Of a DNA stretch of 64,000 nt, positions 1-64,000 are shown piece by piece. This stretch comes from Acidobacteriaceae bacterium (lineage in GTDB: Bacteria > Acidobacteriota > Terriglobia > Terriglobales > Acidobacteriaceae). Below the pieces are notes generated by a model. The model made no database searches. It had not been told where the DNA came from and was given only the letters and a program-made list of their open reading frames with translations. The stretch lies in contig PLCO01000053.1 in the NCBI GenBank assembly GCA_003134815.1, positions 1 through 64,000 of the forward strand, read 5' to 3'. The position numbers were made by a program, and so were the translations under genes. Positions within the stretch are counted from its first letter, which is position 1; every line of letters starts with the position of its first letter.

Positions 1-744
1 GGCCACGTCAAGGGCGCGTTCACTTCCGCAGTCGCGTCAAAGAAAGGTCTTTTCGAGGTTGCCAACGGCGGCACGCTCTTTCTGGACGAGATCGCCACCA
101 TGGGACTCGACACGCAGTCCAAGATTCTGCGCGTGCTGCAGGACAAGCGCTTCATGCACCTCGGCGGTATTCAGGAGCTTCAGGTGGATGTGCGCATTCT
201 GGCCGCGACCAACGTCGATCTCCGCCAGGCCGTGCGCGACGGCCGCTTCCGCGAGGATCTCTTTTACCGCCTGAACGTGATCACCGTTGATCTGCCGCCA
301 CTGCGCTCACGCCGTGAGGATATTCCGCTGCTGGTCCAGCACTTTCTCGAGTTCTATGCCAACGAGAATAATTTCGGCTCGCGCAAACTCTCCACTGATG
401 CGATGCGCGCGCTCATCGATTACGACTGGCCGGGTAACGTCCGCGAGCTTGAGAACGCCATCGAGCGCGGCGTCGTGCTTTCATCGGGCCCGATGATCGG
501 CGCCGAGCTGCTGCCCGGCCAAATTACCGGCCGCAGCTTTCAGGACGCGCTCCTTGAGCACAATCCGAATTCTTCGCTCTTTGACATTCTTGAAGTCATC
601 GAGCGCCGCATCATCATCGAAAAGCTCGAGCGCTGCAATTGGAACCAGACCGAAGCTGCCGAGCAGTTCCGCATTCCGCTCTCCACGCTGAACCAGAAGA
701 TCAAGCGCCTCAACATTGAGATCCGCAAGCGGGGCAGAGAATAA
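1..744 (+). CDS. sigma-54-dependent transcriptional regulator, NtrC family (5' truncated by window)
   Basis: Frame open from base 1: [30 protein letters not shown] (AAA+ GAFTGA-type loop, Walker B), [22 protein letters not shown]-terminal Fis-like [26 protein letters not shown]. Confidence 0.93.
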
Positions 745-750
745 AAAGCA

Positions 751-778
751 GGGAACAGGGAATAGGGAACAGGGAATA
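751..778. repeat. heptad repeat (GGGAACA/GGGAATA) x4
   Basis: Direct reading. Confidence 0.9.
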
Positions 779-864
779 GAAAACCTTGCTTGGCTATCAG
801 TCGGCGATCTGCCGACAACTGGCAACTGACCACCGACCGCCATGAACCGCCCTCTGATTACTGA

Positions 865-899
865 GAACTGCGAACTGAGAACTGTGAACTGTGAACTGC
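865..899. repeat. heptad repeat GAACTGN x5
   Basis: GAACTGC GAACTGA GAACTGT GAACTGT GAACTGC. Confidence 0.92.
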
Positions 900-901
900 T
901 C

Positions 902-1282
902 ATGTCCTACTTCCTCTTCAAATCCGAGCCCGGCGTCTACTCCTTTGACGATCTAGTGCGCGACGGCGAAACTGATTGGGACGGAGTGACGAATCCGACC
1001 GCCGTAAAGAACCTGCGCGAGATGAAGCCGGGAACGAAGTGGATCTTCTATCACACCGGCGACGAACGCACCGCTGTGGGAACGGGCACAGTCCTCAGCG
1101 TCGATGCGGCCGATCCCAAGGTCCCGATCGTTCGCGTGAAGGCAGGCAAACGCCTCAAGAATCCGAAGACCCTTGTACAAATCAAAGCGGAAAAGCTCTT
1201 CTCCCGCTCACCGCTTGTCCTTATTGGCCGGCTCTCGGTCGTGCCGCTTACCAAAGAGCAGTGGGATTGGTTTGCAAAGTAA
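902..1282 (+). CDS. EVE domain protein (DUF55/thymocyte nuclear protein 1-like)
   Basis: MSYFLFKSEPGVYSFDDLVRDGETDWDGVTNPTAVKNLREMKPGTKWIFYHTG is typical of EVE domains; internal ATG at 902 preferred because the upstream extension is a heptad repeat. Confidence 0.9.
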   Translation: MSYFLFKSEPGVYSFDDLVRDGETDWDGVTNPTAVKNLREMKPGTKWIFYHTGDERTAVGTGTVLSVDAADPKVPIVRVKAGKRLKNPKTLVQIKAEKLFSRSPLVLIGRLSVVPLTKEQWDWFAK

Positions 1283-1300
1283 GGAAACAATGTAGTAGGA

Positions 1301-1324
1301 TTTCCTTGTTTCCTTGTTTCCTTG
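1301..1324. repeat. octamer repeat TTTCCTTG x3
   Basis: Direct reading. Confidence 0.9.
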
Positions 1325-1358
1325 TTTCTCTAATTCCTTTCGCCAAAGAGGATCCGTC

Positions 1359-1583
1359 ATGCTGGCCAAACTGACCGTTAAGAACCAACTCACCCTGCCC
1401 AAAGCGGTGGCAAAGAACTTCAAAGGAGTCGAGTATTTCGACGTGAGCACCGACGGAAGTTCCATCACTCTGCGCCCACTGCAACGCAGCCGCGCCGACG
1501 AGGTGCGGGAATATCTCGCCCAACTAGGGATCACCGAGCAGGATGTGAAAGACGCCATTGCCTGGGCGCGCTCGACCGAATGA
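1359..1583 (+). CDS. AbrB/SpoVT-like antitoxin
   Basis: MLAKLTVKNQLTLPKAVAKNFKGVEYFDVSTDGSSITLRPL; ATGA overlap with downstream PIN gene. Confidence 0.8.
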   Translation: MLAKLTVKNQLTLPKAVAKNFKGVEYFDVSTDGSSITLRPLQRSRADEVREYLAQLGITEQDVKDAIAWARSTE

Positions 1584-2020
1584 CCGGACAGCCAGTCCTC
1601 CGCGTCGTCTTCGACACGAACACCGTCATTTCAGCCCTTGTTTTTTCCGCCAGTCGCCTAGCGTGGCTGCGACGGCACTGGCGGAGTGGTGCCTGCGTTC
1701 CGCTTGTCTGCCGCGCAACCGTCACGGAACTGATAGGAATTCTGGAGTATTCAAAATTTCGACTTTCCGCCGAGCGGCGATTGGAGTTGCAGGGAGACTA
1801 CCTTCCCTACTGCGAGAGCATCAGTTGCGTCGAGCAATGTCCGGTTTCATGCCGCGATGCCAAGGATCAGCCCTTTCTCGATCTCGCCCACTGCGGCAAA
1901 GCCGATTTGCTAGTGAGCGGCGACGATGATCTGCTCTCGTTGGCGGGCCAAACCAGCTTTGTCATCGAGTCGCCAGAATTTTACCGCCGCAGAGTTGCGG
2001 GCGCGGGGTTGCAGCTTTGA
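1580..2020 (+). CDS. PIN domain toxin (putative endoribonuclease)
   Basis: VVFDTNTVISALVFSAS ... VTELIGIL ... AKDQPFLDLAHCGKADLLVSGDDDLL: PIN acidic residues in COG1569-like layout. Confidence 0.87.
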   Translation: MTGQPVLRVVFDTNTVISALVFSASRLAWLRRHWRSGACVPLVCRATVTELIGILEYSKFRLSAERRLELQGDYLPYCESISCVEQCPVSCRDAKDQPFLDLAHCGKADLLVSGDDDLLSLAGQTSFVIESPEFYRRRVAGAGLQL

Positions 2021-2122
2021 CTCAGCAAGGTTAAAAATGTCGCGGTATTCGCTAAACGCAGCTTCGATCGCCTTGCTTTCGACTCGTTGAATATTCCTCA
2101 GTGAATCTCGGCTCATTCGGAA

Positions 2123-2710
2123 CTATTTCTTAGCCACAGGTCCGAGCGGCCACACGGTTTTCCCATAGACCTCATTCAGCACCTGCGCCAGGCCCGTGTA
2201 TACGGCCGACGCACCGCAAAAAAGGCCCACCCATCCGGCCGCGTTGCCGATTTCAGCGCTGCCTGTAGCGTCTCCGGCGGCCAGCATGAAGAACAACACT
2301 GTCAGCGATCCGAAGACCACCTGCAGCGCGCGATTGAGCCTGAGCGTGGCGAAGAATAAAACGAGCGTGAAGACGCCCCACATGACGAGGTAGGCCGGGA
2401 CGCTCAATCCCGAAGGCCCAGCGACACCCAGACCTGCTTTGGGCAAGGTAATGAGGACCACCAGCGAAAGCCAGAACATGCCGTAACTGGTGAACGCCGT
2501 GGCAGCGAAGGTGTTGCCCTTCTTCCATTCCATCATGCCGGCGATCACCTGAGCGATGCCGCCGTAAAAGATTCCCATCGAGAGAATCATCGAATCCAGC
2601 GCAATGAATCCTGCGTTGTGCAGATTGAGCAGGATGGTGGTCATTCCGAAGCCGATCAGTCCGAGAGGCGCGGGATTGCCCGTTTTGTCGGGGACAATTG
2701 TGTCAGACAT
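2123..2710 (-). CDS. GPR1/FUN34/YaaH-family acetate transporter (SatP-like)
   Basis: [24 protein letters not shown] and six hydrophobic segments; start at MSDTIVPDK chosen over the longer ORF. Confidence 0.9.
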
Positions 2711-2847
2711 GGTCTTTCTCCTTAAGAAGGGGAGGGAAGTGATGGGGACGAAACTTGACTCAGGAATGCTGCGCGCATTCAAGAGTGTCCCGTTGAACCG
2801 GAAGGAATTCTAGCACGGGCTTCGTGGAGCGCGCATTCATTCTCTAT

Positions 2848-3849
2848 TCAACTTTTTTCAATTTCTCCGGCGAGCCAGGCTTTGGTATTCAGAAGCTGCC
2901 GCTGATCGAGCGCCCACACCTTGCCCGTCATCTCGTCGGGCGCGCGGCCTTCGCGCGCGGACTTCTCAAACTCGCTGGCCACAGCCTGCATTTTCGCGTC
3001 GAGATCGTCGACGAAGTTCAGCACCAGCGCCTCGGGAATCATGGGCAGCTTGGGCGAGCCGAACTCCAGCTTGCCGTGATGCGACAAAATCATGTGCAGC
3101 ACCAGCGTGCGAAGGCGATCGGGGAAACCGGGCAGCCCGGCGATTGTCTTCTCCACCAATTCGACGCCCATCTGGATGTGCCCCAGGAGCACGCCTTCCA
3201 CTGTGTAGTCGAATCCTGTCTCCCAACTGAGCTCGCGAATCTTGCCGATGTCGTGCAGGATCACTCCCGTAACCAGCAGATCGCGATTGAGCATTGCGTA
3301 GTGCGCGGCCACGCGATCGGCGAGACCCAGCAAACTCACTACGTGCTCCAGCAGCCCGCCCAGCCACGCATGATGCAGTCCTCGCGCAGCCGGCGCCTCG
3401 CGAAACGCCTGTGCGATCGGTGCGTCGGTGAGCAAAGCGGTGAGCAGCCGCTTGAGATCCGGATTAGCTATGCTCGCGACGCTTGCCTCAAGAATCGCCC
3501 ACAGCTCGCCCACGTCGCGTGTGGTCGCGGGCAGCATATCCATCTTGTCGGCTTCGCCGTCGAGCGCCTTGCGAAGCTGATCCACCTTCACCTGCGCGCG
3601 GTCATCGTATCGCGACACGCTGCCGCGCACTTTCACGATGTCGCCACGGTCGAATTCCCTGGCGATACGCGGGTCGCCCAACTCCCACACGCGCCCTTCA
3701 ATCGGCCCCGTCTTGTCGCCGAGCGTCAGGCTCAGATACGGCTTGTTTTGCTTGGTGGTCCGCTGCTGTTTTGCCAGCACCAGGAAGAAGCTGTCGAAAG
3801 GCTTGCCCTCATCGAAGCCCATCAGATCCGCAATATAGATGTCTTTCAT
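2848..3849 (-). CDS. OB-fold/HD domain 3'-5' exoribonuclease, YhaM-like
   Basis: OB part (KPYLSLTLGDKTGPIEGRVWELGD) followed by HD part (VTGVILHDIGKIRELS ... HMILSHHGKLEFGSPKLPMIPEALVLNFVDDLDAKM). Confidence 0.85.
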   Translation of the reverse strand: MKDIYIADLMGFDEGKPFDSFFLVLAKQQRTTKQNKPYLSLTLGDKTGPIEGRVWELGDPRIAREFDRGDIVKVRGSVSRYDDRAQVKVDQLRKALDGEADKMDMLPATTRDVGELWAILEASVASIANPDLKRLLTALLTDAPIAQAFREAPAARGLHHAWLGGLLEHVVSLLGLADRVAAHYAMLNRDLLVTGVILHDIGKIRELSWETGFDYTVEGVLLGHIQMGVELVEKTIAGLPGFPDRLRTLVLHMILSHHGKLEFGSPKLPMIPEALVLNFVDDLDAKMQAVASEFEKSAREGRAPDEMTGKVWALDQRQLLNTKAWLAGEIEKS

Positions 3850-4015
3850 TCTGCCGAGAAGATTAACGCAATTCTCCCGCAAAGCCAAAGGCGCCGCTTG
3901 GAATCGAATGATATTGCTGATATTGCGACGCCCCAGAGACACGGCGAGCCCGGGAATTTGCTCCCAGGCCCGGTCGTCTGGACTGCTTGAATCGATACGC
4001 TTGAATCTACACGCG

Positions 4016-5821
4016 CTACTGCTGTGTGGGCGGCTGCGGTTGCGGCTGGTCAGGATGGTCAGAAGGAGCAGGCGCTCCGGGAACGGGAGGAATCGGCGTT
4101 GGCTGCTGCACGGGCTTGGGCTGCGACTCTTCCGGACTCTTCTTTTTATTCGCGAGCCTGGTTTTGTCGGTTATGGCTGTCGCCGTTTTCTTCTTCTTTT
4201 TTCCCGACGTATCTCCTGACAATCCCAAGGGAGATGACTGCGTTTGCTGGTCGGCTACCTCTCCAGCGTCAGGCGGCAAGGGTCCTGTGGAACCGGCTTG
4301 CCCGGGGGCGGTTTTTGTCTTCGTTGTTTTTGCCTGCCGTGCGCGCGCGCTAAAGCGCGTCTTTACGGTTGGCGCGGTCGGCTCCAGCGGATTTGCCGGC
4401 TGGTCGGCATTCGAAGCAGTCTCTGGATTCGATGGGGGCAGCGCGCCCGCATCTTCGGTGGCGGAGTTGGTTTTCGCCGGAGGCAACGTCTCGCGCGGCG
4501 CCTGGCCGTAGCGGATTTTTTCTTTCTTGCCGGGCTTCTCGGTGGCTGCCTCTTCTTTTTTGTTTTTCTTGTTCTTTTTCGTCGTCGCAGCTGCCGGCGT
4601 TGCCGGCGGTGCGCTGGGCGTGCCGGCTTGGGCCTCGGCGGGAGCCCCTGCTGGCGGCGTAGCCGTACCTGACTTATCGCGGAAGGTGCGCGTGCTTTCG
4701 CGGAAGCGCGTCCTTTCCACTTTGGCTTTTTTCTTGGGCGCCGGCGGCACGTACGCGCTAAAGCTGATGCTCGAATGGGTCTCAGCGGGTGTTGCGCCGT
4801 CATCCGCGTATCCCGGCTTGATCTGGATAAAGGCCTGATCCCGCATCTGGCTCAGATAATCGCGAATGGCCGGGTCCATCAGGCTCATGTAGTAAGCCTG
4901 TTCCACGTCCTCTTGCGCGTCCTTGTAGGGCCGCGGTCCGCCGGGCGTATGCTGCACGACCTTGAGGATGATGTAGCCCTGCCGGGTGAGGATTGGATCG
5001 GTGTACTGGCCCGACGCCAAATTGAATGTCTTTTCCTCAAGAACCTTTGACAACTGGCCGCGCTTGTACTGGCCCAGATCGCCGCCGGACGCGGCAGTGG
5101 AGCCGTCGCTGAAGCTCCTCGCCAACTGCGCAAAATCTCCGCCCGCGTGCAGTCGCGCCTCAAGGTCGTCGGCCTTCGCTTTGGCAGCCGCGGCCTTGGC
5201 TGGATCGTCGGATCCGTCGGCCCCAGTCGAAATAAGAATCTCGCTCAGGCGCTCACTTTCCGGCTGCGCGTAATCCTGTTTGTGCTGTTCGTAATACCGC
5301 TCCACCTCGCCGGGCGTTATCTGGATATGTTCGCCGACCTCCTGCCGCATCACTTCCTGAGTGACGATCCGATTGCGGATGTTGGCCTTGAAGTCCTCGA
5401 AGGACACACCCTGTTCTTTAGCGGCCTTTTCCAGATCTTCAATCGTATCCAGGTTGTATTGCTTGCGAATCTCGTCAAGTTTCTTGACCAGTTCCGTCTC
5501 GCCGGTGATGTCGAGTTCCTTGGCCTTGGAGAGCCATAGTTGCTGGTCGATCAGGTTTCGCAGCAGGTCTTTGCGTTCCGCCGCCATCTCCTGCATAGAC
5601 AGGCCGTGCTGGTGTCCCTCCTGGTCGAGTTCGGTTTCCGCGCGGTCGTAGTCTGACTTGGTAATGATCTGGTCATTGACGCGGGCGATAATGTCTTCGA
5701 CCACCGACCCGCCATAGGGGCTTTCGGGCTCGCTCGCCTGCCCGAGTGCAAAGCTGGGACACGCCAACAACGCCGCGCCAAATGCGAAGGCTGCAAATCC
5801 GCGAAAAAGTCTCAAAATCAT
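4016..5821 (-). CDS. SurA/parvulin-type peptidylprolyl isomerase with long low-complexity C-terminal tail
   Basis: Signal-peptide-like MILRLFRGFAAFAFGAALLACPSFALG; SurA-N VNDQIITKSDYDRAETEL; rotamase AKADDLEARLHAGGDFAQLARSFSDGSTAASGGDLGQYKRGQL. The ORF track start (6208) is too far upstream. Confidence 0.87.
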   Translation of the reverse strand: MILRLFRGFAAFAFGAALLACPSFALGQASEPESPYGGSVVEDIIARVNDQIITKSDYDRAETELDQEGHQHGLSMQEMAAERKDLLRNLIDQQLWLSKAKELDITGETELVKKLDEIRKQYNLDTIEDLEKAAKEQGVSFEDFKANIRNRIVTQEVMRQEVGEHIQITPGEVERYYEQHKQDYAQPESERLSEILISTGADGSDDPAKAAAAKAKADDLEARLHAGGDFAQLARSFSDGSTAASGGDLGQYKRGQLSKVLEEKTFNLASGQYTDPILTRQGYIILKVVQHTPGGPRPYKDAQEDVEQAYYMSLMDPAIRDYLSQMRDQAFIQIKPGYADDGATPAETHSSISFSAYVPPAPKKKAKVERTRFRESTRTFRDKSGTATPPAGAPAEAQAGTPSAPPATPAAATTKKNKKNKKEEAATEKPGKKEKIRYGQAPRETLPPAKTNSATEDAGALPPSNPETASNADQPANPLEPTAPTVKTRFSARARQAKTTKTKTAPGQAGSTGPLPPDAGEVADQQTQSSPLGLSGDTSGKKKKKTATAITDKTRLANKKKSPEESQPKPVQQPTPIPPVPGAPAPSDHPDQPQPQPPTQQ

Positions 5822-6232
5822 AGAATCGACGTCCGGCCGAGTGCCTGGCGCCCGCTTTCCTGGTGCCTGATGCATAGACGCAATTGTAAATGCCGGGAGA
5901 GCCAAAAAGGAAAGCGGAGGCGGGGCCGTAGGGTGTATCGACATATGCGGGCGCGCAGCGACGGGAAAAGTGACTTCAGGCGACCCCACTCCACGGTAAC
6001 CGGCTATCGGCCCGGCTACAGGCACGTCAAATAAGGCGGTGCTATACTTTAGCCGAAGACAGCTTCGCGGCCTTAGTGCGAGCGGGTCTTCCATCAGTCT
6101 GGCCTTGCCAGTAATGGGCAAGGTCAATTTGTATCGAGCGGAAAACCAGCATTGGCCGGGTTCGCTCTCAGGCGATGGAAAGTCGACCCACTTGTGCCTG
6201 CCGCGCATGTTGTCTGGAGGTTCGGTTTACTC

Positions 6233-7882
6233 ATGACTCTTCGTGCCCGCCGCGCGCTGTTCGCCGTGGTTGTTTTTTTTACCGTCTGTGCCGTGGCCGG
6301 CACCGTGCTGGAGCGCCGCGTCGGCGCACAATCCTCGCAGGATGAGAGCCAACTGCGCGACAGCTTCAAGGCATTCACCGATGTTTACGCGATCGTCGAG
6401 CAGAATTATGCCGAGCCGATCACATCGGACAAAGCCGACGACCTGATCTACGACGGCGCTATTCCGGGCATGTTGCAGGTGCTGGATCCGCACTCGCACT
6501 TCTACGATCCAAAGTCTTATGCCCGTTTGCGCGAGGATCAGCGCGGCCACTACTACGGCGTCGGCATGGTGATCCAGCAGCAGAACGACAACAACGGCAA
6601 GAGCAGCGTATATGTCGTTACTCCCTACGAGGGCACGCCTTCGTTTCGCGCCGGCATTCATCCCGGTGACGAGGTGGTCGCCGTTGATGGCAAGTCGGCC
6701 GATGGCTGGACCTCTGACCAAGTGGCCAAAGCGCTAAAGGGGCCCAAGGGGACGCACGTCCAGGTCACGATGGTTCGTTACGGCCAGGTCAAGCCGCTGG
6801 TCTTCGACCTCGTGCGCGACGAAATTCCGCACCCCTCCGTCGATCTGAAATTCGAAATTCGTCCCGGCATCGGCTACATTCACCTGTCGCAATTCCAGGA
6901 GACGACCGGTCAGGAGATGGACGACGCCATCGACAGCTTCGGCGACCTCAAGGGGCTGGTCCTCGATCTGCGCGAGAATCCGGGAGGCCTGTTAAGCCAG
7001 GCCGTCGATGTCTGCGACCACCTGCTCGCCAAGGGCCAGACCATCGTCTCCCAGCGTGGCCGCGCCTACTCCGACCAGAACTACGTGGCGACGCACGGCA
7101 ATGACGGCAAAACCTTCCCGATCATCGTGCTGGTCAACCGCGACACAGCTTCGGCGGCCGAGATTGTTTCCGGCGCGCTGCAGGATCACGATCGCGCCCT
7201 GATCGTGGGCGAAACCACCTTTGGCAAGGGCCTGGTACAGACCGTCTATAACCTCAGTGAGGACTCCGGTCTCGCGTTAACTACTTATCACTACTACACG
7301 CCGTCGGGCCGTCTCATCCAGCGCGATTATGCAGGAGTTTCGCTCTACGACTACTACAACCACGCCGGCGGTGGGCCCACTTCTTCCGACACCTCCAACC
7401 GCGAGGTCAAGCTGACTGATTCGGGCCGCACCGTCTACGGCGGCGGCGGCATTACGCCCGACGAAAAAATCGAGCCGCAGACCACCAATCGGTTCCAGGA
7501 CGAACTGGTCTACAAAGACGTCTTCTTCCACTTCGCGCCTGTTTACGTGGCCACTCACACCGTCGACAAAAACTTCCAGGTGGACGACGCCGTGCTCGGC
7601 GAATTCAAAAAATTCCTCACCAGCAAGGACGTTGACTGGACTGACGCTGACATCAACGGCGACTCCGATTGGATCAAGGCGCAGATTAAGAAGGACGTCT
7701 TCACCATTCAATTCGGCCAGCTCACCGGGCTGCGCGCTATTGCCGATTGGGACCCAATGGTGCAGAAGGCGCTGACCTACATGCCCGAGGCGCAGGCGCT
7801 TGAAAATAACGCGCACAAGGTTTTGGCGGAAAAGGCGCAGGCCCGCACGGAGCCGAATCCGGGCGCACCTTCCCATCCCTGA
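6233..7882 (+). CDS. S41 family C-terminal processing peptidase (CtpA/Tsp-like) with PDZ domain
   Basis: PDZ GIHPGDEVVAVDGKSADGW; LVLDLRENPGGLLSQAVDV; catalytic NRDTASAAEIVSGALQDHDRALIVGETTFGKGLVQT. Confidence 0.94.
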   Translation: MTLRARRALFAVVVFFTVCAVAGTVLERRVGAQSSQDESQLRDSFKAFTDVYAIVEQNYAEPITSDKADDLIYDGAIPGMLQVLDPHSHFYDPKSYARLREDQRGHYYGVGMVIQQQNDNNGKSSVYVVTPYEGTPSFRAGIHPGDEVVAVDGKSADGWTSDQVAKALKGPKGTHVQVTMVRYGQVKPLVFDLVRDEIPHPSVDLKFEIRPGIGYIHLSQFQETTGQEMDDAIDSFGDLKGLVLDLRENPGGLLSQAVDVCDHLLAKGQTIVSQRGRAYSDQNYVATHGNDGKTFPIIVLVNRDTASAAEIVSGALQDHDRALIVGETTFGKGLVQTVYNLSEDSGLALTTYHYYTPSGRLIQRDYAGVSLYDYYNHAGGGPTSSDTSNREVKLTDSGRTVYGGGGITPDEKIEPQTTNRFQDELVYKDVFFHFAPVYVATHTVDKNFQVDDAVLGEFKKFLTSKDVDWTDADINGDSDWIKAQIKKDVFTIQFGQLTGLRAIADWDPMVQKALTYMPEAQALENNAHKVLAEKAQARTEPNPGAPSHP

Positions 7883-7913
7883 GCAGCGCCGCACACCAAT
7901 TCAAGCAAGACAA

Positions 7914-7943
7914 AAGGCCATCCCGCCGAGGCAGGATGGCCTT
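7914..7943. terminator. hairpin AAGGCCATCC-loop-GGATGGCCTT downstream of the S41 protease
   Basis: 10-bp perfect inverted repeat in aaaaggccatcccgccgaggcaggatggccttactg; no long U tract, so termination is only suggested. Confidence 0.5.
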
Positions 7944-8056
7944 ACTGTTGTTGAGGCGCCTGAGCGCGATAAGCGCTGGTCTGGCGCGTTGCAAGCCGAC
8001 ACTCTTCCTGAGGCGGCCGTTCAGCCGCGGCGCGAATCGGGCACTTCTGCCATTCT

Positions 8057-8170
8057 CTACCTTGGCGGAGGCGGCGGTGAGAAGATCTCGCGCTTGCGTC
8101 CTGGTTCTGGTTTCGGCTTCGGCTTGGGAGCCTTCTTGACTTCTTTCTTGCCTCTGTCTTTGTTTCCCAT
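8057..8170 (-). CDS. small basic Lys/Pro-rich protein, 37 aa
   Basis: ATG at 8170 to TAG at 8057 encodes MGNKDRGKKEVKKAPKPKPKPEPGRKREIFSPPPPR; in-frame alternative ATG at 8182. Absent from the supplied ORF list, probably because of a length cutoff. Confidence 0.5.
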   Translation of the reverse strand: MGNKDRGKKEVKKAPKPKPKPEPGRKREIFSPPPPPR

Positions 8171-8247
8171 GCAAGCAAGCATGACACAGAAGCCTCAGCC
8201 TGAAAAGGGCCAAACCACTCGGCAACGCAAGTTATTCTGAAACAATC

Positions 8248-8811
8248 ATGATCAGTTCAGCCAGGCCGCTGCGCCGCGTCGCCGTTTTCTGTGGGTCGGC
8301 CCTCGGGAATAATCCGGCTTTCCGTGCAGAAGCGACAGCTCTCGGCGCCGCAATTGCCAAAGCCGGTCTCGGCCTGGTCTATGGCGGAGCGTGTCGTGGC
8401 CTGATGGGAGCAGTGGCTGACGCGGCGCTCGCCGCGGGCGGAGAGGTGATCGGCGTGCTGCCCGAAGCGCTGAGCGGCCGCGAGATCGGGCACACCGGCC
8501 TGACCACGCTCGAATTCGTTTCGACCATGCACGAGCGAAAGGCTCGTATTCATGAGCTGTCGGATGCAATCCTGGCGCTGCCCGGCGGCTATGGCACGCT
8601 CGATGAATTAATGGAGGCGATCACCTGGGCGCAGATCGGCATTCATGCGAAGCCGTGCATCCTGATCAACACATTGAGTTATTGGAACGGCATGCTGGCC
8701 TTCCTCGACACTGCCGTCGCCGCCGGCTTCATTGATGCGAAGAATCGCGCGCTGGTTCGGGTAGCTGCCGACGCCGCTGAGGCGCTCGAAATGGCGTTTA
8801 ACAGGGCTTAA
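8248..8811 (+). CDS. LOG-family protein (TIGR00730; cytokinin riboside 5'-monophosphate phosphoribohydrolase-like)
   Basis: VAVFCGSALGNNP, LVYGGACRGLMGAVADAAL, ALPGGYGTLDELMEAITWAQIG. Confidence 0.95.
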   Translation: MISSARPLRRVAVFCGSALGNNPAFRAEATALGAAIAKAGLGLVYGGACRGLMGAVADAALAAGGEVIGVLPEALSGREIGHTGLTTLEFVSTMHERKARIHELSDAILALPGGYGTLDELMEAITWAQIGIHAKPCILINTLSYWNGMLAFLDTAVAAGFIDAKNRALVRVAADAAEALEMAFNRA

Positions 8812-8846
8812 TCCGCGCAGTGCCGGTTCGGCAGTATTATGCCTTT

Positions 8847-9893
8847 ATGTCGACCAAGCTCCGTTTCGGCGTTCTCAGCACCGCCAACATCGGCCTGAAA
8901 AAAGTGATCCCTGCCATGCAGCAGGGCGAACTGACGACCGTTACCGCCATCGCCTCGCGCGACTTGAACAAAGCCCAGGAGGCGGCCACGAAACTTGGCA
9001 TTGCCACTGCCTACGGCTCCTACGAAGAGCTGCTCGCAGACCCCAATATCGATGCCATCTACAATCCGCTGCCCAATCAGCTCCACGTTCCGTGGACAAC
9101 GAAGGCCGCGGAGGCCGGCAAGCATGTGCTCTGCGAAAAGCCGATCAGCATGACCGTGGCTGAGGCAAAAACGCTGCTGGATGTTCGCGCCCGCACCGGT
9201 GTCAAGATTTGTGAAGCCTTCATGATCCGCAGTGCGCCGCAATGGCTGCGCGTGCGCCAACTCCTCGACGAGGGCCGCATTGGCGAGCTGCGCGCCGTCG
9301 CCGGCGTCTACAGCTACTTCAACATCAATTCCGCCAACATCCGCAACCAGGTTGAGACGGGCGGCGGCGGACTCTACGACATCGGCTGCTATCTCGTGCA
9401 ATCTTCGCGCTACGCATTCGGGCGGCAGCCCCAGCGTGTAGTCGGGCTCGTCGATCGCGATGCGCAGACGGGCCGCAATGAGCTGGCGGGTCGCGATACG
9501 CAGGCGGGTATCGACCGGCTGACTTCGGCGATTCTTGATTTCGGTATTGGCCACGCGGTCTTCACATGCAGTACGCAGCAGATCCCCTGCCAGAAGATCC
9601 AGTTTCTCGGCTCGCGCGGCCGCATCGAGCTTGAGATTCCCTTCAACGCTCCCATCGACCGGCCCACGCGACTGTTCATCGATTCGACGGGCGACCTGAC
9701 TTTCAGCGGAATCACGATGGAAGCTTTCCCAACTTCAGATCAGTACGCGCTGCAAGGGGACGCCTTCGCCAGAGCTGTTCGTGACAACACAGACGTGCCG
9801 GTCCCGCTCGAGGACTCGATCGGCAACATGGCTGTGATTGAAGCCATCTTCCGCTCAGGAAAATCAGGCCAATGGGAGCAGCCGGAGCAATAG
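8847..9893 (+). CDS. Gfo/Idh/MocA family oxidoreductase
   Basis: LRFGVLSTANIGLKKVIPAM; AIYNPLPNQLHVPWTTKAAEAGKHVLCEKP. Confidence 0.93.
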   Translation: MSTKLRFGVLSTANIGLKKVIPAMQQGELTTVTAIASRDLNKAQEAATKLGIATAYGSYEELLADPNIDAIYNPLPNQLHVPWTTKAAEAGKHVLCEKPISMTVAEAKTLLDVRARTGVKICEAFMIRSAPQWLRVRQLLDEGRIGELRAVAGVYSYFNINSANIRNQVETGGGGLYDIGCYLVQSSRYAFGRQPQRVVGLVDRDAQTGRNELAGRDTQAGIDRLTSAILDFGIGHAVFTCSTQQIPCQKIQFLGSRGRIELEIPFNAPIDRPTRLFIDSTGDLTFSGITMEAFPTSDQYALQGDAFARAVRDNTDVPVPLEDSIGNMAVIEAIFRSGKSGQWEQPEQ

Positions 9894-9930
9894 GTGCATT
9901 GGTTCGCTGATAGCGTTCTGGTCGCGCCAA

Positions 9931-10980
9931 CTACGCGGCCGCGCTCTCGCGCAGGTCACGGCTCAGCGCCTCTATGCGTTTGGGATCGCTGTCCCATGCA
10001 AACATGAAGCGCGCCGCGCCGCCAATGAAGGTGTAGAAGCTCCATCCGCGCGCGCGAAGATTGTCGAGCACTTTCTCCGGCGCCTCAATGAATACTGCAT
10101 TGGCTTCGACCGGCTGCGCGAGACGCACGCTCGGAATACCCGCAACCTGCGACGCAAATTGCCGTGCACAGCTGTTCGCGTGTTCGGCGTTGCGCAGCCA
10201 CGCGCCGTTTTCCAGCATGCCCACCCATGGCGCCGAAAGAAACCGCATCTTGGCCGCAAGTTGTCCCGCCTGCTTGCAGCGGTAGTCAAAATCTGTCGCC
10301 GATGCGCGATCGAAGAACAGGACAGCTTCGCCCATCGCCATGCCGTTCTTGGCTCCGCCAAAGCACAGCACATCCACGCCGCTCTTCCAGCTCATCTCCG
10401 CCGGCGAACAGCCCAGGCTCGCGCAGGCGTTGGCAAAGCGCGCGCCGTCCATATGCAGCGAAAGTCCGCGCGACCGGCATTCCTCCGAAATCGCGCGCAA
10501 CTCGGCGAGCGTGTAAACGCGGCCGGTCTCAGTGGACTGCGTAAGAGTGACCGCGCGCGGCTTGGGATAGTGAATATCGCTGCGCTTGGTCGCCAGCTCG
10601 CGAATCGCCTCCGGCGTGAGCTTTCCTTCCGGGCTTGCCGCCACAAGCAGTTTGGAGCCGTTCGAGAAGAACTCCGGCGCGCCGCACTCGTCGGTCTCAA
10701 CATGCGCCTGGTCCGAGCAAATCACGCTGTGAAAGGACTGGCAGAGCGACGCCAGCGCCAGCGAGTTGGCTGCGGTGCCATTGAAGACAAAATAGACGTC
10801 GCACTCCGTCTCAAACAATGTGCGGAACGTATCAGCCGCACGGGCTGTCCACGGATCGTCGCCGTAAGACGTAACGTGCCCGCGGTTCGCGGCATCCATT
10901 GCCTGCCACGCCTCAGGACAAATTCCCGCGTAGTTGTCGCTGGCAAACTGCTGCAGTTCGTTAATTTCAATTTCCGCCAT
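9931..10980 (-). CDS. threonine aldolase / aromatic amino acid beta-eliminating lyase family
   Basis: YGDDPWTARAADTFRTLFETECDVYFVFNGTAANSLAL; LHMDGARFANACASLG; DVLCFGGAKNGMAMGEAVLFF (PLP-lysine region). Confidence 0.9.
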   Translation of the reverse strand: MAEIEINELQQFASDNYAGICPEAWQAMDAANRGHVTSYGDDPWTARAADTFRTLFETECDVYFVFNGTAANSLALASLCQSFHSVICSDQAHVETDECGAPEFFSNGSKLLVAASPEGKLTPEAIRELATKRSDIHYPKPRAVTLTQSTETGRVYTLAELRAISEECRSRGLSLHMDGARFANACASLGCSPAEMSWKSGVDVLCFGGAKNGMAMGEAVLFFDRASATDFDYRCKQAGQLAAKMRFLSAPWVGMLENGAWLRNAEHANSCARQFASQVAGIPSVRLAQPVEANAVFIEAPEKVLDNLRARGWSFYTFIGGAARFMFAWDSDPKRIEALSRDLRESAAA

Positions 10981-11139
10981 GGCGCGGTCCTCGCTTATTC
11001 GGGACGGAAAGCTCCCCGAACACACTCTTAGATTAACGGTTCCCTTTCAGCTAGTGGGCCGCGATCAAGCTTGACGTTTGAAGTCGCTGTAGCGGCAGTA
11101 CGCCGAACCTCGCTCAGAATGACGGTATCTTTCCATTGC

Positions 11140-11646
11140 TCATTCCTGAGGATGCTGCACGAGGGTCGCTGCGCGTCGTTCCGGTTCGGAAGCGACGATG
11201 GCCCGATGGACTGCCTGGACCGCGATGGGAATAGCCGCCGTGACCGGCTCGGTCAACTGCTCTTGCAGTTCGAAAGATTTGCCGCCTATCGTTATCGATA
11301 CAGCGCGTGCGGGGATGCGCCCGTAAAGATCCTGCGTGAGCTTGAGCAGCGAAGCGGGATCGAGATGGTGGGTAAAGATGCGAGGCAGGGATTGGGCCGG
11401 GCTCAGGCTATGAGTGGACACGACGCCGGGTTGAGCGATTGCAGAGCAGTCGAGGAAGATCGCAGTGTTCGATCTGCTCAACGGCTCAGCGTGTTCGGGC
11501 AGTAATTGCTGGGTCAGGATGACTTCAACCGCTGATTCAGCCGGTTCGTTTTGGAACTCGTCTTGCAGCGCTGAGCCAATGCGCCAGCCCACGCCGTCAT
11601 CGCCGCGCAGCGTATTGCCGCAGGCCAACACCAGTACCGGTTTCAT
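11140..11646 (-). CDS. hydrogenase maturation protease (HyaD/HoxW-type)
   Basis: MKPVLVLACGNTLRGDDGVGWRIG; located directly after the hoxH gene. Confidence 0.87.
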   Translation of the reverse strand: MKPVLVLACGNTLRGDDGVGWRIGSALQDEFQNEPAESAVEVILTQQLLPEHAEPLSRSNTAIFLDCSAIAQPGVVSTHSLSPAQSLPRIFTHHLDPASLLKLTQDLYGRIPARAVSITIGGKSFELQEQLTEPVTAAIPIAVQAVHRAIVASEPERRAATLVQHPQE

Positions 11647-11657
11647 CCCTTGCGCCC

Positions 11658-13091
11658 TCAGCCTCTGCGAAGTTCATCCAGCTTTGTGCCATCCGGGGCC
11701 AGCAGCTTGATCGATAGCGGCATCTGCCCGTAGGCGTGCGTCGAGCAGCTCAGGCAAGGGTCGAAGGTGCGAATCACGGCTTCCACCCGATTCAGCATTC
11801 CATCTTCAAGCTTGTCACCTTTCACATAGCGCTGTGCGGTCTGCAGCACGCCCCTGTTCATGGCGTTATTGTTCTGGCCGGTAGCGATGATCAGGTTTGC
11901 CCAAACCATCTGGCCGTTTTCGTCGACTTTGTAATGGTGCATGAGCGTTCCGCGCGGCGCCTCGGCAACGCCGGAGCCTTCGAGCCGATTCACACCCGCA
12001 GTCGCGCGCACATGCTTGTCGAGGATTGTGGGATCGCCGAAGATCCGCTCGATCATCTCGATCCCATGCAAAATGTCGATCAATCGCGCGTGGTGGTAGT
12101 AGAACGAACCCAGCACAGGCCCATTGGCCTTTTGCTTAAATTCTTTGAGTTCGACGTCGGCCAGCGGCGTTCCGGCATGGCTTACGATATTCAGCCGGGC
12201 CAGTGGACCTACGCGATAGGAGCCTTCGGGATAACCCAATGGCTTGTAATAGGGGAATTTCATATATGAGAACGGCTCAACTGCTTCACCGAAATGCTTT
12301 TCAAACTGCGCAGCCCGCAGCTTGTCGAGCAGGATTTTGCCTTTCGCATCGATCAACCGCAACTTGCCGTCAGTGAACTCCAGGCCACCGTCATCGGCCA
12401 CCATGCCCAGAAATGCGCCGGGGAAGTTGGCGAAACTTTCCGCCTCGTCCCGGAAACGGTCGGCAATCCGCTTATACCAATCGAGCGCGAGCTTGATGTT
12501 GGCATAGGCTTCTGGAATCAGACCCAGAATCTCGTCGCGCTTGGCCGGATCGAGCGGCTCCGTTACTCCGCCCGGCACCACCCATCCCGGATGAATGCGC
12601 TTGCGGCCCAGCAGCTCAATCATGTGCTGGCCGAAGCGCCGCAGGCCGATCCCCGCACGTCCGAGCTCGGGATTTGCACTGGCCACGCCGAAGATATTGC
12701 GCTGCGCAGGATCGGCATCCATGCCCAGCAGCAGATCGGGCGATGCAAGATAGAAAAAACTCAACGCGTGCGACTGAATGGTCTGCGCCAGGTTCAGCGC
12801 GCGCCGCAGTTTGGCAGCGGTGGGCGGAATCTCGATCGACATAATCGCTTCGCACGCCTTGGCCGAAGCAATCAGGTGGCTCACGGGGCAGATGCCGCAG
12901 ATGCGCGCCATCAGGCTGGGCATTTCATAGTAAGGCCGACCCTCGCAAAATTTCTCAAAGCCGCGAACCTGAGTCACGCTGAAATAAGCTTCTGTAACTT
13001 CACCCTGGTCGTTAGTTTTGAGCGTGATCTTGCCGTGGCCTTCAAGGCGAGTTACCGGGTCGATGGTGATGGTCTGCGACATGGCGTTCAA
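11658..13091 (-). CDS. hoxH: NiFe hydrogenase large subunit, group 3d-like
   Basis: N-terminal [10 protein letters not shown] and C-terminal [16 protein letters not shown] nickel-ligand motifs. Confidence 0.94.
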
Positions 13092-13110
13092 TCTCCTTTT
13101 GGGCCGGATC

Positions 13111-13148
13111 GGGCCTTATGCGCCGAAGCGGGCCCTATGCGCCGAAGC
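13111..13148. repeat. 19-bp tandem duplication covering the hoxY stop codon
   Basis: GGGCCTTATGCGCCGAAGC GGGCCCTATGCGCCGAAGC. Confidence 0.93.
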
Positions 13149-13692
13149 GGGTCAGACTTGCCACGTCCGGAGTGCGTCCGGCCAATAGGTCGCTCAATAC
13201 GGTGTAGAAGGTATCCGCTGACGGCGGGCAGCCGGGCAGATACATATCCACTTTCACAAACTCATGCACCGGGCGTACTTTTTCAAGCAGCGCCGGAACA
13301 ATCACACATGGAATCTGCGCCTGGGTTGCGACATTCTGTTCATAGGCGCGATCGAGAATCGCTTCCGGACCAAACGGATTGCGCATCGAGGGCACGTTGC
13401 CGGTCACCGCGCAGTCGCCCATGGCGATCAGGAATTTAGTATGTTTGCGAATGTTGTGAATCTTGTGCTCGTCTTCCACGCTGCTGATCGCGCCCTCGAC
13501 CAGGGCCACATCGACGCGCTCCGGGTAAACCTTGAAGTCGACAAGCGGGCTGTAGACCAGATCGAATTGACTGCCCAACTCGAGCAACCGCTCGTCCATA
13601 TCAAGGAAAGACATGTGGCAGCCCGAGCAGCCGTCCAGCCATACCGTTGCGACTTTGATCTTGCTTGCGGTTTTGCCAGCGGTTTCGCTCAT
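13135..13692 (-). CDS. hoxY: NiFe hydrogenase small subunit
   Basis: [58 protein letters not shown]; start overlaps hoxU stop by ATGA. Confidence 0.93.
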
Positions 13693-14402
13693 TGTCCCTC
13701 CCGCATCATGTTGAGGTAGGGCAGAAACTCTGGATGCTTGGGATGCTCGGCGCCAAATTTGCTTTTTTCGGACAATGCGCCGGTCGGACACACTTGAACA
13801 CATTTGCCGCAACGGGTACACGAGGATTCACCCCAGGGTTGATGCAGGTCGGCGATCAGCATCGAATCGATGCCGCGGCCCATAATATCCCAGACATGCG
13901 CGCCCTCAATCTCCGCGCATACCCGCACGCATCGCGTACACAAGATGCAGCGATTATGGTCCAGAACAAAACGCTCATGCGATGCATCTACATCCAGCTT
14001 GGGGTTGCGATAGGGAAGTCGCACATGAGTCAAACCCTGCGACTGCGCCGTCGATTGCAACTCGCAATGCCCATTCGCCACGCACACTGAACAGATGTGG
14101 TTGCGCTCCGCAAAGAACAATTCCAGAATCGTCTGCCGGTAATGCTTTAGCCGGTCCGAGGCTGTAGTCACCTCCATGCCTTCCTCCACCTTCAGCACGC
14201 AAGATGGAAAAAGCTTGGGAGAGTTCTTCACCTCTACGAGGCACATCCGGCATGCGCCCACTTCTGAAAGCCCATCGAGATGACAAAGCGTGGGGATGGA
14301 GATGTTGTTTTCCCGCGCCACCTCCAGCACCGTCTGGCCGGCGCTTCCGCTCACATTCACTCCGTCGATGACAAGTGTTTTTACATCCACTGGAGCGCTC
14401 AT
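13689..14402 (-). CDS. hoxU: hydrogenase diaphorase subunit
   Basis: 2Fe-2S ferredoxin-like N-terminus, [44 protein letters not shown]. Confidence 0.93.
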
Positions 14403-16087
14403 GCCGGCACCTCCGCTTGGGACAACTCAGACAAGGGCTTGCTGCCGCACGCGCATACACCCGCGCGGCAATGCTGGTGATCGATGTGCTCCATGTATTC
14501 ATGCTTGAAGTAGCGCAGCGTGCTCAGCACTGGATTCGGCGCGGTCATGCCCAGCCCGCATAGGCTCGTGTTTTTCACCACGTCGCACAGGTCGATCAGC
14601 AGATCGAGATCGGCGTGGCTCGCTTTGCCGTCGCAAATCTTGGTCAGCAATTGATACATCTGCGCTGTGCCCGCGCGGCAGGGAATGCATTTGCCGCAGG
14701 ATTCCGTCATGCAGAACTCCATAAAGAAGCGCGCTACATTAACCATGCAGGAGGTATCGTCCATCACGATCATGCCGCCCGAGCCCATCATCGAGCCCAC
14801 GTCGATAAGCGCCTCGTAGCTGATGGGCAGATCCAGATGCTCCTCGGGAATGCAGCCGCCGGAAGGTCCGCCCGTCTGCACCGCTTTGAACTTTCGCCCG
14901 TTGGGAACCCCGCCGCCAATGCCGAAGATGATCTCGCGTAATGGCATTCCCATGGGAATTTCGACAAGTCCGGTGTTGGTAATTTTTCCCGTCAGCGCGA
15001 AGACCTTAGTGCCCTTGCTCTTCTCCGTGCCTATGCTCGCGTACCACTCCGCGCCCTTGCGAATGATTGGGGCCACATTTGCGAATGTTTCCACATTATT
15101 GATGAGTGTCGGCGAGCCCCACAGACCCGAGACTGCCGGATATGGAGGCCGCGGCCGGGGCTGTCCGCGCAGCCCTTCGATCGATGCAATCAACGCTGTC
15201 TCTTCGCCGCAGACAAACGCTCCCGCGCCCAGGCGAATCTCAATGTCAAACGCGAATGTCGTCCCGCAGATGTTATTGCCCAGTAATCCACGCCGGCGCG
15301 CATCGCGAAGAGAAGACGTCATCCGAGTTACAGCCAGCGGATACTCGGCGCGCACATAGATGTATCCTTTGCTCGCTCCCACCGCATAACCCGCAATAGC
15401 CATTCCCTCGATCACACGTTGCGGATCGCTCTCCAGCACGCTGCGATCCATGAAGGCTCCCGGATCGCCCTCGTCAGCATTGCAGATCACGTACTTCTGC
15501 GCGCCTACCGCCTTGGCCACGGTGCTCCACTTCAGTCCGGTCGGATAGCCGCCGCCGCCTCGCCCGCGCAGCCCGCTCTTCGAAATCTGCTCGATCACCG
15601 TCTGCGGGCTCATCTCTGTCAGCGCCTTGATCAGCGCCTGATACCCATCACGGCCGATGTACTCGTCGATCTTTTCCGGATCGATATAGCCGGAGTTTTC
15701 CAACACGATCGGAATCTGACCACGGAAGTACTGATCCAGGTGCGCGGTCAGTCGTTCAACCGGCTTGCCGCCGAGGCTTTCAATCAATGCCTTGACATCG
15801 CCCTCGCGCACACCGGCGTACAGTGTCTGCGCGCCTGCATCTGCCGCAGAACCAACACGCACCAGCGGTCCGGCCGCGCACAAACCCATGCAGCCAGTGC
15901 CGCGTACATGACATCGCTTGCCGGTGCGGGGAGAAGCAGCGGCAGCTTCAGCCGTCAATGTGTCTTTGAGCTTGTCGCTGTGCTGCGACAGACAGCCAAG
16001 CGCAACGCATACATTCACTTCAAAATCTGATGCTTCACGATCCGCGTTGGCCTCTTCGGCAATCTGCAGCAGTTCTTCGCTAGTCAT
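14399..16087 (-). CDS. hoxF: hydrogenase diaphorase subunit (NuoF-like)
   Basis: [53 protein letters not shown]; thioredoxin-like 2Fe-2S N-terminus. Confidence 0.93.
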
Positions 16088-16577
16088 GCGCTGCCCACCT
16101 CTCCAACTGCTCCAGCATCACGCCAGGTTCCACCAGGCCCAACAACTCGCTATCCTCAAGAATCACGGGAGCGCGGCCGCATGCTCCTACGCAACGGGCC
16201 GTCATTAGGGAAATGTTGCCGTCCGGAGTGGTGTGGCCGGCCTTGATCTTCAGTCTCTTTTCTGCCTCAGCCATCAGCCGGTCCGCGCCCTTGATATAGC
16301 AGGCTGTGCCCAGGCAGATGGTGCAGGTGTGCTTGCCCGCGGGTTTCAAGCTGAAGTGATTATAAAAAGTCGCCACGCCAAACGCCTGACTCAACGGAAC
16401 GTGTAACGACTGGGCGACAAAGCGGATCGCAACATCGTCGAGAAATCCGAAGGAGGATTGTACGGTGTGCAACGTTTCAATCAGCGCATGGCGAGCAAAG
16501 CCATGACGCCGCATAGTGCCGTTGACGATTTTCCAACGCTTGTCGTCCGATGGAAGCGGTGGTGGTGCGAGGTTCAT
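16080..16577 (-). CDS. hoxE: hydrogenase diaphorase subunit (NuoE-like)
   Basis: VATFYNHFSLKPAGKHTCTICLGTACYIKGA ... ARCVGACGRAPVI. Confidence 0.91.
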   Translation of the reverse strand: MNLAPPPLPSDDKRWKIVNGTMRRHGFARHALIETLHTVQSSFGFLDDVAIRFVAQSLHVPLSQAFGVATFYNHFSLKPAGKHTCTICLGTACYIKGADRLMAEAEKRLKIKAGHTTPDGNISLMTARCVGACGRAPVILEDSELLGLVEPGVMLEQLERWAAHD

Positions 16578-16894
16578 TCGTCTACCTCCGGCGTGTAACT
16601 CGCTCTATCCATGTTCTATGCGCGGGGCCTGTGGTTGGCCCGTGACTCTCGTCACAGGCAGAGATTTTGGCGCGGTTTTGTCCCATATGGCGACAGAGTT
16701 TCCGCACTGATCGACACCATCGGGAGGCCGCGAACAGAACGAGGACGGTGCGGGACATCCAAACCTATCGCGCTTCGCGCTTGTACTGCGTATTACAGGC
16801 TAGTCCCAGTCAGATTGGAACCAGCCGAGATGTGAGCCAGAACACGCTCAAGACAAGTCTGCACGCCTATGATGGTTGCAAAGGAGCTAATACC

Positions 16895-17158
16895 GTGTGC
16901 CTTGCGATTCCGGGAAAACTGCTGGCGAAGACCGAAGAAGACGGAATGCTTTGCGGCCGCGTGGAGTTTGGTGGAATCGTGCGCACGGCTTGCCTGGATC
17001 TTTTGCCGGAGGCCAATGTCGGGGACTATCTACTTGTGCATGTAGGCTTTGCCATCAGCCGCATCGATGAGCAAGAAGCTACGGCCACGCTGGCTTACCT
17101 GGAAGAACTGGGTGAGTTGCAGGCAGAACTGGGCGCGCCCGAGAAAGGCCGGCCGTGA
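16895..17158 (+). CDS. hypC: hydrogenase assembly chaperone HypC, GTG start
   Basis: aaggagctaataccGTGtgccttgcgattccg gives [10 protein letters not shown]; ribosome-binding site aaggag; ATGA overlap with hypD. Confidence 0.9.
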
Positions 17159-18273
17159 AGCATCTGGATGAGTATCGCGACGAAAAGCTGGCGCGCGCGC
17201 TGGTTGAGCGGCTGCGGCGGACAGCAACCAAACCATGGGTGCTGATGGAGGTTTGCGGCGGCCAGACGCATACGCTGGTGCGCTATGGGATCGACGGGCT
17301 GCTGCCGGCGGGCATGGAGATGATCCACGGGCCCGGCTGCCCTGTGTGCGTAACTCCGCTGGAAACGATCGACAAGGCAATTGCATTGGCGGAAATGAAG
17401 GGTGTGATTCTTGCCTCGTATGGAGACATGCTACGGGTTCCGGGGTCGACGACCGACCTGCTGCGCGTGAAGGCCCAGGACGGCGATGTGCGCATGGTCT
17501 ATTCGCCATTGGATGCGTTGCGGCTGGCGAAAGAAAATCCGTCGCGCGAGGTGGTCTTTTTCGGAGTTGGATTTGAGACGACGGCGCCCCCCAATGCGGC
17601 AGCGGTTTGGCAGGCGGCGCGGCAGGGCGTGATGAACTTTTCACTCCTTGCCTCGCATGTGCTTGTACCGCCGGCGCTGCGCGCACTGCTCGGCGCAGAG
17701 GGAAACCGCGTGCAGGGCCTGATTGCGCCCGGACATGTGTGCGTAGTGGTGGGTCTGGACGAATACCACGAAATCGCGCGCGAATTTAGGCTGCCAATTG
17801 TGGTGGGCGGATTTGAGCCGGTGGATCTGCTGGAGGCCGTCGCCATGCTCTGCGACCAACTGGAAGAGGGCCGCGCCGAAGTGGAGAACCAGTACACCCG
17901 CTCGGTGCGCATGGAAGGCAATCGCCATGCGCAGCAGATGCTTGCTGACGTTCTGGAAGTCTGCGACCGGAAGTGGCGAGGGTTGGGCGAGATTCCAAAG
18001 AGCGGGCTGAAGATTCGCGCAAAATATGCGGCGTGGGACGCGGAGGTGAAATTTGATCTCAAGGAGACGCGCGTAGACGAGCCGGCTGAATGCATCAGCG
18101 CGCTGATTTTGCAGGGGCGCCGGAAACCGACAGAGTGCTCGGCATTCGGCGTGCGCTGTACGCCGGAGCGGCCGCTGGGCGCGCCGATGGTTTCCGCTGA
18201 GGGCGCATGCGCGGCGTATTACCAGTACCGCAGGCACGAAGCGGAAAGCGAATTGGCCGGAGGCGTGCGATGA
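17155..18273 (+). CDS. hypD: hydrogenase maturation protein HypD
   Basis: [39 protein letters not shown]. Confidence 0.95.
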
Positions 18274-19310
18274 GCGTGCTGGCGTGCCCAATTCCCTTTG
18301 CGGCAGATGAATTCATTCTGCTCGGCCATGGTTCAGGCGGACGCCTGTCCGCGAAATTGATGGAAGACGTGTTCCTCCCCGCATTTCGCAATCCCGCACT
18401 GGAGCGCATGGACGATCAGGCGGTCTTCAATGTGCCGGCAGGCCGCGTGGCGATGTCGACCGACACGTATGTGGTCAAGCCAATGTTTTTCCCGGGCGGA
18501 AATCTGGGCGAGCTGGCAGTTTATGGCACCGTGAACGACCTGGCCGTGGGCGGAGCAACGCCGAGATATTTGAGCGCGGGCTTTGTGCTGGAAGAAGGGT
18601 TGTCGCTCGAGACACTGAAACAATTGGTGAATTCGATGGCCGCGGCGGCTCGCAGATGCGGCGTGGAGATTGTGACCGGCGATACCAAGGTCGTGGAAAA
18701 GGGCAGCGGCGATGGCGTTTTTATCAACACAACAGGTGTCGGCTTCGTGCCGGAAGGAGTGAGCTACTCCGCTGCCAACGTGAGGCCGGGTGACCGGATC
18801 GTGCTGAATGGCTCGCTCGGTGAGCATGGCATTACGATTCTTGCGCAGCGCGAAGGTCTCGAACTCGGCGGCGACTTGCGTAGTGATGCGGCCCCGCTGC
18901 ATGAGCCTTGCGCGGCGGTGATGAAGGCCGCGCCCCGGCTTCATGCGATGCGGGACCTGACTCGCGGCGGCTTGAGCTCCGCGTTGAATGAGATCGCGCG
19001 CAGCGCGCGGGTGGGCATCGAGATTGAGGAGCGCGCAATTCCCATTTGCGACCAGGTGCGGGGAGCCTGCGAGCTGTTTGGGTTGGACCCGTTGTATGTG
19101 GCCAATGAGGGCAAAATGATTACGTTTGTTCCTGAGGAAGAAGCCCAGGCCGCAGTGGCCGCGATGCAGGCCAATGAACTGGGCCGTCAAGCACGCATAA
19201 TCGGCGTGGTCACCGAGCGTCACCCGCGCATGGTGGTATTGCGGACCACCCTGGGCACGGAGCGGATCGTGGACATGCTGGCGCAGGACCAGTTGCCGCG
19301 CATTTGTTAG
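18270..19310 (+). CDS. hypE: hydrogenase maturation protein HypE
   Basis: [60 protein letters not shown]-terminal LPRIC. Confidence 0.95.
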
Positions 19311-19325
19311 CAGAGGGAATCGCCC

Positions 19326-19745
19326 ATGCATGAGTTGGCGCTTGCGGAATCGATAATGGATGCGGTGAGCCGGGAGTTGGAAGCGTATCCCGGCGCGACG
19401 CCCCTTCGCGTTGGCGTGAAAGTCGGCGTGATGGCCGCTGTAGATGTAGACGCGTTACGATTCTGTTTCGAGATTGCGGTGCGCGGATCCGAGTGGCCCC
19501 TGTTAAAGCTCGACGCCGAAGTCATTCCGGGCGAGGTGCATTGCCTCACCTGCGGCCACCGGACGCGCGCAGAATCCACCGTGCTGGATTGCGAGCGATG
19601 CGGCTCAACGCAAACCGTAATGCATGGGTCGGATGAATTGGATCTGACTTGTCTGGAGGTAGAGCGGGATGGAAACGATCACGTTGAAGCAGAAGGTGCT
19701 GAGCGAGAACCAGAGAATTGCCACAGCGCTACGCCAGCGTTATGA
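19326..19745 (+). CDS. hypA: hydrogenase nickel incorporation protein HypA
   Basis: MHELALAESIMDAV; zinc site VHCLTCGHRTRAESTVLDCERCG. Confidence 0.93.
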   Translation: MHELALAESIMDAVSRELEAYPGATPLRVGVKVGVMAAVDVDALRFCFEIAVRGSEWPLLKLDAEVIPGEVHCLTCGHRTRAESTVLDCERCGSTQTVMHGSDELDLTCLEVERDGNDHVEAEGAEREPENCHSATPAL

Positions 19746-20370
19746 CGCGGCAGGGCTGCTGTGCCTGAATCTGATTTCGGCGCCGGGCTCCGGCAAGACC
19801 GCGTTGCTTGAAAAAACGCTCGAAGCGCTGGGCCGCGAAGAGCCGTCAAGAAGATTGCGCGTAGCCGTGCTGACCGGAGACATTCAGACCGACAACGATG
19901 CTCGCAGGCTCGCGCGCTACGGCTATCCGGTGAAGCAGATTACGACCGGCGGTACTTGTCATCTGGATGGGACGATGATCGAGCGCGCGCTGGCGGACTG
20001 GAAGCTGGACGAGATTGATCTGCTCTTCATCGAAAACGTGGGCAACCTGGTGTGCCCGTCGAGTTACGACTTGGGCGAACATGCCAAGATCGTGCTGCTC
20101 TCCGTCACCGAGGGCGACGACAAGCCGCTGAAATATCCGTCGATCTTTTTCAAGTCCGAGCTATTTCTCATGACTAAAGTAGACCTGCTGGGGCTGGTGC
20201 CGTTCGATGCCGATGAGGCGGAGCGCAATGCGCGGCGCATTCATCAGGGGATGGAAATTGTGCGTTGCTCGGCCACGAAAGAGGGCGGCCTGGATGGGTG
20301 GTTGAAGTGGCTTGAGGCCAGGCTGGAAGCAGTTCGCGAGGGTCTTCATGCAGGGGTCGCCAGCAATTGA
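19669..20370 (+). CDS. hypB: hydrogenase nickel incorporation GTPase HypB
   Basis: NLISAPGSGKTALLEKTL, VAVLTGDIQTDNDARRL, ITTGGTCHLDGTMIERAL, FIENVGNLVCPSSYDLGE. Confidence 0.95.
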   Translation: METITLKQKVLSENQRIATALRQRYDAAGLLCLNLISAPGSGKTALLEKTLEALGREEPSRRLRVAVLTGDIQTDNDARRLARYGYPVKQITTGGTCHLDGTMIERALADWKLDEIDLLFIENVGNLVCPSSYDLGEHAKIVLLSVTEGDDKPLKYPSIFFKSELFLMTKVDLLGLVPFDADEAERNARRIHQGMEIVRCSATKEGGLDGWLKWLEARLEAVREGLHAGVASN

Positions 20371-22804
20371 CAAGCCGGTCAGTGGCGAGCCGGCTTGCAA
20401 CGAATCTGAGCCGAAGATTTCGCGAGCGCCGGAGCTGATGCCCGCGCTGAAACCTGCAATTGCCCGGCGCAGGATTCGCGTGCGCGGCGTGGTGCAGGGT
20501 GTTGGCTACCGTCCGTTTGTGTTCCGTTTAGCCGAGGAAGAGGAGCTTGTAGGTTGGGTGACCAACGATAGCGAGGGCGTTGTTGCCGAAGTTGAGGGAG
20601 ACCCGACGCAGATCGAGCGATTCATAGGGAGACTGAGCGAGGAGTGGCCGCCTCTGGCGCGTGTGGATGCTGTTGAGTCCGAAGCGATAGACGCGACACT
20701 TGAGACAGGATTCATCATCCATGCAAGTGAGCGAGGAGCGGAAGCGCGCACCGGAATTCCGGCCGATGCTGCGACCTGCCCGGATTGTCTACGCGAACTT
20801 TTTGATACCAACGATCGACGGTATGGATACCCCTTTCTGAATTGCACCAACTGCGGCCCGCGATTCACGCTGACCAGAAGCGTTCCCTATGACCGGCCGC
20901 AGACCTCGATGGCGAATTTTCAAATGTGCCCTGAGTGCCAGCGAGAGTACGACGATCCGCGTGATCGACGCTTCCACGCGCAGCCGAATGCATGCGCAGT
21001 GTGCGGGCCTCGGCTCATGTTCGTCGACGCGCCCGGCGCGACCGCGAAAGCCGTGGCCGGCTCGCCGCTTGAAGAAACAATCTCCCGGCTCCTGCGCGGC
21101 GAAATCATTGCCATCAAGGGCGTGGGCGGATTTCATCTCGCCGTGGATGCGGAAAAGAGTGCTGCCGTGCGCAGGCTGCGCGAGCGCAAACATCGAGCCG
21201 GCAAGCCATTTGCGGTGATGGTAAAAGATGAGGCCGCGGCCGCGCATTTGTGCAAGATGAGCGAGGCAGAGCGACGGCTGCTGACGAGCGTGGAGCGGCC
21301 AGTAGTCCTGATGAGAAGACTGGAATCAACGACGCTGGAAATCGATGATGGGCCGCACATCGCAGCCGAAGTTGCTCCCGGATTACCGGAGCCCAGTCTG
21401 CCGTGGCCCAGTCTCCCATGGCTCGGGATTTTTCTTCCTTACGCGCCGCTCCATCATTTGCTATTTGTCGACGGCAGGCTGAAAGCGTTGGTGATGACCA
21501 GCGCTAATCTTTCCGACGAACCGATCTGCATTGATAACGACGAGGCGAGGGAACGGCTGGCTGGGATCGCCGATGGCTTTCTGCTGCATGATCGCGAGAT
21601 CCTGCAGCGCTGCGATGACTCTGTGATGGCTGTGGTGGAAGGCGAGCAGCAGTTCCTGCGCCGGGCTCGTGGATATGTTCCGCTGGCAGTGCGTTTGCCG
21701 GTAGCGGCACGGCCCTTGCTGGCCGTGGGCGGCCAGATGAAGTGTGTGTTTACACTCGCGCGCGGGCATGAAGCATTTCAAAGCCAGCATATTGGCGATC
21801 TGGAATACCTCCCAGGCATGGATTTTTTTGAAAGCGCTCTCGCGCACATGCAGAAGACGTTCGATGTGCGGCCCGAGTGCGTGGTGCACGATCTGCATCC
21901 GGAGTATCTGTCCACGCAATGGGCACAGGAACAAACGGAGAGTCGCGGCATCAGGCGCATGGCGGTGCAGCATCATCACGCTCATATTGCGGCGTGCATG
22001 GCGGAGCACGGCGTCACCAATCAGGTGATTGGGATCGCGCTCGATGGCTCGGGCTTTGGCAGCGATGGAACGGTTTGGGGCGGCGAGGTATTGATTGCCG
22101 ATCTGTGCGACTTCAGGCGTGTAGGGCATCTGCGCGCGTTGCCCATGCCCGGCGGATCGAAGGCAGTGGAACAGCCGTGGAGAATGGCGATGAGCGCAGT
22201 ATGGAGTTTGCTGGGCGAAGATGCCGCGCGCGAACTGACTTGGCCAGAGCAAGATGAAAAACTCTTGCTCGCATGGATGCGGCGTGGGCCTGTTGGCCCG
22301 CTTACCTCGAGTTGTGGAAGGTTGTTCGATGCGGTGGCCGCGCTGGTGACTGGCCGGGCCGCAGTTGATTATGAAGCACAGGCGGCCATCGAGCTTGAGG
22401 GGTTGGCCGATGAAGGCGAATGGGGAAGCTATGTAGCTGACGTCGTGGCGGGTGAAGACGGTTGGTTGATTGAGCCGCGAGCGATGTTGCAACAACTGCT
22501 TGAAGACAGGCGCACGGGCGTGAACGCAGCAGTGATGAGTGCACGCTTCCATTCCTGGGTAGCGCGCAGCTTTGCGCTGGCGGTACAACACGCGCGTGAA
22601 AGCACGTTGCTGACCCGAGTATGCTTGTCAGGCGGAACGATGCATAATCATTTGCTTACCCGATTGTTGAAGTGTGAGTTGAACGCGATGGGGTTCGAGG
22701 TGCTGCTGCACCGGGACGTAAGCCCGGGCGATGGCGGATTGAGTTACGGTCAGGCGGCAGTGGCCGCAGCGCGAATGAATGCGGAGTTCGATCGACCTGG
22801 TTAG
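20348..22804 (+). CDS. hypF: carbamoyltransferase HypF
   Basis: Acylphosphatase part RRIRVRGVVQGVGYRPFVFRLA; zinc fingers CPDCLRELF ... CTNCGPRFT ... CPECQREYDD ... CAVCGPRL; VQHHHAHIAACMAEHG. Exact start uncertain. Confidence 0.93.
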   Translation: MQGSPAIDKPVSGEPACNESEPKISRAPELMPALKPAIARRRIRVRGVVQGVGYRPFVFRLAEEEELVGWVTNDSEGVVAEVEGDPTQIERFIGRLSEEWPPLARVDAVESEAIDATLETGFIIHASERGAEARTGIPADAATCPDCLRELFDTNDRRYGYPFLNCTNCGPRFTLTRSVPYDRPQTSMANFQMCPECQREYDDPRDRRFHAQPNACAVCGPRLMFVDAPGATAKAVAGSPLEETISRLLRGEIIAIKGVGGFHLAVDAEKSAAVRRLRERKHRAGKPFAVMVKDEAAAAHLCKMSEAERRLLTSVERPVVLMRRLESTTLEIDDGPHIAAEVAPGLPEPSLPWPSLPWLGIFLPYAPLHHLLFVDGRLKALVMTSANLSDEPICIDNDEARERLAGIADGFLLHDREILQRCDDSVMAVVEGEQQFLRRARGYVPLAVRLPVAARPLLAVGGQMKCVFTLARGHEAFQSQHIGDLEYLPGMDFFESALAHMQKTFDVRPECVVHDLHPEYLSTQWAQEQTESRGIRRMAVQHHHAHIAACMAEHGVTNQVIGIALDGSGFGSDGTVWGGEVLIADLCDFRRVGHLRALPMPGGSKAVEQPWRMAMSAVWSLLGEDAARELTWPEQDEKLLLAWMRRGPVGPLTSSCGRLFDAVAALVTGRAAVDYEAQAAIELEGLADEGEWGSYVADVVAGEDGWLIEPRAMLQQLLEDRRTGVNAAVMSARFHSWVARSFALAVQHARESTLLTRVCLSGGTMHNHLLTRLLKCELNAMGFEVLLHRDVSPGDGGLSYGQAAVAAARMNAEFDRPG

Positions 22805-22829
22805 CCGACGGACACACTATTGATAGGTT

Positions 22830-22904
22830 TGGAGGCGCGGGCCGGGATCGAACCGGCGCATAAAGGTTTTGCAGACCTCTCCCTTACCACTTGGGTACCG
22901 CGCC
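22830..22904 (-). tRNA. tRNA-Cys (GCA)
   Basis: GGCGCGG/CCGCGCC acceptor, loop CTGCAAA (anticodon GCA), T arm GGTTCGATCCC, encoded CCA, U73. Confidence 0.93.
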
Positions 22905-22983
22905 TTGGGTTGCCTGCCTCACGGGTTGCGGATCGGCCCATTCCACTCTTTACCCAGCTCAATGGCGCCGGGGAAATACGGAA

Positions 22984-23058
22984 TGGAGCGGGAGACGAGA
23001 CTTGAACTCGCGACCCTCGCCTTGGCAAGGCGATGCTCTACCACTGAGCTACTCCCGC
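22984..23058 (-). tRNA. tRNA-Gly (GCC)
   Basis: GCGGGAG/CTCCCGC acceptor, loop TTGCCAA, T arm GAGTTCAAGTCTC, encoded CCA. Confidence 0.93.
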
Positions 23059-23062
23059 TTAG

Positions 23063-23174
23063 ACCGGTTCCTGAGTTGTTGTAGCCCTTTCAGAAGTCGT
23101 GCAAAGTGGCTCTTTCTTGAGGAAAGAGCCACTTGAGTGCAATGGCTTCGGGATACAGTAACTCAGGAACCGGT
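23063..23174 (-). ncRNA. nested inverted-repeat element B, candidate structured leader of the tRNA-Gly/tRNA-Cys transcript
   Basis: Outer arms ACCGGTTCCTGAGTT / AACTCAGGAACCGGT (15-bp perfect) and inner hairpin AAGTGGCTCTTTC-TTGAG-GAAAGAGCCACTT (13-bp perfect). The structure is certain; the RNA assignment is inferred. Confidence 0.55.
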
Positions 23175-23188
23175 GTAACGCAAGTTCG

Positions 23189-23217
23189 AGTATACCGGGC
23201 TGCCGAAACCGGGTCAA
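23189..23217 (-). promoter_or_regulatory. sigma70-like promoter for tRNA-Gly/tRNA-Cys
   Basis: Minus strand TTGACC - 17 bp - TATACT, upstream of element B and tRNA-Gly. Confidence 0.65.
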
Positions 23218-23520
23218 ACCTGTTCCGCCCGCTGCGAATAGTTCTTTAGGGCCACGATTTTGCGGGTCAAGATTTCGGCTGCGCGCGACGCTGAGTCAAT
23301 CGCAGTCGAACCTCGTTCGAACGCAATTGAGCGTGGTCCATCGAGCCATCCTTTCGTATCCACGCCGGATTGACCCGCCCCGCAAATTCCCGTAGACTTA
23401 GAGACTGCGAGGGATGTGGCTGGAGCCGCTTCCTACACCGCATCAATTTTCCTGAAAACCAGGTTTCCTGAGAACCGGGACCACCCCTGCAATTCAGGCT
23501 TTGGAGATGGAAGCACAACC

Positions 23521-23799
23521 ATGGCAAACCACGTATCGGCGCTCAAGCGCGCCCGCCAGACCGTAACCCGCACCGAAGTGAATCGCGCCAACCGGAGCCG
23601 CGTGCGCTCAAGCCTGCGCAGCCTGCGCGAGGCGCTGGTCAAAGGCGACGCAAAAGAAGCACAGTCGCAGTACCGGGCCACGGTTTCTGCTCTCGACAAG
23701 AGCGTGCAAAAGGGCGTTTTGCACTCGAATACCGTTTCCCGTTACAAGAGCCGCTTGAACACCCGCCTTAAGGCTCTCGCCACCGCCAAGGCAAAGTAA
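23521..23799 (+). CDS. rpsT: 30S ribosomal protein S20
   Basis: [39 protein letters not shown]. Confidence 0.95.
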
Positions 23800-23844
23800 C
23801 ACCGCAGCCGCAATCAAGTCACGCAATTAAGTCTTTAGATCAGC

Positions 23845-23870
23845 AAGAGCCGGGAGCGCTCCCGGCTCTT
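23845..23870 (+). terminator. rho-independent-like terminator after rpsT
   Basis: Perfect 26-nt palindrome AAGAGCCGGGAGCGCTCCCGGCTCTT followed by CAATTTT. Confidence 0.8.
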
Positions 23871-23891
23871 CAATTTTGCGTGCAACCCAGA

Positions 23892-24521
23892 CTACGGCCC
23901 CTTGCGGAGCAGCGGCTTGAGCACGGGAAATAGTGTGCCGGCGATGATCGTGGAGCCTTTTGCAGTGGGATGGATCCCATCGCCCTGAATGGTCCCCGGA
24001 ACGCGAATCAAATCTTTATAGAGCATAGGCACGAGCGCGACGTGGTGCTTTGCCGCGAGATCGCGAAATATCCGATCGAACGAGCGAATGTAATCGGGCC
24101 CGTAATCCGGCGGAAGCGTGATGCCGGCGAGGAGAATCTTCACATGAGCCTTCTCCAGGCTCGTTAGCACCTGGTCAAGATTATTTTGCGTCTGGTTGAC
24201 GGGTAGTCCGCGCAGCCCGTCGTTGCCGCCAAACTCCACGATCACGATGGCAGGGTGCAGGCGCAGCACTGAAGGCAGGCCGGCGACCGCATCCTTGGTC
24301 GTGGCGCCGCTCGTGCCCAGGTTGATCACTTTATACGCGTAGCCCCGAGCTTCCAGCAGCTTCTGCAGGTCCTCTGGATAGGCCTGGCCATCGGGAAGGC
24401 CCAAACCCGCGGTAATGCTGTCGCCATAGCAGACAAGAATTGGCCGGTCGGCGGCAAAAAGCAGCCCAGCCGGCAAGAACAGTAAACAAACTGCGACAAG
24501 AACCGCGCGCCGAACGTCCAC
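23892..24521 (-). CDS. SGNH/GDSL arylesterase / lysophospholipase (TesA-like), signal peptide
   Basis: ILVCYGDSITAGLGLPDGQAYPEDLQKLL; VIVEFGGNDGLRGLP; GDGIHPTAKGSTIIA. Confidence 0.93.
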   Translation of the reverse strand: MDVRRAVLVAVCLLFLPAGLLFAADRPILVCYGDSITAGLGLPDGQAYPEDLQKLLEARGYAYKVINLGTSGATTKDAVAGLPSVLRLHPAIVIVEFGGNDGLRGLPVNQTQNNLDQVLTSLEKAHVKILLAGITLPPDYGPDYIRSFDRIFRDLAAKHHVALVPMLYKDLIRVPGTIQGDGIHPTAKGSTIIAGTLFPVLKPLLRKGP

Positions 24522-24607
24522 GTATCAAGTGTAGCCGCGTGCCGGAGCGTGTGGGCCGGGGAACTCCAATGACCAGCCATTTACACTGCGAGTGATGGGA
24601 GAGTGAG

Positions 24608-25339
24608 TTGATTCAAGTTAAAGGCGCGAAAAAGTGGATCCAGAATGGCGCGCGGCGCGTGGAGATTTTGCGGGGCATCTCCCTCGACATTCCCGCTGGA
24701 CAATTCATTGCCATCGTGGGCGCGAGCGGAAGCGGAAAGAGCACGTTGCTCGGGCTGCTTGCCGGTCTCGATTCACCCAGCGAAGGAGAGATCTGGCTGG
24801 ATGGCGTGCCCATCCACAACCTTGCGGAGACCGAGCTGGCGGCGGTGCGCGGGCGCAAGATCGGTTTCGTCTTTCAGTCCTATCAGTTGATCCAAACCCT
24901 CACGGCTCTGGAGAATGTGCTGCTTCCTTACGAGCTCAATTTGGAAGGCAACGGCACTGCGCGGGCGCGGCGCCTGCTTGACGAGGTGGGACTGAAGGAT
25001 CGCGTGGATCACTATCCCGTGCAGCTTTCCGGAGGCGAGCAGCAACGCGTAGCAATCGCGCGCGCCTTTGTGGCCGAGCCGCCCATCGTGATGGCCGACG
25101 AGCCTACCGGAAATCTCGATTCGACAAACGGCCGACTGGTACTCGATCTACTGCTCGACCGGAATCGCAAGGCTGGTACAACGCTTGTTCTCGTGACGCA
25201 CGACCCTGAAGTCGCCAGCCGCGCCGACCGCAGGATTGTGCTGAAAGACGGACTCATCGTCGAGGACACCCTGCCTGGCCCGAGCGAGTCCATCCTCAAA
25301 GAACAGGGAATCAACTCAAACGAGACACGGAATGGCTAA
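24608..25339 (+). CDS. ABC transporter ATP-binding protein (YbbA/LolD-like), TTG start
   Basis: Walker [19 protein letters not shown]; signature [27 protein letters not shown]. Confidence 0.92.
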
Positions 25340-27923
25340 GCGCGCACTGAGCTGGAAGCGCGCCGCTGCCATTGGCTGGCGCGATTTGAAATCGGCCCCC
25401 GGCAAATTCGGTTTTGTCGTTTTGTCGGTGGCCATTGGGGTGGCCGCTCTGGTGGGAGTCCGCGGGCTTAGCGACAGCTTTCGCCAAACTTTGAATACGG
25501 AGGCACGTTCACTGCTGGCAGGCGATCTGAGCGCGCGCATGCTTCGTGCGCCGGCTTACGACGAACTTGGCAAAATCGCGGCGGTTGAAGCTCAAAGCGG
25601 CGGCGCAATCCGCTCTACATGGGTCGCGGAGACTGTCTCCATGGCCTCCGTATCTTCTAATCCTATTCCAATTCTCGTATCGCTCAAGGCCGTCGATCCT
25701 GCTGAATATCCTTTCTACGGAACTGCGGAACTCGATCCGGCAATCTCGCTGCGTCAGGCTTTGCAGGGCGACTCGGCCGTCGTTGCCGACGAATTTCTTA
25801 TCCGGCTGAACGCACACGTCGGCGACACTGTGCGGATCGGCAAAGTGGATTTCAGAATCGCTGCAGTTCTTGAGCAGGAGCCTGATCGCATCAGTGCCGG
25901 CATGGGCCTTGGCCCGCGCGTGATGATCTCGGAGGCGGCACTGGCGAGCACCGGATTGCTTGCTACGGGCAGCCGCGCCAGCCGGCGATTGCTCGTCAAG
26001 CTGCCTGACACGCCGCCGAAAGGCGTATCCGCGGAAGCCGAGACTGCTGCGGTCCGCGCACAACTTGAAGCGGCGCTGCCCGACGCGCAGGTGATGGACT
26101 ACCGCGAGGGCAACCCGGCGCTCACTCGCGGCCTCGACAATGCGACCTCCATTCTGAGCCTCATCTGCCTTGTCGCAATGGTTCTCGGCGCCATCGGCGT
26201 GGCCATGGCGATGCACGCGCATCTTGAGCAGCGCATGGACATGCTGGCGATTCTCAAGGCCATCGGCGCGGGTTCATCTGACCTGCTGCGTATCTTTCTT
26301 TTGCAAACGCTCGGTCTCGGCTTTGCCGGCGGGTTGCTGGGCGTGGCTGCGGGCGTTGCCGTAATGGCCGCACTGCCCGCGGCGTTTGGGCAATTGCTTC
26401 CTGTGCATGTAATCCTCCAATTTCCGTGGCGATCGGCGTTGGCCGGATTGGGAACCGGGCTGCTGACAACATTGCTGTTCTGCCTGCCGCCTCTCCTCGA
26501 CGTGCGGGCCGTGCGGCCGGTGCTGGTGCTGCACAGGCTGGTGGAGCAGGGGCCTTCTGGAATTGCGGACTGGTTTGCGCGTTGGTGGGAGCGGCGGTTG
26601 CAACTCGGGATCGCGGCGGTAGTGATTGCCGCCTTGGCCGGCATCGCGTGGGCGCTGTCAGATTCTCCCAGAGTGGGCGCGTGGTTTGCGCTGCTGTTCA
26701 CCATCACGCTGGTGGTTTTACTGGTTTTGGCGGCTGTGGCGCTTTGGTTTCTCCGGTTTTTCCTGAACCGCACTCGCCTCCATCTGCCATCGTCGCTGCG
26801 CCACGGTCTTGCCAATCTCTATCGCCCCGGCAATCAATCCGCCGCAGTGCTGGCGGCGCTGGGTACAGGTGTCATGCTCATCCTCGCGGTCTATCTCATG
26901 CAGAAAGATCTGTTGACCGATTTGCGCGAGACCGCGTCCCCAAAACTGCCCAATATTTTTCTTGTCGATATGCAAAGCGAAGAGATTGACGGCGTGAAGG
27001 CGTTTTTTGCGCATCAACCTGGAGTGAGTCAGCAACTCAATCTGATGCCGGTGGTGCAGGGTCGGTTTGTTTCGATCAACGGCCAGCCGGTGGAGCAAAT
27101 GAAGGGCCAGCACTATCCGATTCGCATGTTGGAAAGCGCCGAGTTGACCTGGGCCGATGCGCCGCCCGACGGGGACAAAGTGACAGCGGGCGCATGGTGG
27201 GCGAATAGCAACCCTTTGCAAATTGCGGTCAACGACGGAATCGCGCAGCGATTACACATAGGCATAGGCTCCGCGGTTGAGCTTGAGACCGGCGGAACTA
27301 CGCGGACCCTCACAGTCGCCGCCATCTATCGCGCCGATGGGCAGCACCTTGGCGCGCGGGTGCAGTTTGTTCTGCCCTCCGGATTGATTGCCGACCAGCC
27401 GTCTACCTGGTACGGCGGCGTGCACATCGATCCCAAACAGGTGGCTGCAATGGAGCGCGCATTCTTCACGGCCTATCCAACCGTCACCGTGATCAACGTC
27501 GCCGATGTCATGCAGCGCATTGAGAGCGTCGTCGACCAGATCACTTTCGTGGTTCGCTTGCTTGCCGGCTTCTCGATTCTCGCCGGGCTCACCATCCTCG
27601 CCTCAAGCATCGCCAGCACTCGCTTCCGCCGCATGCAGGAGGCGGTTGTGCTCAAGACACTGGGCGCCACGCGCATGCGCATTGTTCGAATCTTCAGCGT
27701 GGAGTTCAGCGTTCTGGGTCTATTGGCCGGCGCAGTTGGCGTGGTCTTCGCCAACCTGCTCACGCGCGTGCTTCTGTATCGGCTCGACGTGGGCTTTCAT
27801 ATCGCATGGGGCGCCACGTTGATCGCGCTCGCGGGAACAGCGGTGCTGGCTACGGCCACGGGCTGGATCGCAAGCTATCGCATTCTCGGCCTGCGCCCGC
27901 TTGAAGTCCTTCGCGAGGAATAG
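25332..27923 (+). CDS. FtsX-like ABC transporter permease (YbbP-like)
   Basis: 863 aa multispanning protein; ends [38 protein letters not shown]; overlaps the ATPase gene. Confidence 0.9.
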
Positions 27924-28023
27924 AAGAATCTGGGACCGGGAAGAGCGCAGCCGGGCAGTTTTGAGATCGGACTTTATCATCTATAGATTGTTTGCCTACG
28001 GCGGATTGCCTGCCTGCGGCAAA

Positions 28024-28052
28024 TTGACCGCGCGCCGGAATCTTCGTAACAT
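28024..28052 (+). promoter_or_regulatory. sigma70-like promoter upstream of tRNA-Gln
   Basis: TTGACC (28024-28029), 17-bp spacer, TAACAT (28047-28052). Confidence 0.5.
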
Positions 28053-28128
28053 GAAGAGGTTGGCTTTGCGCGCCCAGCTTTGGGGGCGGGGCCGATCGGT
28101 CGCAAGACGAGCCGCCACGCCCGCTTGT

Positions 28129-28202
28129 TGCCCCCTCGTTCAATGGTAGGACAGCTGCCTCTGGAGCAGCTTATCGGGGTTCGAATCCCTGGGGGGCAGC
28201 CA
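28129..28202 (+). tRNA. tRNA-Gln (CTG)
   Basis: TGCCCCC/GGGGGCA acceptor, loop CTCTGGA (anticodon CTG), T arm GGTTCGAATCC, encoded CCA. Confidence 0.92.
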
Positions 28203-28219
28203 ATCAAGAATCAACAACT

Positions 28220-29059
28220 TTACGGTTTGCTCACTCCGCTGCCGCCGCTCGTCGAGTGGTCGCTGAGGGAATTTTCGCCGGCGGATTTGTTCCATCTCGT
28301 GGCAGCCCATACATGATAGCTGTTGAAGAGAAATTGACCGCCAAGAATCAGCAGCCACACCCATAACGCAAAACGCAGAGGCCGCCGAGGAACGCGCTTG
28401 CTCAGCATGGTTCCGCAAACCGCTCCGGCTGTGCCGCCGATGATGAGCTGCAGCAACAGCTGAGTGTTGGTCGCGTGCGTAAACCAGTGCGCGCCGCTGC
28501 CGATAAGCGAAACCGCGAAACCGAAAACAATATCGGTTCCTACCACTTGCGCTGGCGCCAGCGGCGTAAGACTGAGCAGCGCCGCGCTGCCCAGCGCTCC
28601 CGCTCCCGCGGAAGAGAATCCCACTTCCGCTCCTACGGGAAACATAAGCCAGGAGAGCAGCGGACTGCGGTCGCGCGCATTCTCGTTATTCTCCATGTGG
28701 CGGAACGAAAAAATGATCTGCCAGATCGCCGTGGTGACCAGAATCCCGCCAAGGATCGCGTTGAGCAGGTTCTCCGATCCCGCGTTAATCAGATGCTTCA
28801 GAAAGAGCGACCCGACGAGAACGCCGGGCGCTCCACCCAGCAGCATGTAGCCCAGCGTGCGCCAGGCCACGTTACGGCGCGCGATTTGCGCGGGCACAAG
28901 GATCAGCTTCACCGCCGTCGAAAACATCAGTCCGATTCCCACGGCGACTGGAGCAGGCACGCCGAGAAACAGCACCAGGACGGGCACCGTGACCGTGCCG
29001 GCGCCCACGCCGGTGAGGGCGATGAACAGTGCGATGAAGAATCCGATGAAGTACTGCAT
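28220..29059 (-). CDS. TauE/SafE family sulfite exporter-like membrane protein
   Basis: FFIALFIALTGVGAGTVTVPVLVLFLGVPAPVAVGIGLMFST; next to sulfate assimilation genes. Confidence 0.9.
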   Translation of the reverse strand: MQYFIGFFIALFIALTGVGAGTVTVPVLVLFLGVPAPVAVGIGLMFSTAVKLILVPAQIARRNVAWRTLGYMLLGGAPGVLVGSLFLKHLINAGSENLLNAILGGILVTTAIWQIIFSFRHMENNENARDRSPLLSWLMFPVGAEVGFSSAGAGALGSAALLSLTPLAPAQVVGTDIVFGFAVSLIGSGAHWFTHATNTQLLLQLIIGGTAGAVCGTMLSKRVPRRPLRFALWVWLLILGGQFLFNSYHVWAATRWNKSAGENSLSDHSTSGGSGVSKP

Positions 29060-29089
29060 TCCCTGGCCCTCAGTCTGCCTGCGCGCGCG

Positions 29090-29788
29090 TCACTTCGCCG
29101 GCGCCGCCTGAATGTGGATGCCGCATTCCACTTTGCGCCCGGCCCAGCGGCCCGACCGCGGATCGTTGGGATCGAGCGGCAACGACGTGCACGGTTCGCA
29201 GCCGATGGAGGTGTAACCCTGCTCGTAGAGCGGCAGCAAGGGAATCGCAAGCCGCTCGCATGCGTACCAAACGTCGCGAGTGGTCCACTCAGCCAGCGGC
29301 GCCAGCTTGAGCACCTGCTTTCCACCGGGCAGCGAAAACATCGCCGACTCTTCCAGTGCCGCGCGGCTCCGGGCCTGTTCGCGGCGCAGACCGGTCAGCC
29401 AAACGCGATAACCAGCGACTGCTTTGAAGAGTGGTTCAACCTTGCGCAGGCCGCAGCAGCGATCGGGGGCGGTTCGATAAAGCAAACCGAACTCCGCTTC
29501 CTGCTCGGCCACCGTCTTTTCCGGCAGCAGATTGATCAGGTTCAGATCCCATTCGCGCGCGATGCGATCGCGATACGCGTAAGTTTCGGCGAAATGATAG
29601 CCGGTATCGAGAAAGAGAACAGGAATGCGCGGGTCAAGCGCGATTGCGAGCCTGGTCAGGAGCACATCTTCGGCCTGAAAGCTGCAGGTCAGGCACACAT
29701 CTCCCTTACCGGTAACTTCGCGCGCCAGGGTGGCCCGGACTTCGTCCAGCTTCGCGTTCACTTCCGCGGCAATCTCCGCAACGCCCAT
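29090..29788 (-). CDS. cysH: APS/PAPS reductase, 4Fe-4S APS reductase type
   Basis: CSFQAEDVLLTRLA, LDTGYHFAETYAY, DRCCGLRKVEPL ... IGCEPCTS: CC...CxxC cluster motif. Confidence 0.92.
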   Translation of the reverse strand: MGVAEIAAEVNAKLDEVRATLAREVTGKGDVCLTCSFQAEDVLLTRLAIALDPRIPVLFLDTGYHFAETYAYRDRIAREWDLNLINLLPEKTVAEQEAEFGLLYRTAPDRCCGLRKVEPLFKAVAGYRVWLTGLRREQARSRAALEESAMFSLPGGKQVLKLAPLAEWTTRDVWYACERLAIPLLPLYEQGYTSIGCEPCTSLPLDPNDPRSGRWAGRKVECGIHIQAAPAK

Positions 29789-31512
29789 TACAAATCCGCC
29801 CCTTCCGATGCAATGAAGATTCCCGCGCGCTGCAGCAGTTGATGTACCGCCGCGACGGCATGCATTCTGTTTTCGGCGTCGAGCGTGATATCGAAACCGC
29901 CCGCGCTTGCCGTCAGCGCGCCATCATCGCCGGTACGCGCCACAAGGGTGAGCAAACCCGATTGAGTTTGCAGGTCGGTGACGGCATCAAGCAATCCCAA
30001 GTGCTGCAGCGTCGCTCGTTCGCCGGCGTTGATGCGGCATGTGACCGCGCCAATGGCAAACAGCGAGCGCTCTACTGCGTCAATCAGCTCCGTCGGCCCG
30101 GCCAGCTCCAACACGCCACCGCGATGACCCCTGCGCGCCTCACGCTCACCGGAGGTTACATGACCCCACGCGCCTGCCTCGTCTTCCTCGCTCGCCACCG
30201 TCTTGCCTTGCGCCGCGGTTACCATGCCCGCCGCAACGGTGGCATTCGTTTCCGGATCGATGAGAATCAGCGCGCCGGTCCCGCGGTTTTCGCGATAGAG
30301 GTCGACCGCGATCGGCCGCAGCAGATGCAGCGAGACCGCGCCGATGTCGTTCATGCGCAGCGTCAGCGCCGGCTCGTGCTTCAGCGCTCCCAGATCCACG
30401 CGATGATCGATGAGCGATACAAATGCGGGAACAGTGTGGCTTGTATGCTTCAGCATGTAGCGGCGATTTACATCCAGCGGCCGCTGATCCATCCACACTA
30501 GCGACGCTTTCACGCTGCTGGCCACCACGGGCGCTGCGCCGACGCCGGCAATCAAATCGCCCCGGCTGATGTCGACCTCACGATCGAGCACCAGCGTCAC
30601 GGATAGCGGCGCGGTCACTTCGTCGGGCTCGCCGTCAAACGTCACAATGCGCTCGACCTTCGCCGTGCGCCCCGAGGGAAAGACTGCAATCTCGTCGCCG
30701 CGGCGGACAGTTCCCGACGCAATCTGCCCCGCGAATCCACGGAAGGTGTGATCGGGCCGCAACACGCGCTGCACGGGAAAACGAAAAGGCGAGCTGCGCG
30801 TGTCCAGCGCGGAGGGCAGAGCCTCGAGCAGTTGCAGCAGCGACGGCCCTGTATACCAGGGCATCGCGCCCGTAGCATGGACCACGTTATCACCCTTCAG
30901 AGCGCTCACCGGAACAAAGTGAGCCTCGACCGGCGAGCCGGTGTCGGTTGCGATCTGGTCAAGAATTGCCCTGAATTCGGTCTCGATAGCGCGAAAGGTC
31001 GATTCGTCGTAGCCGATCAGATCCATTTTGTTCACGGCCACCAGCACATGGCGCACGCGCAGCAGCGAGGCGATATAGGCGTGACGCCGCGACTGGATCT
31101 GCACTCCCTTGCTCGCGTCGATGAGCACGATGGCTGCGTCGGCGGTCGATGCGCCCGTGGCCATATTGCGCGTGTACTGCTCGTGGCCGGGCGTATCGGC
31201 AATGATGAACTTGCGCCGCGCTGTGGAGAAATAGCGGTACGCCACATCAATGGTGATGCCCTGCTCGCGCTCGGCGCGCAGCCCGTCCGTCAGCAGCGCA
31301 AAGTCGATCTGTCCCGGCGCGGTCGTGCCCTTGCCTTCAATCGACTTTACCTGGTCTTCGTAGACCGATTGCGTGTCGTAGAGCAGCCGACCGATGAGCG
31401 TCGACTTGCCGTCGTCCACGCTGCCCGCTGTGGAGAAACGCAGCAGGTCCTTCCCGCGTTCGGCAAGCAGGAATTCCTCGATGGAAAATGCGGGTGTCGC
31501 AACGGTCGCCAC
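29788..31512 (-). CDS. cysN: sulfate adenylyltransferase large subunit with about 130-aa C-terminal extension
   Basis: FSTAGSVDDGKSTLIGRLLYDT, ADTPGHEQYTRNMATGAS, VAVNKMDLIGYD; core appears complete at LILIDPETNATVAAGMV. Confidence 0.93.
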   Translation of the reverse strand: MATVATPAFSIEEFLLAERGKDLLRFSTAGSVDDGKSTLIGRLLYDTQSVYEDQVKSIEGKGTTAPGQIDFALLTDGLRAEREQGITIDVAYRYFSTARRKFIIADTPGHEQYTRNMATGASTADAAIVLIDASKGVQIQSRRHAYIASLLRVRHVLVAVNKMDLIGYDESTFRAIETEFRAILDQIATDTGSPVEAHFVPVSALKGDNVVHATGAMPWYTGPSLLQLLEALPSALDTRSSPFRFPVQRVLRPDHTFRGFAGQIASGTVRRGDEIAVFPSGRTAKVERIVTFDGEPDEVTAPLSVTLVLDREVDISRGDLIAGVGAAPVVASSVKASLVWMDQRPLDVNRRYMLKHTSHTVPAFVSLIDHRVDLGALKHEPALTLRMNDIGAVSLHLLRPIAVDLYRENRGTGALILIDPETNATVAAGMVTAAQGKTVASEEDEAGAWGHVTSGEREARRGHRGGVLELAGPTELIDAVERSLFAIGAVTCRINAGERATLQHLGLLDAVTDLQTQSGLLTLVARTGDDGALTASAGGFDITLDAENRMHAVAAVHQLLQRAGIFIASEGADL

Positions 31513-32484
31513 TTAGAAGTAGCCCTCCCGCTTCTTAATCTCCATCGATCCTTCCTGGTCGTGATCGATCACGCGATTCGCGCGCTCCGACGAATGAAAC
31601 CCGATCAGCTCCGCAATGATGGCGGGAAGGGTATCGGCATCAGAGCGAATGGCGCCGGTGCACGGGCTGCATCCCAGCGAGCGCAGCCGGCTCTTCACCA
31701 TTTGCGGCTTCTCGCCGGGCCGCGCCACAAAATCCTGCTCGATCGGCAACAGCGCCTCCTGACCCGCGCCCATTGGACGCACATACATCGGCCGTTCCTT
31801 AGCGAAATAGAGATCGACCACCGGAATTTTCTCTTCGTGGATGTACTGCCACACGTCCATCTCCGTCCAATTCGATAGCGGAAACACGCGAATGCTTTCG
31901 CCGGGATGGATGCGCGCGTTGTAAAGATTCCAAAGCTCAGGCCGCTGATTCTTCGGATCCCATTGCCCGGCCCCATCTCGGAAGGAATAAATCCGCTCCT
32001 TCGCCCGGGACTTCTCCTCGTCGCGCCGCGCGCCGCCAAAGGCCGCATCGAAGTTATAGTGCCGCAGCGCATCCAAGAGCGCCTGCGTCTTAAGCAATCC
32101 GCAGCAGCGCTTGGTATCGAGCGCGATGGGATTCGTTCCCGCGGCGATGGCCGGTTCGTTGCGCCACACCAGCAACTCCGCTCCCACTTGCCGCGCCATC
32201 TCATCTCGGAATGTGAGCATCTTAGCAAATTTGAAGCCGGTATCGATGTGCAGCAGGGGGAAGGGAATCGGCCCGGGGAAGAAAGCTTTCTGTGCCAGAC
32301 GCAACATCACCGAGGAGTCCTTGCCGATGGAGTAGAGCATCACTGGCCGCTCAAACTCCGATGCCACCTCGCGCAGGATATGAATGCTCTCCGCCTCAAG
32401 CAGGCGCAGATGGTTCAACCGCGGCGATGTGACGGGTGGCATTTGCGGCGATGTTTTCGCTGATCCGGATTCGGCGACTGGCAT
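31513..32484 (-). CDS. cysD: sulfate adenylyltransferase small subunit
   Basis: [72 protein letters not shown]. Confidence 0.95.
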
Positions 32485-32683
32485 TCAAGACCTCTCGGCT
32501 TCAGTGGGAATGCTGAAAACCGGTGCGCGCGAAAACAAACCCGGCATTCAGCGGCGGGTGAGTCTTCTGGATCGATTGTGCTGAGGAGATCAGAGACTAG
32601 CGGGGACACCCGTCGAAGATGTTCGACAGGCAACAACAGGAGCGGCTTGGTAAGGCGCAAACCATGTGTAATCCGATGGTAAC

Positions 32684-32717
32684 AAAACCCGGCCCCCCTA
32701 ACAAGATGCCGGGTTTC
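32684..32717 (-). terminator. terminator-like hairpin in the 5' leader of cysDNH
   Basis: AAACCCGGC-loop-GCCGGGTTT, followed on the minus strand by a T-rich tract (GGGTTTTGTT). Confidence 0.5.
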
Positions 32718-32828
32718 CTATACGAAATATAGCCACATTCCACAGAATTGACGTAGGATAGGTGCGACAACCTTTCTCGCCTCCAAGTGAATACGCACGC
32801 CAGACCACCCGGTGACAGCCCGGCGGCC

Positions 32829-33695
32829 ATGACCCGCCGAAACGGGAGCCTGATTGCGTTCGCGACCCTGACAACTCTGTGCGCGCTGATTTTATGTTGC
32901 TACAGGGTCTTCCCGGCTGGCCTGCGCGTCCTTCATTTTGTGCCCCACGCTCACGCCCAAACAGTCTCAGCTGTAGTCGTCCATCCGCGGCTGGCGTTGG
33001 CCTCATCACTTTCGGTGCCAGCTTGGGGCGACCGCTTCGGAGACGGCACGCCCGACTTTCTGCGTCTGACCGATCCGGCCGACCAAGCCGCATTCCGCCG
33101 CTGGTTCACGCTGATCGCCGAGTACCAGACGGTTCGTCCTCGGGCCGAAGTTCCATCTGAAATTGCCGACTGCGCAAGCCTGCTTCGCTATTCCTATCGG
33201 GAGGCGCTCAAACGCCACGATGAAAGCTGGTTCCAGACCAGCGGAATCGAAGTTCCCGCCTTGCCCGGCGAAATTCGCGAATGGAGCTATCCCCACACAC
33301 CACTCGGCACGGCGCTCTTTCGCGTGCGGCCGGGTGAGTTTCAGCCCGCCGATCTTTCCAACGGCGCCTTCGCCCAATTTGCCGATGCCAAAACACTGGT
33401 CGAGCGGAACGCATACTTTGTCGGCCGCGATGTGCGCGCAGCGCTGCCCGGAGACTTGCTGTTCTATCGCCAATTTGGCCAGTCGTCACCGTGGCATTCC
33501 ATGATCGTCGTCCGTTCGGCTTCAGCGACGGAGGTCGTCTACGATACCGGGCCCGACCACGGACAGCCGGGCGAACTGCGCCGCGTGCTCCTCGCTGAAC
33601 TTCTTGACCATCCCGAGCCGCGGTGGCGGCCGCTCCCCGGCAACCCCAACTTTCTCGGTGTCTATCGCTGGAACATTCTGCGAGGAACTCCATGA
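32829..33695 (+). CDS. DUF1175 family protein (YfaT-like), exported
   Basis: [60 protein letters not shown] overlap with the macroglobulin gene. Start at MTRRNG is my choice; the ORF begins at 32787. Confidence 0.8.
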
Positions 33696-36600
33696 TCCAC
33701 CGAAACATGACCGACCGAAACATGATTGACCGGAAATCGAAAAACCGGAAAACGACGCTCCGCAGGCCGGTCGTGGCCGCCCTGGGTCTGGTTTTTCTTG
33801 CTGCCGCTGTTGTTCCCGCCTCGGCAACCGATGCGCCACGCTCCTTCTCGCTTTCCACCACGCGAACTTTCGCGCCGGGCGAGAGCGTGAAGTTCCAGCT
33901 CATTGCTCGCAACGTGCCGGAGCTTGAGTTCCGCGTCTACAAGGTGCGCGATGCAGAGAAGTTTTTCGCCGGACTCAAAGATCCGCACAGCTTCGGCGTG
34001 CAGAACTACGCGCCACAGGAGCAAATCGACCAGGAGACCTTTGTGGAGCGCCTGCACGACTTCAAGGCCCACCTCTGGTTTCTTATGCGGCACTTCTTTC
34101 GTGGCCAATTTACCGACGATGCGCGCGACAACTTCCGCGAGCAACAAGCCAAGCTGGGCAAGCGCAGCCAGGTCGTGGGCGCGACCCAGTTCGCGCAGAT
34201 TCCCCTGCTCAATCCGAGCCAACTGGTGGCGCGCTGGAAGCTCGAAACGCCGCCCGCACTGGTCAGCGACACGCAACAGTTGCCCATTGATGGCTTGAGC
34301 GAGGGCGTCTACCTGATTGAGGCCACCGACGGCACGTATAAGGCATACACCGTCGCCATCGTCACCTCCATCGCAGTCGTGGAGCGGACGAGCGGCTCGC
34401 GCGCCGATCTCTATGTTGCCGATCGCAAGTCCGGCGCGCCCGTTGCCAATGCGGACGTTGTGCTTTGGGCTAACGGTCAGCTCCAGTCGTCCGGCAAAAC
34501 CGGCGGCGATGGACTGGCCTCGCTCACCATGACGATTCGCGGCGGCGCGCAGGGAGCGGCACCGGAGAACGTGTGGATACTGGCGCGCCACGGAACTGAC
34601 GCTGCACTGGTCACGCCCTGGAGCTATAACTTTTCGGGCGACGGAACGCAGACGGAGAATTCGTATCTCTACACCGACAGGCCAGTTTACAGGCCTGGCG
34701 ACAGCGTGCACATCAAGTGCATCGTGCGCAATCAACAGAACGACACGCTGGTACTACCCGGCCCGCAGACGGTCACGCTCGTCGTTCAAGGGCCTGAGAA
34801 CAAGGAAGTGCTCCGAAAGCAGTTGACGCTCTCGGCCCACGGAACGATTGCCGCGGATCTGAACCTTGGATCCGATGCTGATCTGGGCTACTACTCCGTT
34901 TCTCTTGCCGAGCAGAACATAGGCGGCACCGGCAGCTTCTACGTCGAGGATTACAAGAAGCCTGAGTATCAGGTCACCGTGACGCCGTCCACGCCGCGCG
35001 TACTGCAAGGCAACTCGATTCAGGCCACGATCAACGCGCGATATTTCTTCGGCGAGCCGGTCGCGGGCGCCAAGGTCACCTACGTCGTGCACACGTCCAC
35101 TCATTATTGGTGGGATCAGAACGATCAGGACGAAAACGGAGACGCTGCGGACGCAAACTCCGATACATCGGACGATTCCGACGAGCCCGACGATGCTTAC
35201 GACCAGACCGAGCAGCAGGAGCACCAGGGCATGCTCGATGCGAACGGTCACCTCACCGTTACGCTGCCGACCCGAGTCGACGGCAAGCACACCGATCAGG
35301 ACTATCGCATCGAGGCGCGCGTGACAGACGCTGCCAATCGCGAGGTCGCGGGCCACTCCACCGTGCTGGCCACTTACGGATCGTTCCGCGTGAGCGTGGA
35401 GCCAACGAATTATGTAGTCCAGGCAGGACAGCCCGTGCGTGTCAAGATCACCGCGAAGGATTACGACAACAAACCCGTGCAGACTCAGGTCCATATCGCC
35501 GCCGCACTGGAGACGTGGGATTCCGTAACTCACCAACGTACGGATACCTCTGCGGCAAGCAAAGATGCGCCGACCGGCGCCGACGGAACCGTTCTGGTCG
35601 ATCTGCCTTTGAGCGGCAGCGGCGATTTTGAAGTGAAGGCCACTGCTCAAACTCCGGAGAATCGCACCGTCGAAGACTCCACCTATGTCTGGGTCTGGAA
35701 CGGCTCAGGCTCCTGGTACCAGACCAACGCGCAGGCGCAGATCGTCGCCGACAAGAAATCCTACAGCGTAGGCGATACGGCGCACCTGCTGCTGGTAACA
35801 GGCCTGGCAGAATCGTGGGCGGTCGTCACCACTGAGGGCAAAAGCGTGCAGTCGCGGCAACTCATCCATTTAACCAGCGCGAGCGCTGCCTTCGATGTCC
35901 CCATCACGCAGCAGGCGCAGCCAAACCTCATCGTAACCGCGGTCATTGTCCACGACGATCAGTTGATGACGGCGCAAAAGAGCCTCAGTGTGCCGCTTGT
36001 CGAACGAACGCTCACCGTTACGGCTACGCCCAGCAAGACTCAGTACGAACCAGGAGAAGCGGCCAGCTACGACGTGTTTGCAGTTGATTCCGCGGGCAAG
36101 CCTGTGCAGACCGACCTGAGCTTCGGCGTTGTCGACGAGGCGCTTTACTCCGTGCGGCCCGACACGACTCCAGACATCGTCAATTCGTTTTACCCCAAGC
36201 GCTACGTGTATCTCGATCCGCAGACCTCCTTTGATTTCTTCTTCTCGGGCGAGGCAGGCACCAAGAGTCCGCTGCTCGCCGATCTGGCGAACGGCCTCTA
36301 TCATCCGCGGATGGCGCAGGTAAAACCAGGCTCCGATCTGGTTGTCCCCAAGGTGCGCAAGGCATTTCCCGATACCGCCTACTGGAATCCCAGCGTGCAA
36401 ACTGGCGCCAACGGCCACGCGCGCGTCACATTCAACTTCCCTGACGCGCTGACCACATGGCGCACTACCATCCGTGCCATGACCGACGATGGCAAAGCCG
36501 GCGGCGTAGTTGTGCGTGTGCTTGTGCGCAAGAATTTGATTGTGCGCCTGGCTGCGCCGCGCTTCTTCCGCCAGGGCGACGAAACGGTGCTGCGCGTTAT

Positions 36601-38449
36601 CGCGCACAACTATCTGGCGACAGCCAAAGACGTAACCTTCGCGCTTGATGTGAGTGGAGTGGACGTGCTGAGCGGCCAGACGCAGAAGGTCACCATTCCC
36701 GCCAATGCCGAAAGCTACGTCGACTGGCGCGTGAAGGCACGCACGATCGGCAACGCCGATCTCACTGCCAAGGCCCTCACCAACGAAGAATCGGACGCGC
36801 TCGAGATGACGCTGCCGATTCTGCCGTACGGCGTGCAGCAAAGTGCCGACGGAGCTGGCGTTGTCTTCTCAGGCTCAGGGCAAAACCAGTGGTCGTTCAG
36901 CTATCCGGCAAAATCGGACCCGGGATCGCGCTCGCTCACTGTCACTGTCGCGCCCTCCATCGCTGGAACCGTCTTCGATGCTCTCGATTACCTCACTGGC
37001 TATCCGTGGGGCTGCACCGAGCAAACGATGTCTGGCTTCCTGCCCGACTTGATCGTTGCCCAGTCTGTCGACAAGCTGCATATCAAATCGCCGATTGATC
37101 GAAAGACGCTGAACGACGAGGTCAGCGCCGGGATTGAGCGGCTCTACAGCTATCAGCACGACGATGGCGGTTGGGGCTGGTGGCAGGACGATCCCAGTCT
37201 CGTCTTCATGACCGCTTACGTTGTAAGCGGTTTGGGACAGGCCAAAGCGGCTGGCTACACCATCGACGACGATCGTCTCACCCGTGCGCGCAACTGGCTG
37301 CTGTCGACGCTGGCCGCGCACCCCGACATGATTCCCGATCTGCGCGCGTATACGGTTTACGCATTGGCCACCACCGGCGGCGCACCCAAGGACGCGCTCG
37401 ACGAAACATGGGCGAGTACCGACAAGCTCAGTGACGAAGGGCTTGCGCTCACCGGGCTGGCTCTCGATGCGGCCGGCGATGCAAGAGCGCACCAAGCCGC
37501 GGTGCTTCTCGAAAAGAAGGCCCACACAACCGACGTGGATGCATCCTGGCAAGGCAATTACGACGGCATGATGGATTTCTACGATGACACTTCGCCCGAA
37601 ACCACTGCCTTTGCGCTCAAGCTTCTCATCCGGCAGGATCGCTCCAGCGGCTTGATGCCCAAGGCTGCGCGCTGGCTCACTGAGCATCGCGAGGGCGACT
37701 ACTGGTACTCGACGAAACAAACTTCGATGGTCATCCAGGGCCTCACCGATTACCTTGCGCTGAGCGGCGAATTGGCCAACACATCAGACGTCGAAGTTCT
37801 GGTGAACGGAACCAGCGTAGGCAAACGCCACTTTGGTCCGGAGGACGCCTTCGCGGCGCCATGGCAAATCAAGGTTCCCGCGGCGCAAGCCACGAGTGGC
37901 GGCCAGATCACAATCCGCAAGAGCGGCAATGGCATTACCTACTGGTCCGCCCAGAACAATTGGTACTCCGCCGATCAAAAATCCTTCCAGCAGGGCCAGC
38001 TCGCGCTCAACATCACGCGCGATTACTACCTGCTGCAAAAGCGCCAGGATAAGCCAACCGATCCCATCACCTACGACTTGGTCCCGCTCAAAGGCCCGGT
38101 CCATATTGGGGACATCATTGCCGTCAAGCTGGCGCTCAACGGGACAGCATGGAAGTATTTGCAGGCTCAGGACCCCATCCCGGCAGGCACGGAGTTCCTG
38201 TCAAACCCCGGCCTCTACACGCTGAATAACAAGCCCGATTGGTGGGCCGAACTCTTCACGCGCGAGGAGTTCCGCGACGACCGCGCCGCGTTCTTTAACA
38301 CAGATTTCAGCGCGCGGACTCAGTACGTCTACCTGCTCGAAGTCGACAATTCCGGCTTATTCCAGATCAGCCCCGCGCAGGCCGGACCCATGTACCAATC
38401 GAACGTCCAGACAACCACCGACCCCGCAACGCTGGAGGTGCAGCCGTGA
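33692..38449 (+). CDS. bacterial alpha-2-macroglobulin family protein (YfaS-like)
   Basis: About 1580 aa, signal peptide, MG domains, thioester motif [20 protein letters not shown], helical TED repeats. Confidence 0.93.
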
Positions 38450-39339
38450 ACGATGTTGCAGCCACCAACATTTTCAATGATCTTTTTCGCCGCCTTCGGC
38501 TGAGCCTGGCGTGGGTCGCAGCCCAGTTCTGGGCCACGCTCCTGCTCATTCTCGCGGGCGCAGCCTGGACGCGTTTGCCCGACAGATATGCGTGGCAAGT
38601 GGGGATCACATTATTTGTGCCGCTGGTTTTGCTTGCTGCGGCTCTGCTGCTGCAGGCCGGTACCATGCGCAAGCTCCTCAACGTTGAGCAAAAGGATGAC
38701 CGAAAGCGCACTTCCCTGGTCATCGGCACGCTCACGCTTCTGGTCTGGGCAGCGATTTTCTGGGCCGCGTGGGCGCTTCTGGACTGGTGCAGCGATCAGG
38801 TTCCCGAGTGGGCCGGCTATCTGAATTCGCGCGCATCGGCTCAGATGCGGGCCACGCTCTTCACCTACGATCACATTCAAAGTTGGCTCACGATCCTTAT
38901 CTGGATCTTCCGCTGGATCGCGGTACCCGCAAAAGTAATTCCATACGCGATGTCTACCGCGCAGTGGGGCTGGCGATTGCCGTGGCGAAGGATCATCCCC
39001 CTGCTGTTCAACTGGCGTTGGTGGCTGGCGGCTGTCGTTGCCGCCCTACTCGCTGTGCTGTGGCCGAGTCATTTCTTCACGAGCCTGCCGCAGGGGACCG
39101 TGTCGCATCAGGTCTGGGCAGTCATGCTCAAGCTCGTCGGAGCGTATCTGCTGGCAATTGTCTGCTGGATTTTCTTGTTAGCGTGGTGCGCAGTGCTGTT
39201 GAGTCGTAACACGCCTGCCGCGGAGAAGCCTGATGATGACTGGCTCGTCCCGGTTCCCGTTGGTTCCGGCCCGCTGGGCGAAGATTCCGTGAAGCTACCG
39301 CTGCCCGAGCGCGGCAACGACTCCGGCGGGAACCCCTGA
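38446..39339 (+). CDS. uncharacterised multispanning membrane protein
   Basis: About six hydrophobic segments; ATGA-coupled to the macroglobulin gene. Confidence 0.75.
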   Translation: MNDVAATNIFNDLFRRLRLSLAWVAAQFWATLLLILAGAAWTRLPDRYAWQVGITLFVPLVLLAAALLLQAGTMRKLLNVEQKDDRKRTSLVIGTLTLLVWAAIFWAAWALLDWCSDQVPEWAGYLNSRASAQMRATLFTYDHIQSWLTILIWIFRWIAVPAKVIPYAMSTAQWGWRLPWRRIIPLLFNWRWWLAAVVAALLAVLWPSHFFTSLPQGTVSHQVWAVMLKLVGAYLLAIVCWIFLLAWCAVLLSRNTPAAEKPDDDWLVPVPVGSGPLGEDSVKLPLPERGNDSGGNP

Positions 39340-41163
39340 CCTAAGCCAATCGAGCACCAGCGCGCGCCCATAGCGCGTGAGCAGTTGCGCCGCATACCAC
39401 TCGGCTGCGCGATGCGCGGCAGCCGATTCCGCCTCACTTGCTGCGTGCGGCAGTGTGGCGTCGTCGGCATCGGGAGTCAGCGCGGGCGCGGATTTTTTCT
39501 CAGCCTGCGAGCTCGCCCTGCCGTCGGCCTCGCTCCAAACCTCCACCAAACCTTCGCGCAGCCACAGGGGCGCGCGCGGTCCTGCTTGCTGCTCCACCAG
39601 CGCATGCAGAAATTCGTGGCGCATGGTGCCCGCCAATAGGTGCCGCGCGGCAAGCGTTCGCAGTGGCTGCGTTCCGATCCAGTCGCCCTCGGTGAAAGCC
39701 GCGACCCAGCCGGGCGCGAACGTGGCATCACGAAAAGCCGGCGTGGACGCAAATGCACGAACAGTAAATGACCCGGTCGCATGCAATCCGGACTGCTCCG
39801 CCGCCTCCGCCTGTGCGCGATTCAGATCCGGCACATACGCCGCATCACCCGCATCAAGAGATTCAAGAACAAATCCGTCGCCCGCGAATTTGCTCCACTC
39901 GCGCCCGGTCGTTTCATCGGCGGCGCGCGTCCCCGGAAAATACTGTGCCAAGATTTCCTGTGCCGAATGCCCCTGTTGCGCCATCGCAGCCGCGCCTTTC
40001 TGGCAAAGGCCAACGCCATGGCCCCATCCGCGCCCATGAAACGTGAAATGGTCGCCCTGGCGGCTCACCTCGAACCATGTGCTGGGAATTCGATTCCATC
40101 CCAGCGACTCGCCAACCACCAGCCGGAAGTCATCAGCGCCAATCTCGTGGCCGTCGACTTTAACCGTCACTGCGCGGCCCGACTCGCCACGCTGCGCGAC
40201 GCTGAGGTCTTGCCATCCCGGAGCGACGAGCCCGTGCGCAGCCAATGCGGCTGTCAAATCAGCGCGCGAAATCTCCGCAGCCCACTCCCTGCCGCCGTCG
40301 GCCGTGCAGAATCGATCAGGCTGCGAGGGCAAATAGGGAACCGGTTTGGCGTGCGGCCAAATCTCCGTCGGCAAAGCAGTCCGCCCGCCGCAGTCCTTTC
40401 CGAAATAGGCGAGTGCTCGCTGCGAGCGAAACCACAACGTCTCGCCGCCCGTCGCCAGCGTGGCCGCGTGCGCTTGGGCTCCACGCTCGCCATTGCCGCC
40501 CCAATGCAAAAGCTGGCAGTGAGTGGAGTCGCACAGATCGTAGTCCGCATGTCCGTGTGCCTCGTGCAACGCAAAACTCCGCACCACGATCGCCAGCGCC
40601 CTCAGCGATTCGGCGCTATCGGCCGCGCCGCTTTCGCTCGCCACCACTCGCTCCACATAGCTCTCTACAGGCAGCGTCACCACGATGACCAGCACTCCCG
40701 CATGTGCCGCGATCGACACAGGATTGTGCAGCGTGACGGTTTCGCCATGCGCAGTGAGCGTTATCTGGTCGGCAACCCAAACGCGTGTCGCATTTTCTTT
40801 TCGGCCTGCTGCCGTCAGCATCAGCGCATCTCCGTCGGCGCGAATAGCCGCCGGTTGAGTAAATGTCAGCATCGCGCAGTCGGCGCAGGTTCGTAAAGCG
40901 ATTCTTCGATCCGGTCCGGCGGCCGTGAGCACCACTTCGCGATCATGCCACAGCGTCCACATTCCCACGCGCAGAGTCTCTCGCGTGGGCTCCGGTGCTT
41001 TTCGCGCTGTCTCCGCAGCGGTCACGGCCGCCTGCGGCGCCGGCTGCACGCCGGACCACGCCACGCTAGACCAGGCCACGCCGCCCGCTGCGAGCAGGTT
41101 CACCAGCGATCGCGCAATCCACTGTCGGTTCGCGGCTGGTCGGGTCACGGACGGTCTGTTCAA
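39295..41163 (-). CDS. SpoIID/LytB domain protein fused to a C-terminal HExxH peptidase-like domain
   Basis: LPVESYVERVVASESG, ALAIVVRSFALHEAHGHADYDLCDSTHCQ, GRGWGHGVGLCQKGAAAMA; then AGTMRHEFLHALVEQQAGPRAPLWLREGLVEVWSE. Confidence 0.87.
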   Translation of the reverse strand: MNRPSVTRPAANRQWIARSLVNLLAAGGVAWSSVAWSGVQPAPQAAVTAAETARKAPEPTRETLRVGMWTLWHDREVVLTAAGPDRRIALRTCADCAMLTFTQPAAIRADGDALMLTAAGRKENATRVWVADQITLTAHGETVTLHNPVSIAAHAGVLVIVVTLPVESYVERVVASESGAADSAESLRALAIVVRSFALHEAHGHADYDLCDSTHCQLLHWGGNGERGAQAHAATLATGGETLWFRSQRALAYFGKDCGGRTALPTEIWPHAKPVPYLPSQPDRFCTADGGREWAAEISRADLTAALAAHGLVAPGWQDLSVAQRGESGRAVTVKVDGHEIGADDFRLVVGESLGWNRIPSTWFEVSRQGDHFTFHGRGWGHGVGLCQKGAAAMAQQGHSAQEILAQYFPGTRAADETTGREWSKFAGDGFVLESLDAGDAAYVPDLNRAQAEAAEQSGLHATGSFTVRAFASTPAFRDATFAPGWVAAFTEGDWIGTQPLRTLAARHLLAGTMRHEFLHALVEQQAGPRAPLWLREGLVEVWSEADGRASSQAEKKSAPALTPDADDATLPHAASEAESAAAHRAAEWYAAQLLTRYGRALVLDWLRSGVPAGVVAALGQR

Positions 41164-42185
41164 GGCTTCTCCAAGGGAGCGTCGGCCAAAATCTCTCCGG
41201 CCACATGCGCCGCGTCTGCGCCCCGGCCTGCCGGCAGATACACAACGATCACAACCTTTGGCTTTTCCGCCGGCGCGATGCCCGCAAACCAGCCGTGCGA
41301 CTGGCTCAATGCGATGCCCGCCGCTGTTCCTGTCTTGCCCATCACCGCAACGCCGCCTAAACTCGCCTGCCCAGCCATGCCGAAGCTGGCTGAGTCCTCA
41401 AGCCCCGCGCGCACCACTTGAGTTGCATCCGAATCAGGGTGCGCGGCCATCTCTCGCGCCAGCCAGCGATAGGCTACGCCCAGCTCCAGCGGCGTTACGC
41501 GCACACCCTCTACTCCCAGCAGCGCCAGCTGTTCTGCGTCAACCGTCTCAGGCTCGCGAAACTCCGCGACCGCTTCGTCGTGCGCAAGGCCAGTCAATCC
41601 GACCAGACCCGTAGACTCAAGCAGACCTGTAGGCCGCAGCAATTGTTCCAGTTCTTCCGGGCGGAGCGTTCGCGCCACCGCAGCAAAATAGCTGTTACAA
41701 GACCACGTAAGCGCCTCGCGTGCATTGAAGGGCGGTGCGAGCGGATGCGTGCAGGTAAGCCTGTGGCCGGCGACTGCGAGTTGCCGATTGCACGCGACAC
41801 GGCTTGCGGGATTCCAGCGGCCCGCGCTTACCAGTCCATATAGAACCAGAGGCTTCAGCGTCGATCCCGGCGCGGCCAGCGTTCGCGCAGCATCTTTCAG
41901 ATCAGTCGCCGCTAGCAATCGATCACTCGCAATGTCGAGCACAATGATCCTTGCCTGCGGTGTCTCTCTCGCCGCGAGCTCGACGGCGCCTTGCCACGCC
42001 CGCACTCTGGTTTGGCAAACCGCGGCCTGCGTTCCAGACCGAACCGCCGCGAAAATGACCGCCAGGACAATCAACCGAATGATTCCGCGCACACCAGAAG
42101 TATCAACGATCCACGCTCGAAATGAACAGTTCTCGAACCCTGTTCGCGGTCTCGCATCCCCGCAACCTGCCGCCCGGAGAATCAT
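41160..42185 (-). CDS. penicillin-binding transpeptidase domain protein
   Basis: GSTLKPLV (SxxK), SCNSYF (SxN), GKTGTA (KTG); ATGA overlap with the SpoIID gene. ORF reaches 42275 but then covers a likely tRNA promoter, so the start is uncertain. Confidence 0.87.
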   Translation of the reverse strand: MILRAAGCGDARPRTGFENCSFRAWIVDTSGVRGIIRLIVLAVIFAAVRSGTQAAVCQTRVRAWQGAVELAARETPQARIIVLDIASDRLLAATDLKDAARTLAAPGSTLKPLVLYGLVSAGRWNPASRVACNRQLAVAGHRLTCTHPLAPPFNAREALTWSCNSYFAAVARTLRPEELEQLLRPTGLLESTGLVGLTGLAHDEAVAEFREPETVDAEQLALLGVEGVRVTPLELGVAYRWLAREMAAHPDSDATQVVRAGLEDSASFGMAGQASLGGVAVMGKTGTAAGIALSQSHGWFAGIAPAEKPKVVIVVYLPAGRGADAAHVAGEILADAPLEKP

Positions 42186-42294
42186 CGTTGTCGCCGCATC
42201 GGGAAAAGTCTCACAGCCAATGCGCTGAGCGCCGCTGGCTCCGGGGCCATCGTGAATTGAGATATACTTCATCACGTTGGCTCTGGCCCTCCCG

Positions 42295-42369
42295 GCGGGA
42301 GTAGTTCAGTGGCAGAACGTCAGCTTCCCAAGCTGAATGTCGCCGGTTCGATCCCGGTCTCCCGCTCCA
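42295..42369 (+). tRNA. tRNA-Gly (CCC)
   Basis: GCGGGAG/CTCCCGC acceptor, loop TTCCCAA, T arm GGTTCGATCCC, encoded CCA. Confidence 0.93.
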
Positions 42370-42405
42370 ATTGCTCATCAAGGCCGCCAATATCGCTTCC
42401 GCCGC

Positions 42406-43098
42406 TCACAACTCCGCCAGTCTCCGCGCCCGCTTAAAGACATTGAGCAGCATCGCGCGAGTCAGCTTGCCCGTGTTCGTATTCTGCAGTGACGGATGAT
42501 AGCTGGCGATTGCGATCAACCCTCCCGGCAGTTTGTGCTCCGCTCCATGGGCAAAATCAAACCCAGCACGCCGTTTCAGCTCCGCCGTCCGCGCCACATG
42601 TCCCAGCAAGCCATCGAACGCGATGCGCCCCAAACAAACCACAACACGCAAATCCGGGAGCAAGGCCATCTCCTGATCGAGCCATGGCGCGCAGTTGCGC
42701 AGTTCTTCCGGCGTCGGTTTATTGCCCGGCGGCGCGCAGCGCGCTACAGCCGTGATCCAAAGCCCGTTCAGCTTCATCCCGTCATCGCGTGAAGCAGCTT
42801 TCGGCTGCGACGCAAACCCCGCTTCGTGCAGCACAGGATAAAGAAAGTCGCCCGATCCGTCGCCCGTGAATGGTCTTCCTGTTCGATTCGATCCGTGCGC
42901 CCCCGGCGCCAGTCCCAGGGCCATCACGCGCGCCTTCGGGTCGCCAAACGATGGCACCGGCCGTCCCCAATACTCCCAGTCCAAATAGGCCCGACGCCGC
43001 GTCCGTGCTACTTCGGTGCAGTGCACCCGCAACCGCGGGCAAAGCTCGCACGACACTATCCGCGTATTCAGCGCTGCAAGAGTTGTAGTCTCAGCCAT
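42406..43098 (-). CDS. uracil-DNA glycosylase, type 5 (UdgB-like)
   Basis: CELCPRLR, GLAPGAHGSNRTGRPFTGDGSGDFLY, SYHPSLQNTNTGKLT. Confidence 0.92.
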   Translation of the reverse strand: MAETTTLAALNTRIVSCELCPRLRVHCTEVARTRRRAYLDWEYWGRPVPSFGDPKARVMALGLAPGAHGSNRTGRPFTGDGSGDFLYPVLHEAGFASQPKAASRDDGMKLNGLWITAVARCAPPGNKPTPEELRNCAPWLDQEMALLPDLRVVVCLGRIAFDGLLGHVARTAELKRRAGFDFAHGAEHKLPGGLIAIASYHPSLQNTNTGKLTRAMLLNVFKRARRLAEL

Positions 43099-43173
43099 GA
43101 GGGAATTTTACTTCCGCGCATCTGCGGCATCGCGACACCAGTGCCCTTTTTCACCGATCGCCGTATCCCGTCC

Positions 43174-43740
43174 TCAATACACGCCGGGGATCAATCGCTT
43201 CGTCGTCCTCATGTAATCCGCATATTCCTCGCCGAACGCATTTAGCAGCGCCGCCTCCTCCACATGAATCCGATACAACACGGCAATCGTGGGAAGAACG
43301 AAGACAGTCGCCAATGAGGCCCAATTGTGCGTATGGATTCCTGCGGCCAGGAAGATGATCTCCATTCCCAAATAGGATGGGTGCCGGACCACCCGGTAGA
43401 GTCCCTTGCGCCGCACCGTTTGCGTGGAGCGGATGGCGACGTTGGCGCTGAATGACCTGCCAAGAGTCACTATGGCGGCAATGCGGACAACGAGGCCTGC
43501 CACGATGAGAACGAGAGCGGCGATTTGCAGAAAATGATGGGGGAATCTCATCTCCGAGCCGGGGAACGCCACCCGGCCCGCGGCAAAGAACGAGAACACG
43601 ATGACCACCCAAATAATGAGTTGAGTTCCGCGGTCGTGCAAGGTTCCCTGGACGCGCCGCGTCCGCGTGGCAATGGAAATCAAGGCTTCCAGGCCAACCC
43701 ACCCGTAAAACAGCCACGGCCACAATGTTTCCGCGTTCAT
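43174..43740 (-). CDS. isoprenylcysteine carboxyl methyltransferase (ICMT) family membrane protein
   Basis: GLYRVVRHPSYLGMEIIFLAAGI ... RIHVEEAALLNAFGEEYADYMRTTKRLIPGVY. Confidence 0.9.
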   Translation of the reverse strand: MNAETLWPWLFYGWVGLEALISIATRTRRVQGTLHDRGTQLIIWVVIVFSFFAAGRVAFPGSEMRFPHHFLQIAALVLIVAGLVVRIAAIVTLGRSFSANVAIRSTQTVRRKGLYRVVRHPSYLGMEIIFLAAGIHTHNWASLATVFVLPTIAVLYRIHVEEAALLNAFGEEYADYMRTTKRLIPGVY

Positions 43741-43885
43741 TCTCCGTCGCCTCCAAGAGTGTCCACGCAGTATACGCGTACCGTGATCTGTTCGGTCCTG
43801 CGCAGCGTGCCACGCTCATCCACATTGATGGGGCCCGGCGTGCGCCCGCATTTTATGGCACACTTGGTGCAGAGGAATTCGCGCG

Positions 43886-44467
43886 ATGAAACCCGCAAAG
43901 CTATTGTTGCTCGCCGGCGATTTTGTTGAGGACTACGAGATCATGGTCCCATTTCAAGCTCTGCAAATGGTGGGCCACACCGTCCACGCCGTCTGTCCCG
44001 GCAAAAAGAAAGGCGATCAGATCCGCACCGCGATTCACGATTTCGAAGGTGATCAAACCTACACCGAAAAACGCGGCCACAACTTCACGCTCAACGCCAC
44101 GTTCGACGAGATCGATCCTGCGCATTACAACGGCCTCATCATTCCCGGCGGGCGCGCGCCTGAGTATCTCCGCCTCAACCCCAAAGTTCTCGACCTCATC
44201 CGTCACTTCGCCAAGGCCAACAAACCCATCGCCGCGATCTGTCACGGCCCGCAACTGCTCGCTGCCGCTGGCGTCATCAAGGGGCGCAAGATCAATGCCT
44301 ATCCCGCCTGCGCTCCTGAGGTAGAACTTGCCGGCGGAACTTACGTCTCTGTCGACATGACGGACGCCGTCGTTGACGGCAATCTCGTCACAGGCCCCGC
44401 CTGGCCTGCTCATCCGGTCTGGCTCGCTCGCTTTCTGAAGGTTCTTGAGGCTCACGCGGCCGCCTGA
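43886..44467 (+). CDS. DJ-1/PfpI family protein
   Basis: [48 protein letters not shown] (nucleophile elbow Cys). Confidence 0.94.
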
Positions 44468-44557
44468 ACATTCCAGCAAAATCCATCCTTCCCTGCTGGC
44501 TCGCTTTTCGCATGACTCGCTGATAACCTGGTCGGCATTGATGCAAGAGGGACGTTT

Positions 44558-46270
44558 ATGGCGGTGATAAGAATTGCTGTGAGCTCTGCAAGGCGAAGCG
44601 TTCCACGCGCCCTTTTTGCTGTCGTAGTTCTCTGTCTTTCTGGGCGAGGTTCATGCGCGGTGCCATGCCCTGTTCTTCACCACGGCCCGCCCAACGATGC
44701 TGAAAAAGCCCTGCTGGCCGCCGACTACGCAAAGGCGGAGACCCTCTACCGCGAGGCACTTGCAACAGATCCCTCTAACGCCGCGCTGACCGTCGGCCTC
44801 GTCCATGCGCTGCTCCGCGACCAGAAGGTCCAGGAGGCTGCCGACACGGTTCAAGCCGCTTTGGCCCCGGCGCCGGGGTTGGCAGTGCTGATCACGCTGC
44901 GCGGTGAAGTCGAGTTTCGGCAAGGCGAGCCCTGGATCGCGGCTCAGTCTGCCGACGAGTCATTCAAGCTAGATCCGTGCAACCCCCGTACGCAATTACT
45001 CTTAACGGACTTGTTCCGACTCAGTTCGTTTTATGCTTCGACCCGTTCTCACATTCTTACGGCGCATCAGCTCGATCCCGACGACCCGGAAATTCGCGGA
45101 GAGTGGATGATGACGTTGCCACTCAAGCAGCGCGTTCAGGAGGTCGAGGCTTACCTGAATGAGCCGCGAGGCGATGACGCCGAGGACGTCCGCCACCTGA
45201 GAGATTACCTGGAACACATCCAGAAGCTATCAACCGAGCCGAGGAAACCTTGCAAGTTGGTTTCGCAGATTACAGCCACCCAAATGCCGTTTGTCTACCT
45301 GATGCGCGATGCGACAGACGTTGACGGCTTTGGCCTTGACGTGAAGCTGAATAATCGCAATGCGCGCCTCGAAATTGATACTGGCGCGGGCGGTCTATTG
45401 GTCAGCAGCTCGACTGCGAAACATGCAGGGCTGCTGGCTTTCTCGCAGAACCGGATTGGCGGCATCGGTGACGAAGCAGAAAGAAAGGGCTTTACCGCCT
45501 ACGTCGACTCAATTCGCATCGGTGACCTTGAGTTTCAGAATTGCGCGGTCCAGGTGATAGACGGCCGCTACTTGCCCGGGGACATCGACGGTCTGATCGG
45601 CATGGACGTCTTTTCGCAGTTTCTTGTAACGCTCGACTACCCAATGCGCAAACTATCCCTCGGCCCGCTGCCGCCACGCCCTGGAGAGGAACCAGATTCC
45701 GCCAGCAAATTGAAAACTGACGACGATGACGACGAAGACGATAGCCAGCCGATGGAGAAATCGGCGCAATCCGGACCAGCCGTCCCGCCTGCGAACGCGG
45801 CGGCGGAGAAGCCGCCGTCCCACGGCCCCTTCGATCGGTATATTGCCCCCGAAATGAAGGACTACACGAAGGTCTTTCGAGTGGGGAATCAGTTGATTTT
45901 GCCGGCCGCGCTCAATGCTTCCAAGATCAAACTCTTCATCCTGGACACCGGCTCATGGACGACCACCATTTCACCGCAGGCTGCCCGCGAAGTGACAAAG
46001 GTCTACGGCGATAGTTCTTTCAGGGTAGAGGGGATCGACGGCGGGGTGAACAAGACCTACTTGGCCAACAGAATCATCTTCCGATTCGCAAATCTTTCGC
46101 AACAGGTGAATGGTGTGTTGGCTTTCGACATGTCAAAGATTTCGAAGGACGAAGGGATGGAGATCTCGGGATTGCTCGGCGCAACTACGCTCGACCTGTT
46201 GACGATCCACATCGACTACCGTGACGGCCTCGTCAAGCTCGCCTACGATCCGAAACACGGCTACCATTAG
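44558..46270 (+). CDS. TPR protein with two retropepsin-like aspartyl protease domains
   Basis: N-terminal TPR-like repeats; RLEIDTGAGGLLVSSS ... GLIGMDVFSQF and KLFILDTGSWTTTISPQAA ... GLLGATTLDLL. Confidence 0.83.
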   Translation: MAVIRIAVSSARRSVPRALFAVVVLCLSGRGSCAVPCPVLHHGPPNDAEKALLAADYAKAETLYREALATDPSNAALTVGLVHALLRDQKVQEAADTVQAALAPAPGLAVLITLRGEVEFRQGEPWIAAQSADESFKLDPCNPRTQLLLTDLFRLSSFYASTRSHILTAHQLDPDDPEIRGEWMMTLPLKQRVQEVEAYLNEPRGDDAEDVRHLRDYLEHIQKLSTEPRKPCKLVSQITATQMPFVYLMRDATDVDGFGLDVKLNNRNARLEIDTGAGGLLVSSSTAKHAGLLAFSQNRIGGIGDEAERKGFTAYVDSIRIGDLEFQNCAVQVIDGRYLPGDIDGLIGMDVFSQFLVTLDYPMRKLSLGPLPPRPGEEPDSASKLKTDDDDDEDDSQPMEKSAQSGPAVPPANAAAEKPPSHGPFDRYIAPEMKDYTKVFRVGNQLILPAALNASKIKLFILDTGSWTTTISPQAAREVTKVYGDSSFRVEGIDGGVNKTYLANRIIFRFANLSQQVNGVLAFDMSKISKDEGMEISGLLGATTLDLLTIHIDYRDGLVKLAYDPKHGYH

Positions 46271-46437
46271 CAATGGCCTTGGGCTTGTGTTTGTCGGCAC
46301 GGTAGACGCTGCATAAGGCCCAATGGGCGAGTCGTTAAGTGCCGTTAATGCGTAATCTACCCTCGCGGATTCTCGGAAAGGCCCTGTGCCATACTGAATC
46401 TGTCTTCGCCTTCCCTCAGGTTCTGGACTCACATCAC

Positions 46438-46917
46438 ATGCCATCCCATCCCAACCCGGAGTTTCTGCGTCGCGCCATCGAGTTGGCCACGCGCAATGTT
46501 CTTACTGGGACAGGCGGACCGTTTGCCGCGGTCATCGTGCGCGACGGCAAAATCGTCGGTGATGGCGCAAACTCCGTCACCCAGACCAACGATCCCACTG
46601 CGCACGCCGAGGTCAACGCCATCCGCGCCGCGGCCAAAGCTCTTGCAACCTTTTCGCTCGCCGGCTGCGAACTCTATACCAGTTGCGAGCCCTGCCCGAT
46701 GTGCCTCTCTGCGGCATATTGGGCGCGGCTTGATGCTGTCTACTATGGAGCCAGCGCCGCCGACGCAGCCCGCGCCGGTTTTGACGATGCCTTTCTCTAC
46801 GCCGAGATCCGCAAAGACTCGAGCCAGCGCAAACTCCCCTCAACGCAATTGCTCAGCGACGAAGCATGGGCCAGTTTCGCCGCCTGGATCGCTGCGCCAA
46901 ATAAGGTCGAGTATTAA
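46438..46917 (+). CDS. nucleoside/guanine deaminase (cytidine deaminase-like zinc site)
   Basis: PTAHAEVNAIRAAAKAL (HAE) and YTSCEPCPMCLSAAYWARLDAVYYG (PCxxC). Confidence 0.92.
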   Translation: MPSHPNPEFLRRAIELATRNVLTGTGGPFAAVIVRDGKIVGDGANSVTQTNDPTAHAEVNAIRAAAKALATFSLAGCELYTSCEPCPMCLSAAYWARLDAVYYGASAADAARAGFDDAFLYAEIRKDSSQRKLPSTQLLSDEAWASFAAWIAAPNKVEY

Positions 46918-47045
46918 CGCTGCATCCTTATTGAGTGGCGCGCATCCTTGACCCCGCGCCGTCACAGTGCGTATGCTTCGAGCGTTTACGCCAGAGAATC
47001 GAATCTGTGAATCGCATCTAAATTCACGCCGCAAGGGGAGCCCGC

Positions 47046-49496
47046 ATGAGCACCGCCGCCACGGCCGCAACTCCCATCACGAGCGTCGGAAGTAGGCCGC
47101 GTCTCGTTCGCCGTGCCGCCGTTCTCGGCGCCGGAACCATGGGCTCCCGCATCGCCGCGCATCTGGCCAACGCAGGAATCCCTGTTCTTCTCCTCGATCT
47201 TTCTGCGAAACCTGGGACTTCGGAGCGATCGCTGGCCGTCAACGCCGTTGAAGCCCTCGCAAAATCCAAGCCCGCTGCCTTCTTTGAATCTTCGCGCGCA
47301 GCGCTCATCACTCCCGGCACGTTCGACGACGATCTGCCCAAACTCTCAGAGTGCGACTGGATCATCGAAGCGGTTGCCGAAAACCTTGAAATCAAAACCG
47401 CGCTGCTGACCCGCGTCCTTCCTCATCTCGCTCCGCATGCGCTTCTCACCACCAACACCTCCGGCCTGCCCATATCGCAAATCGCGTCAGTATTGCCAGT
47501 CCAAATCCAGGAAAAATTCTTCGGCACGCACTTCTTCAATCCCCCGCGCTACATGCGCCTGCTCGAAGTCATCCCCACCGCCGATTCTGATCCCGCTGCC
47601 GTCGCCGCATTCTCCGCATTCGCCGATCTCCACCTCGGCAAGCAGGTCGTCTTTGCGCGCGACACGCCGAACTTCATCGCCAATCGCATCGGCATTGCCG
47701 GCATGTTCAACGCCGCCAACCTCATGCTCGAGCAGGGACTCTCAATCGAAGAGGTCGACGCGCTTACCGGCCCCGCCATCGGCTGGCCGCGCACTGGAAC
47801 CTTCCGCCTCGCCGACCTCGTCGGCATCGACATCCTCGCCCACGTAGCTGCCAACTTCCCCCAGGGCGTCACAGGCGGTAAATTCTCGTCCATCCTCGAC
47901 GAGTTGATCAAGCGCGGCTGTCTGGGGGACAAATCCGGTCAGGGTTTCTACAAGAAGATCCGCAGTGCAGATGGTAAAGACGAGCGCCTCGTCCTCGATC
48001 TCTCCACATTCGAATACCGCCCCGCCGTCAAGCCCGCGCTGCCTTCGCTCGACATGGCGAAAAACGCTGCGACACTTCCCGAGCGCCTGCGCATGCTGCT
48101 TGCGAACAACCCGGCAAAAGACAGGGCCGCGGCCTTCCTCTGGCCCTTTCTCTCTTCGCTCTGGAACTTCGCTGCCGATCGCATCGGCGAGGTCGCCGAC
48201 GGTGCTCCGTCCATCGACACCGCCATGCGCGCCGGCTTCAACTGGGAACTAGGCCCCTTTGAAATGTGGGATGCGGCCAGTGTCGCCGAATCCGTCGCCC
48301 GCATGAAGGCTCTCGGCCTTCCCGTCGGCGCACCCGTTGAAAAACTTCTCGCGGCTTCGCGCACAAGCTGGTACTCGCCTGATCGCGACGCCTGTTTTCA
48401 GCCGACAACGAATCAACTCATTTCAATTCCCGCCGTCCCCGGTCACGCTCGCGTCGCCGATTTTCGCCGCACCCACAAAGTCATCCGCTCCAACCCCGGC
48501 GCTTCGCTTGTCGACCTCGGCGACGGCATCGCATGCATCGAGCTGCACTCGCTCAAGAACGCCATCGGCGGTGACGTTCTTTCTCTCATCTCCGCCGTTC
48601 TCAATCCGTCCTCCGATGCCGTCCGCGATTTCTCTGCCTTTGTCATCTCCGGCGACCGCGACAACTTCTCCGTCGGCGCTAATCTCATGCAGCTTCTCCT
48701 TGCCGCGCAAGAGGGTGAGTGGGACGAGCTCGCCCGCGTCATTCACAACTTTCAGCAGATGACCGCGGCCATCAAGTTCTGCCCGCGTCCCGTCGTTGCC
48801 GCGCCCTTCGGCCTCACGCTCGGCGGCGGCGCCGAGATCTGCCTACACGCCGCGAGCCGCCAGCCTTACGCAGAGACCTACATTGGCCTCGTTGAAGCCG
48901 GCGTCGGCCTCATCCCCGCCGGCGGCGGGACCAAAGAAATGTTGTTGCGCGCGCTCGACGCAGCCACAGCGCTCGCCCCGCCAGATCCCCGCGACCCGCC
49001 CTCGCGCTTCGCCCAATCCGCCGAGTTCGCCACGGCGCTCAAGCGCTCGCTTGAAACCATCGCAATGGCCAAGGTCTCCAGCTCCGCATCTGAGGCGCGC
49101 TCACTCGGCCTCCTCGCGCCCGCCGACCGCATCACCATGAACCGCGAGCGCCTGCTGCTCGACGCCAGGGCTCAGGCAGCCGCGCTCGCCGAACCTGGCT
49201 ACGCTCCGCCGCAACCACGCACGCAAATCCAGGCTCCAGGCACGGCCGCGCTGGCCACGCTCGAAATGGGAATCTATTTGATGGGCGAAGCCGGCTACGC
49301 ATCCGAACACGACCAAAAGGTCGCTCGTTGGGCCGCGTACATCCTTGCCGGCGGCCGCATTACTCCGGGAACACTCGTCAGCGAGCAGTATTTTCTCGAT
49401 CTCGAGCGCGAAGCCTTTCTCTCCCTCTGCGGCGAGCGCAAGACGCAGGAGCGCATCGCTTTTACCCTCAAAACCGGCAAGCCGCTGCGGAACTGA
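47046..49496 (+). CDS. 3-hydroxyacyl-CoA dehydrogenase / enoyl-CoA hydratase (FadB/FadN-like)
   Basis: RRAAVLGAGTMGSRIAAHLANAGIPVLLLD, IIEAVAENLEIKTALL, FGTHFFNPPRYMRLLEVIPT; crotonase-like C-terminal region. Confidence 0.94.
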   Translation: MSTAATAATPITSVGSRPRLVRRAAVLGAGTMGSRIAAHLANAGIPVLLLDLSAKPGTSERSLAVNAVEALAKSKPAAFFESSRAALITPGTFDDDLPKLSECDWIIEAVAENLEIKTALLTRVLPHLAPHALLTTNTSGLPISQIASVLPVQIQEKFFGTHFFNPPRYMRLLEVIPTADSDPAAVAAFSAFADLHLGKQVVFARDTPNFIANRIGIAGMFNAANLMLEQGLSIEEVDALTGPAIGWPRTGTFRLADLVGIDILAHVAANFPQGVTGGKFSSILDELIKRGCLGDKSGQGFYKKIRSADGKDERLVLDLSTFEYRPAVKPALPSLDMAKNAATLPERLRMLLANNPAKDRAAAFLWPFLSSLWNFAADRIGEVADGAPSIDTAMRAGFNWELGPFEMWDAASVAESVARMKALGLPVGAPVEKLLAASRTSWYSPDRDACFQPTTNQLISIPAVPGHARVADFRRTHKVIRSNPGASLVDLGDGIACIELHSLKNAIGGDVLSLISAVLNPSSDAVRDFSAFVISGDRDNFSVGANLMQLLLAAQEGEWDELARVIHNFQQMTAAIKFCPRPVVAAPFGLTLGGGAEICLHAASRQPYAETYIGLVEAGVGLIPAGGGTKEMLLRALDAATALAPPDPRDPPSRFAQSAEFATALKRSLETIAMAKVSSSASEARSLGLLAPADRITMNRERLLLDARAQAAALAEPGYAPPQPRTQIQAPGTAALATLEMGIYLMGEAGYASEHDQKVARWAAYILAGGRITPGTLVSEQYFLDLEREAFLSLCGERKTQERIAFTLKTGKPLRN

Positions 49497-49513
49497 TATT
49501 GACGTACGTACGT

Positions 49514-49918
49514 ATGTATGAAAAGATGGCGGTTGAAGGAGAATTACCCGTGTATCACGACCCCAAAACAGTTCTCTCGCCCAAAGACAGAGTAAAGTCC
49601 GTGGAAGTGATCTATGACAAAGGGCCGGTTGACCAGAGCTGGTCCGTTGCCCAGATTGAGTGGGATGGTTCGCCTGCCGTCGGCATTCGGTGGAACGGCG
49701 ATAGCGGCAACAGCAAGGGCACTCCCCAGTCGCGGGGAAACCCCGCGTGGTTCATAGTGCCTGAGGAACTCGAAGAAGCCATTCTGGAAGCCGCCAAAAA
49801 GAAAGATAGGGAAACGCAGACGGCCTTGGTTGAGGGTTATCGCCAGATGGCCTCTGACCGGGCTCGTGAAATTGAAGCAGCGGAGTGGACGGAGGCGCTG
49901 ATTGGCGACATCGATTGA
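49514..49918 (+). CDS. putative antitoxin: uncharacterised N-terminal domain with MazE-like C-terminal tail
   Basis: QSWSVAQIEWDGSPAVGIRWNGDSGNSKGTPQSRGNPAWFIVPEELEEAI then EGYRQMASDRAREIEAAEWTEALIGDID; overlaps the MazF-like gene by 17 bp. Start may be 49526. Confidence 0.65.
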   Translation: MYEKMAVEGELPVYHDPKTVLSPKDRVKSVEVIYDKGPVDQSWSVAQIEWDGSPAVGIRWNGDSGNSKGTPQSRGNPAWFIVPEELEEAILEAAKKKDRETQTALVEGYRQMASDRAREIEAAEWTEALIGDID

Positions 49919-50243
49919 GCGTGGAGATGTCTACTGGCTGAATTTTGAACCCAGCCTCGGCGGAGAGATTAAGAAGGTACGGCCTGCGATCGTGCTGTCA
50001 AACAATGCTGCAAACACCCATCTAAACCGGGTTCAGGTTGTTCCAATCACTTCAAATGCCGATCGCCTTTATCCAGGCGAGGCATTCATAACCCTTAACG
50101 CCGAAAAACGAAAAGCGATGGGCGACCAATTGACGACAGCGAGCAAGCAGCGAATTGGCAGAAGGATCGGAGCGCTTAGCGCTGAGGACATGGGCCGGGT
50201 AGAAGACGCGATTTTGCTCCAACTGGGCCTCGTTCGCCCCTGA
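49902..50243 (+). CDS. MazF/PemK-family toxin (endoribonuclease)
   Basis: IERGDVYWLNFEPSLGGEIKKVRPAIVLSNNAANTHLNRVQVVPITSN. Confidence 0.93.
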   Translation: MATSIERGDVYWLNFEPSLGGEIKKVRPAIVLSNNAANTHLNRVQVVPITSNADRLYPGEAFITLNAEKRKAMGDQLTTASKQRIGRRIGALSAEDMGRVEDAILLQLGLVRP

Positions 50244-50252
50244 GATGATCCC

Positions 50253-50870
50253 ATGGTTGGCATTCCGCTCAAATCGTCCATCTCTTTTCTTGGCGCGTTT
50301 CTCTTTGCCTGCGTTCCAATCTCCGCGCACCAGTCGTCCCCTCCGAATTCGCTCGTCGAGTACGGCCAGATCATGTTCGACGGCCACTCAACCCCCTACG
50401 TCATTCGCCACCTTCCCATCAGCTCGTTTCCCGATCTGCCGCCCGCCATACAAACGGAACTTAGCGTCCGCGGCTGTCTCATTCCGCAAACCTACGAGGC
50501 CCACCGCCCTGAGAATGTCGTCCACGCCAGCCTTGAGCAGCCCGGTTCCTCTGATTGGGCCGTCCTCTGCTCCGCGCAGGGCACCGTCTCTTTGCTGGTC
50601 TTTTTTGGCAGCGGCTCCGGCCGGCCTTTCACGCTGGCCTCGGCCCCCGAAACCGAGCGCCTTCAGTCGCACGATCCCAGCGGCGTTCTCGGCTTCAACT
50701 GGGGCATCGACCCCGCATCGCCAGGGGATGTCCACGACGCGCAACTCGGTATGCTCCATCCGCCGCCGCGCCTCGACCACGATGCCCTCGCCGATACGCT
50801 CGTCGATCGCCACACCGTCTATCACTTCTATCTGAAGAGTGCCTGGATCGTGCTCGAGATTCGGGACTGA
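50253..50870 (+). CDS. hypothetical exported protein
   Basis: Signal-peptide-like SSISFLGAFLFACVPISAHQ; no family recognised. Confidence 0.6.
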   Translation: MVGIPLKSSISFLGAFLFACVPISAHQSSPPNSLVEYGQIMFDGHSTPYVIRHLPISSFPDLPPAIQTELSVRGCLIPQTYEAHRPENVVHASLEQPGSSDWAVLCSAQGTVSLLVFFGSGSGRPFTLASAPETERLQSHDPSGVLGFNWGIDPASPGDVHDAQLGMLHPPPRLDHDALADTLVDRHTVYHFYLKSAWIVLEIRD

Positions 50871-50910
50871 ACGATATTCGGGACTGAATGATGATGCCTG
50901 GCCCGAGCCG

Positions 50911-51060
50911 CCCAAGACTCGTTCGCCCAAGACTCGTGCGCCCAAGACTCGTGCGTCCAAGACTCGTGCGTCCAAGACTCGTGCGCTCAAGAATCGTGCG
51001 CCCAAGACTCGTGCGCTCAAGAATCGTGCGCCCAAGACTCGTGCGCCGTAGAATCGTGGA
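50911..51060. repeat. 10 x 15-bp tandem repeat, consensus CCCAAGACTCGTGCG
   Basis: Ten contiguous 15-mers read directly; ends 10 bp before the thiolase ATG. Confidence 0.97.
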
Positions 51061-51070
51061 GGAGTAGCGC

Positions 51071-52255
<1,185 letters not shown>

Positions 52256-52273
52256 ACCGCAGGCGTTTTGTCG

Positions 52274-52301
52274 CTGACCCCTGACACCTGATCCCTGACA
52301 A
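52274..52301. repeat. heptad repeat CTGACNN x4
   Basis: CTGACCC CTGACAC CTGATCC CTGACAA. Confidence 0.9.
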
Positions 52302-53693
52302 CTAGTTTTTGAAGAACTCCCCATGCCCTCCGTTCACCCACGGATCGTAGTGCAGGGCAAACTCAGCACGGTGTTGCGTGCTGGGATGGTCATAGAGCCA
52401 GAATTCGATGAATGGATTCGGATTTGGATCTTCCAGCCACGATTGGCCCAGCGCATTAAACGCGGCGACCGCCGTCTTTTGCGGGTCCGGTACGATCCCA
52501 TGGATCGCCTCCTGCCCGAATACATCGGCCTGGTGCTCAAAGTGGCGGCTGACGGCGTTGCTCACAGGCTGCAAGAGAAAACTCGCGATCGAGATCGAAA
52601 ACAGCAGCACAACCAGTCCAGTCCGCGACGAAAGCTGCGGGGCTCCGACAGAGAAGTCTTTATCCGCGGTGTGCAATTCGCTCATGCCCCAGCGCGCTCC
52701 AAACCGCCGCACTATCCACGCCGCAAACGCTGCGCACATCCAGTACAGGAAGAACAAGCCCACGGCGGACAATGCGAATCCCTTGGGAATGTGATGCAGC
52801 ACGTAGTGCCCGCTCTCGTGCCCGAATACGAACAACACTTCATCGTCTGGCAGTTGGTCCGTCGCCGTATCCCACATCACGTACCGCTTGGTCGCGCCCA
52901 TCCCCGCCACAAATGCGTTGATCCCCGTGTACTTCGCGCTGGCTTCCAGCAGATACATTCGGTCCGGCGGAATGTCGATCCCCGTCCGCGCCACCACCGT
53001 CTCGAGCTTTGCCACCAGCGCCGCGTGATTCTTCGCGAGCGGTTCTTGCTTGAAAAAAAGTGGCACAACCAGCGGCTCAATAAAAGAGAGGACCGCCAGA
53101 ATCGGCAGTGTCACCGCCCAGATGCCGAGCCAGTAGCGCCGCGGCCAGCGCCGTACAATCCAGTTGAAAAGCAGCAGAATCGGCACGCCGATCGCGATCG
53201 TCAGCCCCAACGTCTTGCCCACATCGCCAAGCCAGCCGCCCCATTCCTGCACGCTGATTCCGTAACTGCGTTCATAGTGCTGGCCGATCCAATCCAGCGG
53301 CAGCCCGGCCAGTGCGTCGATGATCAGGTACGCCGCAAAGAAGGCCGCTCCCTGAATCCAGCGCCGATTCGAAATTCGTTGCGTCCAGCGCTCCAGGGCC
53401 GCCCACGCGCGCGTCGCAAGCAGCAGCCACACGAATACAATGCTCCAGACCGATCCCGCGATATTCAGGATGTTGCGGATGCGGCTGATGCTGATCGCCT
53501 TGACCAGCTTGTCCGGCGGCAGCGAATAAGCCTGTTGCGGGCTCGTCAAAACCACAGCGCGCTTCAGAGCCGGCGCTGCCGGCGTATCTGTGCTCTGCGC
53601 GGCAAGCATTTGCGGACTCATTCCAGCCAGCAACGCGCCAACCAGCAACGGGGCCGAGCAGACAATCAACCGCACGAACCGTCTAATTCTCAA
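52302..53693 (-). CDS. M48 family (Ste24-like) metalloendopeptidase
   Basis: LFVFGHESGHYVLHH, N-terminal membrane segments, FEHQADVFGQEAI. TTG start at 53693 proposed to avoid head-on overlap with the divergent gene; ORF extends to 53753. Confidence 0.87.
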   Translation of the reverse strand: MRIRRFVRLIVCSAPLLVGALLAGMSPQMLAAQSTDTPAAPALKRAVVLTSPQQAYSLPPDKLVKAISISRIRNILNIAGSVWSIVFVWLLLATRAWAALERWTQRISNRRWIQGAAFFAAYLIIDALAGLPLDWIGQHYERSYGISVQEWGGWLGDVGKTLGLTIAIGVPILLLFNWIVRRWPRRYWLGIWAVTLPILAVLSFIEPLVVPLFFKQEPLAKNHAALVAKLETVVARTGIDIPPDRMYLLEASAKYTGINAFVAGMGATKRYVMWDTATDQLPDDEVLFVFGHESGHYVLHHIPKGFALSAVGLFFLYWMCAAFAAWIVRRFGARWGMSELHTADKDFSVGAPQLSSRTGLVVLLFSISIASFLLQPVSNAVSRHFEHQADVFGQEAIHGIVPDPQKTAVAAFNALGQSWLEDPNPNPFIEFWLYDHPSTQHRAEFALHYDPWVNGGHGEFFKN

Positions 53694-53740
53694 TCCTGTT
53701 CTCCCTTTGCCCGCCCATTCTGCGAGAATCGAACAAACAC

Positions 53741-55591
53741 ATGCTTTCGCCAAGTCCTCGAGCCCTCACGCCAAACCATTCTATAGTCCAGTCGCGGCGC
53801 CGGATCATCTCACTCCTTCGCTTCGCGCCCGCGGTAACTTTCCTTCTGCCGTTTGGCTTCCAGCCCACAATTCGCGCTCAGCAGCCGGTCTCTGTCGTTC
53901 TCGACGCCATGACCTCTGAACTCCATCGCGCCTTCACCACGCTGGGCAAGTCCGCGGGCCCCTCGTCGTCTTCCGCGTCGCCGTCCAACGTTGGTGTCGC
54001 GACGACCGCCGCTCCCGCAAGTGACAAGCAGTTGCCGCCCTACTTCCTCAGCTACATGGTTCGCGACGCAAGCTACGTCTCCATTCGCGCCCTCTACGGT
54101 GCACTCGCAGGCAACTCGGCAGGTCGCACGCGCTCGGCCGATGTTCAGGTGCGCGTCGGCGATCCCAAACTTGACAACACGCACGGCACGCATCGCGGCT
54201 CGGCCGTCAACAGCCTCCAGCTTCCGCTCGGCGACGACCGCGAGGCTCTGGCGCGATCGCTTTGGCTGGCCACCAACACGGGCTATGGCAACGCTCTGGA
54301 CAGCTACCTTCGCGTCCAGACTGAAGCAGAGGTCCGCGCGAGGGAAGAGGACACTTCTCCCGATTTCAGCCAGCAACCTCAGCAGAAGCACATCGGCGCC
54401 GTCGCTCCGCCCATCGTCATCGACCGTACGTCATGGGAGCAGCGGGTGAGGGAACTGTCCCGCATCTTCCGCGATTACCCTGACGTGTACGAGAACATGG
54501 TCGTGCTCAGCGTGCAGAACGAGACCGATTACTTCGCCTCCTCCGAGGGATCGCAAGTCGTCACGCCTCATCTGCAGGCGCGCCTGGTCGCCGTCGCCGT
54601 CACCCGCGCCGACGATGGCATGGACCTCTTCCGCGAGCAGACATTCGAAGCTGAAACGGTTGACGGCCTTCCCAAACAGGCTGACCTCGAAGCCGCCATG
54701 CGCAATCTTGGCAAAAGTCTCGAAGCACTGCGCAAGGCTCCGGTCACTGAGCCATTCGACGGCCCCGCCATTCTCTCCGGCCGCGCCGCCGCCGTCTTCT
54801 TCCACGAAGTCCTCGGCCATCGCCTCGAGGGCCAGCGCCAGCGCGGCGAAGAAGAGGGCCAGACCTTCACCAAAGACGTTGGCAAACCAATTCTTCCTGA
54901 CTTTCTCTCTGTCGTCGACGATCCCACGGTCACAGCTTTCGGCAGCACCTGGCTCAGCGGCAGCTACCAGTACGACGATGAAGGCCAGAAAGCCGAGCCC
55001 GTCGACCTTATTCAAGACGGCGTTCTCAAAACATTCCTCATGTCGCGCTTGCCCATCGCCAGCTTCGGCGCCTCCAACGGCCATGGCCGCGCGGAATCCG
55101 GCCATGTGCCCACCGGCCGCCAAGGGAACCTGATCGTCACATCAACCAAAAGCGTCTCCGACTCCGCGCTGCGACAGCAGCTCATTGACGAAGCCAAAAA
55201 GCAGGGCAAGCCATACGGCCTCTACTTTGAGGACATCTCTTCGGGTTTTGCGGTCACTCAGCGGAGCTCACCGCAGGCCTTCCAGGTCATTCCCCTCGTC
55301 GTCTGGCGCGTCTATGTCGACGGCCGGCCTGACGAACTCGTCCGCGGTGTCGGCATCGTCGGTACGCCGCTCGCCGCCATGAAAAGCATCATCGCAACCG
55401 GCGACAAGAGCGAAGTCTTCAACGGCGAGTGCGGCGCGGAGTCGGGCACCATCCCCGTCAGCGCTGTCGCTCCCGCCATGCTCCTCAGCACCATTGAAAC
55501 GCAGCGCCAACCGCAAGGTACAGCGCGCCCGCCCATCCTGCCCATCCCCGGCGCGGACACTCAACCGCCCGCGACCAAGGAGGCCCAATGA
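53741..55591 (+). CDS. TldD-like metallopeptidase, putatively exported
   Basis: AAAVFFHEVLGHRLEGQRQRGEEEGQTF (HExxxH); RRRIISLLRFAPAVTFLLPFGFQPTIRAQ resembles a signal peptide. Confidence 0.87.
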   Translation: MLSPSPRALTPNHSIVQSRRRIISLLRFAPAVTFLLPFGFQPTIRAQQPVSVVLDAMTSELHRAFTTLGKSAGPSSSSASPSNVGVATTAAPASDKQLPPYFLSYMVRDASYVSIRALYGALAGNSAGRTRSADVQVRVGDPKLDNTHGTHRGSAVNSLQLPLGDDREALARSLWLATNTGYGNALDSYLRVQTEAEVRAREEDTSPDFSQQPQQKHIGAVAPPIVIDRTSWEQRVRELSRIFRDYPDVYENMVVLSVQNETDYFASSEGSQVVTPHLQARLVAVAVTRADDGMDLFREQTFEAETVDGLPKQADLEAAMRNLGKSLEALRKAPVTEPFDGPAILSGRAAAVFFHEVLGHRLEGQRQRGEEEGQTFTKDVGKPILPDFLSVVDDPTVTAFGSTWLSGSYQYDDEGQKAEPVDLIQDGVLKTFLMSRLPIASFGASNGHGRAESGHVPTGRQGNLIVTSTKSVSDSALRQQLIDEAKKQGKPYGLYFEDISSGFAVTQRSSPQAFQVIPLVVWRVYVDGRPDELVRGVGIVGTPLAAMKSIIATGDKSEVFNGECGAESGTIPVSAVAPAMLLSTIETQRQPQGTARPPILPIPGADTQPPATKEAQ

Positions 55592-57252
55592 ACCCGCGAC
55601 GCTTGTGCGCTATGGTCGCCTGTACCGGACTTCTCGTTTTATTCGTCTGCATGTCACGACTCCCGGCTCAGCCCACCCGCGCCGACGCCGAAAAAGATCC
55701 CGTCCTCAAAGCCATGCTCGCTGAACTCGATCGCAGCATGAGCCAGCTCCAGTTGCAGGGCTTTGCCAAGCCCTTCTTCATCCAGTACCGCATTGAAGAC
55801 GTCAACGACTTCCAGACCACCGCCGAATTCGGCTCAAGCGAAGGCTCTGACCACGCTCACCAGCGCGTCGTGCGCGTCACTGTCCGCGTCGGCGACTACA
55901 AAACCGACAGCTCCGGCGTGCGCGGCGATGGCTCGCTCCAAGTGACCGCACTCGACGACGACCTCATCGCCCTGCGCTCTTCGCTCTGGACCGCCACCGA
56001 CACGGCCTACAAAAATGCTCTCTCCGCCTATGCGCAAAAGCAGGCGGAGCTGAAGCAGGTGCAAACCCCGCCGCAGGCCGACGACTTCAGCCAGGAGAAG
56101 CCCATCGTCTCGCTTGGCCCACCCATCGCCCTTCACGTCGACGAGAACTCCTGGGCCGATCGCGTCGCCCGCGTCAGTGGCCTCTACCGCACCGATGCCT
56201 CAGTAACCGCCAGCGAGCGCGACATCGAGTACTCCAACGCCAGTTTTCGCGCTCGCGCTATCACCACCCGGCTCGTCACCAGCGAAGGAACCATCGTTCG
56301 CAAGTCCGCAGTCGACTATCAGGAATCCTTTGCCGCCGGCGCGCAGGCCCCGGACGGCATGCGCCTCGACCGCTCTTACGGATCGTCCGGAACCTCGCCT
56401 GCCGACCTCGACTCAGAGACCGTATTCAATCAGCACGCGGTCGCGGAGCTTGCTTCGCTCGCAGAGCTTCGCAAGGCTCCCCTTGTCGAAGAGGAGTACC
56501 ACGGCCCGCTCCTCTTCTCGGCCGACGCAGCTGCCGACACACTGCACAGCCTCCTCGCCGCGGCGGTCACAGCCACGCGCCCTGCTCTTGGCACTGAAGC
56601 TCGCACCAACGGCGCGTTCGCTTCCAGCTACCACGCGCGCGTACTGCCTGACTTCATGAACGTCGTCGACGATCCCAGCTTGACCACATTCAACGGGAAA
56701 AGCCTCCTCGGCGCCGATGCCGTCGACGACGAGGGCGTCGCCGCGCAGCCCGTCAAGCTCGTCAATGCCGGCCGCCTCGACAATTACCTCATGGGCCGCC
56801 AGCCCGTCCGCGACTTCCCGCAATCGAACGGCCACGGCCGCGCCGGAATCACCGGCCCGCCGCACCCCATGATCGGCGTCCTCAAAATCTCCGCCGACAA
56901 TGGCCTCTCAACCGATGATCTCAACAAGAAGCTCCTCGACATGGCAAAGGATCGCGGCCTTGCCAGCGTTTATTTCGTGCAGACAATGGGCCCCGACCGC
57001 TCTCCTCGCCTGCTCTACCGCGTCAGCCCCGACGGCAAGCGCGAGCTGGTGCGCGGCGCAGAGATCGACGACGTCGACGATCGTGCACTTCGCTCCAGCA
57101 TTGACGCTGCCGGCAACGATCTCTGGGTCGCCAACTACTTCGCGGATCCCCCCACCACTGTTCTCGCGCCCGCGCTGCTCTTTGACGATGCCACCGTCCG
57201 CCGCGCCAACGCCAAAAACGACAAGCTGCCCTTCTATCCGCCTCCTGAATAA
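55588..57252 (+). CDS. TldE/PmbA-like partner lacking HExxxH, putatively exported
   Basis: Parallel layout to the upstream TldD but LLFSADAAADTLHSLLAAAVT where the metal motif should be; N-terminal LCAMVACTGLLVLFVCMSRLPAQ. Confidence 0.82.
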   Translation: MNPRRLCAMVACTGLLVLFVCMSRLPAQPTRADAEKDPVLKAMLAELDRSMSQLQLQGFAKPFFIQYRIEDVNDFQTTAEFGSSEGSDHAHQRVVRVTVRVGDYKTDSSGVRGDGSLQVTALDDDLIALRSSLWTATDTAYKNALSAYAQKQAELKQVQTPPQADDFSQEKPIVSLGPPIALHVDENSWADRVARVSGLYRTDASVTASERDIEYSNASFRARAITTRLVTSEGTIVRKSAVDYQESFAAGAQAPDGMRLDRSYGSSGTSPADLDSETVFNQHAVAELASLAELRKAPLVEEEYHGPLLFSADAAADTLHSLLAAAVTATRPALGTEARTNGAFASSYHARVLPDFMNVVDDPSLTTFNGKSLLGADAVDDEGVAAQPVKLVNAGRLDNYLMGRQPVRDFPQSNGHGRAGITGPPHPMIGVLKISADNGLSTDDLNKKLLDMAKDRGLASVYFVQTMGPDRSPRLLYRVSPDGKRELVRGAEIDDVDDRALRSSIDAAGNDLWVANYFADPPTTVLAPALLFDDATVRRANAKNDKLPFYPPPE

Positions 57253-57409
57253 AGCGGAACCGGAGTCGGCGTATCCTGAAAGCACTGACTTCAAGTCGAC
57301 GCGACCATCCCGGGGTCCCCAACGACGGACATTTGTCGTTGGGGTGGGAGCATCAGGGAGCGGCGACCCGACTCAAAACTCAATAGGACACGGTTACTCC
57401 GGTTCCGCT
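57253..57409. ncRNA. nested inverted-repeat element A (structured RNA or MITE/REP-like candidate)
   Basis: Outer arms AGCGGAACCGGAGT / ACTCCGGTTCCGCT (14-bp perfect); inner hairpin CCCCAACGAC-GGACATTT-GTCGTTGGGG (10-bp perfect). Confidence 0.55.
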
Positions 57410-57631
57410 CTAGCGCTATATTTCGTTATTGGGCCGGCTCGACAACGCTGGCTCGCAACCGTCCATTTCCTCCCCATGCATCTCACTCTGTGAACTTTCA
57501 CGCACCCCGGCCGCCCGTTTCCGCATCCATCTGATAGGTGTCTTTCTCGCCCGGCAGTTGAATTTAATCAACACACAATTCATCCGGGCCAAACCCACAA
57601 AGTACAATCCGAACGAAGGAGATTTTCCCCT

Positions 57632-58255
57632 ATGGCATACGAATTACCACCGCTCCCCTACGAATACTCAGCGCTTGAGCCGTTCATCGACATTGAAACC
57701 ATGAAGCTCCACCACGACAAGCACCACCAGGCCTACATCACCAATGTGAATGCCGCGCTGGTCAATCACCCCACGCTCGCCGCCAAATCTGTCGACGACC
57801 TCATCAGCGATCTCAACGCGGTCCCTGAAGATATTCGCGGCGTCGTTCGCAACAACGGCGGAGGCCACTCCAACCACTCCATGTTCTGGACCATCATGGG
57901 TCCCGCGAACGTGGCCGGCAACGGCGGCAGCCCTTCCGGCGAAATCGCCAAGCAGATCACCGCCGATTTCGGCGACTTCGAGGCTTTCAAGAAGACCTTC
58001 AACGAGACCACGGCCAAGCAATTCGGCTCCGGCTGGGGATGGCTCGTCTTCACCGGCGGCAAGCTCAAAGTCATCACCAGCGCGAATCAGGATTCGCCGC
58101 TTTCGCAAGGTCTTTATCCGATCCTCGGCAACGACGTCTGGGAGCACGCGTATTACCTCAAATACCAGAACAAGCGTCCCGATTACCTCGCGGCCTGGTG
58201 GAACGTCGTCAATTGGGCTGAAGTCAACAAGCGCTTCGCCAAAGCCAAGGGATGA
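57632..58255 (+). CDS. Fe/Mn superoxide dismutase
   Basis: [61 protein letters not shown]. Confidence 0.96.
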
Positions 58256-58266
58256 ACCGAGCAATC

Positions 58267-58301
58267 AGCTTCTAGCTCCTGGCTTCTAGCCTTCAGCCCT
58301 T
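58267..58301. repeat. heptad repeat AGCTTCT-like x5
   Basis: AGCTTCT AGCTCCT GGCTTCT AGCCTTC AGCCCTT. Confidence 0.85.
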
Positions 58302-58337
58302 CCGCGTTTCGTTGACGCGCTGAGTTCTCGCACAACG

Positions 58338-58372
58338 AGCTAGTAGCTAATGGCTAGCAGCTGGAAGCTGTT
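58338..58372. repeat. heptad repeat AGCTNNN x5
   Basis: AGCTAGT AGCTAAT GGCTAGC AGCTGGA AGCTGTT. Confidence 0.88.
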
Positions 58373-58400
58373 TTTTCCCAAGCCGGAGGTTTTTTCGCAC

Positions 58401-59963
58401 ATGGCCACCATGCAAATGACAGTGCGCCCCGAGGATCTCTCCCAACTCCGCAAGGGCGCTGAGCGCATCCCCGACCCGGGCATTCTCGTCATCTTTGGCG
58501 CCTCCGGCGACCTCACCAAGCGCAAGCTTCTGCCTGCGCTCTTTCATCTTTGGCAATCGAACCTTTTGCCGCAAAAGTTTGCCATCGTCGGTGTCGCGCG
58601 CCGCCCGCTCGGCGACGAATTCGCCGCCGACATGCGCTCCGGCATTATCGAGTTTGGCGGCGTCGACGCCAAAGATCCAAAGCTCGACGATTTCGTCGCC
58701 AAAATCGGCTACTTTCCCCTCAACTTCGACGATCCGGCCAGCTATGCAGGTCTAAAAACCGAGCTCGATCGCATCGCCACGGAGAAGGGAATCGGCCCCG
58801 ATCGCCTCTTCTATCTCGCCACGGCGCCGGAGTTTTTTACCGGCATCATTGAGAATCTCGGCGCGCAAGGCATGGCCCACCCCGAAAAAGGCCGCGTCGC
58901 CATCGTCATTGAAAAGCCCTTCGGCCACGACCTCGATTCTGCCGGCCAACTCAACCATCAGGTCAATGCCGTCTTCCAGGAGAACCAGGTCTTCCGCATT
59001 GATCACTACCTCGGCAAGGAGACCGTCCAGAATCTGCTCGTCTTCCGTTTCGCCAACGGCATATTTGAGCCAATCTGGAAACGCAATTACATTGACCACG
59101 TCCAGATCACCGTGGCTGAAACGCTCGGCGTCGAAGGCCGCGGGCCTTTTTACGAAAAAGCCGGCGCTCTGCGCGACGTCGTCCAGAACCACATGATGGA
59201 GCTGCTCTCGCTCGTCGCCCTCGAGCCGCCATCCAGCTTTGAAGCCGAAAGCGTGCGCCGCGAGAAACTCAAGGTCTGGCAGGCCATCCCTGCGATTCCC
59301 ATCCTCAGCACTGTCCGCGGGCAGTACGGTCCCGGCATCGTCGCCGGCGAGCACGTTGTCGGCTACCGCGATGAAGACCGCGTCAATCCCGACTCCGGCA
59401 CCGAAACCTATGCCGCGCTCCGCCTCACCATTGAGAACTGGCGTTGGGCCGGCGTTCCCTTCTATCTCCGCGCCGGCAAGCGCATGAAGAAGCGCGCCAC
59501 CGAGATCAGCATCCAGTTCAAGCAGCCCCCGCTGCTCATCTTCAATCGCATGGCGCTCACCGGCCCGTGCTCCGGTATTCAGCCCAACCTGCTCACCATC
59601 CGCATCCAGCCCGACGAAGGCATCTCCCTGCGTTTCGGCGCAAAAGTCCCCACCACACCCGAGATGACCGTCTGCCCCGTCAACATGGATTTCGACTACG
59701 AAGCCGCCTTCGGCAAATCCAGCGCCAACGGCTATGAGCGCCTGCTCCTCGACGCCATGCTCGGCGATCAGACTCTCTTCTCGCACCGCGACGGCGTCGA
59801 AACAACCTGGGCGCTCTACACGCCCATACTTCAGGCCTGGGCCGCCAAAAAGCCGCAAGTGTTTCCCAATTATTTCGCCGGCTCCTGGGGCCCCGAGTGC
59901 GCCGACCATCTGCTCGAAAGCTCCGGCCACCACTGGCGCAACGAGCTCGGCCGCAAAGCATAA
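58401..59963 (+). CDS. zwf: glucose-6-phosphate 1-dehydrogenase
   Basis: VIFGASGDLTKRKLLPALFHL; RIDHYLGKETVQNLLVFRFANGIFEPIWKRNYIDHVQIT. Confidence 0.96.
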   Translation: MATMQMTVRPEDLSQLRKGAERIPDPGILVIFGASGDLTKRKLLPALFHLWQSNLLPQKFAIVGVARRPLGDEFAADMRSGIIEFGGVDAKDPKLDDFVAKIGYFPLNFDDPASYAGLKTELDRIATEKGIGPDRLFYLATAPEFFTGIIENLGAQGMAHPEKGRVAIVIEKPFGHDLDSAGQLNHQVNAVFQENQVFRIDHYLGKETVQNLLVFRFANGIFEPIWKRNYIDHVQITVAETLGVEGRGPFYEKAGALRDVVQNHMMELLSLVALEPPSSFEAESVRREKLKVWQAIPAIPILSTVRGQYGPGIVAGEHVVGYRDEDRVNPDSGTETYAALRLTIENWRWAGVPFYLRAGKRMKKRATEISIQFKQPPLLIFNRMALTGPCSGIQPNLLTIRIQPDEGISLRFGAKVPTTPEMTVCPVNMDFDYEAAFGKSSANGYERLLLDAMLGDQTLFSHRDGVETTWALYTPILQAWAAKKPQVFPNYFAGSWGPECADHLLESSGHHWRNELGRKA

Positions 59964-60011
59964 GGACGAGTCAACGGGCCATAAAAGGCATTTCGGAGCA
60001 CTTCCCCGTCT

Positions 60012-60047
60012 AGCTCCGCTAACTCCGCCAACCCCGCTAACTCCGCT
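60012..60047. repeat. 9-bp repeat AACTCCGCY x4
   Basis: AGCTCCGCT AACTCCGCC AACCCCGCT AACTCCGCT. Confidence 0.9.
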
Positions 60048-60756
60048 TCACCCCTTCCAGAGTCAGCGTCTCCAGCCGCAGGAACCCCGGCGGACGCCGG
60101 CTCTCATTCTCGATGTTCCGGAATGCCGGCGAACGGCTCTCGTTCAACGCGCACCGCTCAATCTCCGCGAAACCGGCCTCTTCGAGCGCGATCTTCAACG
60201 CCTTTTCGTCGTAGATGAAAAGGTGTCCCCACTCGCGCACGAACCGGTTGATCACATGCGTATCCAAAGCCTTCAATCCCAGGTCTTCGGCCGTCCGCCG
60301 AATATATTCCATTTGCAACGGCGACTTGTCGGTTCGGTAAAGCTCCATGAGGAACTTCAAATCCGGAGTCGAAATTCTGATCCTGCCGCCGGCCTTCATG
60401 ATTCGGAAACATTCGCGCAACATGTGCTCGGCGTGGGCATATGTAACGTGCTCAATCATGTGCTCGCTGAAAATGAAATCGAACACTCCATCGGGCAGCG
60501 GGAACCTCGCCGTTGCGTCCAGGTAAACCACTTCCTCGCTCAGCGGATCGAAGTCCACGTTGAGCCATCCTGCAAGAACATTTTCGCCGCACCCCAGATT
60601 CAGCTTCTTCTCGCCCGCGCCTGAAACGTATTTGTCCATTCGCCGCTGGTCTTTCCCGCTCACGCGGCGGCCAAGCGAGCGCAAATCTCGCTTGAGGTTG
60701 TACCTCACCAACCCAAATCCCATTCGCTTCAGGTACGGTTCCCGCTCACCAGCCAT
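60037..60756 (-). CDS. class I SAM-dependent methyltransferase
   Basis: KLNLGCGENVLAGWLNVDFDPL; FDFIFSEHMIEHVTYAHAEHMLRECFRIMKAGGRIRISTPD. Confidence 0.9.
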   Translation of the reverse strand: MAGEREPYLKRMGFGLVRYNLKRDLRSLGRRVSGKDQRRMDKYVSGAGEKKLNLGCGENVLAGWLNVDFDPLSEEVVYLDATARFPLPDGVFDFIFSEHMIEHVTYAHAEHMLRECFRIMKAGGRIRISTPDLKFLMELYRTDKSPLQMEYIRRTAEDLGLKALDTHVINRFVREWGHLFIYDEKALKIALEEAGFAEIERCALNESRSPAFRNIENESRRPPGFLRLETLTLEGVKRS

Positions 60757-60801
60757 TCCTCAATTCCTCTCGACCCGTCTTTCGTGTTCCGCCCGACCTA
60801 C

Positions 60802-60876
60802 CAATTCCGCCAGCATCGCCATCTCCGCCAACCCCGCTAACTCCGCCAACCCCCCTACTCCCCACTCCCTACTCCC
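60802..60876. repeat. 9-bp repeat x6 running into heptad YACTCCC x3
   Basis: CAATTCCGC CAGCATCGC CATCTCCGC CAACCCCGC TAACTCCGC CAACCCCCC then TACTCCC CACTCCC TACTCCC. Confidence 0.88.
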
Positions 60877-61322
60877 TGTCCTTTATCCATCGCCTCATTC
60901 GCCAGCCGGTCGGCTTCCTTGTTTCCGCCGCGCAGCGTATGCCTCATGTCGAACCCCTTTAGCTTGAGCGCGAGCCGTTGCGCCTCTTCCCACAGCGGCC
61001 GAAGCCCTGGGCTTTTAACCTTGTACCGGCCCTTCATCTGGCGCACCATCAGCTCTGAGTCTGAAACCACTCGCAGCCGTCTCGCCCCATTTGCTAAGGC
61101 CCAATCCAGCACTGCTAGCAATCCCTTGTACTCAGCAAAATTATTGGTCTGGCGGCCCAGGTACTCGCTCAGCCGCGCGACCACCTGTCCCTCAGGGTCC
61201 TCGACCACCGCCCCGTACCCCGCTGGCCCCGGATTGCCTCGCGATCCCCCATCGCAGTGCGCGACATGCCACCCGCCTGCCCCATCCCCAGTGGCCTCGT
61301 GCTCAAAAAGATTTCCAGTCAT
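60855..61322 (-). CDS. RNase HI-like protein
   Basis: HCDGGSRGNPGPAGYGAVV, NNFAEYKGLLAVLDWA, VVSDSELMVRQMKGRYKVK, GGNKEADRLANEAMD. Confidence 0.92.
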   Translation of the reverse strand: MTGNLFEHEATGDGAGGWHVAHCDGGSRGNPGPAGYGAVVEDPEGQVVARLSEYLGRQTNNFAEYKGLLAVLDWALANGARRLRVVSDSELMVRQMKGRYKVKSPGLRPLWEEAQRLALKLKGFDMRHTLRGGNKEADRLANEAMDKGQGVGSGE

Positions 61323-61478
61323 CGCTTTCCAGTGTATCGGGGCCTGCCGGCCCAATTTGGCCCTTCCACCGGCAAATCCCCAACGGGCCTGGCTCCGCAC
61401 CGGCAACCTGCTTACAATTACTCCCATTCCACGTCTACCCCCTCAGCACTGTCTGCATCTTCCGCGACCGGAGAAGCG

Positions 61479-62237
61479 ATGGCTACAGACGCAATCAGAG
61501 TTTCCATGAACCCTTCGATGAGTCTCGCCCAAGCGGCAGCCACTTTAGCCTGGCCGGTAGCCGGGGGGGTACAATCCTCTCCAGACGTGGCTGCTTCCAG
61601 AGCAATGAGCGGAGCAAGGCGGCAGAACCCTGGCCAGAACGACGCGAGCCGGGCACAAAGCCGCGCCCTTGAGATGGACCTCATCCGCGAGGCCCAGGCT
61701 GGCTCCGGAGTTGCGTTCGACACCCTCGTCCGCCAGTATGAACACCAGGTTCTTCGCCTGGCCCTCCATCTCACCGGTTCCGAGCACGACGCAGAAGACA
61801 TCTACCAGGAAGCATTCCTCAAAGCCTACCGGTACATTGGGAACTTCCGCTTTGAATGCTCTTTTTACACTTGGATCTACCGCATCGTCACCAACCTTTG
61901 CCTGGACCAGTTGCGCCGCCGCAAGACTCGCCGCGAGGACCACGCTGTTGTGGTCGACCGCAGCGGCGACGAGATCGACATTCTGGCCTCCGTCTCTGAC
62001 AACCGCTCGTTTTCCAATCCCGCCCGCGAGCTCGATCGCAAGCTGCTGGGCGCAAAGATTCAGGCGGCGCTGGGCAAGCTCACGCCGCGCGAGCGCATGG
62101 TCTTTGAGTTGAAGCACTACCAGGGCCTTCGCCTGCGCACCATCGGCGAAATGTTGAACACCACGGAAGAGACCGCCAAGAACACCCTCTTCCGCGCAAC
62201 CAAAAAGCTGCGCGCACAACTGGCGGAGTTGAGATGA
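61479..62237 (+). CDS. RNA polymerase ECF-type sigma factor
   Basis: YEHQVLRLALHLTGSEHDAEDIYQEAFLKAYRYIGNFR and LTPRERMVFELKHYQGLRLRTIGEMLNTTEETAKNTLFRATKKLR. Start uncertain. Confidence 0.92.
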   Translation: MATDAIRVSMNPSMSLAQAAATLAWPVAGGVQSSPDVAASRAMSGARRQNPGQNDASRAQSRALEMDLIREAQAGSGVAFDTLVRQYEHQVLRLALHLTGSEHDAEDIYQEAFLKAYRYIGNFRFECSFYTWIYRIVTNLCLDQLRRRKTRREDHAVVVDRSGDEIDILASVSDNRSFSNPARELDRKLLGAKIQAALGKLTPRERMVFELKHYQGLRLRTIGEMLNTTEETAKNTLFRATKKLRAQLAELR

Positions 62238-62312
62238 ATCTTGAGCGGCGGATTTTTCTTTAATAGCTGCGAAGTTGTCCATTACTGCACAGCTCGTCGA
62301 TTCAGCACGATG

Positions 62313-62340
62313 AGCTGGAAGCTAGAAGCTGAAAAGCTGT
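62313..62340. repeat. heptad repeat AGCTNGA-like x4
   Basis: AGCTGGA AGCTAGA AGCTGAA AAGCTGT. Confidence 0.87.
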
Positions 62341-62366
62341 ACTTCTGAGGCTAAAAGGACGTAACC

Positions 62367-63356
62367 ATGAATTGCGAACTTTCACATGAACAGTTGGTCG
62401 CGGCAGCGTATGGGGAGCTGCCCGACGATCAGGTGCATCAGCTCGAGCGGCACGTGATTGCCTGCCCCGAGTGCCAAAAAGAGCGCGAACAGATCATGGC
62501 GCTTAAGCTGCTCGCCGACGCGCATCCCGTTGTCGAGCCGGATCCGAATCTCGTTGCCCGCGCTCACCTGCAACTCGACGATGCCCTTGACCTGCTGCCG
62601 CCCCGCCGTTGGTATGAGATTTTCGGCCAGCGCATCGTGAACAACTTCGCCAGCATGCAGGCTGCGCCCGTCGCGGCGCTGCTTCTGCTTGTTGCCGGCG
62701 CCGGTGCGGGCACTCTTGGCGGTTTCGAGTACGCCCAGAACCGCGCTGCCCACAATGCAACCGTGGCCCAGGCCGCTACGCCCGCCGGAGCGCAGGTGCT
62801 GCCTGCCGCAGACCTTCCGCAACTCGCCAACGTGGCGGGCATCTCCGGCATCGTGCGCCATCCCAACAGCGAAATTGTTGACGTCAACTACAACCAGGTC
62901 ATTCCGCGCCAGATCGAAGGCTCGCTCGACGATCCCGGTATTCGTCAGTTGCTCATGCTGGCCTCTGAAGATTCCGCCTCTCCCGGTGTCCGCGATGACT
63001 CCGTGGCCCTGCTCGCAGCCGAGTGCCGCGCCGGCCACAGTTGCCAGCCCTCCGGTATCCGCGACGCGCTCATGTACGCCCTCCGCTACGACCGAAGCCC
63101 CAAGGTCCGCCAAAAGGCTCTCCAGGGCCTGGAGCCTTATGTGGCCGACGACGTGCGCGTGCGCGATGCAGTTCTTGAAGCCGTTTTGAACGATAACGAT
63201 TCGGCCATTCGGACCGCGGCCATTGGGTTGTTGGAGCCGGTGGACGCCGATTCCAGCGTCCGCCAGGTGCTCTATTCTGTTTCCAACACCGACCAGAGTC
63301 CTCAGATTCGAACCGTTTCCCGGGAAGTCTTAAGCCGGGTCCCGCAATTCCAGTAA
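62367..63356 (+). CDS. anti-sigma factor with zinc-finger N-terminus, TM segment and HEAT-like repeats
   Basis: HVIACPECQKEREQI; TM VAALLLLVAGAGAGTLGGF; helical repeats VRQKALQGLEPYVADDVRVRDAVLEAVLNDNDSAIRTAAIGLLE. Confidence 0.82.
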   Translation: MNCELSHEQLVAAAYGELPDDQVHQLERHVIACPECQKEREQIMALKLLADAHPVVEPDPNLVARAHLQLDDALDLLPPRRWYEIFGQRIVNNFASMQAAPVAALLLLVAGAGAGTLGGFEYAQNRAAHNATVAQAATPAGAQVLPAADLPQLANVAGISGIVRHPNSEIVDVNYNQVIPRQIEGSLDDPGIRQLLMLASEDSASPGVRDDSVALLAAECRAGHSCQPSGIRDALMYALRYDRSPKVRQKALQGLEPYVADDVRVRDAVLEAVLNDNDSAIRTAAIGLLEPVDADSSVRQVLYSVSNTDQSPQIRTVSREVLSRVPQFQ

Positions 63357-63432
63357 CTGTGCTAACCCTTCCGGCCACTGCGCCGTCTTGATGAGCGCGG
63401 ACCGGACGACGAAACATGATGGAGAAACCGCA

Positions 63433-64000
63433 ATGAAGCCCCTGTTGAGGCCAATTCGTAGTTCGCATCCCATTCGTACTTCGCGCCCTATTCGTACATC
63501 GAGTCTGCCCCTTGCATTTGCTGGGTTCGCGGCAGCCGCGGCCTTCCTGTTCCTTGTGGCCCGTCCCGCGCTCTCCCAGACTGGCCAGCTCGCCTCACTC
63601 CTTGAGGACACCAGCCCGCTGCTTGCCCATACCGCTGTTCCCGGCTATCTTGGCGTGGATGTTACAGACGTCGACAGCGATAAGGCGCAGGCGCTCAAGC
63701 TCAAGGATGTTCACGGCGCCCTTATCACGCTTATCGATCACGACGCCCCTGCCGGCCAGGTCGGGCTCAAGGTGAACGATGTCGTCCTCTCCATCGATGG
63801 CCAGAACGTCGCCGACGCCGACGCTCTGCGCCGCATGCTCCGCGATATTCCGCCCGGCCGCAAAGTCAGCCTTGAGATCAGCCGCGACGGCAACGTCCAG
63901 ACGCTGGGCGTGCAGTTGGTCGACCGCAAGGTCATGGAGCACGACATCTGGACCCGGCTCGACATCGACGTCGATGGCATTGCGCCCGTTGCGCCGCCAC
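63433..64000 (+). CDS. PDZ domain protein, exported (3' truncated by window)
   Basis: MKPLLRPIRSSHPIRTSRPIRTSSLPLAFAGFAAAAAFLFLVARPALSQ; VPGYLGVDVTDVDSDKAQALKLKDVHGALITLIDHDAPAGQVGLKVNDVVLSIDGQNV. Missing from the supplied ORF list because no stop lies in the window. Confidence 0.87.
   Translation, partial: MKPLLRPIRSSHPIRTSRPIRTSSLPLAFAGFAAAAAFLFLVARPALSQTGQLASLLEDTSPLLAHTAVPGYLGVDVTDVDSDKAQALKLKDVHGALITLIDHDAPAGQVGLKVNDVVLSIDGQNVADADALRRMLRDIPPGRKVSLEISRDGNVQTLGVQLVDRKVMEHDIWTRLDIDVDGIAPVAPP

Follow-up and report, generated by a model that had tools for sequence, protein, structure and literature searches.

The nested inverted repeat that fills the leader of the tRNA-Gly-tRNA-Cys operon is very probably a non-autonomous IS630 (Tc1/mariner-type) MITE that inserted there, an option that the sequence-only reading had listed last and that is borne out by an empty site, by duplication of the TA, by copies dispersed through the genome and by IS630 elements whose ends have the same motif. 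At this tRNA-Gly locus, which it occupies in the source genome alone among the genomes compared, the element is in all likelihood a tolerated passenger rather than a regulator.

The element and its empty site

The coordinates of all features in the window (the whole 64-kb stretch of DNA analysed) are collected in Table 1. The nested repeat reported from the letters alone is real: the 15-bp outer arms, their inward extension by TGTAnCCC/GGGnTACA and the inner hairpin, with a perfect 13-bp stem (23104-23116 / 23122-23134) and a 5-nt loop, are all present, and the structure ranks among the strongest inverted repeats in the whole window. The limits originally given, 23063-23174, are correct for the arms, but the element itself is slightly wider and extends from TA to TA. 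Folding of the minus-strand RNA, which had been proposed as a check, gave -61.8 kcal/mol (z -9.3), better than every shuffle (-27.8 +/- 3.7, none equal).

Table 1. Features of the tRNA-Gly-tRNA-Cys locus and of the second family member in the window
Feature	Position	Strand	Details
Putative MITE copy, TA to TA	23060..23177	-	116 bp, together with one duplicated TA
TA target-site duplication, promoter-proximal copy	23176..23177	.	aligned with empty site CCGCT|TAACGC of G006
TA target-site duplication, tRNA-proximal copy	23060..23061	.	aligned with empty site CCGCT|TAACGC of G006
Terminal inverted repeat, promoter-side arm, 15 bp	23160..23174	-	perfect complement of 23063-23077
Terminal inverted repeat, tRNA-side arm, 15 bp	23063..23077	-	perfect complement of 23160-23174; arms covary across 61 non-redundant copies
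Inner hairpin AAGTGGCTCTTTC-CTCAA-GAAAGAGCCACTT	23104..23134	-	best conserved part of the family; compensatory changes
tRNA-Gly(GCC)	22984..23058	-	ARAGORN; Rfam tRNA match
tRNA-Cys(GCA)	22830..22904	-	ARAGORN; Rfam tRNA match
tRNA-operon promoter TTGACC-17-TATACT	23189..23217	-	upstream of the element; conserved at orthologous loci in the same genus
Second family member, longer size class, TAAAGC...GCTCTA	57250..57412	+	46.7 bits, E 3.1e-7

The closest relative that has the tRNA-Gly locus, G006, carries a tRNA block that is 94% identical, and in this genome the promoter block abuts the tRNA block directly, with an overlap of two bases, TA. In the alignment, CCGCT|TAACGC of G006 corresponds in the window to CCGCTTA, followed by the element and then by TGTAACGC, so that the filled site has an exact empty counterpart bearing only one TA, the pattern sought for a MITE. 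Altogether 19 same-genus loci, G006 included, are free of the element and show TATACT followed after 14-15 nt by tRNA-Gly (GCGGGAGTAGCTCAGTGG). Given the single TA in G006 and the 18 further element-free loci, the comparison indicates that the element inserted at a TA within a leader of ~8 nt and duplicated this TA. Three further copies in the same genome (L030, L039, and L040) are missing from the matching place in relatives; their alignments fall short of exactness at both edges at once, so they count as absent in relatives and do not define exact boundaries. In another species (G015), the tRNA-Gly leader contains a ~88-nt stem-loop, GAAGCATCTTCAGG...CCTGAAGGTGCC (L143 and L072, G015 C121, about 3729-3813); this insertion was considered as a family member and rejected given its different sequence, and it is present as a single copy in G015 and in none of the three other genomes searched.

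The promoter noted just upstream on the minus strand is indeed present and is retained in 19-20 same-genus genomes at orthologous tRNA loci. Since the same promoter runs into tRNA-Gly in the 19 element-free loci, it belongs to the operon and predates the insertion, which places the element inside the transcribed leader. The earlier suggestion of a transcribed leader of roughly 120 nt is therefore well supported as far as transcription is concerned, and the length would become ~124 nt if the start lies ~7 nt past the -10 box. The mature tRNA-Gly begins, as had been observed and in agreement with ARAGORN, 4 nt past the 15-bp arms; the element would thus separate it from the likely start site, and the leader would have grown from ~8 to ~124 nt. 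No intrinsic terminator was predicted. On the other side of the operon, two ORFs on the plus strand (19669-22804) that by eye resemble the hydrogenase maturation genes hypB and hypF converge on it.

The element might, alternatively, be a dedicated structured leader RNA, or a small RNA transcribed together with the tRNA-Gly/Cys operon, that acts in the regulation or processing of this operon, as the sequence-only reading had also proposed. The very stable fold, the conserved promoter upstream and the covariation of both stems across the family (see below) are compatible with such an RNA. Nevertheless, it is highly improbable given that the 19 relatives run the operon from the ~8-nt leader, that the family occupies about 50 dispersed and mostly unrelated sites in the genome and that, at gathering and relaxed thresholds, tRNA alone among Rfam families reaches the gathering score. 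The Rfam search, another of the checks initially suggested, thus yielded no family besides tRNA that would explain the element; weak matches to miRNA precursors (<=25.9 bits, with a cut-off of 100) were dismissed as long-hairpin noise.

A dispersed repeat family and its probable transposase

Four copies retrieved from the source genome by DNA search were aligned to build a covariance model, which was run against this genome and related ones, as the earlier reading had recommended. In the source genome (4.18 Mb), the model matched some 50 separate sites, nearly all over its whole length; the copy in the tRNA-Gly leader scored 126 bits, having itself been part of the model. The members are 116-160 bp long, encode no protein and fall into two size classes of ~117 and ~157 nt, so that the short length, the multiple copies, the absence of a coding gene and the terminal inverted repeats are all those of a MITE. 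The family was matched in 24 of the 41 genomes searched (the source genome counted), and a scan of named genomes for the exact pattern yielded at least 117 stretches. Among the matches listed, the titles are almost all those of Acidobacteriaceae, Acidobacteriales or Terracidiphilus MAGs, together with one 'Rhodoferax' MAG contig. The latter copy (L155, JARLJI010000229.1) comes from a short contig that was assigned to a Rhodoferax sp. bin; horizontal transfer could account for it, although an error of binning is more likely. Two related genomes each contain five letter-identical copies between five different flank pairs, which argues that the family moved recently.

The element at 57253 that had been paired with the tRNA-Gly one proved to be a member of this family; its ends match those of copy L052 at 22 of 29 and 26 of 29 positions, and its fold has a predicted energy of -77.4 kcal/mol (z -5.6). 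Elsewhere in the window, an isolated TA-anchored 29-mer at 31379 (plus strand) matches the family ends at 22/29 and is possibly a decayed solo end or a chance match, and ten 15-bp units repeated in tandem (CGCCCAAGACTCGTG; 89% matches) occupy positions 50909-51058.

Both termini carry TA in 22 of 49 copies in the source genome and in 64 of 84 copies elsewhere, with TA accounting for 1.8% of the dinucleotides of the window. These ends, together with the TA target duplication at the tRNA-Gly locus, which is that expected of this group, indicate an element of the IS630/Tc1-mariner type. Elements of the IS630 family, ~1.03 kb in length, are present in same-genus genomes. One of these, L106, comprises about 1.03 kb between the ends TAGAGCAGTTCTCCTATTGCTGTAGAGCG and TAGAGCATTTCTCCAGATGTTGTAGAG, with two overlapping frames whose protein matches DDE_3 (5e-32) and the NCBIfam IS630 model (133 bits, cut-off 100). 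Many IS630 elements have TAGAGC...TGTAGA-like ends and lineage-specific middles, mirroring the arm variants of the MITEs. At best, IS630 ends and MITE ends agree at 25-26 of 29 positions, whereas outside the two elements the TA-anchored 29-mers of the window score <=19/29, with one at 22; this null is approximate because the genome's own copies are among the MITE ends used as reference. The sharing of ends was found at the level of the family (L106, L285, L290, L266, and others); the arms of the tRNA-Gly copy itself agree with the collected IS630 ends at just 19-20 of 29 positions. Thus, the ~1.03-kb IS630 insertion sequences that share the TAGAGC...TGTAGA end motif are the likely autonomous partners in the genus. 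No autonomous IS630 with family ends was found in the source genome: its two DDE_3 genes (L094 and L095), considered as partners, have neither inverted repeats nor matching ends, so the partner of the copies in this genome is lost, unassembled or elsewhere.

A different origin, as a REP/TIR element mobilised by a tyrosine (Y1) transposase of the RAYT/TIRYT group, would be in line with the TIR families reported in Koribacter and other Acidobacteria (PMC3733652), with an internal GTAG in many copies and with the two Y1_Tnp genes in the source genome. Neither Y1_Tnp locus is flanked by family repeats, however, the best match to the ends being 17/29, which is the null level, and this origin was rejected as hardly credible. 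Transposition of the IS200/IS605 type is not known to produce a TA target duplication; the duplication and the TA...TA ends suit IS630.

In the most plausible scenario, a unit of ~116 bp with inverted ends of the TAGAGC.../TACAGC... type entered a TA of the ~8-nt leader and the TA was duplicated, as the empty site shows; the enzyme responsible would be a transposase of the IS630 family encoded by another element, its identity suggested by the matching ends. The operon promoter was left intact, so that the transcript would open with the ~124-nt leader, presumably folded as a long double hairpin that ends 4 nt before the tRNA, and the leader could be removed by RNase P, perhaps aided by RNase III acting on the long duplex.

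Covariation of the stems and the tRNA leaders

Among 61 non-redundant copies, pairing is retained in 91% of the cells of the outer arms and in 92% of those of the inner hairpin. Double changes occur at 13 of 14 arm pairs and at 9 of 11 hairpin pairs, and controls, both slid and shuffled, gave lower values. The middle stem is poorly kept in the same copies (59%). We infer that the covariation of the arms follows from the requirement of every IS630 lineage for matching ends. Binding of the ends by the transposase does not account for the covariation of the inner hairpin, a point that counts against the MITE reading; this covariation could result from selection on an RNA or a cruciform or from template-switch repair of the palindrome.

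A second copy, older and more decayed, is located in the source genome 1 nt before a tRNA with a CAT anticodon (L043:1500-1666; C15:63886-64052); this tRNA is cut off by the contig end and, being truncated, was not called by ARAGORN. G006 has the same upstream sequence at the CAT-tRNA site without a family copy. In G010 and G004, family copies precede the CAT tRNA by about 40 nt (L294, G010 C278, and L295, G004 C12), close to the expected position of the promoter.

These observations bear on two readings that assign a function to the repeat. One is that the inner hairpin is under selection, the MITE RNA or cruciform being functional, and that it repeatedly finds a safe harbour in the leaders of pre-tRNAs, where it alters tRNA maturation; it draws on three leaders, those of tRNA-Gly, of the second tRNA in the source genome and of G015 with its unrelated stem-loop, and we regard it as doubtful. 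The other is that the element, a MITE by origin, was co-opted at the tRNA operon, where its hairpin would delay or tune pre-tRNA maturation or add an RNase III cut. Cleavage of Correia/NEMIS transcripts by RNase III (PMC2229807, PMC10969869) and the presence of the second copy in the leader of the CAT tRNA of the source genome speak for co-option; given that, of the genomes compared, a single one carries the element at the tRNA-Gly locus and that, in the predicted pre-tRNA, the tRNA fold remains essentially intact beside the leader hairpin, it appears unlikely. A search of open-access papers on MITEs with tRNA leaders found nothing relevant.

Comparison with known miniature elements

The tRNA-leader location is a curiosity of ordinary cause, at a tRNA locus that is otherwise ordinary: an odd tRNA leader is explained as a mobile-element insertion caught together with its empty site. 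The analysis defines an IS630-type MITE family across many genomes of Terriglobia (Acidobacteriota), along with its likely autonomous partners, and the locus offers a natural test of the leader bulk that RNase P tolerates, with a predicted ~124-nt hairpin leader in place of one of ~8 nt. The open-access literature contained no paper joining Acidobacteria, IS630 and miniature inverted repeats, and the family is apparently undescribed until now.

The TIR families of TIRYT/RAYT systems (PMC3733652) resemble this family in being dispersed inverted repeats of the same phylum, Acidobacteria, but depend on a different class of transposase, and no Y1 transposase with family ends was found in the source genome. 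The RUP element of Streptococcus pneumoniae is a multi-copy repeat of 107 bp with TA termini and target and with IS630-Spn1 as its partner (PMC2229807). By description, the likeness extends to size, TA termini and TA target, ends in common with an IS630-family insertion sequence and copy number, whereas the Terriglobia family belongs to another phylum and has many covarying arm variants, a conserved inner hairpin and the ~117/~157-nt classes. The Correia/NEMIS elements of Neisseria, of ~107 and ~155 bp, have TA termini with duplication and long inverted repeats and give rise to long stem-loop RNA (PMC2229807); they are likewise matched by description in the two size classes, the TA ends and duplication and the long stem-loop, but they too belong to another phylum, and the promoter, the IHF site and RNase III cutting are features of Correia/NEMIS. 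The family described here is thus a new family of IS630-type MITEs that works like RUP and Correia/NEMIS, to which it is likened by description.
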